Positions 1 through 64,000 of a stretch of 64,000 bases of DNA are shown here, in pieces. The stretch is from the NCBI RefSeq assembly GCF_000378425.1, contig NZ_KB899816.1, positions 1 to 64,000 on the forward strand, written 5' to 3'. Below the pieces are notes generated by a model. The model was not told where the DNA came from. It ran no database searches and saw only the letters and a program-made list of their open reading frames with translations. Positions within the stretch are counted from its first letter, which is position 1; every line of letters starts with the position of its first letter. The DNA is from Cohnella laeviribosi DSM 21336 (GTDB lineage: Bacteria; Bacillota; Bacilli; Paenibacillales; Paenibacillaceae). A program made the position numbers and the translations under genes.

Positions 1-268
1 CTCCCCAGATAAGAACGTCATCTGTCTGCCCGCGACCACCCAAGTCTACAGGACTAGCCCTTGGCGGCTTTGGATTTCGTTGTGTTTTGGCAACTCATCC
101 GACTAACCCTGCCTCCAATTGGGTTCGTGTACCTTGGCCCGTGCATTTGCCTCCGGCTTCCTTCAGATTCCGCCTCACGACGGACACCCTTGCCCTTGGC
201 TACGGTAGGCGCTCGCCAGCCCCCGCTCGGGACTTTCACCCTAAAGATGACGTCCATGCTGGGCGTAC
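1..268 (-). mobile_element. Group II intron, subgroup IIC type, 5' part (domain I), cut by the window edge
   Basis: Read on the minus strand from base 268 downwards, the sequence starts GTACGCCCAGCATGG and continues with blocks typical of bacterial IIC introns such as the Oceanobacillus iheyensis ribozyme: GGGTGAAAGTCCCGA near 225-240, CAAGGGTGTCCG near 180-195, GGAATCTGAAGGAAGC near 155-175, GGATGAGTT near 90-100, and a TTCTTATCTGGGGAG end at bases 1-15. These are domain I segments in the right order. The intron runs off the left edge, so the catalytic domain V and any reverse transcriptase gene cannot be seen. A 67-codon open frame at 54-257 lies inside the ribozyme and is not a gene. The first bases are GTACG rather than the common GTGYG. 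Confidence 0.85.
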
Positions 269-317
269 AAACAAACCGGCAGCGGTGCCTTCATGGCGAA
301 CCGCTGCCGGTTTGTTT
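269..317 (-). terminator. Rho-independent terminator of the MFS gene, serving as intron insertion target
   Basis: A perfect 18-bp inverted repeat (269-286 against 300-317) encloses a 13-nt loop. On the minus strand the 3' arm ends in GGTTTGTTT. It lies about 100 bases downstream of the MFS stop codon and directly abuts the intron 5' boundary at 268. IIC introns are known to insert just behind terminator stems. Confidence 0.85.
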
Positions 318-413
318 GCCGTCCGAACATATGGAACTGAAAAACGCAACGCGGAACTTGCCTTATGCCTTATCCGGCAAGGGGATTACAAGCGCGATCC
401 GTGCGCCCGACCG

Positions 414-1592
414 TCAGCCGCGCGCCTGCGCCGCCGCGCGATCCGCCATGCGGAACCGGGCCAGAAGCCCCAGCGCGAGCAAGGACACGGCGCCGGACAG
501 CGCATACGGCAGCCAATCGTAGATGCCGAGCAGCAGCGTGCCGAGCACGGGGCCGACGATCCGCCCGAGGCTGTCCATCGAGGAGCTGAGGCCGGAGGCC
601 ACCCCTTGCTCCACCGTCGTTTTCTGGGTAATCAGGGACGTTACGCAGGGGCGGGTAAGGGAGTTGCCGATGCCGAAGATGCACAGGTACACCGTGGCCG
701 CAAACCAGTTGTGCGCGGTCAGCAGCAGGAAAAATCCGGCGGCCGAGATCACCAGCCCGATCGCGATAAACAAGCCTTCCCGCCCCTTCTTGACGAACCG
801 GCGGACAACGCCGCCCTGCACAAGCGCCCCGACCAGCCCGCAGAAGAAAAACATGATGCCGACCTTGTAGGGCGTAACGTCGAAGCGCTTCATGCCGTAG
901 AGCTGCATCGTCGCCTCCAGAATCGCCAGGGAAAACGTTACGAAAAACGCAAGGACATACAAGTTCTTGAGCGGTCCCTGAAAGGCCGTCCAGCGCGACG
1001 CCTTGGGCGCGGCGGCCGTCTTCGCGCGCTGCTCCGGCGTCAGCGATTCCGTCAGCTTCGCCCATGCGGCGGCAAGCGTCGCAAGCGACAGCCCCGCCGC
1101 CGCGAAGAACGGCGCGCTGAGCGAAATGTTGCTCAGCGCCCCTCCGACAAACGGGCCGAACGTAAAGCCGAGCCCGATGCTCATCCCGACGACCGCCATT
1201 CCTTTTGTCCGTTCCTCGTCGGTCGTAATGTCGGCCACGTAGGCGACGATGCACGCCGTAACCGCGCCGGAGAACAGCCCGCCGATCAGCCGCGACGCGT
1301 ACATGAGCGCAAGATTGTCACCGGCAAACCCGAACAGCAAAAAGCTGATGCAGAAGCCCGTGATCCCGGTCATGATGACGGGTCTTCTGCCGATTCTGCC
1401 GGACAGCGCCCCCCACATCGGGGACACGACAAACGAAACGAGCGAATAGAGCGTCAGCATCAAGCCCGTGTGGACGTTGGCGGCGGCGGGATCGATGTCG
1501 GACACCGCCTGCGGCAGAACCGGAATAATGATGCCGAAGCCGATAAAAGTGGTGATCAGCATAAGCGATACGATGACAAGCTTGCTTCTCAT
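414..1592 (-). CDS. MFS drug/efflux transporter (DHA1, TetA/Bmr-like)
   Basis: This is a 392-residue, very hydrophobic protein of the usual length for a 12-segment major facilitator. It is likely a proton-driven exporter of drugs or metabolites in the cytoplasmic membrane. The loop after helix 2 carries the motif GALSGRIGRRP (family motif A). A glycine-rich GLGFTFGPFVGG in helix 5 matches motif C of drug-proton antiporters. The start ATG at 1592 follows AGGAGAGA at good spacing. The gene stands alone and is divergent from speA. The substrate cannot be told from sequence. Residues 185-205 form the cytoplasmic loop between the two six-helix halves. Confidence 0.85.
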   Translation of the reverse strand: MRSKLVIVSLMLITTFIGFGIIIPVLPQAVSDIDPAAANVHTGLMLTLYSLVSFVVSPMWGALSGRIGRRPVIMTGITGFCISFLLFGFAGDNLALMYASRLIGGLFSGAVTACIVAYVADITTDEERTKGMAVVGMSIGLGFTFGPFVGGALSNISLSAPFFAAAGLSLATLAAAWAKLTESLTPEQRAKTAAAPKASRWTAFQGPLKNLYVLAFFVTFSLAILEATMQLYGMKRFDVTPYKVGIMFFFCGLVGALVQGGVVRRFVKKGREGLFIAIGLVISAAGFFLLLTAHNWFAATVYLCIFGIGNSLTRPCVTSLITQKTTVEQGVASGLSSSMDSLGRIVGPVLGTLLLGIYDWLPYALSGAVSLLALGLLARFRMADRAAAQARG

Positions 1593-1714
1593 GGATTCTT
1601 GTCTCTCCTCTGAAGCTCAAGATCAGATGTTCATGAAAGTATGGTAACATAGCGGGCGGCCGGTTCCAAATCCCGGAATTTGTCGGATGGATGACATTTC
1701 GGGCGCCGCATTTA

Positions 1715-1742
1715 TTGCATTCCCCCTTATTTTTGCTATACT
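1715..1742 (+). promoter_or_regulatory. Sigma-A-type promoter of speA
   Basis: TTGCAT (1715-1720) and TATACT (1737-1742) are separated by 16 bp and stand about 60 bp upstream of the speA start. Confidence 0.55.
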
Positions 1743-1802
1743 CAACCTAGTTTGAACGAATAGCTGAACTTATGCTAGGTATGGAAAGGCAGGCGCTACA
1801 AA

Positions 1803-3272
1803 TTGGATCACTCCCGCACCCCCCTGTTCGACGCGCTGCGGCGGCATGCGGCAGCCGGACCGGTGCAGTTCCACATTCCCGGCCACAAGAAAGGCGCCGG
1901 CATGGACCCTGAATTTCGCAGGTATATCGGGCAAAACGTTCTCGATATCGACCTGATCAATATCGCCCCGCTGGACGATCTTCACCAGCCTGCCGGCGTC
2001 ATCCTGGAAGCGCAAAAGCTTGCCGCCGACGCTTTCGGAGCGGACGCCAGCTTCTTTTCCGTGCAGGGGACAAGCAGCGCCATCATGGCGATGATCCTTT
2101 CCGTTTGCGGAAACGGGGACAAGATCATCGTACCCCGCAACGTCCACAAGTCGGTGCTTTCCGCCATCATCTTCGCGGGCGCGCGGCCGGTCTTCCTGTC
2201 GCCGGTGCGCGACCATCAGCTCGGCATCGATCACGGCGTCACGACCCGCGCGGTTCGGCGGGCGCTCGAACGGCACCCCGACGCGGCGGCGGTGCTGGTC
2301 ATCAACCCGACGTATTTCGGCATCTGCGCCAATCTGAAGGAAATCGTCGATCTCGTCCATGAGTACGACATTCCGGTGCTGGTCGACGAGGCGCACGGCG
2401 CGCTGATCCATTTTTCCGACCGGCTGCCGATGTCCGCCATGCAGGCCGGCGCGGATATGGCCGCAACAAGCGTCCACAAGCTCGGCGGCTCGATGACCCA
2501 GAGCTCGATCCTGAATGTGCGGGCAGGGCTTGTCAACATCCAGCGCGTGCAGACGATTCTGAGCATGCTGACGACCACCTCCACCTCCTATCCGCTGCTG
2601 GCTTCGCTCGATACGGCGCGGCGGCAGCTGGCCCTGCACGGCAAGGAGCTGGCGGACAAGGCCGTGGATCTCGCCAACCGGACGCGGAAAGCGATCAACG
2701 AGATCGAGGGACTGTATGCCTTCGGGGAGGAAATTCTCGGCGACGAGGCGACGTACGACTACGATCCGACCAAGCTGACGATTCACGTGCGGCATCTTGG
2801 CATCACGGGCTATGAAGCGGAGAACTGGCTTCGCGACCATTACCGGATCGAAGTCGAACTGAGCGACATGTACAATATTCTGTGCCTGATCACGCCGGGC
2901 GACGACGAAGCGTCCGTCGGCCTTCTCGTGAAGGCGCTGCGCGAGATGTCGGAGCAATTCCTGAACACCCGCGAAGTTCCCGAAATCGTGGTCAAAATCC
3001 CCGAGATCCCCCATCTGTCGCTGACGCCGCGGGATGCGTTCTACGGAGAGACCGAGACGATCCCGCTGACCGCTTCGGCAGGCCGGATCATTGCGGAATT
3101 CATCTACGTCTATCCGCCGGGCATCCCGATTCTCCTGCCGGGGGAAGTCATCTCGCAGGAGAATATCGATTATATCGTGGAGCATCTGGAGGTCGGCCTG
3201 CCGGTCAAAGGTCCGGAAGACCGCACCGTCCGCCAAATCAAAGTCATCGTCGAAGAAACGGCCATCTCGTAA
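1803..3272 (+). CDS. speA: Arginine decarboxylase (Orn/Lys/Arg decarboxylase, SpeA/YaaO family)
   Basis: The 489-residue PLP enzyme closely matches Bacillus subtilis SpeA in length and in the N-terminal text PVQFHIPGHKKGAGMDPEFR. It decarboxylates arginine to agmatine, the first step of polyamine synthesis, in the cytosol. The PLP lysine lies in SVHKLGGSMTQSS (about residues 224-236), preceded by the LVDEAHGA aspartate motif (about residue 193). The C-terminal Orn/Lys/Arg decarboxylase domain ends with the conserved GLPVKGPEDRT. The start is a TTG at 1803 preceded by AAAGGCAGG. The close paralogue YaaO acts on lysine, so arginine as substrate is inferred from overall similarity. A terminator follows, so the gene is monocistronic. 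Confidence 0.85.
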   Translation: MDHSRTPLFDALRRHAAAGPVQFHIPGHKKGAGMDPEFRRYIGQNVLDIDLINIAPLDDLHQPAGVILEAQKLAADAFGADASFFSVQGTSSAIMAMILSVCGNGDKIIVPRNVHKSVLSAIIFAGARPVFLSPVRDHQLGIDHGVTTRAVRRALERHPDAAAVLVINPTYFGICANLKEIVDLVHEYDIPVLVDEAHGALIHFSDRLPMSAMQAGADMAATSVHKLGGSMTQSSILNVRAGLVNIQRVQTILSMLTTTSTSYPLLASLDTARRQLALHGKELADKAVDLANRTRKAINEIEGLYAFGEEILGDEATYDYDPTKLTIHVRHLGITGYEAENWLRDHYRIEVELSDMYNILCLITPGDDEASVGLLVKALREMSEQFLNTREVPEIVVKIPEIPHLSLTPRDAFYGETETIPLTASAGRIIAEFIYVYPPGIPILLPGEVISQENIDYIVEHLEVGLPVKGPEDRTVRQIKVIVEETAIS

Positions 3273-3307
3273 CCGGCCGGAAAGCCCGTTGCGGCCGCAT
3301 TTGCGGC

Positions 3308-3358
3308 AAAACCCTCGGACGGCGGATTCGATCCGCGCGCCGGGGGTTTTTCGTTTTT
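3308..3358 (+). terminator. Rho-independent terminator after speA
   Basis: An outer stem (AAACCCTCGG with CCGGGGGTTT) and an inner stem GCGGAT/ATCCGC with a TCG loop are followed by TTTTTCGTTTTT. Confidence 0.75.
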
Positions 3359-3428
3359 CGCCCAATGGCCAGGAATTCGTTGTGAAACGAACCTGATTTT
3401 GCTATTATGGGCTTGGAGGTGGCATTCG

Positions 3429-3848
3429 ATGAGTCAGAGCGCTTACATATCGCTGGTTCAAGGATCCGCCGCAACGGACATTACGCTCGACGACGTGAAG
3501 GAGCATCTGCTGCGTTACCGCGCGCAAACCGCGCTGACCGGAAAGCAGCTCGGCTGGGACTACGCGAATGCGGCGTTCCCCTACACGATCGAGCACAAGC
3601 CGGGAGAAGACCGGCTCTGGTTTTATTTGAAAGGCTTGAAGCCGCAGTACCGCTTCATCTTGTTCGGCGTCGGCCGGAAACAGGAAGGCGACCGGTCCGT
3701 CCCGTACATTCAGGTCGTTCTCCCCGAAGGAGCCACGCACGGCGACAAGGCCAAAGCCAACGAATACTGCAAATGGCTCGGACGGCAATTGCTCGCGGAA
3801 GTGAAGCTGTTCAACGGCCGCATCATGCATTACAATCCCCGCAAATAA
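3429..3848 (+). CDS. Conserved hypothetical protein, resembles DUF1885
   Basis: This is a 139-residue soluble protein without signal peptide or membrane segment. The start ATG at 3429 has a strong GGAGGTGG site. An upstream in-frame codon at 3399 lacks one. The pattern SAYISLV at the N-terminus, a central WDYANAAFPYTIE and a C-terminal NEYCKWLGRQLLAEVKLFNG recall the DUF1885 family of small Bacillales proteins of unknown function. I make the family match from memory and it is not certain. The gene is alone between two terminators, and nothing nearby suggests a role. Confidence 0.7.
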   Translation: MSQSAYISLVQGSAATDITLDDVKEHLLRYRAQTALTGKQLGWDYANAAFPYTIEHKPGEDRLWFYLKGLKPQYRFILFGVGRKQEGDRSVPYIQVVLPEGATHGDKAKANEYCKWLGRQLLAEVKLFNGRIMHYNPRK

Positions 3849-3853
3849 AACGC

Positions 3854-3898
3854 AAGGGCTGTCTGCTGAGCATCGCGCTCTCGCAGGCAGCCCTTATT
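3854..3898 (+). terminator. Terminator between convergent genes
   Basis: AAGGGCTGTCTGC pairs with GCAGGCAGCCCTT (one mismatch) and is followed by ATT. It lies between the plus-strand DUF1885-like gene and the minus-strand DUF1292 gene, so it may act in both directions. Confidence 0.65.
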
Positions 3899-3960
3899 CA
3901 TCGTCAAATCCGGATGCGCTTCGCCGAAAGGTTCCGGAACCGTCTGCCGAATCCGGGGCT

Positions 3961-4254
3961 TCAGTCCGCTTCCCGGGCGGCGAGCTCTTCGTATACCTTC
4001 ATAACCCGCTCCCATTCTTCGTCGTCTTCGATGTTGACGAGCACTTCGTCTTCCCCGTCTTCCTCAATTCGGAATATGACGCCGTCGTCTTCGGGATCGT
4101 TGCGGTCGAGCAAAACGGCATACGCATTGTCGCCGCTCTCAAACGTGTACACGAGCACCATCTCGTGTTCGTTGCCGTCCTCGTCGGTTACGACAAATAC
4201 GGCCTCCTCGTCGTGGTCATGATTGCAATTTTCGTCATGAACATGATCGCTCAT
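3961..4254 (-). CDS. yrzB: DUF1292 family protein (YrzB-like)
   Basis: This is a 97-residue, strongly acidic protein. It opens with a His/Cys/Asp-rich stretch (HVHDENCNHDHDEE) that could bind metal. The body has the DUF1292 pattern: FVVTDEDGNEHEM, then VYTFESGDNAYAVL, then VIFRIEEDGEDEVLVNIEDDEEWE. The function is unknown. In many Firmicutes the family sits beside the Holliday-junction resolvase gene yqgF, but here it is isolated. The start ATG at 4254 follows GGAGGTTCC. Both the family and the reading frame are clear. The role is not. Confidence 0.8.
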   Translation of the reverse strand: MSDHVHDENCNHDHDEEAVFVVTDEDGNEHEMVLVYTFESGDNAYAVLLDRNDPEDDGVIFRIEEDGEDEVLVNIEDDEEWERVMKVYEELAAREAD

Positions 4255-4320
4255 GTGGAACCTCCGTTCGATCGGTTGAATTTACCTACCCCCGTATCGT
4301 AACACTTCCCTACTCTCCGG

Positions 4321-4360
4321 TCAAACGAAGAACGCTCCGCCCGATCGAAAGGGGGAGCGC
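4321..4360 (-). terminator. Terminator of the stalk-domain gene
   Basis: On the minus strand a stem CGCTCC/GGAGCG with an inner CCC/GGG is followed by TTCTTCGTTT, just past the stop codon at 4373. Confidence 0.6.
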
Positions 4361-4372
4361 CTATCGCTTGTT

Positions 4373-4951
4373 TTACCTGGAAATAATCGTTTTCTCCGAG
4401 ACCACCTGCATGGACGAACTTCCCGCGGGCTGCATCCAGAAACGAATCGTGTACTTGCCGCTCGACTTGAATTCGTAGCTGAAGCTGCTGCTCGTCGTAA
4501 ACCAGAAATTGTCCTTGGTCGGAAAATCCTTGTCCTTGCTCGTGAGGCCGTCGATGTACGTTTCGGATCCGTAAGGGTCGGCAATCGTGACCTTGAACGC
4601 GGAAATGTCGGTCTGCAGATTGTCGATCTGGGCGAAGACGATGAAATTCACCTTCTGATCTTTCTGCACCGAGCCGAACGGCTTGCTGCCGGCCATCGTA
4701 AACATATGTACGTTAGGTTTGGCAATGACCACTTTCTTGTCGTTGTCGTCCCAGGAAACCAAGCCCTGTATGATATCGCCGACCGAGCGCACGCTGACGT
4801 AAGCTTTCCCGTCCACCATTATGCCGCTTTCATCGATCGTCTGCTTGTTGAAGATGATTCGAACCTTCTGCGAAACCGTGTCCGCGAAGATAACCGTGCT
4901 GCTGGCAATCATGAGCGCCACGGTTAAGGGCAGCAGCTTGCGGATGTTCAT
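4373..4951 (-). CDS. Secreted stalk-domain protein (copper amine oxidase N-terminal-like)
   Basis: The 192-residue protein has a signal peptide (KLLPLTVALMIASSTVIFA, residues 5-23). It is followed by a copper-amine-oxidase-N-like stalk repeat, seen as IIFNKQTIDESGIMVDGKAYVSVRSVGDIIQ and then VSWDDNDKKVVI. The rest (from about residue 85) looks beta-rich and matches no family I know. Such stalk domains are common in secreted Paenibacillus proteins and are thought to mediate cell-surface attachment. The start ATG at 4951 has GGAGG nine bases upstream. An in-frame codon at 4960 would overlap that site. The protein is probably exported, and its role is unknown. Confidence 0.75.
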   Translation of the reverse strand: MNIRKLLPLTVALMIASSTVIFADTVSQKVRIIFNKQTIDESGIMVDGKAYVSVRSVGDIIQGLVSWDDNDKKVVIAKPNVHMFTMAGSKPFGSVQKDQKVNFIVFAQIDNLQTDISAFKVTIADPYGSETYIDGLTSKDKDFPTKDNFWFTTSSSFSYEFKSSGKYTIRFWMQPAGSSSMQVVSEKTIISR

Positions 4952-5153
4952 TCTGCACAACCTCCGTCATCACACTCTCGCATTCCTGTATACGTTATAC
5001 CAATTGACAGGAAAAAAGTTGCGGAAGACGAAGAAAAATTCAGAACGGACATCCGCCGCTTCGCCGCCCGGGCGCTGGCACAGAATGTCGAATTCGCTCC
5101 GTTTGTGCGCTCGCCCGGGAAATACCCTCGCGGCCAGCCGGTTATTTCCCGGT

Positions 5154-5369
5154 TCAGTTCGCCTTGGGCAGCGTGAGCACGCACGGTACGCCCCGGCCTA
5201 CGGCCCCCGGCTCGGACATTTTGGCCAGGTAGGCCAATCCCCTCGCGCACGGGGTTTTGCATACCGCGCATACATCCGAAGTGACGATTTTCATCTGCGG
5301 CCGGTGAATGACGGAGGAAAGTTCTTTTTTCTTGGATGCCCTCGATCCTTTGCTGCTCGGCTTGCTCAT
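5154..5369 (-). CDS. Small basic protein with a cysteine cluster, unknown
   Basis: This is a 71-residue protein. Its N-terminus is rich in Lys, Ser and Arg (SKPSSKGSRASKKK). A CAVCKTPCARG motif follows, then another Cys near the C-terminus (GVPCVLT), which together could hold one zinc. The start ATG at 5369 follows AAGGGGGGAG. No signal peptide or membrane segment is visible. I do not recognise the family. The reading frame is supported by the ribosome site, by the cysteine spacing and by its fit between neighbours. It is divergent from the metallo-beta-lactamase-fold gene. Confidence 0.6.
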   Translation of the reverse strand: MSKPSSKGSRASKKKELSSVIHRPQMKIVTSDVCAVCKTPCARGLAYLAKMSEPGAVGRGVPCVLTLPKAN

Positions 5370-5524
5370 GGGACTCCCCCCTTCCGGGCATAAATGCCGC
5401 CACGATAACGTATGCGAAGGAGAGACGCCTTGCTTCGGCCGCCGATCGGATTTTTGGCGAACGCTTTTGCCGCAGTCCAAATCATGGTATATTCATGTCA
5501 AACGCATCTAAAGGGGAGCTTGGA

Positions 5525-6253
5525 ATGGACATTCTCATGCTTGGAACGGGAAGCGCATTCGCCAAAACCTTTTACAACAATAACGCATTGGTCTATTCCG
5601 AAGGCCGCACCCTTCTGATCGATTGCGGCCACACGGCGCCAAGAGCGCTTCACCGCCTCGGCATTCCGCTTGCCGACATCGACGCCATTCTCGTTACCCA
5701 TATTCATGCCGACCATGTCGGCGGACTGGAAGAGTTGGCGTTCCAATACTCCCTTATTTATAAAACCCGGAAACCGCTGTACGTGGCCGATACGCTTGTG
5801 TCTCCCCTGTGGGAGCATACGCTGCGGGGCGGGCTGCAGCAGGAGGATAACCACTCGCTGGAGGATTATTTCGACGTGCGCCCGCTCCGCGAAGGAGAGG
5901 CGGCCGAGCTGCTGCCCGGCCTTACGGCGGAGCTGCTGCGGACGGAGCATATTCCCGGCAAAAAAAGCTACTCCGTTCTGCTGAACGGCACGTTCTTTTA
6001 TACGGCCGATATGAAATTCGACCCCGACCTGCTCCGCCGCCTCGTTTACGAGCGGGGAGTGAAGACGATTTTCCACGATTGCCAGCTTCATGCGCCCGGA
6101 ACCGTTCACGCCTGCCTTCCGGAGCTGCTGACGCTTCCGGAAGACCTGCAGGAGCGGATTCGGCTAATGCATTACGGCGACGATCAGCCGAATTTCATCG
6201 GCCGCTCCGGGAAGATGACGTTTGTCGAGCAGCACAAACGGTACACGATCTGA
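5525..6253 (+). CDS. MBL-fold metallo-hydrolase
   Basis: The 242-residue cytosolic protein has the metallo-beta-lactamase zinc motif THIHADHVGGL at about residues 58-68. It opens with the typical beta strand MDILMLGTGSAF. Further ligand candidates are the His in RTEHIPG, the Asp in TADMKFD and the His in LMHYGDD near the C-terminus. The GTGSA start and overall size resemble ribonuclease Z and related phosphodiesterases, but the exosite arm of true RNase Z is not obvious. A general hydrolase call is therefore safest. The start ATG at 5525 follows AGGGGAGCTT. The substrate is unknown. Confidence 0.8.
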   Translation: MDILMLGTGSAFAKTFYNNNALVYSEGRTLLIDCGHTAPRALHRLGIPLADIDAILVTHIHADHVGGLEELAFQYSLIYKTRKPLYVADTLVSPLWEHTLRGGLQQEDNHSLEDYFDVRPLREGEAAELLPGLTAELLRTEHIPGKKSYSVLLNGTFFYTADMKFDPDLLRRLVYERGVKTIFHDCQLHAPGTVHACLPELLTLPEDLQERIRLMHYGDDQPNFIGRSGKMTFVEQHKRYTI

Positions 6254-6260
6254 CCCCGGG

Positions 6261-6290
6261 ATGACAATCGGCGGCGGGTTAAGGTATGAT
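6261..6290 (+). promoter_or_regulatory. Promoter of the small membrane protein gene
   Basis: ATGACA (6261-6266) and TATGAT (6285-6290) are 18 bp apart, about 40 bp upstream of the small open frame. Confidence 0.45.
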
Positions 6291-6328
6291 GGGGGAAGGA
6301 ATCAAGACACGAAAGGAAGTTTGCCCGT

Positions 6329-6430
6329 TTGGTTACCGCCTACGTTGTATCCGGCATTCTGCTTGTCCTGATGATTTGGCTGCTGCTCTGGGTCACGAAG
6401 AAAGCTTACTCCCGCAAGTGGGAGGAATAA
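6329..6430 (+). CDS. 33-residue single-span membrane protein
   Basis: A TTG start at 6329 is preceded by AAAGGAAG. The frame gives about 20 hydrophobic residues (AYVVSGILLVLMIWLLLWV) followed by a positive tail TKKAYSRKWEE. This predicts one membrane helix with the C-terminus inside. It has its own promoter in front and a strong terminator behind, which supports a real gene despite its size. I recognise no family. It could be a small accessory subunit or a stress peptide, but that is speculation. Confidence 0.55.
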   Translation: MVTAYVVSGILLVLMIWLLLWVTKKAYSRKWEE

Positions 6431-6434
6431 CGGG

Positions 6435-6476
6435 AAAAAGCTCCGCCTGCCCTTAAGGGGAAGCGGAGCTTTTTTC
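6435..6476 (+). terminator. Rho-independent terminator
   Basis: AAAAGCTCCGC pairs with GCGGAGCTTTT, followed by a T run, directly after the 33-codon gene. Confidence 0.8.
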
Positions 6477-6515
6477 GTCCTGGCGGCGGGCATGGTCCGG
6501 ACAGGAATGAGGGCG

Positions 6516-6752
6516 CTACCATCCGACCCCCCATTCCATTCCCGGCGTCACATTCCGCGATTGATAAACGTCTTTCGATACTTCGCTTTCGTAGACGTCG
6601 GCGATCACGTTCGTCCCGTTCGTCCCGCTGTTGGCGTTTGCGGGAACGGCCGGCTTCGAGCCGCAGGCGGCGAGGACAAGCGATACGGCGAGAAGCGGCG
6701 CAACGGCTGCGATCCGTCCGAACCCGATGCGTCGATGGCTGCAGGCCGGCAT
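6516..6752 (-). CDS. Small predicted lipoprotein
   Basis: The 78-residue protein has a lipoprotein signal: Arg-rich N-region, hydrophobic stretch and lipobox LVLAAC with the modified Cys at residue 30. The mature part is only 48 residues, rich in Ala, Asn, Ser and Thr at first (PAVPANANSGTNG), then DVYESEVSKDVYQSRNVTPGMEW. I know no family for it. The start ATG at 6752 follows AAGGAAGGAG. It lies next to another small membrane gene on the same strand and could share its transcript. Confidence 0.6.
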   Translation of the reverse strand: MPACSHRRIGFGRIAAVAPLLAVSLVLAACGSKPAVPANANSGTNGTNVIADVYESEVSKDVYQSRNVTPGMEWGVGW

Positions 6753-6822
6753 GGGAAGCGCTCCTTCCTTTCATTCGGAACATGCGTTCCGTTTTACTCA
6801 GAATGCCCGCTTCGCCCGAACC

Positions 6823-6993
6823 TTAATCGCCGCTGCCGTTTTTTCGGTTCGGGTACCCCTTTATTTTCCACACGATACGCCGGTCGTACTCCGCCGAATC
6901 CTTGCTGACCATATGGGCCACAGCCGCCATTACCGCGCCGATCAATCCAAACAGGCCGATCAAAGCCAGCAGCAACATCGCACCCTCATCCAT
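6823..6993 (-). CDS. Small membrane protein, unknown
   Basis: The 56-residue protein has one long hydrophobic segment (LLLALIGLFGLIGAVMAAVA, residues 7-26) and then a charged tail (DSAEYDRRIVWKIKGYPNRKN). The start ATG at 6993 has GGGGAGGAG 13 bases upstream. The longer in-frame start at 7023 has no ribosome site. It is upstream of the small lipoprotein gene on the same strand. No family was recognised. The C-terminal ribosome-like charge suggests a cytoplasmic tail only. Confidence 0.5.
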   Translation of the reverse strand: MDEGAMLLLALIGLFGLIGAVMAAVAHMVSKDSAEYDRRIVWKIKGYPNRKNGSGD

Positions 6994-7133
6994 GCGTCGC
7001 GTTTCGCTCCTCCCCGCGTTCATGCCGATTTAGTTCATACTTACGTCAAAAGGCCGGCTTTCATCACCGCCATCCGGGCGACGGGAAAAACATTTTGGCG
7101 TCGATTGTGCAAAAACAAACCGGCTCCAACCGG

Positions 7134-7162
7134 TTGACATCGGACAAGGATCTTGGTAATAT
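7134..7162 (+). promoter_or_regulatory. Consensus promoter of tRNA-Val 1
   Basis: TTGACA (7134-7139), a 17-bp spacer and TATAAT-like TAATAT (7157-7162) lie 23 bp before the tRNA. Confidence 0.85.
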
Positions 7163-7184
7163 ACAAAATGTCTTCGCGAGACGT

Positions 7185-7260
7185 GATCTGATAGCTCAGT
7201 TGGGAGAGCACCATCTTGACAGGGTGGGGGTCACAGGTTCGAACCCTGTTCAGATCACCA
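7185..7260 (+). tRNA. tRNA-Val (GAC), copy 1
   Basis: The 76-nt cloverleaf has acceptor GATCTGA/TCAGATC, anticodon loop TTGACAG (anticodon GAC, valine), a T-loop TTCGAAC and an encoded CCA. It differs from copy 2 at 8131 by two bases only. Confidence 0.95.
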
Positions 7261-7275
7261 TAATCAAACAATGAG

Positions 7276-7310
7276 CCTTCTTGCGTAACGCAAGAAGGTT
7301 TTGTTTTTTT
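7276..7310 (+). terminator. Terminator after tRNA-Val 1
   Basis: A perfect 10-bp stem CCTTCTTGCG/CGCAAGAAGG with loop TAA is followed by TTTTGTTTTTTT. Confidence 0.9.
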
Positions 7311-7375
7311 GCAGCGTGACGGTTTAGAGACTGCTCCCGCTACCTACAATAGGTAACGAAGGAGTGAAGACAACT

Positions 7376-8047
7376 ATGCTGAACAAAAACACGATCATGG
7401 CGAAAAGCCTGCTTCTGACGCTCGTTCTTGCCCTTGCCCTCCCCGCCGCCGCCGGCGCGGCCGCTTACGCGGCGGACGATTCCGCACCGGGACTTTCCCC
7501 TTCCCCGCAGACGCTTAACCGTTCCATCTCGGCAGAACCGGCGTCCCGCGGCCCGAACGCGGCGCTGCTCGATTTGCTGAAAACCGATGAAGCCACGCTC
7601 CGAAGCGAGCTTGCGGCGGGCAAATCGCTTGCGGATATCGCCGAGAAAAACGGCGTGTCCAAAGAAAAAGTGATCGACCTGCTCGTCAGCCAGCATATCG
7701 CAAGACTCAACGAGGCGGTCAAGGCGGGACAATTGACGGAAGCCGAGGCCGGACAGTGGAAAGCGAACATGGAGGAGCGCGTGCGCCAGCTCGTCGACCG
7801 GAAAGGCGGCCCGCATCGCCATCACCGGGGAGCCAAACGGTTAAACGACATCGCGCAGGTGCTCGGCATGAATCCGAAAGAGCTGATCGAAGAGCTGAAA
7901 AAAGGCAAATCGATCGTGCAAATCGGCAAGGAAAAAGGCATAAGCGAGTCGGCGATCGAAAGCAAGCTGCTGGAGAAGGAAAAGGCGAGAATACATGAGC
8001 TGATTAACCGCGTCTGGGGCAAAGGACGCCAGGTTGACCACAGCTGA
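7376..8047 (+). CDS. Secreted helical-repeat protein, unknown
   Basis: The 223-residue protein has a signal peptide (SLLLTLVLALALPAAAGAAAYA, cleaved near residue 31). Two similar alpha-helical repeats follow. Repeat 1 (about residues 60-145) has LAAGKSLADIAEKNGVSKEKVIDLL. Repeat 2 (about residues 155-215) has LKKGKSIVQIGKEKGISESAIESKLL. Each resembles a short helix-turn-helix-like unit seen in secreted Bacillales proteins. Between them is a His-rich stretch (GGPHRHHRG). ATG 7376 follows AAGGAG at 11 bases. A GTG at 7364 overlaps the site and is less likely. It sits alone between two tRNA-Val genes. The function is unknown. Confidence 0.7.
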   Translation: MLNKNTIMAKSLLLTLVLALALPAAAGAAAYAADDSAPGLSPSPQTLNRSISAEPASRGPNAALLDLLKTDEATLRSELAAGKSLADIAEKNGVSKEKVIDLLVSQHIARLNEAVKAGQLTEAEAGQWKANMEERVRQLVDRKGGPHRHHRGAKRLNDIAQVLGMNPKELIEELKKGKSIVQIGKEKGISESAIESKLLEKEKARIHELINRVWGKGRQVDHS

Positions 8048-8079
8048 CCGTTAACGCGATAAAATATTTTATCCCCCCC

Positions 8080-8108
8080 TTTACAACCCTGCTGCGACCC
8101 GCTATAAT
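8080..8108 (+). promoter_or_regulatory. Consensus promoter of tRNA-Val 2
   Basis: TTTACA (8080-8085), a 17-bp spacer and TATAAT (8103-8108) lie 23 bp upstream of the tRNA, the same geometry as copy 1. Confidence 0.85.
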
Positions 8109-8130
8109 AGATCAAGCCGAAACACTTCTT

Positions 8131-8206
8131 GATCTGATAGCTCAGCTGGGAGAGCACCATCTTGACAGGGTGGGGGTCACAGGTTCGAATCCTGTTCAGA
8201 TCACCA
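8131..8206 (+). tRNA. tRNA-Val (GAC), copy 2
   Basis: It has the same cloverleaf as the copy at 7185, with a C for T in the D-loop and a T for C in the T-arm region, anticodon GAC and encoded CCA. A terminator follows. Confidence 0.95.
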
Positions 8207-8222
8207 TATAACGTAAATGAAG

Positions 8223-8256
8223 AGCCACGCCGGGCGGCGTGGCTTTTTGGTTTTTA
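8223..8256 (+). terminator. Terminator after tRNA-Val 2
   Basis: AGCCACGCC pairs with GGCGTGGCT around a GGGC loop, followed by TTTTTGGTTTTT. Confidence 0.85.
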
Positions 8257-9096
8257 TCAGGTTTGCCCCGCTTCGTCCCGCCTTCTTGCGGCCGGAGCGG
8301 GCGGCGCAAAGCCGTCGGCGCTGAACGCCACGCCGCCCGGCGGCATGAGGCCGGACAGCTCGCCAACGAGCGCCTCCGCGGCTTCCGGGCGGTACCATTC
8401 GCTCCAGCCGAGCTGCGCGAATGTCTCCCGCATCCCGAGCCGTTCGCTGCGCCTGCCGCCGCTGCCGTCTCCCCGGAAGAAGTCGTCGACGACCACTCTC
8501 GGCGCCGCCTCGGCCAACCGCCGGGCGAAACCGGGCGTATGCGGCAGAACCGGAGATACGGCCGCCTGCACGTCCACGCCGGCTTCGCGCAGCTTGCGCA
8601 GCGCCGCAAAGCGGGCTGCGATCGGCGGCGCATACGGCGTCAGCGCCCGCCGAACGTCGTCGCGGTCGCTTTCGATCGTCATGCTTACCCGCAGGCGGCC
8701 TTTAAGCCGAAGCAGCAGGTCCGCGTCCCGGACGACGAGCGGAGAACGCGTCTGCACCAGCACAAAGTCCGGCGGCTCGGCCGCCATCGCCTCCAGCAGC
8801 CGGCGGCTGACGAAGGCGGATGCCTCCAGCGGCTGATACGGGTCCGTAGCCGACGAGAAAAAGACGGTCACGGGCCCGTTCGCTTTGGCGCGCCGGAGCT
8901 CGCGCTCGAATCCCGAGGCATCCGCCTGCTTCCGCTCCACCCACTCTCCCCAAGGCTCGGACCGAAACAGCGCGACCGGAAGCCGGCGCACGTAGCAATA
9001 CGAACAGCCATACGCGCAGCCGACGTACGGATTTAACGTATGCGTATAGCCCTGCAAGTAGCCCGACGCCGGCGTCAGCAGGCGGCGCGAGCTCAT
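8257..9096 (-). CDS. Radical SAM protein, SPL-like/Rv2578c-like
   Basis: The 279-residue protein has the radical SAM cluster motif GCAYGCSYC (Cys-x3-Cys-x2-Cys, residues 27-34), which binds a 4Fe-4S cluster and S-adenosylmethionine. The opening [10 protein letters not shown] and the later [12 protein letters not shown] resemble the spore-photoproduct-lyase-related group of small radical SAM proteins. It is shorter than true SplB, and its substrate is unknown. The start overlaps the ung stop by four bases (ATGA), so the two are co-translated. This hints at a nucleic-acid repair context, by inference from the neighbour and family only. The C-terminal 30 residues are Ala/Pro/Arg-rich and look disordered. 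Confidence 0.8.
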
Positions 9097-9812
9097 CGCC
9101 GGCTTGCTCCCGATACCAGGCGCTCCGTCTCCGCATCCAGCTCCGGTATTTGCCAGTCGATCTCGGTCTCTCCGATTGAACGCAAGAAGGCGTTCGTCCG
9201 CGAAAACGGACGGCTGCCGAAAAAGCCGTTATGCGCCGAGAACGGACTCGGATGCGGCGAAGCGATCACGTAGTGGCGCGAGCGGTCGATAAACGAAGCC
9301 TTCTCCTGCGCATGCCGCCCCCATAAAATAAACACGACCGGCCGCTCCCGCTCGTTCAGCGCCGCGATGACCGCATCCGTAAACCGCTCCCAGCCGAGTC
9401 CCTTGTGCGAGTTCGGCTGCCCTTCCCGCACCGTCAGAACGGCATTGAGCAGCAGCACGCCCTGCTTCGCCCAATGCTCCAAAAAGCCGTGGCTCGGGAT
9501 CGTACAGCCCAGGTCGTCCCGCAATTCCTTGTAAATGTTTTGCAGGGACGGCGGCGTCTTCACTCCCGGCAGCACCGAGAAGCTCAACCCGTGAGCTTGC
9601 CCGTAGCCGTGGTACGGGTCCTGTCCGAGGATGACCACTTTTACCGCCTCGTACGAAGTCAAATGCAGCGCCTGGAAAATATGGTACATATCCGGATAAA
9701 CCCTGTGCTGGCGATACTCCGCCGCAAGCTTTTTCCTCAATTCCCGGTAGTACGGCTTTTCCATTTCCGGCTGCAGCAGCGGGCCCCAATCGTTTTGGAA
9801 TATGGCCGCCAT
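9093..9812 (-). CDS. ung: Uracil-DNA glycosylase, family 1
   Basis: The 239-residue cytosolic repair enzyme cuts uracil from DNA. It has the water-activating motif [19 protein letters not shown] (Asp65) and the minor-groove motif [13 protein letters not shown] with the catalytic His. The uracil pocket residues in [17 protein letters not shown] also fit. ATG 9812 is chosen because GGGGGA sits seven bases upstream. Upstream in-frame ATGs at 9827 and 9833 have no better site. The gene overlaps the radical SAM gene by four bases. The length matches Bacillus Ung (about 225 residues). Confidence 0.95.
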
Positions 9813-9865
9813 ATCGCAATCCCCCATTTTCATCGTCGCGTGATTCGCCATAAGACTCGAATTTA

Positions 9866-10420
9866 TTATAGCAATCTCGCTTCCGCAGTTGAATCTTCTT
9901 CGTATTCGTCCTCCAGAATGGAATATTGGAAGGAGTCGTGCCATTGCCCTTTGTGCCGCATATGCCCGCGCAGATGTCCCTCATACTTCATGCCGATCTT
10001 CTGCATGACTTTGGCGGACCCGATATTCTCCGGACGGCACGTGGCGTAAATGCGGTGCAGGCCGAGTCGCCGGAATCCGAACCAAAGCATCGCCTTCGCC
10101 GCTTCCGACGCGTACCCTTGCCGCCAGTAGTCCGGATGGAAGCAATAGCCGATCTCTCCCTGCGACGGTTCGGAAACATGAATGCCGCAGCCTCCGATCA
10201 GCGATCCGTTTGATTTGAGCACGGCCGCGAATTCGTAAACCCGCCTGGGCTCCTGCTTCCGCATTTCAAGGGCGAGCCGGATGAACGCCTTCGTATCCGC
10301 TTCCGTATTCGGCCCCCATATCATGTACTTCGCTACTTCGGGATTTGAAGCGTAAACATGAACGTCTTCGGCATCTTCAAGGGAAAACTCTCGGATCAAC
10401 AGGCGTTTCGTTTCCAGCAT
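9866..10420 (-). CDS. GNAT N-acetyltransferase (RimJ/RimL type)
   Basis: The 184-residue protein starts [12 protein letters not shown], typical of RimJ/RimL/YdaF acetyltransferases. The acetyl-CoA-binding motif region is [13 protein letters not shown] (Q/RxxGxA type, about residues 119-131). It is followed by [25 protein letters not shown], the motif that ends the fold. It transfers acetyl groups from acetyl-CoA to an amino group of an unknown acceptor (protein N-terminus, antibiotic or metabolite). The ribosome site is AAAGGAGATC before ATG 10420. It lies just upstream of ung on the same strand, with a 53-bp gap. Confidence 0.85.
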
Positions 10421-10548
10421 CCGGGCGATCTCCTTTCGTCAGGGGGATTCCTTCGCGCGACCTCTTTCGCTGCCTTGCCGCATTTCGCCATAGCGGGATT
10501 TGGGGGTATGAGGGTAAAACCGCGTGGCGCAGGGGATGGGAAACGGAT

Positions 10549-10571
10549 AGGATTTTAAGTCCTGTGCGTCT
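10549..10571. repeat. 23-bp direct repeat, distal copy of tRNA-Leu anticodon-arm segment
   Basis: These 23 bases are identical to 11081-11103 inside tRNA-Leu (anticodon stem-loop and part of the D side). Flanking bases on both sides differ. The two copies lie 532 bp apart in the same orientation, which is the arrangement left by tRNA-targeted integration. Confidence 0.8.
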
Positions 10572-10586
10572 TTAGCGAGTCTAATC

Positions 10587-10943
10587 TTACTCCAACAGCT
10601 TCAAAACAAATCTCGGTAACGCATTGGCTTGTGCCAGCATCACCTTTCCCGCTTCCGCTAATATTTGACTCCTCGTCAGTTCCGTCATTTCTTTTGCCAT
10701 ATCCGCATCCCGAATTCTGGATTCGGAGGCGGATAAATTTTCCGCATAGTGTTGCACGTTATTTAAAGTATGCTCAAGACGATTTTGATAAGCACCCAAC
10801 CTAGCGCGTTCAGCAGAGACTATGTTTATAGCATTCCGGATTTTAGCCATTGAAGATTGTGCATTTTGCAGGGTGTCTATGGATACTTCAAAAGGTTGCA
10901 GTATAGTCGCAGTCCCATTGTTAACCCGAACAACGACTTGCAA
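10587..10943 (-). pseudogene. Flagellin C-terminal fragment (truncated hag)
   Basis: The 118 codons encode the conserved C-terminal flagellin domain. Landmarks are ARLGAYQNRLEHTLNN, then LSASESRIRDADMAKEM, then MLAQANALPRFVLKLLE just before the stop. The N-terminal flagellin domain, needed for filament assembly, is absent. Upstream sequence (from about 10945) is the terminator region of tRNA-Leu, so about two-thirds of the gene is missing. There is no ribosome site before the first possible start. The fragment is lower in GC than its neighbours and lies between two 23-bp copies of a tRNA-Leu segment. It is a remnant, perhaps brought by a mobile element. Confidence 0.8.
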
Positions 10944-10960
10944 AAAATCACAATCGATAA

Positions 10961-11009
10961 AAAGAACCCCTTTTTCCGACTTGAGATTGACAGGCCGAAA
11001 AAGGGGATT
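10961..11009 (-). terminator. Terminator after tRNA-Leu
   Basis: On the minus strand CCCCTTTTTC and GAAAAAGGGG form a long stem, followed by TTCTTTTTATC. It lies about 25 bp past the CCA end of tRNA-Leu. Confidence 0.75.
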
Positions 11010-11034
11010 TATTAATCATAAGTGTGGGTGCTAC

Positions 11035-11123
11035 TGGTGCCGAGGACGGGAATCGAACCCGTACGGTGGTTACCCACCCCAGGATTTTAAGTCCTGTGCG
11101 TCTGCCAGTTCCGCCACCCCGGC
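11035..11123 (-). tRNA. tRNA-Leu (TAA)
   Basis: The 89-nt class II tRNA has acceptor GCCGGGG/CCTCGGC, anticodon loop CTTAAAA (anticodon TAA), a long variable arm (GGGTGGGTAACCACC), T-loop TTCGATT and encoded CCA. Bases 11081-11103 are repeated at 10549. Confidence 0.95.
11081..11103. repeat. 23-bp direct repeat, proximal copy inside tRNA-Leu
   Basis: This is the partner of the copy at 10549-10571. It spans the anticodon arm, a known crossover site of tRNA-specific integrases. Confidence 0.8.
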
Positions 11124-11169
11124 ACGAAAATCTCGGGTTTCCAAGAATTGTCGTGCGACAACAAGGTAT

Positions 11170-11198
11170 ATCATATCACGTATCGTAAACGCATGCAA
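11170..11198 (-). promoter_or_regulatory. Promoter of tRNA-Leu
   Basis: On the minus strand TTGCAT (11193-11198), a 17-bp spacer and TATGAT (11170-11175) lie 47 bp before the tRNA. Confidence 0.75.
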
Positions 11199-11310
11199 TA
11201 TCATCATTAAATGTATGGATAACGAGGCGCCCATTAGCAAATCCGTTAGCAATTCATCGGACACCGAAATTTCGCCGATACTAAACTAATGAAAAGGGGC
11301 CCACAAAATC

Positions 11311-11339
11311 AAAAAAACCTTGATTGATCAAGGCTTTTT
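11311..11339 (-). terminator. Terminator after tRNA-Ile2
   Basis: CCTTGAT pairs with ATCAAGG over a short loop, with T runs on either side. It lies directly past the CCA end of the tRNA. Confidence 0.85.
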
Positions 11340-11342
11340 GGC

Positions 11343-11419
11343 TGGTGGGCCCTGAGGGACTCGAACCCCCGACCAATCGGTTATGAGCCGACCGCTCTAA
11401 CCAACTGAGCTAAGGGCCC
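11343..11419 (-). tRNA. tRNA with CAT anticodon, probably tRNA-Ile2 (lysidine type)
   Basis: The 77-nt cloverleaf has acceptor GGGCCCT/AGGGCCC, anticodon loop CTCATAA and encoded CCA. The anticodon stem GTCGG/CCGAT and T-arm GGTTCGAGTCC resemble Bacillus tRNA-Ile2 more than elongator Met. That choice is inferred. Confidence 0.85.
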
Positions 11420-11443
11420 TCGTACTGGTCCATTCAAGGTATG

Positions 11444-11522
<79 letters not shown>

Positions 11523-11559
11523 CCAGTGGTTAAAGGTGCTGTCGACAGCGACAAGAACT

Positions 11560-11588
11560 AATATACAGCAGGGGGATTTATGAGTCAA
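11560..11588 (-). promoter_or_regulatory. Promoter of the fMet-Ile2 tRNA pair
   Basis: On the minus strand TTGACT (11583-11588), a 17-bp spacer and TATATT (11560-11565) precede tRNA-fMet. A 12-bp palindrome GCTGTCGACAGC lies between promoter and tRNA. Confidence 0.75.
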
Positions 11589-11611
11589 GAAAAAAATAGC
11601 ATTTTGCAGAA

Positions 11612-11794
11612 TTATTTTTCGTTCGGCTGCTCTTTTGCTGCTTCTGCGCCGTTCGCCGCCGCTTCCGCCTTGGCCATATCGGCGAGCTTCTGCAGCAAAA
11701 TATGCTGCGGCATATGCATCAGATGCTCCAGCGGCACCTTCAGATGCTGCGCCAGCTTCTGCGCCGTTTCCGCCGACAGAGGCATTCTCCGCAT
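11612..11794 (-). CDS. yycC: YycC-like protein
   Basis: The 60-residue protein matches the small YycC family of Bacillales: LSAETAQKLAQHLKVPLEHLMHMPQHILLQKLA. It is helical and cytosolic, with unknown function. ATG 11794 follows AAAGGAG at ten bases. An upstream in-frame codon at 11833 has no such site. The C-terminus (ANGAEAAKEQPNEK) is longer and more charged than I recall for Bacillus YycC. The stop lies just in front of the fMet tRNA promoter. Confidence 0.8.
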   Translation of the reverse strand: MRRMPLSAETAQKLAQHLKVPLEHLMHMPQHILLQKLADMAKAEAAANGAEAAKEQPNEK

Positions 11795-11887
11795 GCTGTG
11801 CACGCTCCTTTCCCTTCCTAGACGATACCACAACGAGCGGGCAATGCCAAGGCCGGCTTCGCGAACGGAAGCCGGCCCCGAGAACCG

Positions 11888-12052
11888 CTACGGCACAAAC
11901 CGCACTCCGTATTTCCCTTTGCGGGAGCGGTACACTTCGATCTCGCGGGGCATGTCGACCCCGAACAGCCACCCGTCAACCTCCATGCGGCGAACGAGAC
12001 AGCCCGCCTGAAATTTGCTGTCGTACAGTCTCGCCCAGTACACCCAATTCAT
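11888..12052 (-). CDS. Small conserved-looking protein, unknown
   Basis: A 54-codon frame with ATG at 12052 is preceded by GGAGGGATC. The protein opens MNWVYWARLYDSKFQAG and ends YRSRKGKYGVRFVP. It is rich in aromatic and basic residues and has no signal or membrane segment. It lies 61 bp downstream of the second solute-binding-protein gene on the same strand and could be the last gene of that transcript. I recognise no family. The ribosome site and the codon use similar to its neighbours are the support. Confidence 0.55.
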   Translation of the reverse strand: MNWVYWARLYDSKFQAGCLVRRMEVDGWLFGVDMPREIEVYRSRKGKYGVRFVP

Positions 12053-12113
12053 CGCCTGCGATCCCTCCGATATATGGGCTGCTGGTCCTTAGGATGCTCG
12101 TTCGCGCCCAAGC

Positions 12114-13664
12114 TTAACCGCCCGCCGCTCTGGGGACCATTTCTTTTTGCCTCGACATCTCGTCGCTCATGTAGGGCGTAAGGTCCAGCTCGCCTGTCGG
12201 GTTCGTCTTGATTTCCTGCAGCAGCTTGTTGCCGTTCGCTTGCCACTCCTGCAGCGCTTCCTTGACCGTCAGGTCGCCTCTCAGCGCTTTTTGGAACAAT
12301 TGGTCCCCGATCGTGGAAATATACATCAGGTTCGGCCGCTCGCGGTTAAGCTTATCTTCGGCCTCGTTGTATTCGAATTTGTTCGGTTTGAGCTTATAAA
12401 ACGCTTCGATGTTGTAGCTCAGGCCGTCAATCGGCTTGATGAACTCGGTAAGGGAGCTCATTTCATAGGTGCTGCGCGCTTTGAACTTGGCCGTCTCCTT
12501 GCTCGTGCTAAACTTGATGAATTCCCACGCGTCGTCCGGATTTTGCGCCTTGCTGTTGACGACCATGATCGAGCCCAAATACATGCTTCCTCCGACATCC
12601 GGCATTTCCGGAAGCGTCGGATAGGTGACGATATCCCAATCGATGAGCTGGTATTTTTTCAGTTTGTCGACGTTTTCGTTAAACGTCTTTAACTCGTTGA
12701 TCATATAGGCGCCGCCGATCGTCATCGCAACCCGGTTGGTGAAGAACGGGCGGTTAGAGTACGGGTCGTACCTGACGCCTTCGTTCGTCTCCTGCGGGTC
12801 GGGCATCAGATCCTCCTGATTCGGAATGACTTTTTGCCGGTACAACTCGACCGGCCGCTTCCACGCCCGCTCCCATTGCGGCGTATCGACGCTCATCGTC
12901 TCGCCCTTGTCGTCGTACATGCGCAGCTTGAGCGGAGCGACGATATTGTTGACGGAATAAAAATTGAGATCGCCGCCCCAATCGCTCAGCGACAACCCGA
13001 ATACTCTGTCTTTGCCCGTCCCCTTGCTCATCTGAACCGCCAGGTCGAAGATTTGGTCCCACGTCATGCCGTCGGTGGGAGGATTTACGCCCGCTTCGGA
13101 GAACAGCTTCTTGTTATAGAACAGCACGCTCGAGCTGAACGTCGGCGTCAGCCCGTAAATTTGATTGTTCCCGATTTCCCGCAACGTGTCCATCACCGCA
13201 GGCACAAACGCCTCCAGATCGATTTTGTCCTTTTTGATATAGGAATCGAGCGGCACGAGCAGATTATCCTGAATAAGCCGGGCCACCGTACCTTGGTCCA
13301 GGATCAGCACATCGACCGGATTCGCGCCGGTCATCATCTCTTTCAACTTCTCGTAATTGTCCACCCGCTGCTGCTCTTTCATTTCCTCTTCGGAAGCGAA
13401 CCGCATCGAGGACCAATCGGAAGCGTATTGAAACTCGATGTCGATGTTCTTCTTCGCCAGCTCGAACATATCCGAATACTGCTGGCGCAAGTAGGATTCG
13501 TCTTCCTTGCTGCCGGACATTAGCCCGATGCGAAGCGTTCTCCGGTTGTTCGGGTCGTCGGAATCGTCTCCGGCGCTGCAGGCCGCGGCAAGCGCGGCGA
13601 AAACGGCAAAAACGAGCATTACGGATATCGATTTCAATAAACGCAAACGGCGAATCGACTGCAC
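12114..13664 (-). CDS. Extracellular solute-binding lipoprotein, paralogue 2
   Basis: The 516-residue protein has a lipobox ending in Cys29 (ALAAAC) and the fold of family 1 (sugar-type) solute-binding proteins. Recognisable parts are LFYNKKLFSEAGVNPPTDGMTWDQ (about residues 182-205) and AQNPDDAWEFIKFSTSKE near the hinge. After processing it would be anchored outside the membrane. It shares length and many segments with the protein at 13764-15314, including DDPNNRRTLRIG after the lipobox, so the two arose by tandem duplication. It is the last large gene of the exporter operon, separated from its twin by a hairpin that may lower its expression. No sugar permease is nearby and the ligand is unknown. 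Confidence 0.85.
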   Translation of the reverse strand: MQSIRRLRLLKSISVMLVFAVFAALAAACSAGDDSDDPNNRRTLRIGLMSGSKEDESYLRQQYSDMFELAKKNIDIEFQYASDWSSMRFASEEEMKEQQRVDNYEKLKEMMTGANPVDVLILDQGTVARLIQDNLLVPLDSYIKKDKIDLEAFVPAVMDTLREIGNNQIYGLTPTFSSSVLFYNKKLFSEAGVNPPTDGMTWDQIFDLAVQMSKGTGKDRVFGLSLSDWGGDLNFYSVNNIVAPLKLRMYDDKGETMSVDTPQWERAWKRPVELYRQKVIPNQEDLMPDPQETNEGVRYDPYSNRPFFTNRVAMTIGGAYMINELKTFNENVDKLKKYQLIDWDIVTYPTLPEMPDVGGSMYLGSIMVVNSKAQNPDDAWEFIKFSTSKETAKFKARSTYEMSSLTEFIKPIDGLSYNIEAFYKLKPNKFEYNEAEDKLNRERPNLMYISTIGDQLFQKALRGDLTVKEALQEWQANGNKLLQEIKTNPTGELDLTPYMSDEMSRQKEMVPRAAGG

Positions 13665-13684
13665 AGCATTTCCCCCTTATCAAA

Positions 13685-13732
13685 GTAAAAGCACCGCGCA
13701 AATCCGTATCCTCCCGATGACTGCGCGGTGCT
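13685..13732 (-). terminator. Intercistronic hairpin between the two binding-protein genes
   Basis: An 11-bp stem AGCACCGCGCA/TGCGCGGTGCT is followed on the minus strand by TTTTAC. It could terminate part of the transcripts after the first binding-protein gene. Confidence 0.6.
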
Positions 13733-13763
13733 GCCCAGGATCAAATCCGGATTCCGTTATCCG

Positions 13764-15314
13764 TTAATCAAGGATGGCCATCCCGGAAGCCGAATGGGTC
13801 AATTCCTTGGCGCCGTAGACCCCGTCGTTTACCCCTTCGATGGGACCGTTCGGATTGAGCTTGATTTTTTGCAGCAGGTCGTTGCCCTTCGTCTCGAATT
13901 CGGCCAGCGCTTCCTTGACCGACATTTCGCCGTTGATCACCTTGTTGAACTCGGTTGCGGCCAACTGATCGATCAGGCTCAAATTCGGGCGCTCCTGGTA
14001 CAGCTTCGACCAGGTTGCGTTGTTGCGCTGCGGTACGGGCCTTACGCTCGTGAAGGCCTCCATGTTGTAGCTCATGCCTTCCTTCGGCTTGGCGAATTCG
14101 ATCAGCGACGGCAGCTCGTAGCTGCTCCGCGCCCGCAGCTTGCCCCACTCCTTGCCGTTCATGAACTTGACGAACTCCCACGCGTCGTCCGGGTTCTGAG
14201 CCTGGGCGTTGATGCCGGCCAGCGTGCTGATGTAGATGTAGTTGCTCACGCCCGGATTTTCCGCGAAGGTCGGCACGGAAACGACATCCCAGTCAAGCGC
14301 CTCCATGCCTTCGAATTTGTCGACGTTTTTGTTGAACAGTTCGATATCGTTGATCATGCTGTACGAACCGATGACCATCGCGACTTTGCCCTTGAAGAAA
14401 GCCTGTTCTTGGTACGGATTATAGCGGTACTTGCCGTCGTCGGGCTGCGGGTCGGGCTGGAGATCTTCCCGGGTCGGAAGCACTTTGTCTTTGTACAGGT
14501 TCGCAAACGTCGTCCAGACGGCCTCCCATTGCGGCGTGTTGACCGTCATCGTCTCCGCCTTGTCGTCGAACATCCGAAGCTGCAGCGGAGCCGCGTAATT
14601 GACCATATCGTAATAGCCGTCGCTGTAGCCCCATTGGTTAAACGTAAAGCCGAACGTCGCGTCTTTGCCCGATCCGGTCTTCAGGCGGCGCGCCAGATTA
14701 AACAAGTCGTCCCAGGTCATGCCGTTGGTCGGAACTTCGACGCCCAATTTCGAGAACAGTTTCTTATTATAAAAAAGCGCGGAAGGCGAGTAGGTCGGCG
14801 CCAGGGCGTAAAGGTTCTGGCCGTCGCCCATCTCCTTGATCCCTTCGATCACGGCGGGCACGTATTCGTTCAAATCGATCTTGTCTTCCTTAACAAGCGG
14901 ATCGAGCGGCTTGAGCAAGTTTTCCTGCACCATGCTGCCCAGCATGCTGGAATCGTTCAGGATCATGACGTCCACGGGATTGGGGCCCGTCATGATTTCC
15001 TTGACCTTTTCAAGGGGATCGGGCTGCTTTTGGTCCGGGGTTTGCTCCTCGAACTGCGTCTCGCTCCAGTCGATCGCCGGAACGATCTCGATGTCGATGT
15101 TGCCGTGCGTAAATTCGAACAGGTCGGTATATTGCTGGCGGAAATATTGCTCTTCCTGGCTGCTTCCGTACATCGTGCCGATGCGCAGCGTGCGCCGGTT
15201 GTTCGGATCGTCGGAGTTGCCTCCGCCGTTGCAGGCGGCAAGCAGGGAGCCGGCCAGCGTCAGGCTCAAGCCGGTCAACGCCAGCTTGCGAAAGCGGTTC
15301 GGGATAGTTTTCAT
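13764..15314 (-). CDS. Extracellular solute-binding lipoprotein, paralogue 1
   Basis: This is a 516-residue lipoprotein (lipobox LLAAC, Cys28) with the periplasmic-binding-protein type of family 1: LFYNKKLFSKLGVEVPTNGMTWDD, then KVAMVIGSYSMIND and AQNPDDAWEFVKFMNG. Its ATG overlaps the stop of the AbrB-tailed ATPase gene by four bases (ATGA), so it is translated together with the exporter genes. MacB/FtsX exporters normally have no solute-binding protein. It may instead sense an extracellular ligand or bind the cargo, but this is inference. The Asp/Asn/Arg-rich linker after the lipobox (NSDDPNNRRTL) is shared with paralogue 2. Confidence 0.85.
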   Translation of the reverse strand: MKTIPNRFRKLALTGLSLTLAGSLLAACNGGGNSDDPNNRRTLRIGTMYGSSQEEQYFRQQYTDLFEFTHGNIDIEIVPAIDWSETQFEEQTPDQKQPDPLEKVKEIMTGPNPVDVMILNDSSMLGSMVQENLLKPLDPLVKEDKIDLNEYVPAVIEGIKEMGDGQNLYALAPTYSPSALFYNKKLFSKLGVEVPTNGMTWDDLFNLARRLKTGSGKDATFGFTFNQWGYSDGYYDMVNYAAPLQLRMFDDKAETMTVNTPQWEAVWTTFANLYKDKVLPTREDLQPDPQPDDGKYRYNPYQEQAFFKGKVAMVIGSYSMINDIELFNKNVDKFEGMEALDWDVVSVPTFAENPGVSNYIYISTLAGINAQAQNPDDAWEFVKFMNGKEWGKLRARSSYELPSLIEFAKPKEGMSYNMEAFTSVRPVPQRNNATWSKLYQERPNLSLIDQLAATEFNKVINGEMSVKEALAEFETKGNDLLQKIKLNPNGPIEGVNDGVYGAKELTHSASGMAILD

Positions 15315-16195
15315 GCAGGTTCCTCCTCAATCGGTTTCGGTGCTTTGATGACGATTTGTTCTCCGTCGAACTCCATGCTTGCCTTGTCGCCGATCGAGAG
15401 AGCCTGCAAATATTCCTTGGGAATTTGCAGCCTTCCTACCCGGTCGACCACAACGAAAGCTTCATGCGCCTCGTTCAACCCTCCGCCGTGAAGCGGAGAA
15501 GCGCCGTCCAGATTCGGATTGCGCTTGATAAACTCGGTGCTCGTGAGCCCGTCGCGGATGGCGACGACGCGGTCGACTTTGCTGGCCAGCGACAAATCGT
15601 GGGTCACGATGACGATCGTCACCCCAAGCTCACGGTTGAAACGGCGGAATATATCCATGATCAAATCCGACGTTCGGGTGTCGACCGAGCCGGTGGGCTC
15701 GTCGGCCAGCAACAGCTGGGGCTTGTTGGCCAGCGCGATCGCGATGGCGACGCGCTGCTGCTCCCCGCCGGACAACTGCGTGAGCTTGTTGTGCATGCGG
15801 TCCTTCAGGCCGACCCATTCCAGCAGCTGCTTGGCATAGGCCCGGTCCAGCTTGCCGGAAAACATCATCGGCATCTCGACATTTTCCAGCGCGGTCAGAA
15901 ACGGCAGCAGGTTGCGGGCATTGTTCTGCCAAATAAATCCGACGGTATCGCGCTTATACTTGACAAGATCGTCGTCGCTCGCTTTCAGCAGGTTCCACGG
16001 GCCGACGGTCACTTGGCCGGCGGAGGGCCGGTCGAGTCCGCCCAGAATATTGAGCAGCGTCGATTTGCCGCTGCCGCTGTTGCCGATGATGGCCATCATC
16101 TCGCCTGCGCTGACCGACAGATTCAATCCTTGGAGCGCGACAACCTCGAGATCGTCGGTTTTGTAAATTTTCACCAATCCTTCGCAGTTAATCAT
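15311..16195 (-). CDS. ABC transporter ATPase with AbrB-like C-terminal domain
   Basis: Residues 1-225 form a MacB/LolD-type ATPase with Walker A GNSGSGKST, signature LSGGEQQR, Walker B LLLADEPTGS and the switch His in VTHDLS. The last 50 residues (about 245-294) carry VVVDRVGRLQIPKEYLQAL and then IGDKASMEFDGEQIVIK. This matches the swapped-hairpin SpoVT/AbrB fold (VDxxGRxxIP and a final charged strand). LolD-type ATPases usually end near residue 230, so this is a fusion. ATG 16195 follows GGAGAGGAG and overlaps the permease end by context. An in-frame TTG at 16216 is less likely. The tail may dimerise the ATPase or bind DNA. Its role is unknown. Confidence 0.85.
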   Translation of the reverse strand: MINCEGLVKIYKTDDLEVVALQGLNLSVSAGEMMAIIGNSGSGKSTLLNILGGLDRPSAGQVTVGPWNLLKASDDDLVKYKRDTVGFIWQNNARNLLPFLTALENVEMPMMFSGKLDRAYAKQLLEWVGLKDRMHNKLTQLSGGEQQRVAIAIALANKPQLLLADEPTGSVDTRTSDLIMDIFRRFNRELGVTIVIVTHDLSLASKVDRVVAIRDGLTSTEFIKRNPNLDGASPLHGGGLNEAHEAFVVVDRVGRLQIPKEYLQALSIGDKASMEFDGEQIVIKAPKPIEEEPA

Positions 16196-16199
16196 CGCG

Positions 16200-19085
16200 C
16201 TAACGCTCCTCTCCAAGCTTGACGGCCTGATGCACCCGCAACCGGCGAATGTGCGTCACGAGCATCACTATACCGATGAAGATCATGACGCCGACGACGG
16301 CGTAAAGCCGGATATCGTCCGCACTGTCGAACACGACCCGGAACGGCGGCACCTGGTTCGCCGCATTGTCGGTCGTTTGCAGAAACGGCAGGAACAGCAG
16401 GCTCGTCAGCTTGCCGATGCCGATGCCAAGTCCGATGGACAGCCCGGCCGTGAATATCTGCTCGAGCAGCAGCATGCCGGTCAGCTGCCTTCGCGACAGC
16501 CCCATCGCCCGCAAAATCCCGATCTGCACGATCCGCCCGGACAGATTGAAGAACCAGAACAGAACGTATCCGGACAGCGACACGATCACCGTCACCAGGA
16601 AGCCGAGGCTCAGAATGCCGAACACGCCGCCGCGGGCGGGATGTTTGGCTTGGGCGATCAGCTCGCTGCGAACGTCGTCGATCGAGGCGATCTGTATGCC
16701 CTTTTCCTGCAGCACCGGGATGATCGGGGCCGTCTTGGCGTCCGGCTGCATTTTCAGCCACACCTCGTAGGGCATAAGCGGCGCTTGGTCGTAGATATAG
16801 TCCAGGTTGGCGACGATGAACGGCGATTGATCCGGATATTGGCCCGGCCAATACGGAATGATCGCCGCGACCACGAATTCGACCGGCTGGTCCTGCAGCA
16901 CGACCCTGACCGAATCGCCTGTCTTCAAGTTGTACTTCTTCGCCAGGTTCGAGCTGACCAGCGCGAATTCCGGCGCTTTGCCCATGACGGCGAGATACTT
17001 GAACGGATGCGCGGGATACAGGTCGTCGCGGAACCAGGCGACCCGGGCAAAATCGACGTTGTCGATGCCGACGACCGTTCCCTGCCCCGCCGACCGCCCC
17101 GAAATCGTAATATTGGCTTTCGTCTGCAGCACTCTGGCGGCGTGCTCGACGCCCGGCAGCGTGCGGAACACTTCGAACGGCGGCTCGTTGTAATTGATCC
17201 GGGTAACCGTCGGCGTCTGTCCGCCTCCGCCCGCACCGGGACCGCCGCCTTGTCCCTGGCCTCCTCCTTGCCCTTGCCCGCCGCCCTGGCCCGAGCCTCC
17301 GCCCGACGACGGGGGCGCGAATTCGGCATTCGCTTCCCAGCTCGTCTTGACAATGACGTCCGTCCCGTATTTGTACAAAATCCGCTCCTCCGAATTCAGG
17401 CCGATCGTACGGGCCGCAGAGGCGTTGTACACGCCGAGCCCGAGCGTCAAAATCAGCAGAATCATCAGCGGGTAATACGATTTGGATGAGCGGGACAACT
17501 GCGTGAGCGTCAAGTACAGCGGAACCGGAAGGAATTTTTTCCAAAGCCAGTTAAACAGCTTGAGCAGCAGCGGGAACAGCCTCAAAAAGACGAGCGCCGC
17601 CGAGAAGATCGCGATCGCCGGCACGAAGAACAGGAACGGCTGCACGTTAAGCTGGTCCGTCGTCACGCCGGTTTTGAACGAAACCATCTGCCGCTCGTTA
17701 AACAGATACCAGCCGTAGGCGGCGACGGCGAGCAGCGCGACGTCGAGGAACCAGCGCTGCCATGCCGGCGGCCGGTCCGTCCGCGCCATCATCCGCTTGT
17801 AATCGACGATCGAGGTCCGCGTGAACACGATAGCCGGGATCACAGCCGCGCCGATCGCCACGAGAACGGCCGCAAGTCCCGCCAGAATCCCGTCCGTGCC
17901 GAAGCCGACCGGGATCGCCTTGCGGTTGACAAACTCGAGAAAACCGCTGGCCGAACCGATGCTCTTGGCCATGAACCATCCGATCATCGGCCCCAGGATC
18001 AGCGACAGGGCGCCGAGCAGAACCCCTTCGAGCAGAAACAGCATGAAGATCTGCCTCGTTGCGGCGCCCCGGCTCCGCATCACCGCGATGTCGGACCGCT
18101 GCTTCTCCAGCGATTGGCGGGCGTTCATCGCAATGAAATAGAACACCATCGCAATCATCGGCGCCGCCAGCATAAACAGCATCGTTTGCATCTGCAGGCT
18201 GTCGCGGCGGAATTCCCCGAGCATGTCGGCGAAGGAAAGGTCGACCCGCGTATCCTTCAGCTTCTGGTACACCTCGATATCGATCCGGCTCAGCGTGCTG
18301 CTGAGCGGCGCCAGCTGGCTCGTCTGGATGTCGCGCAAATCGTACACGGTGTACCAGTTCGCCGTTTGAAGCGGTATCTTCTGCTTGCGGACCAGATCCT
18401 CAAGCATCGCCTCGTCGGAGATGAACAGCGTGTTCATCAGGCTGTCGAGGCCCTGATACCAGTACGCGCCGGTTTCGTCCTTCGGCTTGTAGGCGCCGAC
18501 GATTTCCACCCGCAGCGTAAGGTTCAGGCCGCCGTAAATCGGATACAGCAACACGTCTCCGACATGAAGGTCGTTGCGGAACATCGCTTCTTCCATCATG
18601 ACCGCCTGCAGCGTGCCGTCGGCGCCCGCCCGGTCGGCGAACCAGCGTCCGGACGCGAGCTCCGTCTGATCCTTCAGGCCGCTGAAGGAAGCGATGGTCA
18701 TCGTGCGGGTCCGGCTGGCGTCGACCTTGGTCGGGTCCTCCGGCGTCACCTGCGTGTTGCGCAGCGTCAGGCTCCGCTGGGACACTTCGACCGGAAAGCC
18801 GATGGCGGCGGGCACCTCTTCGTTAATGTACTTGTCGACATTGCCGAAGCCTTCAAGGTCCGTCTTCCCGTCGGTCGACTGGTAACGGATCAGCAGCGAC
18901 CCGGCCGGAAGTCCTTGGCTGTTGTCCTGGAGCGATTGGGCAACGACCCGCTTGAGCGCTCCGTCGGCATACATCGGAATGCTGGTCGTAAACGCGACGG
19001 CCACCAGCAAACCGGCCAACGTGCTGAGCGTAAGCCAGCGGGTGTTCCACATTTTACGGAATAAAAAACGGATCAGCGCGCTCAT
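16200..19085 (-). CDS. Large FtsX/MacB-type ABC permease
   Basis: The 961-residue membrane protein has an N-terminal helix (residues 17-40), a large extracellular domain, and two FtsX-like transmembrane blocks. The first block is at about residues 300-520 (FYFIAMNARQSLEKQRSDIAVMRSRG). The second is near the C-terminus (FFNLSGRIVQIGILRAMGLSRRQ and later VGVMIFIGIVMLVTHIRRL). The length is double that of single-block MacB permeases, so one chain may form the whole pore. A Gly/Gln-rich linker at about residues 592-624 consists almost only of Gly, Gln, Ser and Pro and lies outside the membrane. It is probably part of a tripartite exporter with the adaptor upstream and the two ATPases. Confidence 0.85.
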   Translation of the reverse strand: MSALIRFLFRKMWNTRWLTLSTLAGLLVAVAFTTSIPMYADGALKRVVAQSLQDNSQGLPAGSLLIRYQSTDGKTDLEGFGNVDKYINEEVPAAIGFPVEVSQRSLTLRNTQVTPEDPTKVDASRTRTMTIASFSGLKDQTELASGRWFADRAGADGTLQAVMMEEAMFRNDLHVGDVLLYPIYGGLNLTLRVEIVGAYKPKDETGAYWYQGLDSLMNTLFISDEAMLEDLVRKQKIPLQTANWYTVYDLRDIQTSQLAPLSSTLSRIDIEVYQKLKDTRVDLSFADMLGEFRRDSLQMQTMLFMLAAPMIAMVFYFIAMNARQSLEKQRSDIAVMRSRGAATRQIFMLFLLEGVLLGALSLILGPMIGWFMAKSIGSASGFLEFVNRKAIPVGFGTDGILAGLAAVLVAIGAAVIPAIVFTRTSIVDYKRMMARTDRPPAWQRWFLDVALLAVAAYGWYLFNERQMVSFKTGVTTDQLNVQPFLFFVPAIAIFSAALVFLRLFPLLLKLFNWLWKKFLPVPLYLTLTQLSRSSKSYYPLMILLILTLGLGVYNASAARTIGLNSEERILYKYGTDVIVKTSWEANAEFAPPSSGGGSGQGGGQGQGGGQGQGGGPGAGGGGQTPTVTRINYNEPPFEVFRTLPGVEHAARVLQTKANITISGRSAGQGTVVGIDNVDFARVAWFRDDLYPAHPFKYLAVMGKAPEFALVSSNLAKKYNLKTGDSVRVVLQDQPVEFVVAAIIPYWPGQYPDQSPFIVANLDYIYDQAPLMPYEVWLKMQPDAKTAPIIPVLQEKGIQIASIDDVRSELIAQAKHPARGGVFGILSLGFLVTVIVSLSGYVLFWFFNLSGRIVQIGILRAMGLSRRQLTGMLLLEQIFTAGLSIGLGIGIGKLTSLLFLPFLQTTDNAANQVPPFRVVFDSADDIRLYAVVGVMIFIGIVMLVTHIRRLRVHQAVKLGEER

Positions 19086-19088
19086 GCC

Positions 19089-20225
19089 TTACCGCCCCAC
19101 GACTTTCTGCCCCGGCTTCAAGCCCTGCAGCACTTCCACGTCCGTCGCCGTCTGCTGGCCGACCTCGATGTCGACCTCGCGTTTGCTGCCGTCCGGTTCC
19201 ACGACCTGCACATACGTCCTGGCTCCGATCGTGCGAAGCGCGGAGGTCGGAATGACGACGGCGTTCTCCTTCCGGTTGACGACGACCGACACCGTAAGCG
19301 GCGTTCCCCTCGTCGCCTTGGCCGGCAGATTGGGAACGTCGACGAGCAGGTAGTTGCTCGGCTTGTCGGTTTTCGCCCCGCCGGAGCCCCCGTTTCCGGG
19401 TAGTCCGTTTCCGCTGCCGTTGCCGCTGCCTGCGGACGGCTCCGGAAGCGCCTTGACCTTGCCTTTCAGCTCGCCGACATTGTTAATGGATACGTTCGCC
19501 TCCATCCCGACGGCGATCTTCTCCAGGTTGTCCTTGCTGAAGTCGGCGGCCACCACAAGGCGGCTCGTATCGGCCACGACCGCGATCGGATCGTAGGCTT
19601 TGATGGCGGCGCCTTCCTCGACGCTGACCGACACGACCGTCCCTGCGAACGGGGCGGTCAGCGTGGCGGCCGCGATGTCTTGCTGCAGATCCGCCAGCGC
19701 TTGGCGCGCTTCCTCGAAGTCGATCTGTTTCTGTTCGAATTCGAGCGGATCCATCTCGTCCTTTTGCCGCAGCGTGTTTTTCATGTCAAGCTCCAGCTTC
19801 CGGAATTGCAGCTGCTGCGTGCGCAGCGATTTTTTCAAGTCCTCCACGTCCAGTTCCGCGACGACTTGCCCCGCCTTGACGACGTCGCCGGTTTGTATGT
19901 ACAGCTTTTTGATTCGTTTGCCTTCCAATGCAGATGAAGTATAATAGAGCGTCTTCTCTTGCTGGGACATGATTTTGCCCGAAGCTTGAACCTTCGTTTC
20001 CAGCGTTTTGGTCGTCACTTCATACTCCGGCTTCTTCGAGATCTGCGGCAGTTGAATCGCCGACAAATCCTCCTCCTCCGGCTCGTCGGGCAGCAGCGAG
20101 CAGCCGGCGAGAACCGCGGACAGGGATATAACGGCCAAGGCCGAAGCCGTTCTGCGGCGTTTGCGGCGCCACGGCTCCTTCAACTCACTTCGATACGAAT
20201 ACGCCGTCCACCATTTCATAGACAT
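19089..20225 (-). CDS. Membrane-fusion/adaptor lipoprotein of ABC exporter (HlyD/MacA-like)
   Basis: The 378-residue protein has a basic N-region, a hydrophobic stretch and lipobox VLAGC (Cys42). A biotinyl-lipoyl-like half follows (KKLYIQTGDVVKAGQVVAELD), then a coiled coil (about residues 120-185, rich in Lys, Glu, Gln), and the second lipoyl half (LTAPFAGTVVSVSVEEGAAI). A Gly/Ser/Asn-rich insert (about residues 270-292) precedes the last beta domain. ATG 20225 has GGAGG nine bases upstream and lies 41 bp inside the preceding ATPase gene. It links the permease to the cell-wall side. In Gram-positive bacteria such adaptors act with MacB-type permeases. Confidence 0.85.
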   Translation of the reverse strand: MSMKWWTAYSYRSELKEPWRRKRRRTASALAVISLSAVLAGCSLLPDEPEEEDLSAIQLPQISKKPEYEVTTKTLETKVQASGKIMSQQEKTLYYTSSALEGKRIKKLYIQTGDVVKAGQVVAELDVEDLKKSLRTQQLQFRKLELDMKNTLRQKDEMDPLEFEQKQIDFEEARQALADLQQDIAAATLTAPFAGTVVSVSVEEGAAIKAYDPIAVVADTSRLVVAADFSKDNLEKIAVGMEANVSINNVGELKGKVKALPEPSAGSGNGSGNGLPGNGGSGGAKTDKPSNYLLVDVPNLPAKATRGTPLTVSVVVNRKENAVVIPTSALRTIGARTYVQVVEPDGSKREVDIEVGQQTATDVEVLQGLKPGQKVVGR

Positions 20226-20967
20226 GATCCGCTACCTCCAATATGGTTAAATCGTGTGTCGTCATGCAAATCGTGACGTTTTCCGTCTCGACGATGTGCC
20301 GAAACACCGTGATGATATGCGCGGCCATCTGCGAGTCCAGCTCGGCCGTCGGCTCGTCCGCGAGCAGCAGGCTCGGCTTGTGCGAAATCGCCTTGGCGAT
20401 GGCGACCCGCTGCTGCTCCCCCCCGGACAGCTCGGAAGGCCGATGGTGCATCCGCTTCGACAGGCCGACCATATCCAGGCATTCGGTGATCCGTTTTTTC
20501 CATTGGGATCTCGGGACCCCTGCCATCCGCAGCGTCAGCTCGACGTTTTCATAGGCGGAAAGCAGCGGCAGCAGCGCGTAGGCCTGAAAGATGAACCCGA
20601 TGTCCCGGCGCCGAATCTCGGTCCGCTTGTTGTCGTCCAGCTTGTGAAGCGGTCTTCCCTGAAAAAAAATTTCGCCGGCCGTCGGCGTATCCAATCCGCC
20701 CATCAAGTTCATGAGCGTCGTTTTGCCGGAGCCCGATCTTCCTTTTAACATGACAAGCTGCTTAGGGTACAGCTTGAGATCGATTCCTTTCAGCACGCGC
20801 AGCTTCTGGCCGCCGACATCGAACGAGCGCTCCACCCCGCGCACCGTCAGCAGCGGCTCCGAAGGCGTGTCCCGCTCCCCGGAAGCGGCGGCGGCATGCC
20901 GATCTTCGGCGTTATCTATCGAAGCCGGAGATTCCGGGCTTTTTTTGCGCGGCAACCATGACAGCAT
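20185..20967 (-). CDS. ABC transporter ATPase (MacB/LolD type)
   Basis: The 260-residue ATPase has Walker A GRSGSGKTT, signature LSGGEQQR, Walker B LLLADEPTAELD and switch His in MTTHDLT. A disordered N-terminal extension of about 38 residues (SPESPASIDNAEDRHAAAAS) precedes the ATPase domain, unlike its counterpart at 15311. ATG 20967 follows GGGGGG AACAAGAAC. In-frame upstream codons to 21042 have no ribosome site. It is the first gene of the exporter operon and overlaps the adaptor gene by 41 bp. The two ATPases in one operon could form a heterodimer on the single large permease. That is inference. Confidence 0.85.
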   Translation of the reverse strand: MLSWLPRKKSPESPASIDNAEDRHAAAASGERDTPSEPLLTVRGVERSFDVGGQKLRVLKGIDLKLYPKQLVMLKGRSGSGKTTLMNLMGGLDTPTAGEIFFQGRPLHKLDDNKRTEIRRRDIGFIFQAYALLPLLSAYENVELTLRMAGVPRSQWKKRITECLDMVGLSKRMHHRPSELSGGEQQRVAIAKAISHKPSLLLADEPTAELDSQMAAHIITVFRHIVETENVTICMTTHDLTILEVADHVYEMVDGVFVSK

Positions 20968-21174
20968 GTTCTTGTTCCCCCCTGTTTTTCCATAGCAAAA
21001 CTTGACGGCAGATGCAGATCTTTCCCAAAATCTCTCATCCAATATAACGATTAAAACACAAGAAAAGTTACCGTCTTTAACAATTTTTTATGAGAAATAT
21101 GAGAGATCGCCGGAACGGTTTGGAAGACACGAGTCGACACCGCGGCCGGAGCCGGTTAATTTTTTGCTTTCCTC

Positions 21175-21204
21175 TTTATAAGAAGGGCTTATTTTGTGTA
21201 TGAT
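21175..21204 (+). promoter_or_regulatory. Possible promoter of glnS
   Basis: TTTATA (21175-21180) and TATGAT (21199-21204) are 18 bp apart, 40 bp before the start. I saw no T-box motif in this leader. Confidence 0.4.
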
Positions 21205-21243
21205 GAAGGAATAACAAGAGTTTTCAAGGGAAGGTTGGTCGGA

Positions 21244-22905
21244 TTGGACAGCAAAATGTCGTCATCGAACTTCATCAAAAACATCGTCATCGAAGATCTT
21301 GCCGCCGGTCGCGTGAAGGAAGTCGTCACCCGGTTTCCGCCCGAACCGAACGGTTATCTGCATATCGGCCACGCCAAGTCGATCTGCCTCAATTTCGAGC
21401 TTGCCGACGAGTTCAAGGGACGGACCCATCTGCGATTCGACGATACGAATCCGGTCAAGGAAGACGCCGAATACGTCGAAGCGATCAAGCGGGACGTCCA
21501 GTGGCTCGGTTTCGATTGGGACGGATTGTTTTTCGCCTCCGACTATTTCAAGGAGATGTATGAACGCGCCAAACTCCTCATTCGCAAGGGGCTGGCCTAC
21601 GTCGACGACCAGAGCGCGGATCAAATCCGCGAGACGAGGGGCACGCTGACGCAGCCCGGGATCGAGAGCCCTTACCGCAACCGTTCCGTGGAAGAAAATC
21701 TCGACCTGTTCGAGCGGATGAAAAATGGCGAGTTTCCCGACGGGGCCAAGGTGCTGCGCGCCAAAATCGACATGGCGTCTCCGAACATCAACATGCGGGA
21801 CCCGGTCATTTACCGAATCGTTCATGCGACGCACCACAACACGGGGGACAAATGGTGCATCTACCCGATGTATGCGTTCGCCCACCCGCTGGAGGATGCC
21901 ATCGAAGGGGTGACGCACTCGATCTGCACGCTAGAGTTCGAGGATCAGCGGCCTTTCTACGATTGGGTCATCCGGGAAACCGAAATGCCGCACGTTCCCC
22001 GTCAGTACGAGTTCGCGCGGCTGAATTTGACGAACACGGTCATGAGCAAACGGAAGCTGAAAATGCTCGTGGACGAAAAAGCGGTGGACGGCTGGGACGA
22101 TCCGCGCATGCCGACCATCTCCGGTCTTCGCCGCAAAGGCTACACGCCCGAAGCGATCCGCGCCTTCTGCCGCGAAATCGGCGTCGCCCGCAGCAACAGC
22201 GTCGTGGACGAGCAAATGCTGGAGCATTTCATCCGGGAAGACCTGAAGCTGAAGTGCCTGCGCACGATGGCCGTTCTTCGCCCGCTCAAAGTGGTCATCA
22301 CCAACTATCCCGAAGGCCAAACGGAATGGCTCGAAGCGGAGAACAACACGGAGAATCCGGAAATGGGCAGCCGCCGGATTCCGTTTTCCCGCGAGATTTA
22401 CATCGAACAGGACGACTTCATGGAAAATCCGCCGAGCAAATATTTCCGCCTGTTCCCGGGCAACGAAGTGCGCCTGAAGCACGCCTACTTCATCAAATGC
22501 GAAGAAGTGGTCAAAAACGAAGCCGGAGAAGTCGTGGAGCTTCGCTGCACGTACGATCCCGAAACAAAGAGCGGCTCGGGCTTTACCGGACGCAAGGTGA
22601 AGGGCACGATCCATTGGGTCGATGCGGCCCACGCGGTGCCGGCGGAATTCCGTCTGTACGAGCCGCTGATCACCGACGGCGAAGAGGGCGACGACCGTTC
22701 GTTCCTCGAGCGCCTCAATCCGAACTCGCTGACGAAGCTGCAGGGCTTTGTCGAGCCGGGGCTGAAGGATGCCGTCCCCCACGACAAATTCCAGTTTTTC
22801 CGCCACGGCTACTTCAACGTCGACCCGAAGGACACCAAGCCGGGGCAGCTTGTCTTCAACCGGATCGTCTCGCTCAAAAGCTCGTTCCAGCTCCCGAATA
22901 AATAA
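21244..22905 (+). CDS. glnS: Glutaminyl-tRNA synthetase
   Basis: The 553-residue class I enzyme charges tRNA-Gln directly with glutamine. It matches Escherichia coli GlnRS in length and in long stretches: [17 protein letters not shown] (HIGH motif at residues 40-43), [20 protein letters not shown]-like region, and VMSKRKL as the KMSKS motif. The C-terminal anticodon-binding beta barrels are present to the end ([18 protein letters not shown]). TTG 21244 follows AAGGGAAGG at nine bases. ATG 21256 is an alternative with a weaker site. Most Firmicutes lack GlnRS and use GluRS plus GatCAB, so acquisition by transfer is likely. Whether gatCAB also exists cannot be seen here. Confidence 0.95.
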
Positions 22906-22910
22906 GAATA

Positions 22911-22945
22911 GAAGCCGTCGCCTACCGACGGCTTCTTCGTTTTCA
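22911..22945 (+). terminator. Terminator after glnS
   Basis: A perfect 10-bp stem GAAGCCGTCG/CGACGGCTTC with loop CCTAC is followed by TTCGTTTTC. Confidence 0.85.
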
Positions 22946-22975
22946 TTTCCGCCAAAACAAAAGGAGGTCGCCGAC

Positions 22976-24196
22976 ATGAAACAAAATTGCCGGATCTGGA
23001 CAGGCGCGCTGGTTGCCTTCCTGCTCCTTGCCGGATGCGCGCGGGGAACGGCTCCCGCCTCACCGGAGCCATCTCCCTCGGAAAGCCCCGGCGCCGCCCG
23101 CATCGCAGGCATGTCCCTGGATCAAAAAATCGGGCAACTGATTATAGCGGGTTTCGAAGGCAAGAAGCTGGACGATGAGACCAAGCGGATGATCAGGGAG
23201 GATCGGATCGGCGGCGTGATTCTGTACGCCGACAATGTGAGCGGCGTCCACGGCACCGTACGCCTGGTCAATCAACTAAAAGCCGCCAACGCCGGCAATC
23301 CCGTTCCGCTCTTCATCAGCACAGACCAGGAAGGCGGACGGGTCAGCCGGCTTCCCGACGCGTTTGCCGCCATGCCTTCAAGCCGCGCCGTCGGCCGCAA
23401 AGGCGATCCCAAGCTCGCCCGGCAAATGGGCTCCCTGCTGGCGCGGGAGCTGCGGGCAACGGGCTTCAACATGAACTTTGCCCCTGTGCTGGATATCGAC
23501 AGCAATCCGGACAACCCCGTCATCGGCGACCGCTCGTTCGGCCGGAGCGCCAAAATCGTCGCCGAACTCGGTCTGGCCGAAATGGACGGGATTTCGAAAG
23601 GCGGCGTCATATCCGTCGTCAAGCATTTTCCCGGCCATGGCGATACGTCCGTCGACTCCCATCTCGATCTGCCCGTGCTGCGGAAGTCGTCCGAGCAGCT
23701 TGCCGCGCTCGAATGGATCCCGTTTCAGGCTGCGGTCAAAGCCGGCGCGGATGCCGTCATGGTCGCGCACATTCTGTTTCCGCGCATCGATCCGAACGCG
23801 CCCGCTTCCCTGTCCGACATCATCGTCGGCAAGCAGCTCCGCGGGAAGATGAACTACGATGGCGTGGTCATGACCGACGATTTGACGATGGGCGCCATTA
23901 CGAAACAATACGGCCTGGCCGAAGCGGCCGTCGCGGCCATCGATGCGGGAAGCGACATCGTGCTGGTCGCGCACGGCTACGACAACGAGCGGCAGGTATT
24001 CGAAGCGCTGCGCAGCGCCGTCCGGAACGGCAGGCTGACCGAAGCCCGCATTGACGAAAGCGTGCGGCGAATCTTGACCCTGAAAAACAAGTACCGGCTC
24101 ACCGATGCCGAAATTCCCCTCCCGAATGCCGCCGAAATCGCCGCCATCAACAAAAGCATCGAAAAATGGCTTTCCGCCCTGGATGCCAAAGCCTAA
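22976..24196 (+). CDS. nagZ: Beta-N-acetylhexosaminidase, GH3 family, lipoprotein (NagZ-like)
   Basis: The 406-residue protein has a lipobox LLLAGC (Cys21), so it is tethered outside the membrane. A GH3 catalytic domain follows with STDQEGGRVSRLP, GFNMNFAPVLDI, and the NagZ motif KHFPGHGDTSVDSH that holds the His-Asp general acid/base pair. The nucleophile Asp is in VMTDDLTMGAI. It removes N-acetylglucosamine from muropeptides during wall recycling, as Bacillus NagZ does. The start ATG at 22976 follows AAAGGAGG. It lies between two terminators and is monocistronic. The long C-terminal domain of Bacillus NagZ is absent here. Confidence 0.9.
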   Translation: MKQNCRIWTGALVAFLLLAGCARGTAPASPEPSPSESPGAARIAGMSLDQKIGQLIIAGFEGKKLDDETKRMIREDRIGGVILYADNVSGVHGTVRLVNQLKAANAGNPVPLFISTDQEGGRVSRLPDAFAAMPSSRAVGRKGDPKLARQMGSLLARELRATGFNMNFAPVLDIDSNPDNPVIGDRSFGRSAKIVAELGLAEMDGISKGGVISVVKHFPGHGDTSVDSHLDLPVLRKSSEQLAALEWIPFQAAVKAGADAVMVAHILFPRIDPNAPASLSDIIVGKQLRGKMNYDGVVMTDDLTMGAITKQYGLAEAAVAAIDAGSDIVLVAHGYDNERQVFEALRSAVRNGRLTEARIDESVRRILTLKNKYRLTDAEIPLPNAAEIAAINKSIEKWLSALDAKA

Positions 24197-24201
24197 CCGC
24201 G

Positions 24202-24233
24202 AGTCCGGCCGATTGACCGGACCTTTTCTTTTT
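24202..24233 (+). terminator. Terminator after nagZ
   Basis: AGTCCGG pairs with CCGGACCT around an 8-nt loop, followed by TTTCTTTTT. Confidence 0.75.
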
Positions 24234-24323
24234 CCGGCGGCACGTTTCGCATTGTTCCTCTGAATATCGCGTCATCCGGAACACCGCATTGTCGCCTGTG
24301 CCGATCGTCGCCAAAACGATCCG

Positions 24324-24353
24324 AAAAAACGGCTCCAGCCGGAAAACAAGCCG
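24324..24353 (-). terminator. Terminator of the pyr operon
   Basis: On the minus strand CGGCT and AGCCG form a short stem, followed by TTTTTTC, about 30 bp after the pyrE stop. Confidence 0.6.
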
Positions 24354-24382
24354 CGTTCGGCGGAGAACCGGACGATGCTGCG

Positions 24383-25033
24383 TTACGAAACGCCGTAGCC
24401 TTCCGGATTTTCGCGCCAGGACTTCAGGAGCTCGACGTCCTTCTCTTGGATCGTGCCGTTTTCAAGGGCGGCTGCGATCAGCGCAGTGTAGTTCGACAGC
24501 GTGTCGAGCGGAATGTTTTCCGCGGCGAACGCGTCGGCCGCCTTCTGGAATTGGTACGTAAAAATGGCGACAACGCCGAGGACGGTGCAGCCGGCTTCCC
24601 GCACGGCTACGGCCGCTTTGAGCGAGCTGCCTCCGGTGGAAATCAGGTCTTCGATCAGCACGACCTTTTGCCCCGGCGTAAAATGGCCTTCGATCTGGTT
24701 GGTCTTGCCGTGGCCCTTGGCTTTGTCCCGCACGTACAGCATGGGCAGGTTCAGCTTCTGGGCGACCCAGGCGGCATGCGGAATGCCGCCGGTTGCGATC
24801 CCGGCTACGGCTTCGCAATCCGGGTAGCGCTCGCGGATGATCGCGGCGAACCCTTCGGCGATCCGCTCGCGAATTTCGGGATACGACATCGTCAGCCGGT
24901 TGTCGCAGTAAATCGGGGATTTGAGCCCGGACGTCCACGTGAACGGTTCGTGCGGACGAAGCGATACGGCCTGAATGCTCAGCAGGGCCTTGGCGATTTC
25001 GTTCGGCAATCGGTCGATAGATACAGCTGTCAT
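24383..25033 (-). CDS. pyrE: Orotate phosphoribosyltransferase
   Basis: The 216-residue cytosolic enzyme joins orotate and PRPP to make OMP. The PRPP motif is VVLIEDLISTGGSS (about residues 124-137), and the flexible loop RDKAKGHGKTNQIEG is present. The N-terminus LRPHEPFTWTSGLKSPIYCDNR also fits the family. It is the last gene of the pyr operon. Its ATG overlaps the pyrF stop by four bases (ATGA), and a terminator follows. Expression depends on the PyrR attenuator in front of pyrR. Confidence 0.97.
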   Translation of the reverse strand: MTAVSIDRLPNEIAKALLSIQAVSLRPHEPFTWTSGLKSPIYCDNRLTMSYPEIRERIAEGFAAIIRERYPDCEAVAGIATGGIPHAAWVAQKLNLPMLYVRDKAKGHGKTNQIEGHFTPGQKVVLIEDLISTGGSSLKAAVAVREAGCTVLGVVAIFTYQFQKAADAFAAENIPLDTLSNYTALIAAALENGTIQEKDVELLKSWRENPEGYGVS

Positions 25034-25770
25034 TCGCTCATCTCCTCCAGTATCGATTCAAACGCGGCGACCGGGTCCGGAGCGCCGGTGATCGGCCGTC
25101 CGATGACGAGATAATCGGTTCCGACCCGGACGGCATCTTTCGGCGTGGTGATGCGGGATTGATCGCCTGCATCCGCGCCGCGCGGCCGTATGCCGGGGGT
25201 CACCGTTACAAAATCCGCACCGCAGGCGGTTTTGATCGCCTGAACTTCAAGCGGCGAAGCGACGACGCCGTGAAGTCCGGCCCGTTTGGCCAGCCGCGCG
25301 TAGTTGACGACCGCGTTTTCGATCGTGCCGGCAATGCCGATCTCCTCGTTCAGCATAGCCTGGCTCGTGCTCGTCAGCTGCGTGACGGCAATGACGATCG
25401 GCTCGGAAGCCGCGTCGCCCGCCTCCAACGCGTCCTTCACTCCCTGCAGGGCAGCGCTCATCATGGCGATGCCTCCCGCCGCATGCACGTTGAACATGTC
25501 CACGCCCAAACGCGTTATGCTTCTTGCCCCTCCGCGCACCGTATTCGGAATGTCGTGCATTTTCAGGTCAAGAAACACGTTGAAGCCGCGGCTCTTCAAT
25601 CCCTGTACGACAGGGATGCCCGCCGCATAAAACAGTTCCATCCCGACTTTCATCCAGCAGCCCGTTCCTTGCAATGCGTCTGCGAGGCGCAAAGCCGATT
25701 CGGCATCCGGCTTGTCCAGCGCCACCATCACCTTGGCGGCCGCCTGTTCTCGGGTCAGGCCCGTCGTCAA
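25030..25770 (-). CDS. pyrF: Orotidine 5'-phosphate decarboxylase
   Basis: The 246-residue TIM-barrel enzyme converts OMP to UMP. The catalytic Asp-x-Lys-x-x-Asp motif is FLDLKMHDIPNTV (about residues 61-73), and the phosphate loop is TPGIRPRG. The start is a TTG at 25770 preceded by AAAGGGG at nine bases. The longer in-frame ATG at 25854 would add 28 residues not seen in the family and covers a stable hairpin. The gene ends with a 4-base overlap with pyrE. The gap to carB is about 94 bp. Confidence 0.93.
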   Translation of the reverse strand: MTTGLTREQAAAKVMVALDKPDAESALRLADALQGTGCWMKVGMELFYAAGIPVVQGLKSRGFNVFLDLKMHDIPNTVRGGARSITRLGVDMFNVHAAGGIAMMSAALQGVKDALEAGDAASEPIVIAVTQLTSTSQAMLNEEIGIAGTIENAVVNYARLAKRAGLHGVVASPLEVQAIKTACGADFVTVTPGIRPRGADAGDQSRITTPKDAVRVGTDYLVIGRPITGAPDPVAAFESILEEMSE

Positions 25771-25864
25771 CCCATTCAGCCCCTTTCGTCCGCGTTGAAA
25801 AAATGTCCATACAGAAGCCCGATCTCCGCCTCCATCGGCGGAAAGACCGGGCATAAGCTCGTTT

Positions 25865-28800
25865 CTAAGGTTGCAGGACCGGCATCGGCTCGCTGGAGAA
25901 GCGCAGCGACTCCAGCATCGTCAGCAGCGCCCGCACCGTATCCAGCGACGTGAGACAAACGACGCCGTTTTCCACCGCTTCGCGGCGGATGCGGAATCCG
26001 TCGCGTTCCGGCGTTTTGCCTTTCGTCAGCGTGTTGACGACGAATTGAGCCTGTCCGGAGCGGATCAGGTCCACGATATTCGGCGAAGCTTCGCTCAGCT
26101 TGTTGACCCGCGTCACGCGCATGCCGGCTTTCTCCAGCGCTTCGGCGGTGCCGCCGGTCGCCAGCAGCTTGTAGCCGAGGTTGTAGAAGCCGCGCAAAAT
26201 CTCGACCGCTTCCGCTTTGTCCTTGTCGGCTACCGTCGCGATGATCGACCCGGAGGACGGGATTTTCATGTTGGCGCCGAGCAAGCCTTTATACAGCGCT
26301 TTGGCAAACTGGCGATCGCGGCCCATCACTTCGCCGGTCGATTTCATTTCCGGCGTCAGCGTCGGGTCGACCCGGCGCAGCTTGGCAAACGAGAAGACCG
26401 GCACTTTGACCGATACATGCTCGTCTTCCGGCCACAGCCCTTCCCGGTAACCGAGATCGGCCAGCTTCTCGCCCAGGATCGCCCGCGTCGCCAGGTTCGC
26501 CATCGGCACGTTCGTCACTTTGGAGAGGAACGGCACCGTCCGCGACGAGCGGGGGTTGACCTCGATCACATAAACCTTGTCGTTCCAGACGACGAATTGG
26601 ATATTGACGAGACCGACCGTTTTCAGTTCCTTGGCGATGCGGATCGTAATATCGACGGCCTGCTTCTTAATGTCCTCGGACAGCGACTGCGGCGGATACA
26701 CCGCGATCGAGTCCCCGGAGTGGACGCCCGCGCGCTCGATATGCTCCATGATGCCCGGAATCAGCACCGTTTCCCCGTCGCAGATAGCGTCGATTTCGAT
26801 CTCTTTGCCGAGCATGTAGCGGTCGATCAGGACGGGATGCTCCGGATTGATTTTCACCGCTTCTTTCATGTAAGCGAGCAGTTCTTCGTCGGAGTAGACG
26901 ATCTCCATCGCGCGCCCGCCAAGCACGTAGGACGGACGAACGAGCACGGGATAGCCGAGTTCACGGGCCGCGCCTACCGCCTCGTCGACCGAAGTGACGG
27001 TCGTGCCTTTCGGCTGGGCGATGTTCAGGCGGCGAAGCAGCGCCTCGAACCGCTTGCGGTCCTCCGCCTCGTCGATGCTGTCAAGCGAGGTGCCGAGGAT
27101 GCGCACGCCGGCGCGGGCGAGCGGGCCCGCCAGATTGATCGCCGTCTGGCCGCCGAACTGGACGATGACGCCGATCGGCTTTTCCTGCTCGATGACGTTC
27201 ATGACGTCTTCGAAGAACAGCGGTTCGAAGTACAGCCGATCCGACGTATTGAAGTCGGTGGAAACCGTCTCCGGGTTGTTGTTGATGATGACGGCTTCGT
27301 ATCCGGCGTTGCGGATCGCCCATACGGCGTGGACCGTCGAATAGTCGAATTCGATGCCTTGCCCGATCCGGATCGGGCCGGAACCGAGCACGACGATTTT
27401 TTCCTTGTCGCTCGGAAGCACTTCGTTCTCCGTTTCGTACGTGGAATAGTAGTACGGAGTCGAAGCTTCGAATTCCGCGGCGCAGGTGTCGACCATTTTA
27501 TAGACCGGCTTAAGCCCTTGCTGCAGGCGGTACTCGCGCACATCCGCTTCGGTCGTATGCGCGGCGCCGGCTCCCTGGCCTTCGCGGCGCAGCTCGGCGA
27601 TCGCGCGGTCGGTAAACCCGAGGCGCTTCGCTTGGCGGAGCGTCTCGAACGTCAGTCCCGGCTCGCGGCGGATGACATCCTCGAACTTGACGATCCGTTC
27701 GATTTTGTCCAGGAACCACCAGTCGATGCGCGTCAGGTCTTGAATTTCCTGAAGCGGCCAGCCGCGGCGGAACGCTTCGGCGACCAGGAACAGCCGCTCG
27801 TCGTCCGGCTTGCTGAGCCGCGTGCGCAGCGTCTGGTCCTCGATCTCGTCCGCGCCTTTGAGCAGCAGGCGGTGCGTGCCGATTTCCAGCGAGCGGACCG
27901 CCTTGTGGATCGACTCTTCGAACGTGCGGCCGATCGCCATCACTTCGCCGGTCGCCTTCATCTGGGTGCCGAGCTTGCGGTTGGCCGAGACGAATTTATC
28001 GAACGGCCAGCGCGGGATTTTGCTGACGATATAGTCCAGCGTCGGCTCGAAGCAGGCGTACGTCTGTCCCGTAACCGGATTGACGATTTCGTCGAGCGTG
28101 TAGCCGATGGCGATTTTCGCCGCCATTTTGGCGATCGGGTAGCCGGTCGCCTTGGAGGCGAGCGCCGAGGAGCGGCTGACGCGCGGGTTGACTTCAATGA
28201 CGTAGTATTGATAGCTATGGGGATCGAGCGCAAACTGCACGTTGCAGCCGCCTTCGATGTTCAGCGCGCGAATGATCTTCAGCGACGCGGAGCGGAGCAT
28301 TTGATACTCGCGGTCCGAGAGCGTCTGGCTCGGCGCGACGACGATGCTGTCGCCGGTATGGACGCCGACGGGGTCGAAGTTCTCCATGTTGCAGACGACG
28401 ATGCAGTTGTCGTTCGCGTCGCGCATCACTTCGTATTCGATTTCCTTCATGCCGGCGATCGATTTCTCGATCAGGCATTGGCCGATCGGACTGTAGCGAA
28501 TGCCGCTTTCGACCGTCTCGCGGAGCTCTTCTTCGGTCTGGGCGATGCCGCCGCCCGTGCCGCCAAGCGTGTAGGCCGGGCGGACGATAACCGGATAGCC
28601 GATCTCATTGGCGAAATCCACCGCTTCCTGCACGCTCGTGACGATGGCGCTTTCCGGCACCGGCTGCCCCAACTCGCGCATCAGCTCGCGGAACTGGTCG
28701 CGGTCCTCCGCGCGTTCGATCGCCGACAGCTGCGTGCCGAGCAGCTTGACGCCCTCCTGCTCCAGAATGCCGGCGCGGGCCAGCTCGACCGCCATGTTCA

Positions 28801-29086
28801 GGCCGGTCTGCCCTCCCAGCGTCGGAAGCAGGCCGTCCGGACGCTCCTGACGGATGATCTGGGATACGAATTCCAGATTGATCGGCTCGATATAGACTTT
28901 GTCGGCCATGTTCGTATCGGTCATGATCGTGGCCGGATTGCTGTTGATCAGAACGACTTCAAGTCCCTCTTCCTTCAGGGCTTGGCAAGCTTGCGTGCCG
29001 GCGTAGTCGAATTCCGCCGCTTGTCCGATCACGATCGGACCGGAGCCGATGACGAGAATTTTTTTGAGATCTTTATTTTTGGGCAT
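25865..29086 (-). CDS. carB: Carbamoyl-phosphate synthase, large chain
   Basis: The 1073-residue enzyme makes carbamoyl phosphate from ammonia, bicarbonate and two ATP. The two homologous halves both start with [20 protein letters not shown] motifs (residues 9 and about 554). Both have ATP-grasp domains ([16 protein letters not shown] and [18 protein letters not shown]). The C-terminal regulatory domain (residues 940 on) has the [11 protein letters not shown] pattern. It overlaps carA by 14 bp. The C-terminal domain is where UMP or ornithine bind in characterised enzymes. It pairs with CarA, which supplies ammonia. Confidence 0.97.
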
Positions 29087-30218
29087 ATTGCAGCTCTCCT
29101 CTCAGCGTCTCCGCCAGCTGCGCCTGACGCGGACGTTCGGGGTTGTTGCGCTTGTGGTCGCGGATCATCTCCAGGAACTGGTCGAACAGATAGCTGCTGT
29201 CGAACGGTCCGGGAGCCGCTTCCGGATGGTACTGCACCGAAAAGGCCGGGTAGCGGTTATGCTTCAAGCCTTCGATCGTTTTGTCGTTGTTGTTGATGTG
29301 CGTGACGGTCAGCTCCGTGCCTTGGATCGAATCTTCCTTGACCGTGTAGCCGTGGTTTTGCGACGTGATGTAGCAGCGTCCGGTTGCGAGTTCCTTGACC
29401 GGATGGTTGCCGCCGCGGTGGCCGAATTTCAGCTTCTCGGTGTCCGCGCCGCAGGCAAGGGCGAAAATTTGATGGCCGAGGCAAATGCCGAAAATCGGAT
29501 ATTCGCCGAGGAGCTGGCGGACCGTTTCCACGGCATGCGGCACGTCCTTCGGATCTCCGGGGCCGTTCGAGAGCTGGATGCCGTCGGGATGCAGCCGGCG
29601 GATTTCGTCGGCGGTGACATTGTGCGGAACGACGACGACGTCGCAGCCGCGCTGCGTCAATTCGCGCAGGATGCCGCTTTTGGCCCCGTAGTCGATCAGC
29701 ACGATCCGCTCGCCGCGGCCCGGGCTGGAAAAGACCTGCTTGGTCGACGTGCGGGCCACCTGATCGCGCAGCAGCGGGGAAGCGTCAAGGCGTTCCCGAA
29801 GCTCCTCCACACGCTCGCTCCCGGTCGTGAGAATGCCCTTCATCGTGCCGTGGCGGCGCAAAATGCGGGTCAGCATGCGCGTGTCGATGTCGCTGATGCC
29901 GATGATGCCGTATTCCTTAAGCAGCCGGTCGAGCGTATATTGCGCCCGCCAGTTGCTGGGCACCGGCTCGTGGCGGCGCACGACGAACCCGTGAATGTAC
30001 GGGCGAATCGATTCGAAGTCGTCGCGGTTGATGCCGTAGTTGCCGATCAGCGGGAACGTCATCGTGACGATTTGCCCGCAATACGAAGGATCGGACAGGA
30101 CTTCCTGGTATCCGGTAATGCCTGTATTGAACACCACTTCACCGGTGGAAACGCCCTCGGCGCCGAATCCGAGACCGGTGAACAGCGTGCCGTCTTCCAG
30201 TAACAATCTCGCTTGCAT
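29073..30218 (-). CDS. carA: Carbamoyl-phosphate synthase, small (glutaminase) chain
   Basis: The 381-residue subunit hydrolyses glutamine and channels ammonia to CarB. The N-terminal domain begins [19 protein letters not shown]. The class I glutamine amidotransferase domain (about residues 170-355) has the nucleophile Cys in FGICLGHQI and the His-Glu pair in [11 protein letters not shown]. Its start ATG at 30218 follows AGGAGGAAAAGGG. It lies between pyrC and carB in the operon, with a 14-bp overlap into carB, consistent with 1:1 synthesis. The length is typical of bacterial CarA. Confidence 0.97.
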
Positions 30219-30274
30219 CCCTTTTCCTCCTCAAGTCTTCTCCGCTTCTTGTCGCCGGATTCCTTGCCGGTTTC

Positions 30275-31567
30275 CTATGCGCGTTCGCTCCAGACGACCT
30301 TGCCGTCCACCATCGTCAGCACCGGCCATCCGTACAGTTTCCACCCGGCAAACGGCGTGTTGCGTCCTTTCGAAACGAACGTGTCGGGATCGACCTCCCG
30401 CTCCCGCTCCAGATCGATCAGCGTAATGTCCGCCGGCGCTCCCGGCGCGAGCGTTCCCGCCTCGAGGCCGAACACGCGGGCCGGATCGCGGGTCATGCGG
30501 CTGAGCAGGAACGAAAGCGTCCATCTGCCGGTTTTGACGAATTTCGTATAGAGCAGCGGAAACGCGGTTTCGAACCCGACGATGCCGAACGGCGCTCGCT
30601 CGAGCCCTTTCGCCTTCTCCTCGGCGCTGTGCGGGGCGTGGTCGGTGACGATGATGTCGATCGTGCCGTCTTCGAGCGCCTCGATGCAGGCCTCGACGTC
30701 CCGCGGCGTCCGCAGCGGCGGGTTCATCTTCCAGTTCGCGTCCATCGTATCGGGAATGTCTTCGTCGGAGAGCACCAGGTGGTGCGGGCACACTTCCGCC
30801 GTCACCCGGACGCCGACGGACTTGCCGAGACGGATCAGCCGCACCGACTGCTCCGTGCTGACGTGGCATACGTGATAATGCACGCCGGTCGCTTCCGCGA
30901 GCAAAATATCCCGCCCGACGTGAATCGCTTCGGATTCGTTCGGGATGCCTTTCAGGCCGTGCTTGCGGGAAAAGGCGCCTTCGGTGACGGCCGCGCCTTC
31001 GACAAGCGAATCGTCCTCGCAGTGGGCGATGATCGGCAGGCCGAGCGATTTGGCCAGCGCCATCGCATTTTTCATCATTTGGGCGTTCTGTACGCCGACC
31101 CCGTCGTCGGTGAATCCGATCGCGCCCGCTTCCTTAAGCGCGGCAAAATCGGTCAGCTCACGGCCGAGCTCGTTTTTCGTGATCGCGGCGTAAGGCAGCA
31201 CCTTGACGGCGCCTTCGCTTGCCGCTTTCTCCAGCACCAGCCGCACCGTCTCCGGAGAATCCGTTACCGGGCGCGTGTTGGGCATGCAGGCGATCGTCGT
31301 AAAGCCGCCCTTAGCTGCGGAAAGCGTGCCGGTTGCGATCGTCTCCTTATATTCGAATCCGGGCTCCCGCAGATGCGCGTGCATATCGATGAAGCCGGGC
31401 GAAATCAGCTTGCCTTCGGCGTCGATGACTTCCGCTCCCTCCGTATCGGGGCTGTCCGCGCCGTCCGCCCATGCCGCCACTTTGCCGTTTTCCACTTTCA
31501 AATGCTTTTTTTCAAGCGCCCCCGTTTCGGGGTTTACCGCCAAACCGTTTAAGATCCAGGTTGTCAT
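30275..31567 (-). CDS. pyrC: Dihydroorotase
   Basis: The 430-residue amidohydrolase closes carbamoyl-aspartate to dihydroorotate. Metal ligands are in GFIDMHAHLREPG (residues 59-71). Further family marks are ACMPNTRPVTD, the His in VCHVSTEQ and the Asp in VTDHAPH. This is the class I type as in Bacillus, in which carboxylated lysine bridges two zincs. Its ATG follows GGAGG. The gene starts only 33 bp after the pyrR stop, where Bacillus and most relatives have pyrP and/or pyrB, so its substrate must come from a pyrB located elsewhere. Confidence 0.97.
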   Translation of the reverse strand: MTTWILNGLAVNPETGALEKKHLKVENGKVAAWADGADSPDTEGAEVIDAEGKLISPGFIDMHAHLREPGFEYKETIATGTLSAAKGGFTTIACMPNTRPVTDSPETVRLVLEKAASEGAVKVLPYAAITKNELGRELTDFAALKEAGAIGFTDDGVGVQNAQMMKNAMALAKSLGLPIIAHCEDDSLVEGAAVTEGAFSRKHGLKGIPNESEAIHVGRDILLAEATGVHYHVCHVSTEQSVRLIRLGKSVGVRVTAEVCPHHLVLSDEDIPDTMDANWKMNPPLRTPRDVEACIEALEDGTIDIIVTDHAPHSAEEKAKGLERAPFGIVGFETAFPLLYTKFVKTGRWTLSFLLSRMTRDPARVFGLEAGTLAPGAPADITLIDLEREREVDPDTFVSKGRNTPFAGWKLYGWPVLTMVDGKVVWSERA

Positions 31568-31600
31568 ACGCGTAACGGTCCTCCTCGAATCGACGTTCGT

Positions 31601-32390
<790 letters not shown>

Positions 32391-32393
32391 GGA

Positions 32394-32422
32394 ATTATCG
32401 CACGTTCGACAACCGATGTCAA
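32394..32422 (-). promoter_or_regulatory. Promoter of the pyr operon
   Basis: On the minus strand TTGACA (32417-32422), a 17-bp spacer and GATAAT (32394-32399) are present. Confidence 0.85.
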
Positions 32423-32456
32423 CAGGATTTATTAAATTTTTATGCACAAAAATGAA

Positions 32457-33710
32457 TTAAAATTCAAATTCCACATCCGTCAGGCGGCGCTTGATTTCGT
32501 TGATGACGCGGCGCTCCTCTTCTTCGCCCTTGGCGATGAACGTCACGGAGAAGCGGATGAAGCGTCCGGCGTCGTCCCACGGAACGGTGGAGATGAGCTT
32601 TTCGCGGATCAAATATTGCGAGAAGTCTTCGGCCGTTTCAAAGCGCTGCCCGCCCTTGATGCCTTTCGGCGCTTCGACGTACAGGAAGAACGAACCTTTC
32701 GGCTTCTCGGCTTTGAAGCCGATTTCGTTCAGCGCGGCCACGAGCAGGTCGTGGCGGCGGGAATATTTGGCCGCGATCGCTTCGGTAATTTGCGGGTTCG
32801 CAAGCCCGTAAGCGGCCGCTTTCTGAATCGCGATGAACTGGCCGGAATCGTTGTTGTCCTTGACGTCGCTGAACGCTTTGACGATCAGCGGGTTGCCCGC
32901 GACAAAGCCGATCCGCCAGCCGGTCATGTTGTACGACTTGGACAAGGAATGCAGCTCCACGCCTACGTCTTTGGCGCCCGGTACGGAGAGGAAGCTGAGC
33001 GGCTTCACGCCGTCGTAGGTCAGCGCGGCATACGGCGCGTCATGCACGACTACGACGCTGTGCTTTTTCGCCCATTCGACGACTTTCGCGAAGAATTCGG
33101 GCGTCGCGGCTGCGCCCGTCGGGTTGTTCGGATAGTTCAGATACAGCAGCTTGGCGCGGCGGGCGATTTCCTCCGGAATGGAATCCAGATCCGGCAGGAA
33201 GTTGTTCTCTTTCGTCAATTTAACGTTGTACACTTCGCCGCCGAGGTATTTCGTGTGCGTGCCCATGATCGGATAACCCGGCACGGTCATGATCGTAATG
33301 TCGCCCGGGTTGATGAACACGGACGGCAGCATGGCCAAAGCGGGCTTGGAGCCGATCGAGTGCACGACCTCGGTCTCCGGATCGATGCCGTCTACGCCGA
33401 ACACGTCTTTCAAATATTTGGCCGCCGCCACCTTGAACTCGGCGATGCCGTTGTCCGCGTAGCCGCGGTTTTCGGGCTTGGCCGCTTCTTCAGCAAGCTT
33501 CGCCACGATGCCGGCGTCCGCCATTTCATCCGGCTCGCCCACGCCCATGTCGATCAGTTCGACGTCGGGAAACGCCTTTTTGGCGGCCGCTTTGGCGCGC
33601 TTGATTTTTTCGAACTTGTAAATGTTCGTGTCTTTCCCGTAATTGGCCCCGCCGATCCGGTCGGCAAATTGCTTCTGAATGTAAGTCGATTGATAATATT
33701 CCACGCTCAC
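32457..33710 (-). CDS. dapL: LL-diaminopimelate aminotransferase (DapL)
   Basis: The 417-residue fold-type I PLP enzyme converts tetrahydrodipicolinate to LL-diaminopimelate in one step, bypassing the succinyl or acetyl branches of lysine/wall synthesis. PLP lysine: LHSLSKSYNMTGWRIGFVAGN. The N-terminal substrate region has IDMGVGEPDEMAD, and LYLNYPNNPTGAAA is the aspartate-aminotransferase-like loop. GTG 33710 follows AGGAG at nine bases. A longer in-frame start at 33815 has no site. It is placed between rluD and pyrR, where Bacillus has no such gene. Related aminotransferases such as PatA could be confused, but length and motifs favour DapL. Confidence 0.85.
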   Translation of the reverse strand: MSVEYYQSTYIQKQFADRIGGANYGKDTNIYKFEKIKRAKAAAKKAFPDVELIDMGVGEPDEMADAGIVAKLAEEAAKPENRGYADNGIAEFKVAAAKYLKDVFGVDGIDPETEVVHSIGSKPALAMLPSVFINPGDITIMTVPGYPIMGTHTKYLGGEVYNVKLTKENNFLPDLDSIPEEIARRAKLLYLNYPNNPTGAAATPEFFAKVVEWAKKHSVVVVHDAPYAALTYDGVKPLSFLSVPGAKDVGVELHSLSKSYNMTGWRIGFVAGNPLIVKAFSDVKDNNDSGQFIAIQKAAAYGLANPQITEAIAAKYSRRHDLLVAALNEIGFKAEKPKGSFFLYVEAPKGIKGGQRFETAEDFSQYLIREKLISTVPWDDAGRFIRFSVTFIAKGEEEERRVINEIKRRLTDVEFEF

Positions 33711-33856
33711 GTTGCAACACTCCTCGCCTGCAAATAGTCTCGAACACAATCCTGGCCGCTTCCTGGACACAGGGGTACGTATTCTAATATGACGCAATCG
33801 GGCTAAGCGCTCCATGGATTATTCCGCAGAACTTTTGCAGGATTTGCAAGCCTTGT

Positions 33857-34843
33857 TTATCTTGTCCTGAGCATGCGAAGGACATGCTCCATGTCGGCCG
33901 GCAGCGGCGCGCTGAACTCCATCGTTTCGCCCGTCCGGGGATGCACGAAGCCGAGCACGCCCGCATGCAGCGCTTGTCCGTCGAGACCGAGGTTTTTCCC
34001 CCCGCGTCCGCCGTAAACCGGGTCGCCCACGAGCGGATGCCCGATATATTTCATATGCACCCTGATCTGGTGAGTCCGTCCCGTCTCCAGCCGCAGCTCG
34101 ACAAGCGTATAATCGGGGAAGCGCTCCACCACCGAAAAATGCGTGACCGCAGGTTTGGCCCCCCGATCCGTGACCGTGAACATTTTCCGGTCGTGCTTGT
34201 CCCGCCCGATCGGCGCGTCGATCGTTCCCCGGTCGTGCGGAAGCACACCCCGAACGAGGGCGGTGTAGCGGCGGATCACCGAATGCGCTTTGAGCTGCGC
34301 GGCGAGCGAAGCATGGGCCGCATCGTTTTTGGCGGCCATCAGCAGGCCGGTCGTATCCTTGTCGATCCGGTGGACGATGCCCGGCCGGACGGCGCCGTTA
34401 ATGCCGGACAAGTCCCGGCAATGATAAAGCAGCGCGTTGACGACCGTGCCGGACGAATGCCCCGGCGCCGGATGCACGACCATGCCCCGCGGCTTGTTGA
34501 TGACGATGACGTCTTCGTCCTCGTAAACGACGTCGAGCGGAATCGGTTCCGGAGCGGCCTCGATCGGTTCGGGCTCGGGAATCGTCACCGCGATCACGTC
34601 GCCCGCCGCCGTCTTGGCATTCGGCTTGCTTGCCTTGCCGTTCACCAGCACAAGTCCGCTCCGTATCCAATCCTGCACTTGGGAACGCGAAACGGACGGA
34701 TCGGCGAACCGGTCCGTCACATGCTTGTCCAGCCTCTCGCCGGCGTGATCCTCCGTCACGGCCCAGGACAATTCCCGCTCCGCGCCTTCCTCTTCGTCCG
34801 AATCGTACAGTTCAAACAAGTTGCTGTTCATCTCCGTTGCCAT
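33857..34843 (-). CDS. rluD: 23S rRNA pseudouridine synthase, RluD/YlyB family
   Basis: The 328-residue protein has an N-terminal acidic extension, an S4 RNA-binding domain (about residues 35-90: ERLDKHVTDRFADPSVSRSQVQDWIRSG) and a catalytic domain with HRIDKDTTGLLMAAKN. The Asp of the HRLD-type motif is the nucleophile. RluD modifies U1911/1915/1917-type sites of 23S rRNA in E. coli, and the Bacillus homologue is YlyB. The start at 34843 overlaps the lspA end by 32 bp. It follows AAGGAG with 10-base spacing. The gene order lspA-ylyB-pyrR is as in Bacillus, apart from dapL. Confidence 0.9.
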   Translation of the reverse strand: MATEMNSNLFELYDSDEEEGAERELSWAVTEDHAGERLDKHVTDRFADPSVSRSQVQDWIRSGLVLVNGKASKPNAKTAAGDVIAVTIPEPEPIEAAPEPIPLDVVYEDEDVIVINKPRGMVVHPAPGHSSGTVVNALLYHCRDLSGINGAVRPGIVHRIDKDTTGLLMAAKNDAAHASLAAQLKAHSVIRRYTALVRGVLPHDRGTIDAPIGRDKHDRKMFTVTDRGAKPAVTHFSVVERFPDYTLVELRLETGRTHQIRVHMKYIGHPLVGDPVYGGRGGKNLGLDGQALHAGVLGFVHPRTGETMEFSAPLPADMEHVLRMLRTR

Positions 34844-35342
34844 CGGTTTCGTTCTCCTTGTCTTTCTCCCGTTTTGCCGTCAGAAGCGAGTCCAGTATAA
34901 TCAGCGCCACCCCGCAGACGATGGCGGTATCGGCTAGATTGAAGATCGGAAACGTCCAACTGCCGAAATTGAATTGCAAAAAGTCGACGACTTCGCCGTA
35001 AAGCGCGCGGTCCAGAAAATTGCCGACGGCTCCCCCCAGAACGAGAGCCAGACCCGTCAGCAACAGCGGATGCCCTAAGCGATAAGAACGGTGAAGGTAC
35101 CAGACGATCCCCGTCGCCACGATAATCGTAATCGCGATAAAAAAGATCCGCTGCTCCTGCAAAATGCCGAATGCCGCGCCGCGGTTGCGAATCGACGTAA
35201 TCAGGAAAAAGTTCCCGATCACCTTGATCTGTTCGTACAGTTCCAGGTTGCGCTCAATGATTTTTTTGGTTATGTAGTCAATGGCAAAAGTCAACAAAGC
35301 AATCGCGTAATACAGCCAAATTCCAGGTCGACTCCGTTGCAT
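34812..35342 (-). CDS. lspA: Signal peptidase II (lipoprotein signal peptidase)
   Basis: The 176-residue protein has four hydrophobic helices in the cytoplasmic membrane. It cleaves prolipoproteins in front of the lipid-modified Cys. The two catalytic aspartates are in GNFLDRALYGEVVDFL and FPIFNLADTAI. The conserved NRGAAFG segment is at about residue 55. It serves the lipoproteins of this window (binding proteins, adaptors, NagZ). The C-terminal tail (REKDKENETDGNGDEQQ) is cytoplasmic and overlaps the rluD start. It has its own promoter upstream, at 35384-35413. Confidence 0.95.
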   Translation of the reverse strand: MQRSRPGIWLYYAIALLTFAIDYITKKIIERNLELYEQIKVIGNFFLITSIRNRGAAFGILQEQRIFFIAITIIVATGIVWYLHRSYRLGHPLLLTGLALVLGGAVGNFLDRALYGEVVDFLQFNFGSWTFPIFNLADTAIVCGVALIILDSLLTAKREKDKENETDGNGDEQQLV

Positions 35343-35383
35343 TCGTAACGATCCGCCTCTCCGAGCATATTCCTGATGATTTT

Positions 35384-35413
35384 ATCATATTCGCAAGCCT
35401 AGCGTCCATGTAA
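35384..35413 (-). promoter_or_regulatory. Promoter of lspA
   Basis: On the minus strand TTACAT (35408-35413), an 18-bp spacer and TATGAT (35384-35389) are present. Confidence 0.5.
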
Positions 35414-35553
35414 GAGGATGCAAATAACGACAGCGCGTCCAAAACATGCCCTGCTTCCGCATGACGTAAAAGCGGCGGCCTTGGAGAAACTATGCAGCAG
35501 TCGCCGCGGCATCATGCTTTTATTAAGTAATGCAAAGGAAGGGGACAAACGTC

Positions 35554-36300
35554 ATGGCCAAACAGCTCACGGAGGAAATGCTGCACTCGTTAAGGCGCAG
35601 GCTTCTGGACGAGAAAGCCGAGTTGGAACGGCGCGTGCGGCAAAACGGCCATTTCGGCCTGGCGAACGCCTACCGGGATTCGACGGGCGAGTTGTCGGGA
35701 ATCGACAATCACCCTGCGGATGCGGGAACGGAAACGTTCGAGCGAGCCAAGGACGTCGCGCTGCTGGAGCGGGAAGCGCTGAAGCTGGAACGGATCGAAG
35801 CCGCGCTGGGGCGCATGGATACAGGTGAATACGGCCGCTGCGCCGAATGCGGCCGGTTTATTTCCGCCGAGCGGCTTGAAGCGATGCCGACCGCCATTTA
35901 CTGTACCGAGCATGAGCCCAGGCAGCGCGAATCCCTGAAGCGTCCCGTGGAGGAGCAGTTTTTGCATCCGCCGTTCGGCAGAACTTCGCTTGACGACCGG
36001 CCGACCCAAAACGGCTTCGACGGCGAGGACGCCTGGCAAATCGTCGAATCGTGGGGCAATTCGAACACTCCCGCCATGGCGGAGCAGAACGACATCGCCG
36101 ACTACGACTCCGTTTACATCGAAGCCGATGAAAACGAGGGATTCGTGGAGCCGCTCGAAAGCTTCCTCGCCACCGACATTACGGGACGCGACGTCAGCGT
36201 CGTCCGCAACCGGGCGTATCGGCGCTATCTGGCGGATCAGGAAGGAGAACCGCTGCTTGAGCCCGACCGGTCGGCGGCGGAATGGGACGAGGGTCAATAG
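35554..36300 (+). CDS. ylyA: TraR/DksA-type zinc-finger protein (YlyA/YteA-like)
   Basis: The 248-residue protein has an N-terminal coiled coil (LRRRLLDEKAELERRVRQ) and a DksA-like zinc finger at about residues 92-116, seen as CAECGRFISAERLEAMPTAIYC. The C-terminal half (from residue 120) is acidic and lacks a known fold. In Bacillus, YlyA at this locus binds RNA polymerase and tunes late forespore (sigma-G) gene expression, and its paralogue YteA is also sporulation-linked. ATG 35554 follows AAGGAAGGGG. It is on the plus strand, while ileS, lspA and rluD around it are on the minus strand, whereas in Bacillus it is co-directional. The symbol rests on family and position. Confidence 0.75.
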   Translation: MAKQLTEEMLHSLRRRLLDEKAELERRVRQNGHFGLANAYRDSTGELSGIDNHPADAGTETFERAKDVALLEREALKLERIEAALGRMDTGEYGRCAECGRFISAERLEAMPTAIYCTEHEPRQRESLKRPVEEQFLHPPFGRTSLDDRPTQNGFDGEDAWQIVESWGNSNTPAMAEQNDIADYDSVYIEADENEGFVEPLESFLATDITGRDVSVVRNRAYRRYLADQEGEPLLEPDRSAAEWDEGQ

Positions 36301-36662
36301 GGATTGATCTCCAGCTGTCGCTGGACGATCCGGACGATGTCCGCGATGTAGTCTCCGACGACCGGCAAATTCAAGGCGCCGAGAAGCTGGAGCAGCCATA
36401 CGATCGTCGCCGCAAAAAACGTGAATCCGAGCGCGATGCCGATTCCCCGGGACAGGCCGGAGACGAAGTTGCGCCAGATCAGCTGCCACGGGCGGTGCAT
36501 GAGGTTAACGTACTCCCTAAGCTCCGCCTTTTCCATATCCGACGCCAGCTTGTCGATCCGCACGGACAGCGTATCCAGCGTCCGCCTGAACAGCGCGGCC
36601 TCCTCCTTCAAGCTGCCTTCGGAGGCTTCGGGACCCGCCGGCTTCCGGTTTTTGTTCGCCAT
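36294..36662 (-). CDS. DUF5665 family membrane protein
   Basis: The 122-residue protein has a charged N-terminal half with a predicted helix (TLDTLSVRIDKLASDMEKAELREYVNLMHRPWQLIWRNF). One membrane helix (IGIALGFTFFAATIVWLLQLL, about residues 75-95) follows, then the conserved tail LPVVGDYIADIVRIV of DUF5665. The function is unknown. The start ATG at 36662 follows GGGAGGACTT. Its stop overlaps the end of the convergent ylyA-like gene by seven bases. Such proteins are common beside cell-division genes in Paenibacillaceae, which is my recollection and not shown by the sequence. Confidence 0.7.
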   Translation of the reverse strand: MANKNRKPAGPEASEGSLKEEAALFRRTLDTLSVRIDKLASDMEKAELREYVNLMHRPWQLIWRNFVSGLSRGIGIALGFTFFAATIVWLLQLLGALNLPVVGDYIADIVRIVQRQLEINPY

Positions 36663-36748
36663 TCCCAAGTCCTCCCTCTCATCGGTTGATCGCTTTTGCT
36701 TCTTTAGTTTTGCCACAACGGCTCCGACTCCACTCCTAAACGAACGCC

Positions 36749-36792
36749 AAAAAGCGGCCTGCCCGACCCTATCGGCCGGGCGGCCGCCTTTT
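36749..36792 (-). terminator. Terminator after ileS
   Basis: GCGGCC with its partner GGCCGC and inner CCCGGCC/GGTCGGG form a two-part stem, followed on the minus strand by TTTTTGG. Confidence 0.75.
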
Positions 36793-36818
36793 GCCGGCAT
36801 TGCCGCGTATTCCGTCTA

Positions 36819-39800
36819 TTACGCCGTCACAATCTTAATCCCGATCGTCTTGTCTCCCGCCTGCACCTTCTCCATGCCTTCCTCGCGGGCGAAGACGACG
36901 TCGCGGACCAGGACGTTTTCCCGCAGGACGCTGTCGAAGGCGCGCAGCGCCGCTTCCGTCTCGGCATCGACGTCGAGCACGAGGCCGACGCGCAGCTCGA
37001 TCGGCAAATCGAGCTTTTTGCGCGTATCCTGAACGGCGCGAATCACTTCGCGGACAAGACCTTCCTGCTCAAGCTCCGGGGTGATGTCGGTATTGAGGGC
37101 AACCGTCAGGCCGCCATCGGATGCGGACGCAAAGCCGGGCTTCGCCTGCTTTTCGACAAGGAGCTCGTCGAGGGTAATTTCAAGCGTCTCGCCCTCCGGC
37201 GCCGCAAAGGCGATTTTGCCGGACTGCACCGCCTGACGCGCCTGTTCCGCGTCCAGCCCTTTCAGCATGTTTTGGATCGGCCCGACGTATTTGCCGTATT
37301 TTTTGCCCGCAAGCTTCAGGTTCAGCTTCAGGCTGAAATCGACAAACCCGCTGTCGTCGGTCACGAGCGTAATGCGCTTGACGTTGATTTCGTCCTTGAT
37401 GATGTCCTCGTAGCCGGCGACATCGAAATCGCCGCTGAGCGAGACGAGCAGCTCCGACAACGGTTGGCGCGTCTTGATGCCGGACTCGTTGCGCACGTTG
37501 CGGGCCAGTTCGACGATGCTGCGCGCCGTCTCCATCTCCCGCTCCAGCCGCTCGTCGATTTTCGACGCGTCCGCGACCGGGTAATCGGCCAGATGCACGC
37601 TGTCGCCGCCGCCGAGGTTGCGGTAGATTTCCTCCGATACGAACGGCAAATAAGGAGCGACGAGGCGGGACAGCGTGAGCAGCGCTTCGCGCAGCGTATG
37701 GTAGGCGGCCACTTTGTCTTCGCCGAGCCCGCTGCCCCAGAAACGGTCGCGGGACCGGCGGACATACCAGTTCGACAGCTCGTCGATAAAAGTTTCGATC
37801 GCCCGCGCCGGGTTGAGGAAGTCGTTTGCTTCCAGCCCCTTGGTCACGTCCGCGATCAGGCTGTTCAGGCGGGACAGAATCCAGCGGTCCAGCTTGTTGC
37901 GGGACGGCACGGCCGGATGATTCGCCGGGTCGAAGCCGTCGATGGATGCGTACAGCGCATAGAACGCGTGCGTGTTGACGAGCGTATCGACGACTTTGGA
38001 TTTCGCTTCGGCCACGATGCCTTTCGAGAAGCGTTTGCTGTTCCACGGCGCGCTGTCCGCAAGCAGCGCCCACCGGAACGCATCGGTGCCGTACTCCTCG
38101 ATGATGTCCCACGGGTCGATGACGTTGCCTTTCGATTTGCTCATCTTTTGCCCGTTTTCGTCCAGCACGTGTCCGGTCGAGATGACCGATTTGTACGGCG
38201 CCTGGCCGTTGTAAAGCGTCGATACCGCAAGCAGGCTGTAAAACCAGCCGCGCGTCTGGTCGATGCCTTCGCAGATGAAATCCGCCGGATACTGCTCGCG
38301 GAACTTCTCTTCGTCCCCGTTCGGATGGAAATACTGCGCGAACGGCATCGAGCCGCTGTCGAACCACACGTCGATCACTTCCGGCGTCCGCACCATCTCC
38401 CCGCCGCAGGTGCAGCGCAGCTTCACCCCGTCGACGTATGGCTTGTGCAGCTCCAGATCGTCCGGCACCGGCTCAAGCGCAAGCTCCTGCAATTCCTTGC
38501 GGCTATGCGCCGCCTTCTCCTTGCCGCACGATTCGCACACCCACACGTTGAGCGGCGTTCCCCAATACCGGTTGCGGCTGATGTTCCAGTCGACCATATC
38601 TTCGAGGAACTTGCCGAAGCGGCCGTCCCGCAGATGCTCCGGATACCATTTGATCTTCTGATTGTTGGCGATCATCTGATCCTTGACCGCCGTCGTGCGG
38701 ATGAACCAGCTTTCCGTCGCGTAATAGATGAGCGGCGTTTTGCAGCGCCAGCAGAACGGATAGCTGTGCTCGTATTTTTCCTTGTGGTAAAGGAGCCCCC
38801 GTTCGGACAGCGTTTTGACGATGTCGATGTCAAGCTCGGGGTCCTTGACGAAGCGTCCGGCGAAATCCGTCACCTCGTCGATATAACGTCCGGCGTTGTT
38901 CACGACCATAAGCATCGGAACGTTGTGCTGGCGGGCTACCCGGTAGTCCTCTTCGCCGTGAGCCGGAGCGATATGAACGATGCCCGTACCGCTCGAATCG
39001 CTGACATAGTCGGCGTCGATGACGCGGTACGCATTCTCCACCGGAACATAGGTGAACAGCGGCTCGTATTCGAGTCCGACAAGCTCCCGTCCTTTCACGG
39101 TGCCGATGATCTCGAATTCGCCTTTCAGCACCTTTTCCGCGAGGGTTCCGGCCACGATATAAACGCCGTCCTGCTGCTTGGCGCGGACGTATTCGATGTC
39201 CGGATGAACGGCAAGCGCCACGTTCGCCGGCAGCGTCCAGGGCGTCGTCGTCCAGGCGAGCATGTACTCGCCGCTGGTCTTCAGCTTGAATTTGGCCGTC
39301 GCCGTCAAATCCTTGACGTCTTCGTAGCCCTGCGCCACTTCGTGCGAGCTGAGCGTCGTCTGGCAATCCGGACAGTAGGGGCTGACGCGGTGGCCGCGGT
39401 ACAGCAATCCCTTCTCGTGGATCGTCGCCAGAATATGCCAAACGCTTTCGATGTAGCGGTTGTCGAGCGTAATGTACGGATCGTCGAGATCGGTCCAATA
39501 CGCGATCGCTTCCGTCAGTTCCCGCCACTGGCGTTCATACTCGAATACGCTCTCCCGGCATTTGCGGACGAACGGCTCCACGCCGTAATTTTCGATCTCC
39601 TGCTTGCCGGAAATGCCGAGCTGCTTCTCCACGCCGAGCTCAACCGGCAGGCCGTGCGTATCCCAGCCCGCCTTCCGGATGACCCGGTAGCCGGCCATCG
39701 TCTTGTACCGGCTGACGAAGTCCTTGATCACCCGCCCCAGCACGTGGCCGATATGCGGCTTGCCGTTTGCGGTCGGCGGACCTTCGTAAAAGACGAAGTT

Positions 39801-39914
39801 CGGCCGTCCGGCCCGATTGTCGATTGAGCGCCGGAACGTATTGTCCTTCCGCCAATACTCCAGCACGCGCAATTCGCGGTTGCGCGCCTTTTCCTTCACA
39901 TCCACGCGATTCAT
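36819..39914 (-). CDS. ileS: Isoleucyl-tRNA synthetase, long (type-2, eukaryote-like) form
   Basis: The 1031-residue class I synthetase has the HIGH motif in GPPTANGKPHIGHVLGR (residues 54-57) and KMSKS in DENGQKMSKSKGN. It has an editing domain (TTTPWTLPANVALAVHP) and a long C-terminal region after residue 850. The N-terminal text differs from the 921-residue Bacillus subtilis type-1 enzyme (which has GPPYANGDIHMGHALN) and resembles archaeal/eukaryotic IleRS2. This form is often less sensitive to mupirocin. The HIGH motif is canonical, so the swapped-motif variant is absent. ATG 39914 follows AAAGGTGG. The leader is a T-box. Confidence 0.95.
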   Translation of the reverse strand: MNRVDVKEKARNRELRVLEYWRKDNTFRRSIDNRAGRPNFVFYEGPPTANGKPHIGHVLGRVIKDFVSRYKTMAGYRVIRKAGWDTHGLPVELGVEKQLGISGKQEIENYGVEPFVRKCRESVFEYERQWRELTEAIAYWTDLDDPYITLDNRYIESVWHILATIHEKGLLYRGHRVSPYCPDCQTTLSSHEVAQGYEDVKDLTATAKFKLKTSGEYMLAWTTTPWTLPANVALAVHPDIEYVRAKQQDGVYIVAGTLAEKVLKGEFEIIGTVKGRELVGLEYEPLFTYVPVENAYRVIDADYVSDSSGTGIVHIAPAHGEEDYRVARQHNVPMLMVVNNAGRYIDEVTDFAGRFVKDPELDIDIVKTLSERGLLYHKEKYEHSYPFCWRCKTPLIYYATESWFIRTTAVKDQMIANNQKIKWYPEHLRDGRFGKFLEDMVDWNISRNRYWGTPLNVWVCESCGKEKAAHSRKELQELALEPVPDDLELHKPYVDGVKLRCTCGGEMVRTPEVIDVWFDSGSMPFAQYFHPNGDEEKFREQYPADFICEGIDQTRGWFYSLLAVSTLYNGQAPYKSVISTGHVLDENGQKMSKSKGNVIDPWDIIEEYGTDAFRWALLADSAPWNSKRFSKGIVAEAKSKVVDTLVNTHAFYALYASIDGFDPANHPAVPSRNKLDRWILSRLNSLIADVTKGLEANDFLNPARAIETFIDELSNWYVRRSRDRFWGSGLGEDKVAAYHTLREALLTLSRLVAPYLPFVSEEIYRNLGGGDSVHLADYPVADASKIDERLEREMETARSIVELARNVRNESGIKTRQPLSELLVSLSGDFDVAGYEDIIKDEINVKRITLVTDDSGFVDFSLKLNLKLAGKKYGKYVGPIQNMLKGLDAEQARQAVQSGKIAFAAPEGETLEITLDELLVEKQAKPGFASASDGGLTVALNTDITPELEQEGLVREVIRAVQDTRKKLDLPIELRVGLVLDVDAETEAALRAFDSVLRENVLVRDVVFAREEGMEKVQAGDKTIGIKIVTA

Positions 39915-39939
39915 CGCTTGCTTCCACCTTTCCGTGTGT

Positions 39940-40200
39940 AAAAACAAAAAACCTCGTCCCGGTAAGGGACGAGGATCGCTCGCGGTACCACCCTTGTTCC
40001 GTTCGGCTTCCGCCAGCCGAAACGGCACTTGACTTCTGGCAGCCTGTGTGCAAGCTGCCGGCCCGGATAACGGAGGGCGCCCGTTCGAGCCTACTGATGC
40101 CGCGGCATGGACGGCCATGTTCGGCTCGGCCTCTCGGGGAGGATATGCTTCCTTGGCTTCACGCTGGCTCGCACCGGCCGCCAGCTCTCTGCGCATCCGC
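39940..40200 (-). promoter_or_regulatory. T-box riboswitch of ileS (isoleucine-specific)
   Basis: On the minus strand the leader contains stem I with the AGAGAG start and GGTGCGAGCCAGC, near 40170-40205. A likely specifier ATC (isoleucine) is at 40142-40144, in AAGCATATCC. The T-box sequence AAGGGTGGTACCGCGA is at 39980-39995. The terminator is a 9-bp stem CCTCGTCCC/GGGACGAGG (39952-39974) followed by TTTTTTG. Uncharged tRNA-Ile would stabilise the antiterminator (established mechanism). The specifier assignment is inferred by position. Confidence 0.9.
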
Positions 40201-40252
40201 GCAAGGCGCACGTGTTCCCGTCAACGATTTTTCGACTTTCGCTTTTTCATTC

Positions 40253-40281
40253 TTTATACCGGGAAATTCGGCGTTTGTCAA
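40253..40281 (-). promoter_or_regulatory. Promoter of the ileS T-box transcript
   Basis: On the minus strand TTGACA (40276-40281), a 17-bp spacer and TATAAA (40253-40258) are present. It begins only six bases after the divIVA stop. Confidence 0.85.
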
Positions 40282-40286
40282 TCGGC

Positions 40287-40778
40287 TCAAACTTCGAGTT
40301 CCTGAATCCGCGTTTCCTGGGTGTCGAGCGAGTCCCAGGTATCCTTGTTGAGCAGTTCCAATTGGGTTTCCACAAGCGCGCGGAAGCGGGCGCGGTAAAT
40401 CGAAGCCTGCTTCTTCAGCTCCTCAACCTCCATCGCGATCTTCCGGGACTTCGCGAGGGATTCGTTGATGATGCGGTCGGCGTTTTTCTCCGCTTCCTTG
40501 ATGATCAATTGCGCTTCCTTCTTCGAGTTGTTTTTCAACTCGTCCGCCGCTTCCTGGGCGACAATGATCGTTTTGCTGAGCGTTTCCTCAATGTTGGCAA
40601 AATGGCTCAGCTTCTCCTGCAGCGCGGCCACCTGGTTCTGCAGTTCCTTGTTCTCACGGATCAGCGCCTCGTAATCCTTGATGATCTGATCCAGGAATTC
40701 GTTGACCTCATCTTCATCGTAACCGCGCAACCGACGTCCGAATTCCTTGTTATGGATGTCCAATGGCGTAAGTGGCAT
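40287..40778 (-). CDS. divIVA: Septum-site/cell-pole protein DivIVA
   Basis: The 163-residue protein has the conserved N-terminal lipid-binding crossover domain MPLTPLDIHNKEFGRRLRGYDEDEVNEFLDQII. A long coiled coil follows (residues 35-135, with heptad leucines in LQNQVAALQEKL and KEAQLIIKEAEKNADRI). It recognises curved membrane at poles and septa and recruits MinJ/MinCD or sporulation partners. Its own start ATG at 40778 follows AGGAGG. It is the last gene of the ylm group and lies in front of the ileS promoter. The length matches the family (164 in Bacillus). Confidence 0.97.
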   Translation of the reverse strand: MPLTPLDIHNKEFGRRLRGYDEDEVNEFLDQIIKDYEALIRENKELQNQVAALQEKLSHFANIEETLSKTIIVAQEAADELKNNSKKEAQLIIKEAEKNADRIINESLAKSRKIAMEVEELKKQASIYRARFRALVETQLELLNKDTWDSLDTQETRIQELEV

Positions 40779-40871
40779 TGGCTAACCTCCTGTGAGAAAA
40801 AATGCGGAATTTTCATAGGGTACACTGTGAATTCGACATCCCCGGCGGAATTCCTTCTGATTATCGCATAA

Positions 40872-41657
40872 TCACACAAATTTGCCGATGCGGACCCGGA
40901 TTCTCCCGCTTTTCGACACGCCGTCGACGGCGAGCACCTTGAAACGGCCCATGCCCTGAACGGAAACGATGTCGCCTTCGCGCACGACGGCCGAAGGGTC
41001 TTCTTCCGTTTTCCAATTCACGCGGCAGCGGCCCGCACGGATCGGCGCCACGATCTTGGCGCGGCTCAGGCGAAAAGCGTCGCTTGCAACGCCGTCGAGC
41101 CGCATTGAGGCAACGGAAATCACCGTTTCCTCCAGAACGGGCCGCACGACCTTCAGCTCGGACAAAGGCGCGATGTCGGCCGACACCTCGACCCGGTGAG
41201 CCTGCTTCAGATGGATGCGCAAAAAGTCCGCAATCTCTTCGGCGACCAGCGCCTGGCATCCGTCTTCGCTCACGTGGAGGTCCCCGATTTTGTCGCGCTT
41301 TACCCCAAGACCCAGGATGGCGCCGAGATAATCGCCGTGGTCCAATTCCCCGATTTTGCGGTCGGCCGACGAAATCGTCAAGACGACGATGCCCGCATCC
41401 TCATGCTCGATCGGACGGTAGTCCGGCGCCAGGATCGCCCGTTTGCGCTCCGCTTCCGGATACCCGCCGTCAAAGCGGACGGCGACGTCCCGGTTCCGGC
41501 CGGCCAGCGCAGACAAAATATGCGCCTGACGAGGATCGAGAAAATCCGTTCGCCGAACCTCGTGAAGCTCGGCGGCCCGCTCGACCCACTCCCAGGCGCG
41601 ATCCACAAACCCTTTCTCGTCAGGGCGGAAATGCTCGTATACTTCCGAATTCGGCAT
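40872..41657 (-). CDS. ylmH: RNA-binding S4 domain protein YlmH
   Basis: The 261-residue cytosolic protein has an S4 RNA-binding domain near residues 180-240 (SMRLDGVASDAFRLSRAKIVAPIRAGRCRVNW). The N-terminal domain has the family pattern RTDFLDPRQAHIL and IVVLTISSADRKIGELDHGDYLG. YlmH was recently linked to stalled ribosome rescue of peptidyl-tRNA in Bacillus, as I recall. The start ATG follows a GAGTT-rich site weaker than its neighbours (TAGGAGTTCAC). It lies downstream of ylmG with an 11-bp gap and before divIVA. The spacing suggests one transcript with the whole group. Confidence 0.9.
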   Translation of the reverse strand: MPNSEVYEHFRPDEKGFVDRAWEWVERAAELHEVRRTDFLDPRQAHILSALAGRNRDVAVRFDGGYPEAERKRAILAPDYRPIEHEDAGIVVLTISSADRKIGELDHGDYLGAILGLGVKRDKIGDLHVSEDGCQALVAEEIADFLRIHLKQAHRVEVSADIAPLSELKVVRPVLEETVISVASMRLDGVASDAFRLSRAKIVAPIRAGRCRVNWKTEEDPSAVVREGDIVSVQGMGRFKVLAVDGVSKSGRIRVRIGKFV

Positions 41658-41668
41658 CGTGTGAACTC

Positions 41669-41938
41669 CTAGCGAATAAAAAGACTTAGCACCGCGATGA
41701 GCCCTTTGGCGATAAACTGCAACGCGAACAACGCCACGATCGGCGATACGTCGATGACGCCCCCGATCGCCGGTATCAGACGGCGAAACGGCTGCAAATA
41801 AGGCTCAACCAGCTTGCCGAGCAATTCGCCGACAAAGCTTTCGCGCACCGTCGGGACCCAGGACATCAGCACGTAAATCAAAATCATGTAAAAATAGATA
41901 TCGCGCAACAGCAAAATATAGCTTTCAATAGCCTGCAA
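41669..41938 (-). CDS. ylmG: YggT family membrane protein YlmG
   Basis: The 89-residue protein has two membrane helices (YILLLRDIYFYMILIYVLMSW and SPIVALFALQFIAKGLIAVLS) around a loop (EPYLQPFRRLIPAIGGVIDV) typical of YggT/YlmG. It is needed for proper cell division or chloroplast nucleoid distribution in studied organisms, but its exact role is unclear. It sits between sepF (7-bp gap) and ylmH (11-bp gap), as in Bacillus. The start ATG at 41938 follows AGGTGACCTCAGG. It is too short for a transporter. Confidence 0.93.
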   Translation of the reverse strand: MQAIESYILLLRDIYFYMILIYVLMSWVPTVRESFVGELLGKLVEPYLQPFRRLIPAIGGVIDVSPIVALFALQFIAKGLIAVLSLFIR

Positions 41939-41945
41939 CCTGAGG

Positions 41946-42395
41946 TCACCTCATTTTGGAATAGTCGGCTTCCTCCGCATATAGGTCCGAAATCGTACCC
42001 GAAATTTCTACCGAGTCCGGGGTGCAGAGAAAAATATTCGGGCCAAGTTTCGAGATATGTCCGCCCAACGCGTAAACCGTACCGCTCAGAAAATCGACGA
42101 TGCGCACCGCGTGATCGCGCCTGACGCGCTGCAGGTTGATCACGACGGAGCGGCGCGACTTGAGGTGGTCGGCGATTTCCTGCGCCTCGTCGTACGTGCG
42201 CGGCTCCGTCAAGATCACGCGGACGTTCTTCTGCGAGTGAATGCTGACCACATTATGCTTACCTATTTGTTTACGCTGTTCAAAGGCGGGGGTTTCAATT
42301 TCCTGTTCCTCTTCCGCATCGAACGCTTCCTTGCCGGTGTCCGGCGTCTCCTCCTGCAATCCGAAATAGTTCAAGAACTTGTTCATGACGCTCAT
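41946..42395 (-). CDS. sepF: Cell division protein SepF
   Basis: The 149-residue protein has an N-terminal amphipathic membrane-binding helix ([10 protein letters not shown], residues 4-13), an acidic linker, and the SepF core from about residue 50. The core runs [31 protein letters not shown] and then [29 protein letters not shown]. SepF forms rings that align FtsZ filaments and anchor them to the membrane together with FtsA. The ATG at 42395 follows AGGAGGGATAACG. It lies downstream of ylmE (3-bp gap) in the standard order. Confidence 0.97.
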
Positions 42396-42398
42396 TCG

Positions 42399-43100
42399 TT
42401 ATCCCTCCTCTTTACCTACAAGAACGCTTCCCAAACGTACCCATGTAGCTCCTTCTTCGATCGCCACTTCAAAATCGTTTGACATTCCCATAGACAATTC
42501 CGTCAAGGGTTCACGCAAAAGCGCCCGTTCATTCAATTCGTCCCGCAGAAGGCGCAGCCGGCGAAAAACCGGCCTTGTCTCTTCGGCTTCGCGTTCAAAC
42601 GGAGCCATCGTCATCAACCCGATCGGCCGCACGCGGTCGAGCTTCGCCACGCCGCCGGCCAGTGCGGCCAGCTCGTCCGGAGCGACGCCGTGCTTGGAAG
42701 GCTCTCCCGAAACGTTGACCTGCAAAAAACAAGGAACCGTAATGTCCAGCGCCTCCGCGCGCTTTTGGATTTCCTCCGCAAGCGACAGCCGATCGACGGA
42801 ATGAATGTAGTCGAACCGGCCGACGACATCCTTGACCTTCCGTGATTGCAGCGTGCCGATAAAATGAAAAACAGCTTGTCCCTTAAGCAACTGCCACTTT
42901 TCTTCCGCGTCCGGCCAGCGGTTCTCGCCGATATGGCCGATTCCCCGCGCCACGACATTCGCAGCGGCAGCTGCGGATACATACTTGGTTACCGCGACAA
43001 CGTTGACGTCTTCCCGCCGCCTGCCGCTTCTCAGGCAAGCTTCCCGGATCCGTCTCTCCACGTCCCGCAGCCGATCCTCTAATGGCACGGAACCGTTCAC
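42399..43100 (-). CDS. ylmE: PLP homeostasis protein YlmE (YggS/PROSC family)
   Basis: The 233-residue fold-type III PLP-binding protein has the pyridoxal lysine in VVAVTKYVSAAAA (about residue 41). It has IGENRWPDAEEKW and HFIGTLQSRKV as family marks, and SMGMSNDFEVAIEEGATWVRLGS at the C-terminus. It controls free PLP and amino-acid balance and is not known as an enzyme. GTG 43100 overlaps the pgeF stop (GTGA), so the two are coupled. A longer in-frame start at 43196 lies inside pgeF and lacks a ribosome site. Confidence 0.93.
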   Translation of the reverse strand: MNGSVPLEDRLRDVERRIREACLRSGRRREDVNVVAVTKYVSAAAAANVVARGIGHIGENRWPDAEEKWQLLKGQAVFHFIGTLQSRKVKDVVGRFDYIHSVDRLSLAEEIQKRAEALDITVPCFLQVNVSGEPSKHGVAPDELAALAGGVAKLDRVRPIGLMTMAPFEREAEETRPVFRRLRLLRDELNERALLREPLTELSMGMSNDFEVAIEEGATWVRLGSVLVGKEEG

Positions 43101-43924
43101 CCCGATTTCCTGCCGAGCCAACTCATCATTCTTCCCGTCGAACCGTTCTCCGCCCGGTGGGAGAAAAACAGATCGGTTCGACAAGACGTGCACCATGAAG
43201 ACATTTCGATGCGGCTCGCCAAAATTCCTGCTTTTATCATAAGGTGTCGGTTCAATTGTTTCAAGTTCAGCTTTGCCCGGCCGTCCGCGGTCGGGTTCGC
43301 GAACCTCTCGCCGTCTTCAAGCGGCCGGACATGGCGAAGCACCGCATCGTCGACCTCGTAGCAGCACGCTCCGATCGACGGGCCGATCGCCGCAAGCAGC
43401 CGATGCGGCCGGGTTCCGTAAGTTTCGGCCATCGCCCGGACCGTCGCGCCGGCCACGTCCGTAACCGTTCCTTTCCAGCCGGCATGGGCAAGTCCCAACG
43501 CGTTCGTATCCGGATCATAAAAATAAAGCGGCACGCAGTCCGCAAAAAACATCGTAAGCAACACGTCCGGCTCGTCCGTTATGAGCGCGTCCGCACCCGG
43601 GATCGCCGTTTCGCGGCTTTCCCGGCCTTTGCCCCGGTCCATGCGCGTAACGACGTGCACCCTGTTGCCGTGCACCTGCTCCGCGCATGTCCACGCTTCG
43701 AAGTCCCAACCCAATGCATCCGCTACCTTTCTGCGGTTGCGGATCACATGTTCGGGATCGTCCCCGACATGAAGAGCGGTATTCAGCGACCGCCAAGGCG
43801 CCTCGCTGACCCCGCCGCCGCGCAGCGTGAATCCCGCCGTCAAGCCTCCGCGCTTTGACCAGCTCGCGAGCGAAAGCAGCGCGGCATCCTGCGCGCGGTC
43901 CGCCGCCAATGCAAAAGGCTCCAT
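43097..43924 (-). CDS. pgeF: Peptidoglycan editing factor / purine nucleosidase-type laccase-domain protein PgeF (YlmD)
   Basis: The 275-residue protein has zinc ligands typical of the YfiH/DUF152 family: CAEQVHGNRVHVV (His), FFADCVPLYFYD (Cys) and GLAHAGWKGT (His). Family members hydrolyse adenosine nucleosides and, in E. coli, remove misincorporated amino acids from peptidoglycan precursors. ATG 43924 follows GGAGGTGGCACGG. The upstream in-frame codon at 43933 overlaps the ribosome site. It overlaps ylmE by four bases. The name PgeF follows E. coli; the Bacillus name is YlmD. Confidence 0.9.
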   Translation of the reverse strand: MEPFALAADRAQDAALLSLASWSKRGGLTAGFTLRGGGVSEAPWRSLNTALHVGDDPEHVIRNRRKVADALGWDFEAWTCAEQVHGNRVHVVTRMDRGKGRESRETAIPGADALITDEPDVLLTMFFADCVPLYFYDPDTNALGLAHAGWKGTVTDVAGATVRAMAETYGTRPHRLLAAIGPSIGACCYEVDDAVLRHVRPLEDGERFANPTADGRAKLNLKQLNRHLMIKAGILASRIEMSSWCTSCRTDLFFSHRAENGSTGRMMSWLGRKSG

Positions 43925-43983
43925 CCGTGCCACCTCCGTCCTAAGTGTAACACAGCGGAATTCGGCGCGGAAAGGAGCCCCGT

Positions 43984-44262
43984 CTATTTGGCGCTCCCCT
44001 CCACCTCTTCCGCCCGATAGGCTTTGGCGTCATCCAGCCGCACCAGCACGACGTCGGCGCCGATTTTGACGATATTTCTCCAGGGAATCACCACGTCGCT
44101 GCCGCTGCCGAACATGCCGAAAAACCGGCTGCCCGTCGGCACGACGATCGAATCGATTCTCCCCTGCCGCAGATCCAGTTCGAGATCGCTGATCTGGCCT
44201 AGCTTTTTCCCGTCCACAATATTAATGACGTCCTTGGTCTGGAAATCGGAAATTTTCATCAT
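43984..44262 (-). CDS. ylmC: PRC-barrel protein YlmC/YmxH
   Basis: The 92-residue protein is a single PRC-barrel: MKISDFQTKDVINIVDGKKLGQISDLELD, then VVIPWRNIVKIGADVVLVRLDDAK, matching YlmC. The role is unknown, with a suggested link to RNA processing or electron transfer by the fold, and the gene is conserved near sigG in spore formers. Two consecutive ATG codons at 44262 and 44259 follow GGAGG, and the second has better spacing. It opens the ylm operon. Upstream towards sigG lies the decayed transposase. Confidence 0.9.
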   Translation of the reverse strand: MMKISDFQTKDVINIVDGKKLGQISDLELDLRQGRIDSIVVPTGSRFFGMFGSGSDVVIPWRNIVKIGADVVLVRLDDAKAYRAEEVEGSAK

Positions 44263-44528
44263 ACGCCCTCCCGCCTTCCCGCAGTCGGCGTCGGTAATGG
44301 GCTACCGGACCGTTTATCTTAAATATATGTGCCAACCGGTCAAAAGTTTCATTCCGGCGTCCCCCTCACCCCCCAACATGATCCTCCTCCTCTTCGCTAG
44401 CGTCACTCTCCCATCGGCTCAGCTTTCCTGCGAAGCCAACTTTAAATTCCTTTACGAGAACCCTCCCTGAAAACCTTCCCCGAGAATCCTCCCCGAGCCG
44501 GCAGACCTCTCTAATCTCGGACACCGTC

Positions 44529-45215
44529 ATGCACGGAAGCAGTACGCCTCTCGTCAAATGGATGACCGCCTTCCGTCTCGTTTCGAACACCGCCAAAGGC
44601 ATCAACGCCGTTCGACTGCAGGCGGCGATCGGCGTCACCTACAAAACCGCGTTCGCGATGCTTCGGAAAATTCGCCGCGTCCTCGTCCAGTCGAACGAAC
44701 GGGAACCGTTGACCGGCCATGTCAAGGGCGGACTGCGTTATTACGGCCGTTATTTGAACATATCTCCGGAGGCAAACGGGAAGCTTCAGCCGATTGTTGT
44801 CGCCGCTTCTTTTTCGTCCGGTTGGAACTGGCGGCCTGCTCAAATCAAAATGAATCATATATCCAAAGCCTACTTGCCGAACGGCTATCTCCTCAAAATC
44901 GGAATTCAGGATTACGCCGAGCGGTACGTTCATCCGGATGCAAAAAGCGTTTTTGTGGGACGCGGCCGCATGCTGCTCAATCGTATTCGTCCGCTGCCCG
45001 AATTGTTTGCCGACGCCAAGCGATGGATCAACCGCACATTCCGGGGCCTCGGACCCCGGTACCTGCAAACGTACCTGGACGAATACTGCTTTCGGCTCCA
45101 TCTGGTTTTACGCAAAGAGCCCATCTTCATGAGGCTTGTTGCGGTCTGCATGCGCACCTGTTGCCCGTCAGCCTTTGCGCAACCGGTCGCTCCCTTTTAC
45201 AAGCTAGGATGCTGA
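44529..45215 (+). pseudogene. Decayed IS1595-family (ISXO2-like) transposase
   Basis: A 228-codon frame keeps several IS1595 landmarks: HGSSTPLVKWMTAFRLVS, then INAVRLQAAIGVTYKTAFAMLRKIRR, and near the C-terminus RTFRGLGPRYLQTYLDEYCFRL. Just upstream, in the same frame, RQTSLISDTVMHG resembles the end of the family zinc ribbon, but the cysteines are gone. The first catalytic Asp motif (family form VDxxxxGG) is replaced by HVKGGLRYYG, so it cannot be an active DDE enzyme. I saw no terminal inverted repeats. It lies between sigG and ylmC, where Bacillus has ylmA. It is either a fossil or a domesticated protein. The open frame favours neither. Confidence 0.65.
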
Positions 45216-45365
45216 ATTCCCGCACAGGAATTGGATGACCCGCCTTCTGAGCGAAGGGGAGAGTGTCGCTAAGGAAGGAAAAGGCTATATGGACAGGAGG
45301 AGTGGAGAAGGGGGAAGAGGGAAGAGGGAGACAAGAGCGAGACAACAGGGAAAAAAGCGGACGAA

Positions 45366-45397
45366 CGAAGAAAGGACCGGAGACAATTCTCCGGTCC
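45366..45397 (-). terminator. Terminator after sigG
   Basis: A perfect 10-bp stem GGACCGGAGA/TCTCCGGTCC with loop CAAT is followed on the minus strand by TTTCTTCGTTC. Confidence 0.85.
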
Positions 45398-45414
45398 GGC
45401 GAGCGCTGCGATAG

Positions 45415-46197
45415 TTACGTTTTGACGTGCTTTTGCATTTGCTGAATGGCCGACTTTTCAAGACGGGATACCTGCGCCTGGGAAATGCCGATCTCGTCGG
45501 CCACCTCCATTTGGGTTTTCCCCTCGAAAAAGCGCATGGACAAAATCATTTTTTCGCGGTCGTTTAGCTTGCGCATCGCTTCGCGCAGGGCAATTTCCTC
45601 GATCCATTGGATGTCCTTGTTCCGTTCGTCGCTGATTTGATCCATCACGTAAATCGGATCGCCGCCGTCGTGGTAAATCGGTTCGAACAGCGAAACCGGG
45701 TCCTGGATGGCGTCGAGAGCGAAGACGATGTCCTCCTTGGGCACATTCAGCGCTTCGGAAATTTCCATAATCGTCGGTTCGCGCGAATGCTGGTTCGTCA
45801 GCTGGTCGCGAACCTGAAGCGCCTTATAGGCGATGTCTCTCAGGCTGCGGGATACCCGAATCGGGTTGTTGTCCCGCAGATAGCGGCGAATCTCGCCGAT
45901 AATCATGGGCACCGCATACGTGGAAAACCGCACGTTCTGGCTGAGATCGAAATTGTCGATGGCTTTCATAAGACCTATGCAACCGACTTGAAACAGATCG
46001 TCTACAAACTCGCCCCGATTGTTGAAACGTTGGATAACGCTTAGCACGAGACGCAAATTGCCGTTGACCAATTTTTCCCGGGCGCTAAGTTCGCCGCGGC
46101 TTTGCAGAGCAACAAACAACTCCCTCATTTCGGCATTGGTGAGGACAGGCAACTTTGAGGTGTCCACTCCACAGATCTCCACTTTGTTGCGGGTCAA
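45415..46197 (-). CDS. sigG: Late forespore sigma factor G
   Basis: The 260-residue sigma-70 family factor matches Bacillus SigG closely (MTRNKVEICGVDTSKLPVLTN at the start). It has region 2 with VQGNLRLVLSVIQRF-like helix and FQVGCIGLMKAIDNFD, and region 4 with REKMILSMRFFEGKTQMEVADEIGISQAQVSRLE. It directs late forespore genes after engulfment. The start codon is TTG at 46197 behind GGGAGGAATCG. It is 66 bp downstream of sigE, as in Bacillus. It is made mainly in the forespore from a sigma-F-type promoter, which I could not place with certainty. Confidence 0.97.
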   Translation of the reverse strand: MTRNKVEICGVDTSKLPVLTNAEMRELFVALQSRGELSAREKLVNGNLRLVLSVIQRFNNRGEFVDDLFQVGCIGLMKAIDNFDLSQNVRFSTYAVPMIIGEIRRYLRDNNPIRVSRSLRDIAYKALQVRDQLTNQHSREPTIMEISEALNVPKEDIVFALDAIQDPVSLFEPIYHDGGDPIYVMDQISDERNKDIQWIEEIALREAMRKLNDREKMILSMRFFEGKTQMEVADEIGISQAQVSRLEKSAIQQMQKHVKT

Positions 46198-46263
46198 GAC
46201 GATTCCTCCCGGGAGCAGCGTTAATGGTAAGTGTCTCCGGGGGGAAGGTTTTTTATTACACCG

Positions 46264-46986
46264 TTACACCATCTTGTTGAATTCCTTCCTGAGCCGCTTG
46301 ATGATCCGTTTCTCCAGCCTGGAGATGTAGGACTGGGAGATGCCGAGCAGATCGGCCACATCCTTCTGGGTTTTCTCCTCGCCGTCCGTCAGGCCGAAGC
46401 GTAGCTCCATGATCGTCCGCTCCCGCTCCGACAGCTTATCCAAAGCTTTATGCAGCAGCTTGCGGTCGACTTGTTCTTCGATGTTGCGGTAGATCGTGTC
46501 GTTTTCCGTTCCGAGCACATCGGACAGCAGCAGTTCGTTTCCGTCCCAATCGATGTTAAGGGGCTCGTCAAACGAAACCTCGGTTCTCGTCTTGCTGTTG
46601 CGGCGCAGGTACATGAGAATTTCGTTTTCGATGCAGCGGGATGCGTACGTCGCAAGCTTGATCTTTTTTTCCGGATCGAACGTGTTGACCGCTTTGATCA
46701 GGCCGATTGCGCCGATGGACACGAGGTCCTCGATGTGAATGCCGGTATTTTCGAATTTCCGCGCAATGTACACGACCAGCCGAAGATTCCGTTCGATGAG
46801 CATCGCCCGGATGGCGGCGTCCCCGGATGACAGCCGGCCCAGCAGGTACTCCTCTTCCTCGCGGGTAAGCGGCGGAGGCAGAGCTTCGCTGCCGCCGATG
46901 TAGTACACTTCTTCGCTCTTCCATCCGAGCCGAAACAACAGGCGATACAGCGTCAATTGGGAGATGAGCTTCAACTTTACGAACAA
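46264..46986 (-). CDS. sigE: Mother-cell sigma factor E precursor
   Basis: The 240-residue pro-sigma factor carries an N-terminal pro-sequence ([23 protein letters not shown], about 28 residues) that SpoIIGA removes near [13 protein letters not shown]. Region 2 is [38 protein letters not shown]. Region 4 is [41 protein letters not shown]. It directs early mother-cell genes. The start ATG at 46986 follows AGGAGGTTG, 15 bp after the spoIIGA stop. It shares the spoIIG promoter. Confidence 0.97.
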
Positions 46987-47001
46987 CTCGACAACCTCCT
47001 G

Positions 47002-47964
47002 TCATGCAGGCTGGGATGGAGCGGGCGCCGAACCTTGAGCCGGTACCAGATCGGGATGGACGATGGCGCGATAGGTTTGATCGGAAGACAGCGCGCCGCC
47101 ATCCAGGCCGACAAGAACGCGCCGGTTCGAATGCGGCGCGCAATCGGGCAGCGCAATCGAGACCGCGTCGGGCCTGACCGCCAGCATCAACCGGGTATTC
47201 CCGTTTACTCCCCGATACGGAACGAGGCGCAGCCGGTCTTGCAAGACAAAGCCGTCCGGGAAAGCTTCGCCCATTTCCGCAACCAGTTGATCGGCCGGTT
47301 CGGTCTGCAGCCGGGCAGCCCAGCCTTCAGGCAGCCATTCGCGCCACAAGGACGCCTCCATGACCATGACGGGCGCCCGGGACAACGGGTCGTACAAGCG
47401 ATTGCCCGTATCCACCAGTCCGCGGCACTGGATGCTCTCCCCGTTCACGGTTACGGTCACGTCCGCGATCAGCGTCTCCAAGCGTTCCCGGCTTTGGGCG
47501 CTGAAAGACGCGCTGCGAAACAGCCACGCGGACAGGGCGAACGCCGCCGCGAACAATCCCAGCTGCATTTGCCAATTCAGCAGCAATCCGCCCTGCTGCG
47601 TAAACGACATGGCGGCCCAAGGGGAACCGGCTTGTTTAAGCAAAAAAGAGAGCCCGATGACGCCGCCCAAGGTCGCAAAGTTGACCAAATAGAAAGCGCC
47701 GAATATCCGGATAAACCGAAGCGGCCCTCCATATCCGAATGCGGTGAGCACCATGGCGGCGGACACCAGCACTTTCGCTCCGAACGTGTAAAAGTAAGGG
47801 ATGTCCGCAAGAAACATAGCGGCGGCATAGGCGGCACCCAAGGCGGCAGACAGGGCGATCCGGGTCCGTCCGGGACGCAGCTTGCGAACTTTCGCGGTCG
47901 TAAGCAGCACCGTTCCATCCACAGCCAGATTGGTGAGAAATACAAGATCCACGTATACGGTCAA
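47002..47964 (-). CDS. spoIIGA: Sporulation sigma-E factor-processing protease SpoIIGA
   Basis: The 320-residue membrane protease has five hydrophobic helices in the first 150 residues. The aspartic protease active-site motif VDTGNRLYDPLS (Asp185, Thr186, Gly187) is in the cytoplasmic C-terminal half. It acts as a dimer in the septal membrane and cleaves pro-sigma-E when signalled by SpoIIR. TTG 47964 follows AAGGGTGG at nine bases. It is first in spoIIGA-sigE and behind the Spo0A-type promoter. The C-terminal tail is rich in Ala, Pro and Ser. Confidence 0.95.
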   Translation of the reverse strand: MTVYVDLVFLTNLAVDGTVLLTTAKVRKLRPGRTRIALSAALGAAYAAAMFLADIPYFYTFGAKVLVSAAMVLTAFGYGGPLRFIRIFGAFYLVNFATLGGVIGLSFLLKQAGSPWAAMSFTQQGGLLLNWQMQLGLFAAAFALSAWLFRSASFSAQSRERLETLIADVTVTVNGESIQCRGLVDTGNRLYDPLSRAPVMVMEASLWREWLPEGWAARLQTEPADQLVAEMGEAFPDGFVLQDRLRLVPYRGVNGNTRLMLAVRPDAVSIALPDCAPHSNRRVLVGLDGGALSSDQTYRAIVHPDLVPAQGSAPAPSQPA

Positions 47965-48008
47965 TAGAGATCGCCACCCTTGAACGCACCCCCGGTATGG
48001 ATGAACCC

Positions 48009-48042
48009 AGTATAATCCGTTTCCCGTTTCGGTGTCTGTCTA
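48009..48042 (-). promoter_or_regulatory. spoIIG-type promoter (Spo0A-activated, wide-spaced)
   Basis: On the minus strand a -35-like TAGACA (48037-48042) and -10 TATACT (48009-48014) are separated by 22 bp, the same unusual spacing as the Bacillus subtilis spoIIG promoter. A 0A-like box (TCTGTCTAA, 48035-48043, 7 of 9) overlaps the -35 element. Spo0A activation is inferred from established knowledge of spoIIG. Confidence 0.75.
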
Positions 48043-48067
48043 AATTTGCCGCCCCTTCCCCTGTTTT

Positions 48068-48091
48068 TTTGTCGAGCTGCCGATTGTCGAT
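48068..48091 (+). promoter_or_regulatory. Two Spo0A boxes upstream of spoIIGA
   Basis: TTTGTCGAG (48068-48076, 8 of 9 to TTTGTCGAA) and ATTGTCGAT (48083-48091, 7 of 9) lie about 55 and 70 bp upstream of the -10 element. Confidence 0.7.
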
Positions 48092-48101
48092 CTGCCGATC
48101 G

Positions 48102-49178
48102 TTATTGAAGCACGACGGTATCCCCTTCGCGGACGCCTTCGACGATCTCCGTTTTGTCCGGCGTTTCCAACCCGATCTTCACCGGCTGCTTGACAATCGC
48201 TCCGTTGCGTTCGAGATAAACGAAATAGCCGCTGTCCTCGTGCATGACCGCGAGAGTGGGCACAACGACGACGCCGGATTTTTTGTCCGTCTGAATGGTG
48301 CCGACCAGACTCAGGCCGGCGATCAGATCGGGACTGGCTTCAAGAGAAATTACAACCTCAAACTGTGCCGGATCCGTGCCCGCCTTGGCGAATTTGGAGA
48401 CGCTGTCGACAACGCCTTTTAATTTCTTTTGCTTCAGCGCCTCGACTTTGATGTCGACTTCCATCCCCGGCTTGATCCGGAACACCTCGTATTCGCTGAC
48501 GGTACTGATCAGCCGAAGCTTCGACGTATTGACGATTTTGCCCAGCGGAGCGCCGGTATCGACCATCTTCGGCTCTTTGGTTTCGGCAAACAAAAAAATG
48601 CCGTCCGCAGGGGCTTTGTACTGTGCCTTGGCCAGCTTGTCCATGTTCGCCTTCAGCTCCTTACGGGCAATGTCCAGCTGCGCTTCGGCCAGCTCGGCTT
48701 CCGCCGTCTCCCGCTCCGAGTTGGCGTACTGTTCCAAAGCGGCGCTCCGGTCGCCCCATTCCGCCGTCTCCACCTCCTCTTCCTTGACCTGCTTCTGCAT
48801 TTGGCTCAGTTTAAGGTCGAGCTCCTGCTTGCGCAAATTCGCCTTCGCCAGTTCGATGCTGTCGCGAAGGGCCGAGTCCTCCAGTTGGAACAGCACCTGG
48901 CCTTTGGCCACCTGGCTGCCGTCCCGCACCTTCCATGCTTTCACTTCGGAAGCAAACGGCGCGTACACCCAGGTTTCTTCCGCGTAAGTGGATTTGCCTT
49001 TCACTTCGATCGTATTGACAATGTCCTCTTTCGTCGCCTGTAGCCGAATAACGTTGGCGATTGCGGCTTCCGGCGGGGCGGATTGGCCTGCCGACCGGTT
49101 CAGGGAAAACAGCAAATACGTAACAAGCGCAATCAAGACCACCAACAAAATCAAAATCCAAGTCGACTTTTTTTTCAT
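48102..49178 (-). CDS. ABC exporter adaptor (HlyD/MacA-like), membrane-anchored
   Basis: The 358-residue protein has one N-terminal membrane anchor (WILILLVVLIALVTYLLFSL, residues 6-25) and no lipobox, unlike the adaptor at 19089. It has lipoyl halves (VRDGSQVAKGQVLFQLED and APADGIFLFAETKEPKMVDTGAPL). Between them is a coiled coil (about residues 105-190, rich in Lys and Glu). The C-terminal beta domain follows. It joins the permease at 49256 and the ATPase at 50566 to form a MacAB-type exporter. The start ATG at 49178 follows AGGAGAACG. The substrate is unknown. Similar operons in Bacillales export peptides or antibiotics. Confidence 0.85.
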   Translation of the reverse strand: MKKKSTWILILLVVLIALVTYLLFSLNRSAGQSAPPEAAIANVIRLQATKEDIVNTIEVKGKSTYAEETWVYAPFASEVKAWKVRDGSQVAKGQVLFQLEDSALRDSIELAKANLRKQELDLKLSQMQKQVKEEEVETAEWGDRSAALEQYANSERETAEAELAEAQLDIARKELKANMDKLAKAQYKAPADGIFLFAETKEPKMVDTGAPLGKIVNTSKLRLISTVSEYEVFRIKPGMEVDIKVEALKQKKLKGVVDSVSKFAKAGTDPAQFEVVISLEASPDLIAGLSLVGTIQTDKKSGVVVVPTLAVMHEDSGYFVYLERNGAIVKQPVKIGLETPDKTEIVEGVREGDTVVLQ

Positions 49179-49213
49179 TCCGTCGTTCTCCTCATCCGGT
49201 TTCTTTCGATCCT

Positions 49214-49269
49214 CTAATCTCTTTTCGCTAATCTCTTTTCACTAATCTCTTTTCTCTACTCTCTTTTGA
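49214..49269. repeat. 14-bp tandem repeat overlapping the permease stop
   Basis: Three near-identical 14-bp units CTAATCTCTTTTC(G/A/T) at 49214, 49228 and 49242 are followed by a related fourth (49256-49269). The fourth is the last codons and stop of the permease gene. On the minus strand each unit reads as AAA-AGA-GAT-TAG. Confidence 0.85.
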
Positions 49270-50569
49270 TGGCGGTCAGGGCATCCGTTCGGGACGCTTT
49301 GATCGCCGGATAGATCCCGGACAATACGCCGGTCAACAGCGCAAAAAACAGCCCGAGGGCCAGGATCCACGGCTCGATGAACAGAATTTCCTCGCTGTCG
49401 GCGAACCGTTGCAACACGATATTGATCGACCAGATGACCCAATACGAAAACAAAATGCCGAAACACCCGCCGATAAATCCCAGCAAAGCGGATTCAACGA
49501 CAAACATGTTGCGGATTTGCGCCAAATTCGCGCCGAGCACCTTCATGATGCCGATCTGTCTTCTCCGTTGGTAGGTCGACATCGTCATCGCCACGATGAT
49601 GGAAATCGAAGCCACAAACAGAATAAAAAGTCCCGCTCCGCCGAAGATGAAACGAATGATTTTGAACTGCGCGTTCGTTTCTTCCTGATACCGGATATTC
49701 GACTGGGTCCTAAGACCCAGCTTTTGAATCCATTTTTCAACCTGGGCCACGTTCGACGGGTCGTCCACCTTGATGACGAGCTGGGTGTCCGAATTCCCCG
49801 CCGCGGCGCCGCTGCCGGACCGTTTCGCCTGTTCGATCCGCTCCGCCAGCCCCAGCGATATATAGCCGATTTTCTGGCCTTCGTAACCTGCGGCGCCGTC
49901 AGGCTTCTTCAATACGCCGACGACGCGGACCGGAAACGCCTCAAAGCGCGCCGCGCCATTGCTCTCTCCCGTATAAACGCTAAGCGTCAGTTGCTTTTGG
50001 TAGAGCGGATAAGCGATTCTTTGCCGTTTTTCGCCGCCGCCGGGATTTGCGCCTTCCTGTCCCGACTTGAGCTGGTCAAGGCGAGTGTCGTACAGATCGT
50101 ACATCGCGGAGTAGGTCACGACGATCGCGTTGTCCTGATCGGAGAACGATCCCTGCCCCAGCTCATAGCCGAATTCCTCCAGTTTGCCGAGCTCCGCCCC
50201 GGTAAGCTGCAGACTTCCGCGCTTCGTTCCGTCCACGATGAAGGAAGCGTAATCCACCGGCTGAAAGACGGCTGCGCTGCGAACATGCGGAAGCTGCCGA
50301 ATCACATCGATCTTCTGCTCGGTCATGCCGCCGGCGTCGGCTCCGCTGCCTCCCGGGGAAGCGGAGCCATCCCCGTAGACCGTAATTTCGTCCATTTTGA
50401 GAAACGAGTTCATCTGCACTCTGGCATAATGCGCGATCGACTCGCCGAATGCCAAAGCGACGATAATCGCCGCCGAACCGATGGCGATCCCCATCGTGCA
50501 CAGCAGCGTCACGACCATTCTCCTCCGCAGTTGGTCCCATCCGAGCGCAATATAATCCCTGAGCCTCAT
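49256..50569 (-). CDS. MacB-type ABC permease with FtsX domain
   Basis: The 437-residue protein begins with a cytoplasmic helix and membrane helix (MRLRDYIALGWDQLRRRMVVTLLCTMGIAIGSAAIIVALAF). A large extracellular MacB-PCD domain (about residues 45-290) follows. Three C-terminal helices carry the FtsX pattern: GLFILFVASISIIVAMTMST, QRRRQIGIMKVLGA, and FFALLTGVLSGIYPAIKASR. It is half the length of the 961-residue permease at 16200 and would work as a dimer. It overlaps the ATPase gene by four bases (50566-50569, ATGA). The stop region forms part of a tandem repeat. Confidence 0.88.
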   Translation of the reverse strand: MRLRDYIALGWDQLRRRMVVTLLCTMGIAIGSAAIIVALAFGESIAHYARVQMNSFLKMDEITVYGDGSASPGGSGADAGGMTEQKIDVIRQLPHVRSAAVFQPVDYASFIVDGTKRGSLQLTGAELGKLEEFGYELGQGSFSDQDNAIVVTYSAMYDLYDTRLDQLKSGQEGANPGGGEKRQRIAYPLYQKQLTLSVYTGESNGAARFEAFPVRVVGVLKKPDGAAGYEGQKIGYISLGLAERIEQAKRSGSGAAAGNSDTQLVIKVDDPSNVAQVEKWIQKLGLRTQSNIRYQEETNAQFKIIRFIFGGAGLFILFVASISIIVAMTMSTYQRRRQIGIMKVLGANLAQIRNMFVVESALLGFIGGCFGILFSYWVIWSINIVLQRFADSEEILFIEPWILALGLFFALLTGVLSGIYPAIKASRTDALTAIKRE

Positions 50570-51258
50570 CCGGCTTCACCTCTTGATTCCTCGGGGGAAG
50601 CCAGCCTTCCGTCGCGCAAATAAACGATCCGCTGCGCCCTTTGCGCCACTTCGTGCTCGTGCGTCACGATGATAAACGTCATCCCGAGGCGCGAATTCAA
50701 ATCGAGCAGCAGATCGATAATTTCTTTCTCCGTCTTCGTATCCAGATTCCCGGTAGGCTCATCGGCGAACACGATCGTCGGAGAGGTGACCAGCGACCGG
50801 GCGATGCTGACCCGCTGCTGCTGCCCTCCGGACAATTGGGACGGGTAGAGGGAAATTTTATCCCCCAATCCGACCTGCGTCAGCATTTCCGCCGCCCGCG
50901 CCCTTCGCTCCCTGGGCTTTACCCCTTGGAAGATGAGCGGCAGCTCCACATTTTCGAGCACCGAAAAATGAGGAATCAGTTCATAGGATTGAAAAATAAA
51001 CCCGATATGTTTCCGGCGAAATTCGGAGAGCTCGTTCTCGTTCATCTTTTCGATCGCCTGACCGGCGATCTTGATCGTTCCCTTTGTCGGCTTCATCAAC
51101 CCCGCCATCAAGTTCAACAGTGTCGATTTGCCTGAGCCCGAACTGCCAAGCAGCGCTACGACTTCTTTCTTATGTACGACCAGATCGATTCCGTCCAGAA
51201 CCGTCGTCTCTTCCGTCCCGTTGCGAAAACAATGGGACAAGCCTTGAATCTCTAGCAT
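50566..51258 (-). CDS. ABC exporter ATPase, MacB/LolD family
   Basis: The 230-residue ATPase has Walker A GSSGSGKST, signature LSGGQQQRVSIARSL, Walker B IVFADEPTGNLD and switch His in IVTHEHE. It is of normal LolD length, without the AbrB tail found in the ATPase at 15311. The start ATG at 51258 follows AAGGAGGAGAG. An in-frame upstream codon at 51342 lies in the ftsZ terminator region. It is the first gene of a three-gene exporter operon placed between ftsZ and spoIIGA. Confidence 0.9.
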   Translation of the reverse strand: MLEIQGLSHCFRNGTEETTVLDGIDLVVHKKEVVALLGSSGSGKSTLLNLMAGLMKPTKGTIKIAGQAIEKMNENELSEFRRKHIGFIFQSYELIPHFSVLENVELPLIFQGVKPRERRARAAEMLTQVGLGDKISLYPSQLSGGQQQRVSIARSLVTSPTIVFADEPTGNLDTKTEKEIIDLLLDLNSRLGMTFIIVTHEHEVAQRAQRIVYLRDGRLASPEESRGEAG

Positions 51259-51339
51259 ATCTCTCCTCCTTTTCCACTCTATTCTACCTGAACCGCCGCC
51301 GCCGCTGCCATACTTTGTCCAGTCCGGAACTCCGGACAA

Positions 51340-51377
51340 CAAAAAAAAACCCCTCGCCGAATAGTCGGTAAGGAGTT
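51340..51377 (-). terminator. Terminator after ftsZ
   Basis: On the minus strand CTCC...CCGA pairs with TCGG...GGGG around a CTAT loop, followed by nine Ts. Confidence 0.8.
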
Positions 51378-51402
51378 CTTCGTTTGGCCGTATGTTATGG
51401 TT

Positions 51403-52536
51403 TTACCGGTCGCCGCGCGGACGGTTCCGCAAAAAGGCCGGGATATCAAGATGATCGCTGGAGGGGCCGTGGCTGCCGAACGGACGCAGATTGCCGGAAC
51501 TCGAACGCGTGTCGCTCGGTTCCGCATGTTGCTGCGGCTGCGGCGCGGCCGCCGGAGCGGACGGACGCCGGGACGCGGGAGCCTTGTGCTCAAACCCTGT
51601 CGCGATAACCGTAACCTTGATTTCGTCCTTCATGCTGTCGTCGATGCTGGCGCCAAAGATCATATTGACTTCCGGGTCGGAAGCGGCGATGACGATTTCC
51701 GCAGCTTCGTTGACCTCAAACAGCGACAGGTTGGACCCGCCGGTAATGTTCATGATAATACCGCGCGCGCCTTCGATCGACGTTTCCAGAAGCGGGCTCA
51801 TGATGGCCTTGCGGGCGGCTTCCATCGCGCGATTCTCGCCGGAAGCGACGCCGATGCCCATAAGCGCGGAGCCGCGTTCGGTCATAATGGTCTTGACGTC
51901 GGCGAAGTCGAGGTTGATCAGGCCCGGCACCGCGATCAGGTCGGAAATGCCCTGCACGGCTTGCTTCAGGACATTGTCCGCTTCGCGGAACGCCTCCATC
52001 ATCGGCGTCTTCTTGTCGACGATTTCCAGCAGGCGATCGTTCGGAATGACGATCAGCGTATCGACCTTGTCTTTCAGCGCCTCGATGCCTTGCTCGGCCT
52101 GGGTCGACCGCTTCCGTCCCTCGAACGTGAACGGACGCGTCACGACGCCGACGGTAAGGGCGCCGCATTCTTTAGCCAGCTCGGCAATGACCGGCGCGGC
52201 TCCGGTTCCGGTGCCGCCTCCCATGCCCGCCGTGACGAACACCATATCCGAACCCCGCAGGGAGTTCATAATCAGTTCCTTGGACTCTTCCGCCGCTTTT
52301 TTGCCGACTTCCGGATTGGCCCCGGCACCAAGGCCGCGGGTCAATTTGTCGCCGATTTGCAGCTTTTGTTCGGACTTGGTCAGTTGCAACGCTTGGGCAT
52401 CGGTGTTCACGGTGATGAACTCGACGCCTTTCACCCCGTTCTCGATCATACGGTTAACCGCGTTGCTACCGCCGCCCCCGACTCCAATCACTTTGATTTT
52501 AGCGAGCGGTTCCATTTCAAAATCAAACTCCAACAT
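51403..52536 (-). CDS. ftsZ: Cell division GTPase FtsZ
   Basis: The 377-residue tubulin homologue forms the Z-ring. The GTP-binding glycine motif is [15 protein letters not shown] (about residues 104-118). The N-terminus has [17 protein letters not shown], and the catalytic T7 loop is [12 protein letters not shown] variable linker (residues 320-355, rich in Pro, Gln, Ser) leads to the C-terminal peptide [10 protein letters not shown] that binds FtsA, SepF and ZapA. The ATG at 52536 follows AGGAGGAAA. It is in an ftsA-ftsZ operon, 51 bp apart. Confidence 0.98.
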
Positions 52537-52587
52537 AATTCCATTTTCCTCCTCGCATCGCTTGGTTGGCCAGTCCTAAACGGCGGT

Positions 52588-53832
52588 TCAAATAAATTCC
52601 TTGAATATGTTTTTGAACCATTCCCTGATGCCGGGTTTGGATGACGTAGTCCCTCCTGCCGCCTTGCTCTTGGCCGGGCGTTTAGCGGCTGACGCGCCAT
52701 GCGTGCGGACATACTTCGTAACATATTGAATCATGCCGACCCCGCTGCTAAACGACGGATCGCGCACGCCGATGAAATCGGGCACCGCAATCCGGACATT
52801 GGACTCCAGTTCGCTTTGGGCGAGCGTTAGCACTCCCGGCATGGACACCGAGCCGCCCGTCAACACGTATCCGTTGATCTTGTCCAAATAACCAAGCCGC
52901 TTCACTTCCTGCCTGATCATATGGAAGATTTCCTGCATGCGCGGTTCGATGATGATGGCCAGATCGTATTGGGAAAATTCCTTCTCCACGTTGCTCCCGA
53001 CCCGCATCACTTTGAATTTCTGGTCCTCCGCGGCATCCTCCGTGCGGGCGCATCCGAATTTGAGCTTGATCTTCTCGGCATGCTCCGTCTGCGTCTTGAG
53101 CCCGTAGCAAATATCGCTCGTGACGTAATCCCCGCCGATCGGCAGCGTGGATACGGCCGCAAGGCTTCCGCCTTCGAAAATCGCGATGGTCGTCGCGCCG
53201 GCGCCGATATCGGCCAGAACCGTTCCCATCTGCTTCTCGTCCTTGGTCAGCGCCATCATGCCCGACGCCAACGACATCAGCACGATGCCGGAAATTTTAA
53301 GGCCTGCCTTCTCCACGCAGCGCATCAGGTTATGTACGGCAGCCTTCGTGCCCGTAATGATGGTGCATTCGACTTCCAGACGAACGCCGATCATGCCTCG
53401 CGGATCCTGAATCCCCGGCAACCCGTCTACCAGAAACTGCTTCGGCAAAAGGCCGATAATTTCCCGCTCGGGCGGCAAAGCCACGACCCTGGCCGCCTGC
53501 AACACGCGCTCGATGTCCTCCTCGCCGATCTCCCGGTCTTCGTTCGATACGGCGACGACGCCGTGATTGCTCTGCAGCGAGATATGATTGCCGGCAATCC
53601 CGACGTATACTTCGCTAATCGTAATGCCGACCATGCGCTCGGCATGATCGACCGCGTTGCGGATCGATTGAACGGTCTGATCAATATCGACAATGGCGCC
53701 TTTACGGATGCCTTCGGAATCCGCAGAGCCGACGCCAATGATGTTAATGGACCCGTTGCTGATTTCCCCTATAATCACCCGGACTTTAGATGTGCCTATG
53801 TCCAAACTGACAATGAGGTCATTACTGCTCAA
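52588..53832 (-). CDS. ftsA: Cell division protein FtsA
   Basis: The 414-residue actin-like ATPase anchors FtsZ filaments to the membrane. Actin-fold phosphate loops are DIGTSKVRVIIGE (residues 11-23) and LADIGAGATTIAIFEGG. A 1C-type domain follows (about residues 85-160). The C-terminal amphipathic helix is GIREWFKNIFKEFI. Between them is a Lys/Ala/Ser-rich linker. The start is a TTG at 53832 behind GGGAGGTGCC. It is preceded by a 219-bp regulatory region with several promoters. Confidence 0.97.
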   Translation of the reverse strand: MSSNDLIVSLDIGTSKVRVIIGEISNGSINIIGVGSADSEGIRKGAIVDIDQTVQSIRNAVDHAERMVGITISEVYVGIAGNHISLQSNHGVVAVSNEDREIGEEDIERVLQAARVVALPPEREIIGLLPKQFLVDGLPGIQDPRGMIGVRLEVECTIITGTKAAVHNLMRCVEKAGLKISGIVLMSLASGMMALTKDEKQMGTVLADIGAGATTIAIFEGGSLAAVSTLPIGGDYVTSDICYGLKTQTEHAEKIKLKFGCARTEDAAEDQKFKVMRVGSNVEKEFSQYDLAIIIEPRMQEIFHMIRQEVKRLGYLDKINGYVLTGGSVSMPGVLTLAQSELESNVRIAVPDFIGVRDPSFSSGVGMIQYVTKYVRTHGASAAKRPAKSKAAGGTTSSKPGIREWFKNIFKEFI

Positions 53833-53891
53833 CCGGTGGCACCTCCCGTTGGTCGATGAAAATGCTATGATATGGGACGCTTCCTCTACAT

Positions 53892-53918
53892 ATTCAACGT
53901 CTGCGAGGTTTTCCCTCT
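53892..53918 (-). promoter_or_regulatory. Candidate sigma-H promoter of ftsAZ
   Basis: On the minus strand AGAGGGAAA (53910-53918, one mismatch to RnAGGAwwW) and GTTGAAT (53892-53898, full match to RnnGAAT) are separated by 11 bp. Bacillus ftsAZ also has a sigma-H promoter used at sporulation onset. Confidence 0.55.
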
Positions 53919-53999
53919 TTTTTCAACAAAATTTTTCCCGCTTTCAGCATAAGCAATTTATTCCTATCAGACTATCGATTCCCGGAGTCCATAAAAGAA

Positions 54000-54008
54000 A
54001 TTCTAGCA
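54000..54008 (-). promoter_or_regulatory. Extended -10 promoter of ftsAZ
   Basis: On the minus strand the extended -10 TGCTAGAAT is present about 165 bp before ftsA. No clear -35 was found, and it is weakly supported. Confidence 0.35.
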
Positions 54009-54051
54009 CTCTTTGCCTCGGTTGAGTAGAGACCTTTTCCTTATGTTTTCC

Positions 54052-54813
54052 TCATGAATCGCCTTGAGACGGGGCGTTTTGTGCCGAAAACGGCTGATAC
54101 GTATCCGCCTCCAGCAAAACGACCCTGCCCGGCTCCCGGTTCTCTACGATTTCGGAAAGGAGCGCCGCCTTCTCCGGCAATCGTTCAACCGTCGTCACCA
54201 CTTCGAAACGCGACCGCGTATAAATCCGGATCCGGTCCGGATAGGCGGTGGAAGGGTCCGGAGCGATCTGGGACAAGTCCCTGAGCAGCGATTCCGGCAG
54301 CCCTTCCAGCGCCCGGCACAGCGCGTTGCGCCGCTCGTCGCCCTCCTTCCAGCCGGTCAGGATCGGCTTGTCCGGCAAGGCGCCGGACGCCGGCACCGAC
54401 AGCCCGTTGGAAAGGACGATGCGCGTCTTGCCGGAAGCGTCCAGCTCGACCGCGACTTCGCCATATTCCTTGACGGCGACCTCGACTTTGCCCGGAAACC
54501 GCTTGTCCACTTTGACCGATTGGACCGCCTTCAGCGTTTCGATGCGCCGCTCAAGCTCCTTGGCGCTCGGAAAGAAAAACGACTCTCCTTCCCGGACTCC
54601 GGCAGCCTTCAACACTTCGTCCGCCGGAAGATGAACCGTTCCCGTTACTTGAATGGACGATATCCGGGACAAAGAGGAACGAAAGAACAGGACGATCATG
54701 GCGATCGCAAACAGCACGAATACGATCCACAGCAGCTTGCCGCCTCTGCGCCGCGGAGATGTTCCTTCTTCCGCGTCCGTTTTTTTCAAAGCGGGTATCC
54801 GTTCCGCCACCAT
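54052..54813 (-). CDS. divIB: Cell division protein DivIB/FtsQ
   Basis: The 253-residue bitopic protein has a basic cytoplasmic N-terminus (KKTDAEEGTSPRRRGGK), one membrane helix (LLWIVFVLFAIAMIVLFF, about residues 28-45), a POTRA domain and the FtsQ/DivIB beta domain. The POTRA domain shows ISSIQVTGTVHLPADEVLKAAGV. The beta domain shows RFPGKVEVAVKEYGEVAVE. It stabilises the divisome with FtsL and DivIC. The ATG at 54813 follows GGGGAGAGGAGC. It lies downstream of murA, with a terminator-like hairpin in between, so a further promoter may serve it. Confidence 0.92.
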   Translation of the reverse strand: MVAERIPALKKTDAEEGTSPRRRGGKLLWIVFVLFAIAMIVLFFRSSLSRISSIQVTGTVHLPADEVLKAAGVREGESFFFPSAKELERRIETLKAVQSVKVDKRFPGKVEVAVKEYGEVAVELDASGKTRIVLSNGLSVPASGALPDKPILTGWKEGDERRNALCRALEGLPESLLRDLSQIAPDPSTAYPDRIRIYTRSRFEVVTTVERLPEKAALLSEIVENREPGRVVLLEADTYQPFSAQNAPSQGDS

Positions 54814-54901
54814 GCTCCTCTCCCCTCGCTCCCGTTCGGTCTCCGTAACTTGTTCACGTTTGGCTTCTCCCGTCTTGCCGGCGGCTTGTCCCGCGGCGCG
54901 G

Positions 54902-54930
54902 ACAAAAATCCCCCGCCAAAGAAAGGGGAT
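54902..54930 (-). terminator. Terminator-like hairpin after murA
   Basis: On the minus strand ATCCCC pairs with GGGGAT around a 10-nt loop, followed by TTTTTG. Confidence 0.55.
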
Positions 54931-54951
54931 GACGCTTCAGCGGGGAACCCT

Positions 54952-56238
54952 TCAGCGAAGGGCCGCGATATTCGCCTTGTCGGTTTCCTGATGCCTGGCG
55001 ATGCGGCCTCCCAATCGGCTAAACATATCTTCAATCCGGTCGTATCCTCTATCGATATGATGCACTTGCTCGATCACCGTTCGCCCCTCGGCCGCCAGAC
55101 CCGCAATCACCAGCGCGGCGCCGGCGCGAAGATCCGTCGCCTCCACCGTCGTTCCGTACAGCCGGGGCACGCCGCGAATAAAGGCGGTGTTCAAATCGAG
55201 GCGGATATCGGCGCCCATTCGGCACAATTCCTCCGCATGCTTGAACCGTCCCTCGAAAATCGTCTCTTTGATCACGCTGACGCCGTCGGCAAGCGCAAGC
55301 AAAATCATCATCTGCGCCTGCAAATCGGTCGGAAAAGCCGGATAAGGCGAGGTGACGACCCGAGGAACGGCGCGTGGGCGGTCAGTCGCGCGGACTTTCA
55401 TTATATCATTCTCGACTTGAATTTGAACACCGGCGCGGCGCAGAACATGAATCAAGGAGGTCAGATGGCCCGGCTGCGCGCCGGTCAGCGTCACTTCGCC
55501 TTTCGTCGCGGCGGCCGCCACCATGACCGTTCCGGTCACGATGCGGTCCGGTATAACTTCAAAATCGCAGCCGGACAGTGAGGACACGCCCTCGATGACG
55601 ATCGTATCCGTACCCGCCCCCCGGACGATGGCTCCCATCTCGTTCAAAAATCGCTGCAGGTCCTGAATTTCCGGCTCGCGGGCGGCGCCGACGATGGTCG
55701 TCCTGCCTTCGGCAAGAACGGCCGCCATCATAATATTTTCCGTCGCCCCGACGCTCGGAAAATCGAGAATAATCTCCGCTCCGCGCAGCCGCCCCGACCG
55801 GCAAACGATGCGGTTGCCCGTCGCCTCGATGTTCGCGCCGAGCGCTTCCAGGCCGCGCAAATGCAGGTCGATTTTACGCTCTCCGATCGCGCAGCCGCCA
55901 GGCTGATACACCTGCACTTCCCCAAAGCGGGCAAGCAGCGGCCCCATCAGAAAAACCGAAGAGCGCATCCGGCGCATCAGGCTTTCCGGAACGTGCGACG
56001 ACGATGCGCCGGAACCGTCGACCGTAACCGTCCCGCCGCGGAACGCCGTCCGGCAGCCCAGATCCTGCAGAATGTCAAGCATGACTTGAATGTCGAGCAG
56101 TCGGGGGACATTGCGAATGGTTACCGCTCCGTCCGCCAGTATGCTGGCGGCAAGTATCGGCAGAGCGGCGTTTTTGGCTCCGTGGATGCGTATGGTGCCC
56201 GAAAGCGGCACGCCGCCTTCAATCACCAATTTGTCCAA
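54952..56238 (-). CDS. murA: UDP-N-acetylglucosamine 1-carboxyvinyltransferase
   Basis: The 428-residue cytosolic enzyme makes the first dedicated step of peptidoglycan synthesis, transferring enolpyruvate to UDP-GlcNAc. It has the two-domain fold of EPSP/MurA enzymes (GTIRIHGAKNAALPILAAS at residues 15-33). The loop with Cys116 in YQPGGCAIGERKIDLH is the residue that fosfomycin alkylates. The start is a TTG at 56238 behind GGAGG. The GTG at 56265 overlaps murB. It lies between murB and divIB. Confidence 0.95.
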   Translation of the reverse strand: MDKLVIEGGVPLSGTIRIHGAKNAALPILAASILADGAVTIRNVPRLLDIQVMLDILQDLGCRTAFRGGTVTVDGSGASSSHVPESLMRRMRSSVFLMGPLLARFGEVQVYQPGGCAIGERKIDLHLRGLEALGANIEATGNRIVCRSGRLRGAEIILDFPSVGATENIMMAAVLAEGRTTIVGAAREPEIQDLQRFLNEMGAIVRGAGTDTIVIEGVSSLSGCDFEVIPDRIVTGTVMVAAAATKGEVTLTGAQPGHLTSLIHVLRRAGVQIQVENDIMKVRATDRPRAVPRVVTSPYPAFPTDLQAQMMILLALADGVSVIKETIFEGRFKHAEELCRMGADIRLDLNTAFIRGVPRLYGTTVEATDLRAGAALVIAGLAAEGRTVIEQVHHIDRGYDRIEDMFSRLGGRIARHQETDKANIAALR

Positions 56239-56254
56239 GGGATTCACCTCCGGA

Positions 56255-57160
56255 TTACCGTTCACCCATCAACAGAACCTCCGGCACCAGTCGAATTCCG
56301 AAACGTTCTTCCACGGTGCTTTGTATCCGATGCATGAGGGTGAGGACGTCCTCGGCCGTAGCCCCGCCAAGATTGACGATAAAGTTGGCGTGCAGAAGGG
56401 AAACCTCGGCCCCGCCTACGCGGGCGCCCTTCAATCCAGCGGCCTCGATGAGCCGCGCGGAATAATCGTTCGGCGGATTGCGGAACACGCTGCCGGCGCT
56501 AGCCTCTTGCAGAGGCTGGGTGCGCAGCCGCCGTTCCTTGAACGTCGCCATCACGGCGGCGATCTCCTTGCGGTCGCCGTGTTCGAGGACAAACGTCGCT
56601 CCCGTTACGATGCCCCGGCGCTCGTGCAGGATCGAGTGGCGGTAGCCGAATTTCATATCTTCCTTTCCGTACGTCCCGCTGCTACCGTCTTCCCAGACGA
56701 TATCGGCCGACTTGAAAATGCGTGACACGTCGGAACCGTTCGCTCCGGCATTCATGTAAACCGCGCCCCCTACCGAACCCGGAATTCCTCCCGCGAATTC
56801 CAGTCCGGTAAGGCCTTGCTTGCCGGCCATGACCGACAGCTTGATGAAGGAATAGGCGGCGCCTGCGCAGACGGTATTGTTGTCAAATGCAATGGTGTCG
56901 AACCCGCTGCCCAGTTTGATGACCGCTCCCCTGACTCCCTTGTCGGACACGAGCGTATTGGAGCCGCGGCCGAGCGGCGTCCAAGGCACGCCATGCTTAT
57001 GAAGAAGCCTCAGCGTTTCGGACAACTGTTCGCGGGATTCGGGAACGATGAAGAGGTCCGCAGGGCCGCCGATCTTCCAAGTCGTATGCTCGGCGAGCGG
57101 TTCGTTCAACTTCACGTGCCCGACTCGGGCTTGTTCCAATTCCGCGACCAACCGTTGCAT
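56255..57160 (-). CDS. murB: UDP-N-acetylenolpyruvoylglucosamine reductase
   Basis: The 301-residue flavoenzyme reduces the MurA product with NADPH to UDP-MurNAc. The FAD-binding part begins TWKIGGPADLFIVPESREQL. Further marks are LGRGSNTLVSDKGVRG, GIPGSVGGAVYMNAGANG (glycine motif), FGYRHSILHE, and the active-site Ser in SAGSVFRNPPND. It belongs to the type IIb MurB found in Bacillus, without the type I insert. The ATG at 57160 follows GGAGGAACA. Its stop overlaps nothing and lies 17 bp before the murA TTG. It is in the standard order murG-murB-divIB. Confidence 0.95.
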   Translation of the reverse strand: MQRLVAELEQARVGHVKLNEPLAEHTTWKIGGPADLFIVPESREQLSETLRLLHKHGVPWTPLGRGSNTLVSDKGVRGAVIKLGSGFDTIAFDNNTVCAGAAYSFIKLSVMAGKQGLTGLEFAGGIPGSVGGAVYMNAGANGSDVSRIFKSADIVWEDGSSGTYGKEDMKFGYRHSILHERRGIVTGATFVLEHGDRKEIAAVMATFKERRLRTQPLQEASAGSVFRNPPNDYSARLIEAAGLKGARVGGAEVSLLHANFIVNLGGATAEDVLTLMHRIQSTVEERFGIRLVPEVLLMGER

Positions 57161-57308
57161 GAATGTTCCTCCAATTCCGAAAGCTTATCAGTCCGCTGCC
57201 GCGCTGCCTTACGCATGCCGGTTCGACAGTCACGATTACGCTTCATCTTATGACGAGCGGCACGGTGTGGTGACAAACGCCCAGCAGCCGAACCTTTGCA
57301 TTCCTGTA

Positions 57309-58421
57309 TTAATTACGTTTGCTTATAATTTCTTTCATCTGTCCGTAAATGGTCGCGGCCGCTTCGGGCATGCCCAGGCCGCGGGCCGCCCGCGACATCG
57401 CCTCGCGGCGCGCGGGATCGCCCATGATGCCGGCGATAGACGCGAACAGGGCGTCCCCCGTCAGCTGCTTCTCCAGAATCATCACCGACGCTCCCGCAGC
57501 CGCAAGGCTCTCGGCATTGGGCTGCTGATGATTGTTGGTGACGTTCGGAGAAGGCACCAGAATGGACGGGACGCCGAGCGACGTGATCTCGGCAAGGGAA
57601 GAGGCGCCCGCGCGGCTGACGACAAGCGAGGCGGCCGCCAGCACTTCCGGCATGTTGTGCACGTAAGGCAGCACATGAACGCGGCTTGCCAGGGCGGAGA
57701 GCTGTTCCTTCATCCGCGCGAGCGTCTCTTCGTAATAGCGTTCGCCAGTGACGAAAACGTAGTGCACGCCCGAAAGGGACGCAAGCTTAGGGGCCATTTC
57801 CGCCACCGCATCGTTCAGCGCTTTGGCGCCGCGGCTGCCGCCGACGACAAGCACAAACGGCGTGCCGTCGGAAAGGCCGAGCGAAGCGAACCCCTTCCGC
57901 CGGTCCGCCCGGGCGACGGCCGAAGCGCACGGATTGCCGGCATGCACGACATAGGACTTGCCCTTGAAGTAAGGTTTCGAATCCGCGAAGCTGACGGCGA
58001 CTCCGTCCGCGTAACGGCTCAAAAATTTGTTGGTCAGCCCGGGAACGACATTCTGCTCGTGAATGAGCGTCGGGATGCCGAGCTTCGATGCCGCGTACAC
58101 GACCGGTCCGCACACGTAACCGCCGGTGCCGACCACGATGTCCGGCTTGAATTTGCGGAGCAGCTCTTTGGAGCGTCTCACGCCCCGGAGGAAGCGCGCG
58201 ACCGTCCGGACGTTTTCCAGCGACAGCGAACGGCGGAAGCCGGTAATGTGAATGCTCTCGAACGGAATCCCCTGTTCGGGGACGATGCGGCTTTCCAGTC
58301 CGCGCTCCGTTCCGATGTACAGCAGCGAGGAATCGGGCTCGCGCTCCTTGACCTCGCGGCCGATCGCAAGCGCGGGGTAAATATGCCCGCCGGTGCCTCC
58401 CCCGGTCAACACGATACGCAT
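57309..58421 (-). CDS. murG: UDP-GlcNAc:undecaprenyl-PP-MurNAc-pentapeptide GlcNAc transferase
   Basis: The 370-residue peripheral membrane glycosyltransferase (GT28) makes lipid II. It has the donor and lipid motifs VLTGGGTGGHIYPALAI (residues 4-20), VGTGGYVCGPVVYAA, and HEQNVVPGLTNKFLSR. The C-terminal domain has VLVVGGSRGAKALND and SRAGASSLAEITSLGVPSILVPSP, which bind UDP-GlcNAc. ATG 58421 follows GAGGTGACC. Longer in-frame extensions upstream belong to the out-of-frame spoVE gene. The 148-bp gap to murB contains no feature I could identify. Confidence 0.96.
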   Translation of the reverse strand: MRIVLTGGGTGGHIYPALAIGREVKEREPDSSLLYIGTERGLESRIVPEQGIPFESIHITGFRRSLSLENVRTVARFLRGVRRSKELLRKFKPDIVVGTGGYVCGPVVYAASKLGIPTLIHEQNVVPGLTNKFLSRYADGVAVSFADSKPYFKGKSYVVHAGNPCASAVARADRRKGFASLGLSDGTPFVLVVGGSRGAKALNDAVAEMAPKLASLSGVHYVFVTGERYYEETLARMKEQLSALASRVHVLPYVHNMPEVLAAASLVVSRAGASSLAEITSLGVPSILVPSPNVTNNHQQPNAESLAAAGASVMILEKQLTGDALFASIAGIMGDPARREAMSRAARGLGMPEAAATIYGQMKEIISKRN

Positions 58422-58429
58422 ACGAACGG

Positions 58430-59527
58430 TCACCTCGAATAACGGGATAGATTTAGCAAAATGCCGAGCGCCGTCAGCAGCAGCGTAAGCGAGGAGCCTC
58501 CGTAACTGACGAGCGGCAGCGTGATGCCCGTAACCGGCAGCAGGCCGATGACGACGCCCACGTTGATCAGCACCTGAACGCCGAGGATGCCGACGATCCC
58601 CGCGGCCAGAAAGCTGCCGAACGGGTCGCTCAGCGTAATGGCGCACCGCATGCCCCGCCAGATGAGAATCAGAAACAGCAGAAGCAGCAGCGATCCGCCG
58701 ATGAAGCCGAGCTCTTCGGCCAGAATCGAAAAGATAAAATCGGTCTGCGGCTCGGGCAGGTAATTGTATTTCTGCCGGCTCATGCCGAGCCCCAGCCCGA
58801 CAAGCCCGCCGGGCCCGATCGCATAGAGCGACTGGATCGCCTGGTAACCGGCGCCCAGCGGGTCCTGCCAAGGATCGAGAAACGCGGTGATCCGCTGCAG
58901 ACGGTAGGGCGCCGCGGCGATCAGGCCGACGAGCCCGGCCGCTCCGATCAGCGCCAGCCCGCCCAAGTGGACGAGCCTCGCGCCCGCCACGAAGATGACA
59001 AGCAGCGACGCGCCGATCATAACCGCTCCGGTCCCCAGATCGGGTTGAAGCATGATCAGGCCGAACGCAGCGCCGAGGATGGCAAGCGGAGGCAGCAGCC
59101 CCTGCGTGAACGAATGCATCCGATCCTGGCGTTCGGCCAGAAAACGGGCCAGAAACAAAATCATGGCCAGCTTCATGAATTCCGAAGGCTGAATGCCGAA
59201 GGATCCGACCCCAAGCCAGCTGCGGGCGCCGCCCCGCACGACGCCGACGCCCGGAACGAGCACGACGACCAGCAGCGCAAAGCATACGATCAGTCCGGGC
59301 AGCGACCATTTCCGCCACCGCCAGTAATCGACGTTCATCGTGACGAACATCGCGGCTACGCCCATGGCGGCGAACAGCAGCTGGCGCTTGACGTAATAAA
59401 ATTTGTCTCCGTAATCGTGGAAGGCGGCTACGGCGCTGGAGCTGTACACCATGACAACGCCGATCGCCAAAATGGCGATCGTCGCCGCGATCATCCAGAT
59501 GTCGGGAGCGGAACGGGACTTGACCAT
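58430..59527 (-). CDS. spoVE: SEDS-family lipid II polymerase SpoVE/FtsW
   Basis: The 365-residue membrane protein has about ten helices and SEDS landmarks: ARSWLGVGSFGIQPSEFMKLAMI, LQPDLGTGAVM, and the C-terminal LPLVSYGGSSLTLLLTALGILLN. It polymerises glycan strands with a partner class B PBP. The gene is at the position of Bacillus spoVE (murD-spoVE-murG) and has its length. FtsW is the vegetative paralogue and could be the real role here. ATG 59527 follows GAGGTGTCC. An upstream in-frame start at 59566 is less likely. Confidence 0.9.
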   Translation of the reverse strand: MVKSRSAPDIWMIAATIAILAIGVVMVYSSSAVAAFHDYGDKFYYVKRQLLFAAMGVAAMFVTMNVDYWRWRKWSLPGLIVCFALLVVVLVPGVGVVRGGARSWLGVGSFGIQPSEFMKLAMILFLARFLAERQDRMHSFTQGLLPPLAILGAAFGLIMLQPDLGTGAVMIGASLLVIFVAGARLVHLGGLALIGAAGLVGLIAAAPYRLQRITAFLDPWQDPLGAGYQAIQSLYAIGPGGLVGLGLGMSRQKYNYLPEPQTDFIFSILAEELGFIGGSLLLLLFLILIWRGMRCAITLSDPFGSFLAAGIVGILGVQVLINVGVVIGLLPVTGITLPLVSYGGSSLTLLLTALGILLNLSRYSR

Positions 59528-59575
59528 GGTACCGGACACCTCACGTAAGCGAAGAAGTGGGGACATGCCCCCTTC

Positions 59576-61021
59576 TTACAACGTATGCGCCGATTCCTTA
59601 AAAATGCGGCCCCGCACTTCGTAGGACGGAAACATATCCCAGCTTGCGCAGGCCGGAGACAGCAGCACGGCGTCTCCGGGTTCCGCAAGCTTCGAAGCTT
59701 CCCTGACGGCAAGGCGCAGCGTTTCGGCGGCATCATCAACAGGATCGACGATTCTTACCGCCGCCAAACCGGCCGCTTCCGCCACTTTCGCAATCTTTTC
59801 CCGCGTCTGGCCGAGCGCGACGACGCCTTTGAGCCGGCGGCGGAACGCCGGCAGCAGTTCCATGTAGTCCGAGCCGCGGTCCAGTCCGCCGGCGATCAGC
59901 ACGATCGGCGCGGACAGCGATGCGATCGACATCGCCGTCGCCGTCGGATTCGTCGCTTTGGAGTCGTTGTAATACTTCACGCCGCGGAACGTGCCGACGT
60001 ACTCGAGCCGATGCTCCACGCCGGTAAACGTCTCAAGCGGCTCGACAAGCTTCTCCGGAGCCGCGCCGGCCGCCAGCGCGACCGCGATCGCCGCGAGCGC
60101 GTTGGCCGCGTTGTGCCGTCCCGGCAGGCCCAGCCGGTCGACCGGAACGATCGGCACCTCCGTGCCGTCGCCGGGACGGTACACGATCATGCGGCGCACG
60201 CTCCCCGCCGGCTCCTCGTCCTCCGAAGGACGGAGGGATGGAAACGGCGGCTCCACGCACACGCCGCGCTCAAGCCGCCGCGCCAGCGCGAACGGCAGGC
60301 GCCTCGCCCGGAACGACTCGGCCAGCTTCCGGCAGACCGGGTCGTCCGCATTGTACACCGCCGTGTCGTCTTCCGTCTGGTTGGCGAATAATTTCGCCTT
60401 GGAGCCGACATAATCCTCCATCGTTCCGTGATAATCGAGATGCGTTTCGGCGACGTTGAGCAGGCAGGCGATCTTGGGACGGAACGCGGTCGTCCCCTTG
60501 AGTTGAAAGCTGCTCAGCTCCGCGACGAGCCAGCCGTTCGGGTCGGCTTCCAGCACCGCGTCGCACAGCGGGCGGCCGATGTTGCCGGCGACAAGCGGCT
60601 TAAGGCCCGCCGCCTCCAGCAGCTTGCCCGTCCACGTCGTCGTCGTCGTTTTGCCGTTGGAGCCGGTGATGCCGACGATCGGCGCGGGCGAAATATGCCA
60701 CGCCACCTCGACTTCCGTCACCACCTCTACGCCAAGCTCCGCAGCCTTGACGAGCGGCGGCGACGTGTACGGGATGCCGGGATTTTTGACCAGCAGCGCC
60801 GTATCCGGCGTCACCAGGTCGTCCGGATGTTCCCCGCACACAACAGAAATGCCCAAAGCTTCGAGTTCCGAAGCTTCGGGGCATTGTTCGCGGGGCTTGC
60901 GGTCGCTTGCGACGACGACGGCCCCCGCCTCGTAAAACAGCTTTGCGGCGGCGACGCCGCTTCGCGCAAGACCGAGGACGACGACGCGGCGTCCCCTGTA
61001 GTGGGTTGGCTGTTCCATCAT
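59576..61021 (-). CDS. murD: UDP-N-acetylmuramoylalanine-D-glutamate ligase
   Basis: The 481-residue Mur ligase adds D-glutamate to UDP-MurNAc-L-Ala. The N-terminal Rossmann domain begins VVVLGLARSGVAAAKLFYEAG. The central ATPase has [15 protein letters not shown] (about residues 125-139) and the lysine/His motifs in CLLNVAETHLDYHG. The C-terminal domain has GVEHRLEYVGTFRGVKYYNDSKATNP. ATG 61021 follows AAGGGGATATAGA. A second ATG follows directly. It starts one base after the mraY stop. An insertion near residues 225-255 (PPFPSLRPSEDEE) makes it slightly longer than Bacillus MurD (451). Confidence 0.95.
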   Translation of the reverse strand: MMEQPTHYRGRRVVVLGLARSGVAAAKLFYEAGAVVVASDRKPREQCPEASELEALGISVVCGEHPDDLVTPDTALLVKNPGIPYTSPPLVKAAELGVEVVTEVEVAWHISPAPIVGITGSNGKTTTTTWTGKLLEAAGLKPLVAGNIGRPLCDAVLEADPNGWLVAELSSFQLKGTTAFRPKIACLLNVAETHLDYHGTMEDYVGSKAKLFANQTEDDTAVYNADDPVCRKLAESFRARRLPFALARRLERGVCVEPPFPSLRPSEDEEPAGSVRRMIVYRPGDGTEVPIVPVDRLGLPGRHNAANALAAIAVALAAGAAPEKLVEPLETFTGVEHRLEYVGTFRGVKYYNDSKATNPTATAMSIASLSAPIVLIAGGLDRGSDYMELLPAFRRRLKGVVALGQTREKIAKVAEAAGLAAVRIVDPVDDAAETLRLAVREASKLAEPGDAVLLSPACASWDMFPSYEVRGRIFKESAHTL

Positions 61022-61022
61022 T

Positions 61023-61985
61023 CTATATCCCCTTGTACAAGATGAATCCGGCCAGCGCAAGCACGAGGCCTGCCAGCCAGAACGTCGTGACGACCCGCCA
61101 TTCGGACCAGCCCGACAACTCGAAATGGTGATGAATGGGACTCATTTTGAATACCCTTTTGCCCCGGGTTTTAAACGAAACGACCTGAATGATGACCGAG
61201 AGCATCTCCACGACGAACACGCCGCCGATCAGGATCAGGAGCAGTTCCGTCTTCGTGAGGATCGCCACGGCGGCAAGCCCGCCGCCGATGCCGAGCGAGC
61301 CGGTATCGCCCATGAACACCTTGGCCGGGTGCGCGTTGTAGACCAGAAAACCGAGCACCGCGCCGATCATGGCCGCCGAGAAGACAGCCGCCTCCGATTG
61401 CGACGCCTCCAGCGCGATCAGCGCGTAGGCGCCGAACGCCACAGCGCTTGTCCCCGACAGGAGGCCGTCCAGACCGTCGGTAAAGTTCACCGCGTTGCTC
61501 GCGGCAAAAAAGATCACGATGACAAACAGATAATAGCCCCAGCCGAGATCCAGCGACCAGCCGGTTCCGGGAACCGCAATCGCGGTGGAATGGCCCATCC
61601 GGTACAGCATTACGCAGAAAACGACCGAAAACAGCAGCTGACCGAGCAGCTTCTGCTTCGCCGTAAGGCCGAGCGAACGCTTCAGCGCGATCTTGATGTA
61701 ATCGTCGAGAAACCCGACGAGCCCGAAACCGAGGCACGCGACGATCAGCGCCCAATATTCCGGCCCGCGGTCGGCGAACCGCAAAAAGGCGATCGTGAGC
61801 GACAGCAAGATGATGATTCCGCCCATCGTCGGCGTTCCGGACTTTTTCTGATGGGACTGCGGGCCTTCCGTCCGCACCTGCTGCCCGAATTTGAGCCGCC
61901 GCAGAACCGGGATGCACAGCGGGCCGAGCAGGACGGAGAGCAAGAAGGAGACGCCCATCGTCCACAGCGTTGTCGTATAGTCCAT
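61023..61985 (-). CDS. mraY: Phospho-MurNAc-pentapeptide transferase
   Basis: The 320-residue membrane enzyme makes lipid I from UDP-MurNAc-pentapeptide and undecaprenyl phosphate. Ten helices are predicted. Catalytic aspartates lie in [21 protein letters not shown] and [12 protein letters not shown]. The conserved [11 protein letters not shown] loop is at about residue 283. The target of nucleoside antibiotics. The ATG at 61985 follows GGGGTGAGAGT. It lies between murF and murD with gaps of a few bases, so all are in one transcript. Confidence 0.97.
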
Positions 61986-61989
61986 ACTC

Positions 61990-63396
61990 TCACCCCACGG
62001 CTCCTTTTTGCAGCGCCGACACGACCTCTTCCAGCTTCATGCCGCGCGAAGCCTTCGCCAGCACCAGATCGTCCGGGGACAGCTCCCGCAGCAGCGCGTC
62101 GATCAGCTCCCGCTTCCGCTCGAAATGCCGCACCGCGCCCGGAGGAAAAGCGGCCTCCGCCGCCTTCGCCGTAAACGCGGAAAGCGGTCCGACCGTGTAC
62201 AGGACATCCGCCTTGTCCGGCGTCAGAAACCGGCCGATGCCGGCGTGAAACTCGGCCTCGTCCGGCCCCAGCTCCAGCATGTCGCTGAGCACGACCCACT
62301 TGCGCCGGTACCCTTTCAACTGCGCGACAAGATCGATCGCCGCCCGCACCGACGTCGGGCTGGCGTTGTACGCGTCGTTCAGCACGACCGCGCCGTTGTA
62401 CGCCTTCGTCCGTTCGATCCGCATCCCGGTGAGAACCGCGGTTTTGAACCCTTCGGCGATTTGCGTTTCGCTCAGCCCGAACAGCCGGCCGACCGCAAGG
62501 ACCGCGAGCGCGTTCACCGCATTGTGCCGCCCGGTCACGGGCAGCTCGAACAGAGCGTCCGGACGGTCCGCCGTACGGAAGGCGCAGCCTTCAAGCGTCA
62601 CCTCCGCTTCGAGCAGGCGCACGTCGCAATCCGCTCCTTCCCCGAACGCGATCCGCTTTATGCCCGCAGGGAGCTTAAGCTCCGCCAGTTCCTCCGCAAG
62701 CAGCGGCTCATCCCCGTTGTATACGAGCGCGCCGCCCGGCTTCAGCCCTTCGGCAATTTCAAGCTTGGCGCGGGCGATGTTGCGGCGCGAGCCGAGCTGC
62801 AGCAGGTGCGCGTCGCCGATGTTCGTGATGACGGCCGCGTCCGGCTTCGCCAACCGGGACAACAGCGAAATTTCGCCTCTGCCGCTCATGCCCATTTCGA
62901 GCACAAGCACTTCCGTGTCCGCGGGAGCGCGCAAAATCGTCAGCGGCAGTCCGATATGGTTGTTCAGGTTGCCCGCGGTGCAGGCGACCTTGAAGCCGGT
63001 CGCCAGCACGGAGGCGAGCAGATCCTTGGTCGTCGTCTTGCCGTTGCTGCCCGTCACGCCGACCACGCGGGCGTTCAGGCTGCCCAGATAGTTCTCCGCC
63101 AGCTTCTGCAAGGCGGCCAGCGTGTCGTCCACGACGACGAGCGGCACCCCGGGGGCTGCCGGAAGCGGTCGATCCGCCTGCCACAGCGCGGCGGAAGCCC
63201 CGGCCTTGACGGCCGCCTCCAGATGGTCGTGTCCGTCGAACCGTTCGCCGGCGAGCGGTACGAACAATTGGCCCGGCGCAAGCGTCCGCGTATCGGTCGA
63301 CACGCCGGCGACGCGCTGCCGCCCGGCGTCCTCCGTCCCTTCGATCCGGCCGTTTCCGCACCAGTCCGCTACGGTTCTAAGCGATGCGATGATCAC
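61990..63396 (-). CDS. murF: UDP-N-acetylmuramoyl-tripeptide-D-alanyl-D-alanine ligase
   Basis: The 468-residue Mur ligase adds D-Ala-D-Ala. Its N-terminal domain has [28 protein letters not shown]. The ATPase has [18 protein letters not shown] (about residues 110-127) and [14 protein letters not shown]. The C-terminal domain has [13 protein letters not shown] and [14 protein letters not shown]. Its ATG overlaps the murE stop by four bases. In Bacillus subtilis murF is outside the dcw cluster, but here it follows murE directly, as in many Paenibacillus. The product is the pentapeptide precursor used by MraY. Confidence 0.96.
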
Positions 63397-64000
63397 AATT
63401 TTCGACTCCTTAACGCTTCTTTCGCTACCAGGCGGTCGTCAAAATCGTGCGTGACGCCGCCGATAATCTGATAGGTCTCGTGGCCTTTCCCCGCAATCAA
63501 TACTACATCTCCGGGGCTTGCCATTTCAACCGCCTTCCGGATCGCCTCGCGCCGGTCGGGCTCAAGCGTGTAGCGGTCCCGGGACGTTCCGGCTTCCGCG
63601 ATTCCCGCCTCGATGTCGCGCAGAATCGCCAGCGGGTCTTCCGAGCGCGGATTGTCGCTGGTCACGATCACCCGGTCGGCAAGCTGGGCCGCCAGCCGGC
63701 CCATGATCGGGCGCTTCGTGCGGTCGCGGTCTCCCCCGCAGCCGAACACGCAGATCACGTTTCCTTCCGCGATTTCCCTTACGGTCCGCAGCACGTTTTC
63801 GAGCCCGTCGGGCGTGTGCGCGTAATCGACGATGACCGCGAACGCCTGCCCTTCGTCCACCGCTTCCATCCGGCCGGGCACGCCGGGCGCGCTTTCCAGG
63901 CTGGCGACCGCCTCATCCAGCCCGATGCCCTCGCAGAGCGCCGCCGCAAGCGCGGCGAGCGCGTTGTAGACGTTAAACTTGCCGACCAGCTTCAGGCGCA
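63393..64000 (-). CDS. murE: UDP-MurNAc-tripeptide synthetase MurE, C-terminal part, cut by the window edge
   Basis: About 202 codons of the C-terminal part are visible, and the 5' end is beyond base 64000. The segment contains the linker KFNVYNALAALAAAL, then VIVDYAHTPDGLENVL, and the specificity motif TSDNPRSEDP. The form DNPR is the signature of meso-diaminopimelate-adding enzymes rather than lysine-adding ones, so the wall peptide is expected to contain meso-DAP. It ends KGHETYQIIGGVTHDFDDR and overlaps murF by four bases. It is the start of the dcw run in this window. Confidence 0.95.
   Translation of the reverse strand, partial: RLKLVGKFNVYNALAALAAALCEGIGLDEAVASLESAPGVPGRMEAVDEGQAFAVIVDYAHTPDGLENVLRTVREIAEGNVICVFGCGGDRDRTKRPIMGRLAAQLADRVIVTSDNPRSEDPLAILRDIEAGIAEAGTSRDRYTLEPDRREAIRKAVEMASPGDVVLIAGKGHETYQIIGGVTHDFDDRLVAKEALRSRKL

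Follow-up and report, generated by a model that had tools for sequence, protein, structure and literature searches.

The described systems closest to the locus studied here are Type VII ABC machines, among them YbbAP-TesA of E. coli and MacAB. YbbAP-TesA, which to our knowledge includes no membrane-fusion protein, resembles the locus in uniting a LolD-type ATPase with a permease that carries two FtsX domains in one chain, and YbbA was among the top structural matches of our ATPase model; it differs in that both of its ATPases are YbbA, whereas two distinct ATPase genes are present here. MacAB likewise brings together a membrane-fusion protein, an FtsX permease and a LolD-type ATPase, and the ATPase domain of MacB was another of the top structural matches. 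MacB carries its ATPase and a permease with a single FtsX domain as one fusion protein, and MacAB, unlike our locus, has no second ATPase. MetN-type importers have an ABC ATPase whose C-terminus is extended by a small domain, as is that of one of the two ATPases considered below, but this regulatory domain has a different fold and serves in an importer. The main text of a review of MacB (PMC5985334) states that the nucleotide-binding domains (NBDs) may be fused or separate and does not mention AbrB; that of the YbbAP paper (PMC12646458) likewise makes no mention of AbrB, Paenibacillus or Streptomyces. Among the openly licensed papers listed by literature searches on AbrB and ABC transporters or domains, no title or abstract opening describes an ABC ATPase with an AbrB-type tail.

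We analyzed a locus of this kind in a 64,000-nucleotide stretch of DNA from Cohnella laeviribosi DSM 21336, referred to as the window. Its genes, all on the minus strand, encode in order a tail-less ATPase, a membrane-fusion protein, a two-domain FtsX permease, the tailed ATPase and two solute-binding proteins. The tail-less partner ABC ATPase (20185..20967, start codon inferred; PF00005, E 4.2e-34) is followed by a membrane-fusion protein of the HlyD/RND adaptor type (19089..20225; PF16576, E 5.6e-17), which also exceeded the cut-off of TIGR01730 with 108.7 bits, and by an FtsX-type permease of 961 amino acids (16200..19085), in which two stretches of one chain match PF02687 (E 8e-19) and hydropathy marks nine hydrophobic segments. 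On the other side of the tailed ATPase, extracellular solute-binding protein 1 (13764..15314; PF01547, E 1.1e-27) starts with an ATG that overlaps the ATPase stop, and it adjoins the tailed ATPase in all eight orthologous loci (L157-L164); a best match to the related extracellular solute-binding protein 2 (12114..13664; PF01547, E 6.6e-26) was present in two of these eight (L157, L158). A reading of the locus as a defence system was dropped, as the PADLOC matches were to ATPase models and fell on the two ATPases only.

The earlier note on this DNA had placed an ABC ATPase with an AbrB-like C-terminal domain at 15311-16195; these coordinates proved exact, the strand is minus, the translation runs to 294 residues plus stop, and the tail residues quoted there (...HEAFVVVDRVGRLQIPKEYLQALSIGDKASMEFDGEQIVIKAPKPIEEEPA) do stand at the C-terminus. 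Translation, PF00005, LolD-type models and Foldseek define an ABC ATPase domain at residues 1-221 (15533..16195, minus strand). As had been claimed, this LolD-type ATPase is complete before the tail begins, with a PF00005 match of E 1.5e-33 in the Pfam scan and all motifs in the translation: Walker A GNSGSGKST, signature LSGGEQQR, Walker B LLLADEP and H-loop VTHD. Sequence comparison assigns it to the LolD/MacB (Type VII) group, and its top NCBIfam model was LolD (TIGR02211), which it matched with 223 bits, under the equivalog cut-off of 307.75. The best Foldseek matches of the ATPase model were MJ0796, LolD, MacB and YbbA; because the full-length AlphaFold model, built from seven sequences, was poor (pLDDT 61.8), secondary structure and the ATPase fold alone were taken from it. 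The ATPase domain is followed by a variable linker (residues 222-241; 15473..15532, minus strand), delimited by length variation and pN/pS, and by the AbrB/MazE/SpoVT-type hairpin tail (residues about 242-288; 15332..15472, minus strand), delimited by family scans, hhalign and AlphaFold/Foldseek. The other two LolD-type ATPases of the window, at 20185-20967 and 50566-51342 (both minus strand), terminate without such a tail, again in agreement with the note.

Scanned as a lone sequence against Pfam and NCBIfam, the tail gave no match above threshold, the Pfam values being E 0.031 for MazE_antitoxin (PF04014; 14.6 bits, cut-off 24.7) and E 0.054 for MraZ, so the case for an AbrB-type domain depends on family profiles; from the single-sequence scan the assignment would have stayed undecided. 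Alignment of 21 tails from related genomes showed H, D, G, R, Q, P and K to be invariant, and D, R and Q were still invariant in 20 of 20 tails once Clostridia and Actinomycetota were included. In individual scans with E up to 1, 20 of the 21 tails matched MraZ (best 0.0015) and 15 matched MazE_antitoxin (best 1.6e-4). When a 20-row tail alignment was compared by hhalign with the AbrB-like, the SpoVT-like and a third AbrB-type protein of the same genome, the match reached 94.5% (E 8.1e-8); none of 200 column shuffles attained 50% or more (best shuffle 29.9%), and the reversed alignment gave 2.1%. Secondary structure prediction and an AlphaFold model of moderate confidence (pLDDT 75.8, pTM 0.46, from seven sequences) gave the tail a strand-strand-helix-strand-strand hairpin. 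Ranks 1-7 of a Foldseek search of this model against the PDB were AbrB, Abh and SpoVT structures, with probabilities of 0.92-1.00 and weak E-values of 0.05-0.26 (no match at E 0.001), and MazE, archaeal AbrB-like, VapB and MraZ chains followed among the lower matches. The earlier note would have been contradicted by a missing profile match or a fold unlike AbrB, and hhalign and the fold search returned neither; on this profile and model evidence we regard the fold as settled, and the AbrB assignment of the earlier note as right, the tail being a true AbrB-type hairpin.

Could the tail instead be a neutral extension whose likeness to AbrB is accidental? Its single-sequence E-values are sub-threshold, and a sequence-only search of the PDB placed SRP GTPases level with AbrB (E 0.041 and 0.047) because a DTAGRLQ-like motif is common to both; in the source genome, too, the tail profile matched this copy alone at E <0.004, with an SRP54-like protein next (E 0.0045) through its DTAGRLQ stretch. 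The sequence-only search left the two families undecided. They were separated by hhalign and the fold search: SRP GTPases match the tail profile over its first half only and are not among the 49 fold matches listed for the tail model. With the shuffle control, the fold search, the retention of the tail over three phyla and a pN/pS below that of the linker all pointing the other way, we consider a chance resemblance or relic scarcely credible.

We then turned to the distribution of the tail. Across 40 genomes (the source and 39 relatives), 74 matches scored at least 343 bits, the next match scoring 191 bits; 36 of the genomes held at least one and four held none (G026, G029, G031, G036). All but two of the 74 extend to query residue 273 or further, and of the two shorter matches, L053 has its tail after a longer linker and L052 runs out of frame within the tail. 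Looking more widely for the same architecture, a check that the earlier note had proposed, we obtained tail-profile matches in 114 of 149 genomes of the source organism's order (E 1e-6; frames of 291-433 amino acids among the matches listed), in 51 of 151 genomes of the Chloroflexota, the phylum of an Anaerolinea genome (E 1e-4), and in 64 of 101 genomes of the family of Streptomyces caelestis (E 1e-4). One of the 51 Chloroflexota matches lies in an 80-amino-acid frame and is probably an ordinary AbrB protein. A less broad profile at 1e-3 matched 13 of 299 genomes in a wider Bacillota sample (8 on ATPases) and 7 of 149 in a wider Actinomycetota sample (4 on ATPases); by eye, among the off-ATPase matches of these wide samples (L063-L068, L153-L156), five were recognized as small proteins of the AbrB/VapB type or frames that terminate in such a protein (L065, L153-L156) and one as an SRP54 (L066). 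Seven genomes of other groups reported no tail match, an empty answer that carries no weight. A pattern scan of genome contigs yielded 6 tailed loci out of 80 (L069-L074) and otherwise mostly ordinary ABC ATPases, since the search patterns sat in the ATPase. In every intact gene that we read, a subset of the matches, the tail is carried by a transporter ATPase. Five tails in weak frames from the Streptomyces family (L195-L199) were examined as candidate free tail proteins: the frames of L195 and L196 start inside the end of an ATPase and ATPase pieces of L197 and L199 lie in other or shorter frames; L198, in which no ATPase part was recognized, may be a free tail protein. The architecture, called unusual in the earlier note, is therefore common within this subfamily in samples of three phyla, although the description may hold for ABC ATPases generally; it is real, well conserved, ordinary for its own subfamily and apparently undescribed in the literature searched.

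Between the IRDG motif and the tail, the distance varied from 16 to 52 residues among 66 proteins. Calculated over 22 loci out of the 30 closest, pN/pS was 0.093 for the ATPase, 0.195 for the tail and 0.290 for the linker, values that serve only to rank the regions because synonymous sites are near saturation and the pairs are not independent. The remaining 8 of the 30 loci were left out, probably overwritten by a later record of the same protein, and linkers differing in length were passed over pairwise.

We next asked which features of AbrB the tails had kept. With the N-terminal domains of AbrB, Abh and SpoVT (PDB 1yfb, 2fy9, 2w1t) they share the hairpin fold and the D-x-x-G-R core; they differ in their fusion to an ATPase, in a Gln at the V17 position in 82 of 82 tails and in the loss of most basic residues at R8, K9, R23 and R24. 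According to a study of AbrB (PMC4022651), R8, R15, R23 and R24 are its proposed DNA contacts, to which we added the neighboring K9. Among 82 distinct tails collected by profile, the R8 position was never basic (mostly V/A), nor was K9 (mostly V/I), while R23 was basic in 5 (otherwise mostly L) and R24 in 8 (mostly E/Q); at these four positions the tail of the window's ATPase reads V, V, L and Q. In contrast, each of five bona fide AbrB-type domains of these genomes had basic residues at R8, K9 and R23, and 4 of the 5 had one at R24. Core positions were retained, with Asp at D11 in all 82 tails and G14, P19 and R15 kept in 81 each. The alignment of the 82 tails thus indicates that most DNA-gripping residues are gone from a preserved hairpin core, that the tails lack the basic R8, K9, R23 and R24 of an AbrB-type DNA-binding regulator, and that the former DNA face is now largely hydrophobic. 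Net charge averaged -1.3 over 65 tails picked by motif (range -4 to +1).

These counts disfavor the suggestion of the earlier note that the transporter might act on gene expression. A tail that bound DNA, letting the transporter sense or control the expression of its own operon, would draw on a genuine AbrB fold and on the near-universal R15, yet the same text on AbrB (PMC4022651) describes an R15A mutant that still binds DNA, about five-fold more weakly, which makes the retention of R15 weak evidence. Set against the missing basic residues, the negative mean charge and the placement of the tail on a transporter ATPase in all intact genes read, DNA binding is the least likely functional reading, and we judge it very unlikely; a weak AbrB match is no ground for annotating such ATPases as regulators. 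The conserved residues could also be taken as a site: the Gln and Asp present in every tail might form one, and a pair of tails might bind a small ligand or protein and gate ATP hydrolysis, by analogy with MetN. In MetN the C-terminal domain gates hydrolysis on ligand binding, and C-terminal domains of ABC ATPases are often regulatory. Family scans of the tails gave no ligand-binding signature, however, and the conserved residues also fall where the AbrB hairpin makes its structural turn, so we rate such a sensor as improbable.

A FastTree tree of 206 ATPase domains united 84 tailed ATPases and L052 in one clade (support 0.967), and a smaller tree likewise gathered its 66 tailed proteins in one clade (support 0.914); for rooting, tail-less leaves were tried as outgroup (all of them in the larger tree, 40 in the smaller) and the smallest clade was taken. 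The sampled tailed ATPases form one coherent clade, with the companion ATPases in a separate lineage; as tailed proteins served as queries in drawing the sample, the trees speak for the coherence of the subfamily and are not a complete census. The tail-less partner lineage, into which orthologues of the ATPase at 20185..20967 fall, had a support of 0.995 in the smaller tree and a weak 0.673 in the larger (39 leaves). One Chloroflexota member of this lineage, L107, has no tailed neighbor in its 7.1-kb contig.

The pairing of the tailed ATPase with this second, tail-less lineage is new relative to the earlier note. Locus records with 4.8 kb or more of flank at each end numbered 27; all contained an FtsX-type permease, and a tail-less ATPase of the partner type was present in 25. 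These records include a few repeats, and both exceptions (L071, L180) are one Streptomyces caelestis gene. Across all neighborhoods with any flank, a partner-type ATPase was found in the locus of 41 of 47 distinct intact tailed genes, each counted once (L180, L181 and L201 repeat others). Of the six without one nearby (L071, L072, L173, L175, L200, L203), the contig of L072 stops 3 kb downstream, L173 and L175 are cut off by contig ends, and L200 and L203 are divergent Chloroflexota genes with no partner within a 3-4 kb flank. In the Streptomyces genomes of L071 and L072 an ATPase of the partner type is encoded away from the tailed gene; its identity is 62-64%, whereas no other match exceeds 52%, and these distant copies group within the partner lineage. 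In eight distinct actinobacterial loci the place of the single permease is taken by two large ones, and no membrane-fusion match was obtained; around L201 the 4.4 kb to each side gave no permease match. A DNA-binding fold seems to have been recruited to a different role in a membrane machine that is widespread, and of the two ATPase lineages, which are apparently kept together, one can be told by its tail.

Since AbrB-type folds ordinarily form a barrel in which two hairpins interweave, protein pairing in the cytoplasm is the likeliest action of the tail. Dimerizing or tethering, both raised in the earlier note, is the better-supported family of explanations than gene expression. We give even chances to the proposal that the tailed ATPase is one of two non-identical motors of a Type VII (MacB/LolCDE/YbbAP-like) ABC machine, here with a two-domain FtsX permease and a membrane-fusion protein, and that its AbrB hairpin has been repurposed for protein pairing. 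A flexible linker would tether the hairpin to the ATPase; two hairpins, from two tailed ATPases of one complex or of neighboring complexes, would interlock, or alternatively the hairpin would dock on a partner through its largely hydrophobic former DNA face, and either contact could determine the stoichiometry of the machine or its clustering. YbbP, a two-domain permease of the same type, carries two ATPases per permease according to its description (PMC12646458), and the MacB review (PMC5985334) states that a permease made of two fused ones is served by a free-standing ATPase; together these suggest that two companion genes supply one ATPase of each kind per permease. We infer that a single permease binds both ATPases as a pair, that tails dimerize and that transport is affected by the tail. 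A barrel needs two hairpins, so with one tail per transporter the tail must meet that of a second complex, unless two tailed ATPases pair; a one-of-each pair supplies a single hairpin per transporter, which counts against pairing unless there is a second complex, a homodimer or a further partner.

An unpaired hairpin might instead pack as a half-barrel on the tail-less ATPase or the permease, where it would mark which NBD site the tailed subunit takes in a heterodimeric ATPase pair. Such docking is in keeping with a separate companion lineage near 41 of 47 tailed genes, with its maintenance elsewhere in the two genomes where it is non-adjacent and with the hydrophobic former DNA face; a linker of 16-52 residues is loose for a fixed dock, though, hairpins of the AbrB type normally dimerize, one chain carries two tails in tandem, and the divergent L200 and L203 have no partner nearby. 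We regard it as rather unlikely. The pairing reading in its most specific form, which we put forward tentatively and with considerable doubt, is that hairpins on the tailed motors weave a barrel that clasps two asymmetric transporters together in a subfamily spanning Bacillota, Actinomycetota and Chloroflexota. If this clasp exists, it would be a mode of ABC complex assembly of which we know no description, and removing about 50 residues would test the size and stoichiometry of the complex directly. A Chloroflexota ATPase found in a single genome (L194) bears two tandem tails in one chain, next to a tail-less partner, and this one case seems to fit hairpin pairing.

The exporter-like operon of FtsX permease and membrane-fusion protein that carries the tailed ATPase, a LolD/MacB-type ABC ATPase with a C-terminal AbrB-type hairpin, is followed in the window by genes for two extracellular solute-binding proteins of sugar type (12114-15314), the first of which overlaps the tailed ATPase gene at its stop codon. 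This first solute-binding protein adjoins the tailed ATPase in all eight orthologous loci (L157-L164), and related solute-binding proteins lie upstream in three further loci (L170-L172). At the Chloroflexota locus L107, a tandem solute-binding protein adjoins a partner-type ATPase, a member of the separate tail-less lineage usually encoded near the tailed one. Solute-binding proteins are an unexpected combination with an FtsX/membrane-fusion system of exporter-like type. The window's FtsX permease (16200-19085) has, in translation, a long low-complexity run rich in Gly and Gln at about residues 598-626, which sits between hydrophobic segments.

Amongst the 74 close matches to the tailed ATPase (at least 343 bits; 40 genomes, the window's and 39 relatives), a single tail loss was seen, in a paralogue whose tail is out of frame (L052:474-671). 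A Chloroflexota protein (L194:5900-7147) carries two tandem AbrB-type tails on a single chain, the first with Leu at the site of the usual core Arg. At five loci of the Streptomyces family (L195-L199) the tail is still clear, and the ATPase part is in other frames, shortened or unrecognised; L198 could be a free tail. Two divergent tailed ATPases of Chloroflexota (L200:3856-4728 and L203:3972-4880) each adjoin a permease of actinobacterial type, and no tail-less partner ATPase was found within the 3-4 kb flanks at either locus.

Elsewhere in the window, translations point to a second, putative MacB-like set (48102-51342) composed of an adaptor, an FtsX-like permease and a tail-less LolD-type ATPase. 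Putative ftsZ, ftsA and sporulation sigma-factor genes, likewise named from their translations, lie near this set. A frame at 44529-45215, recognised from translation only, resembles an IS1595-type transposase.
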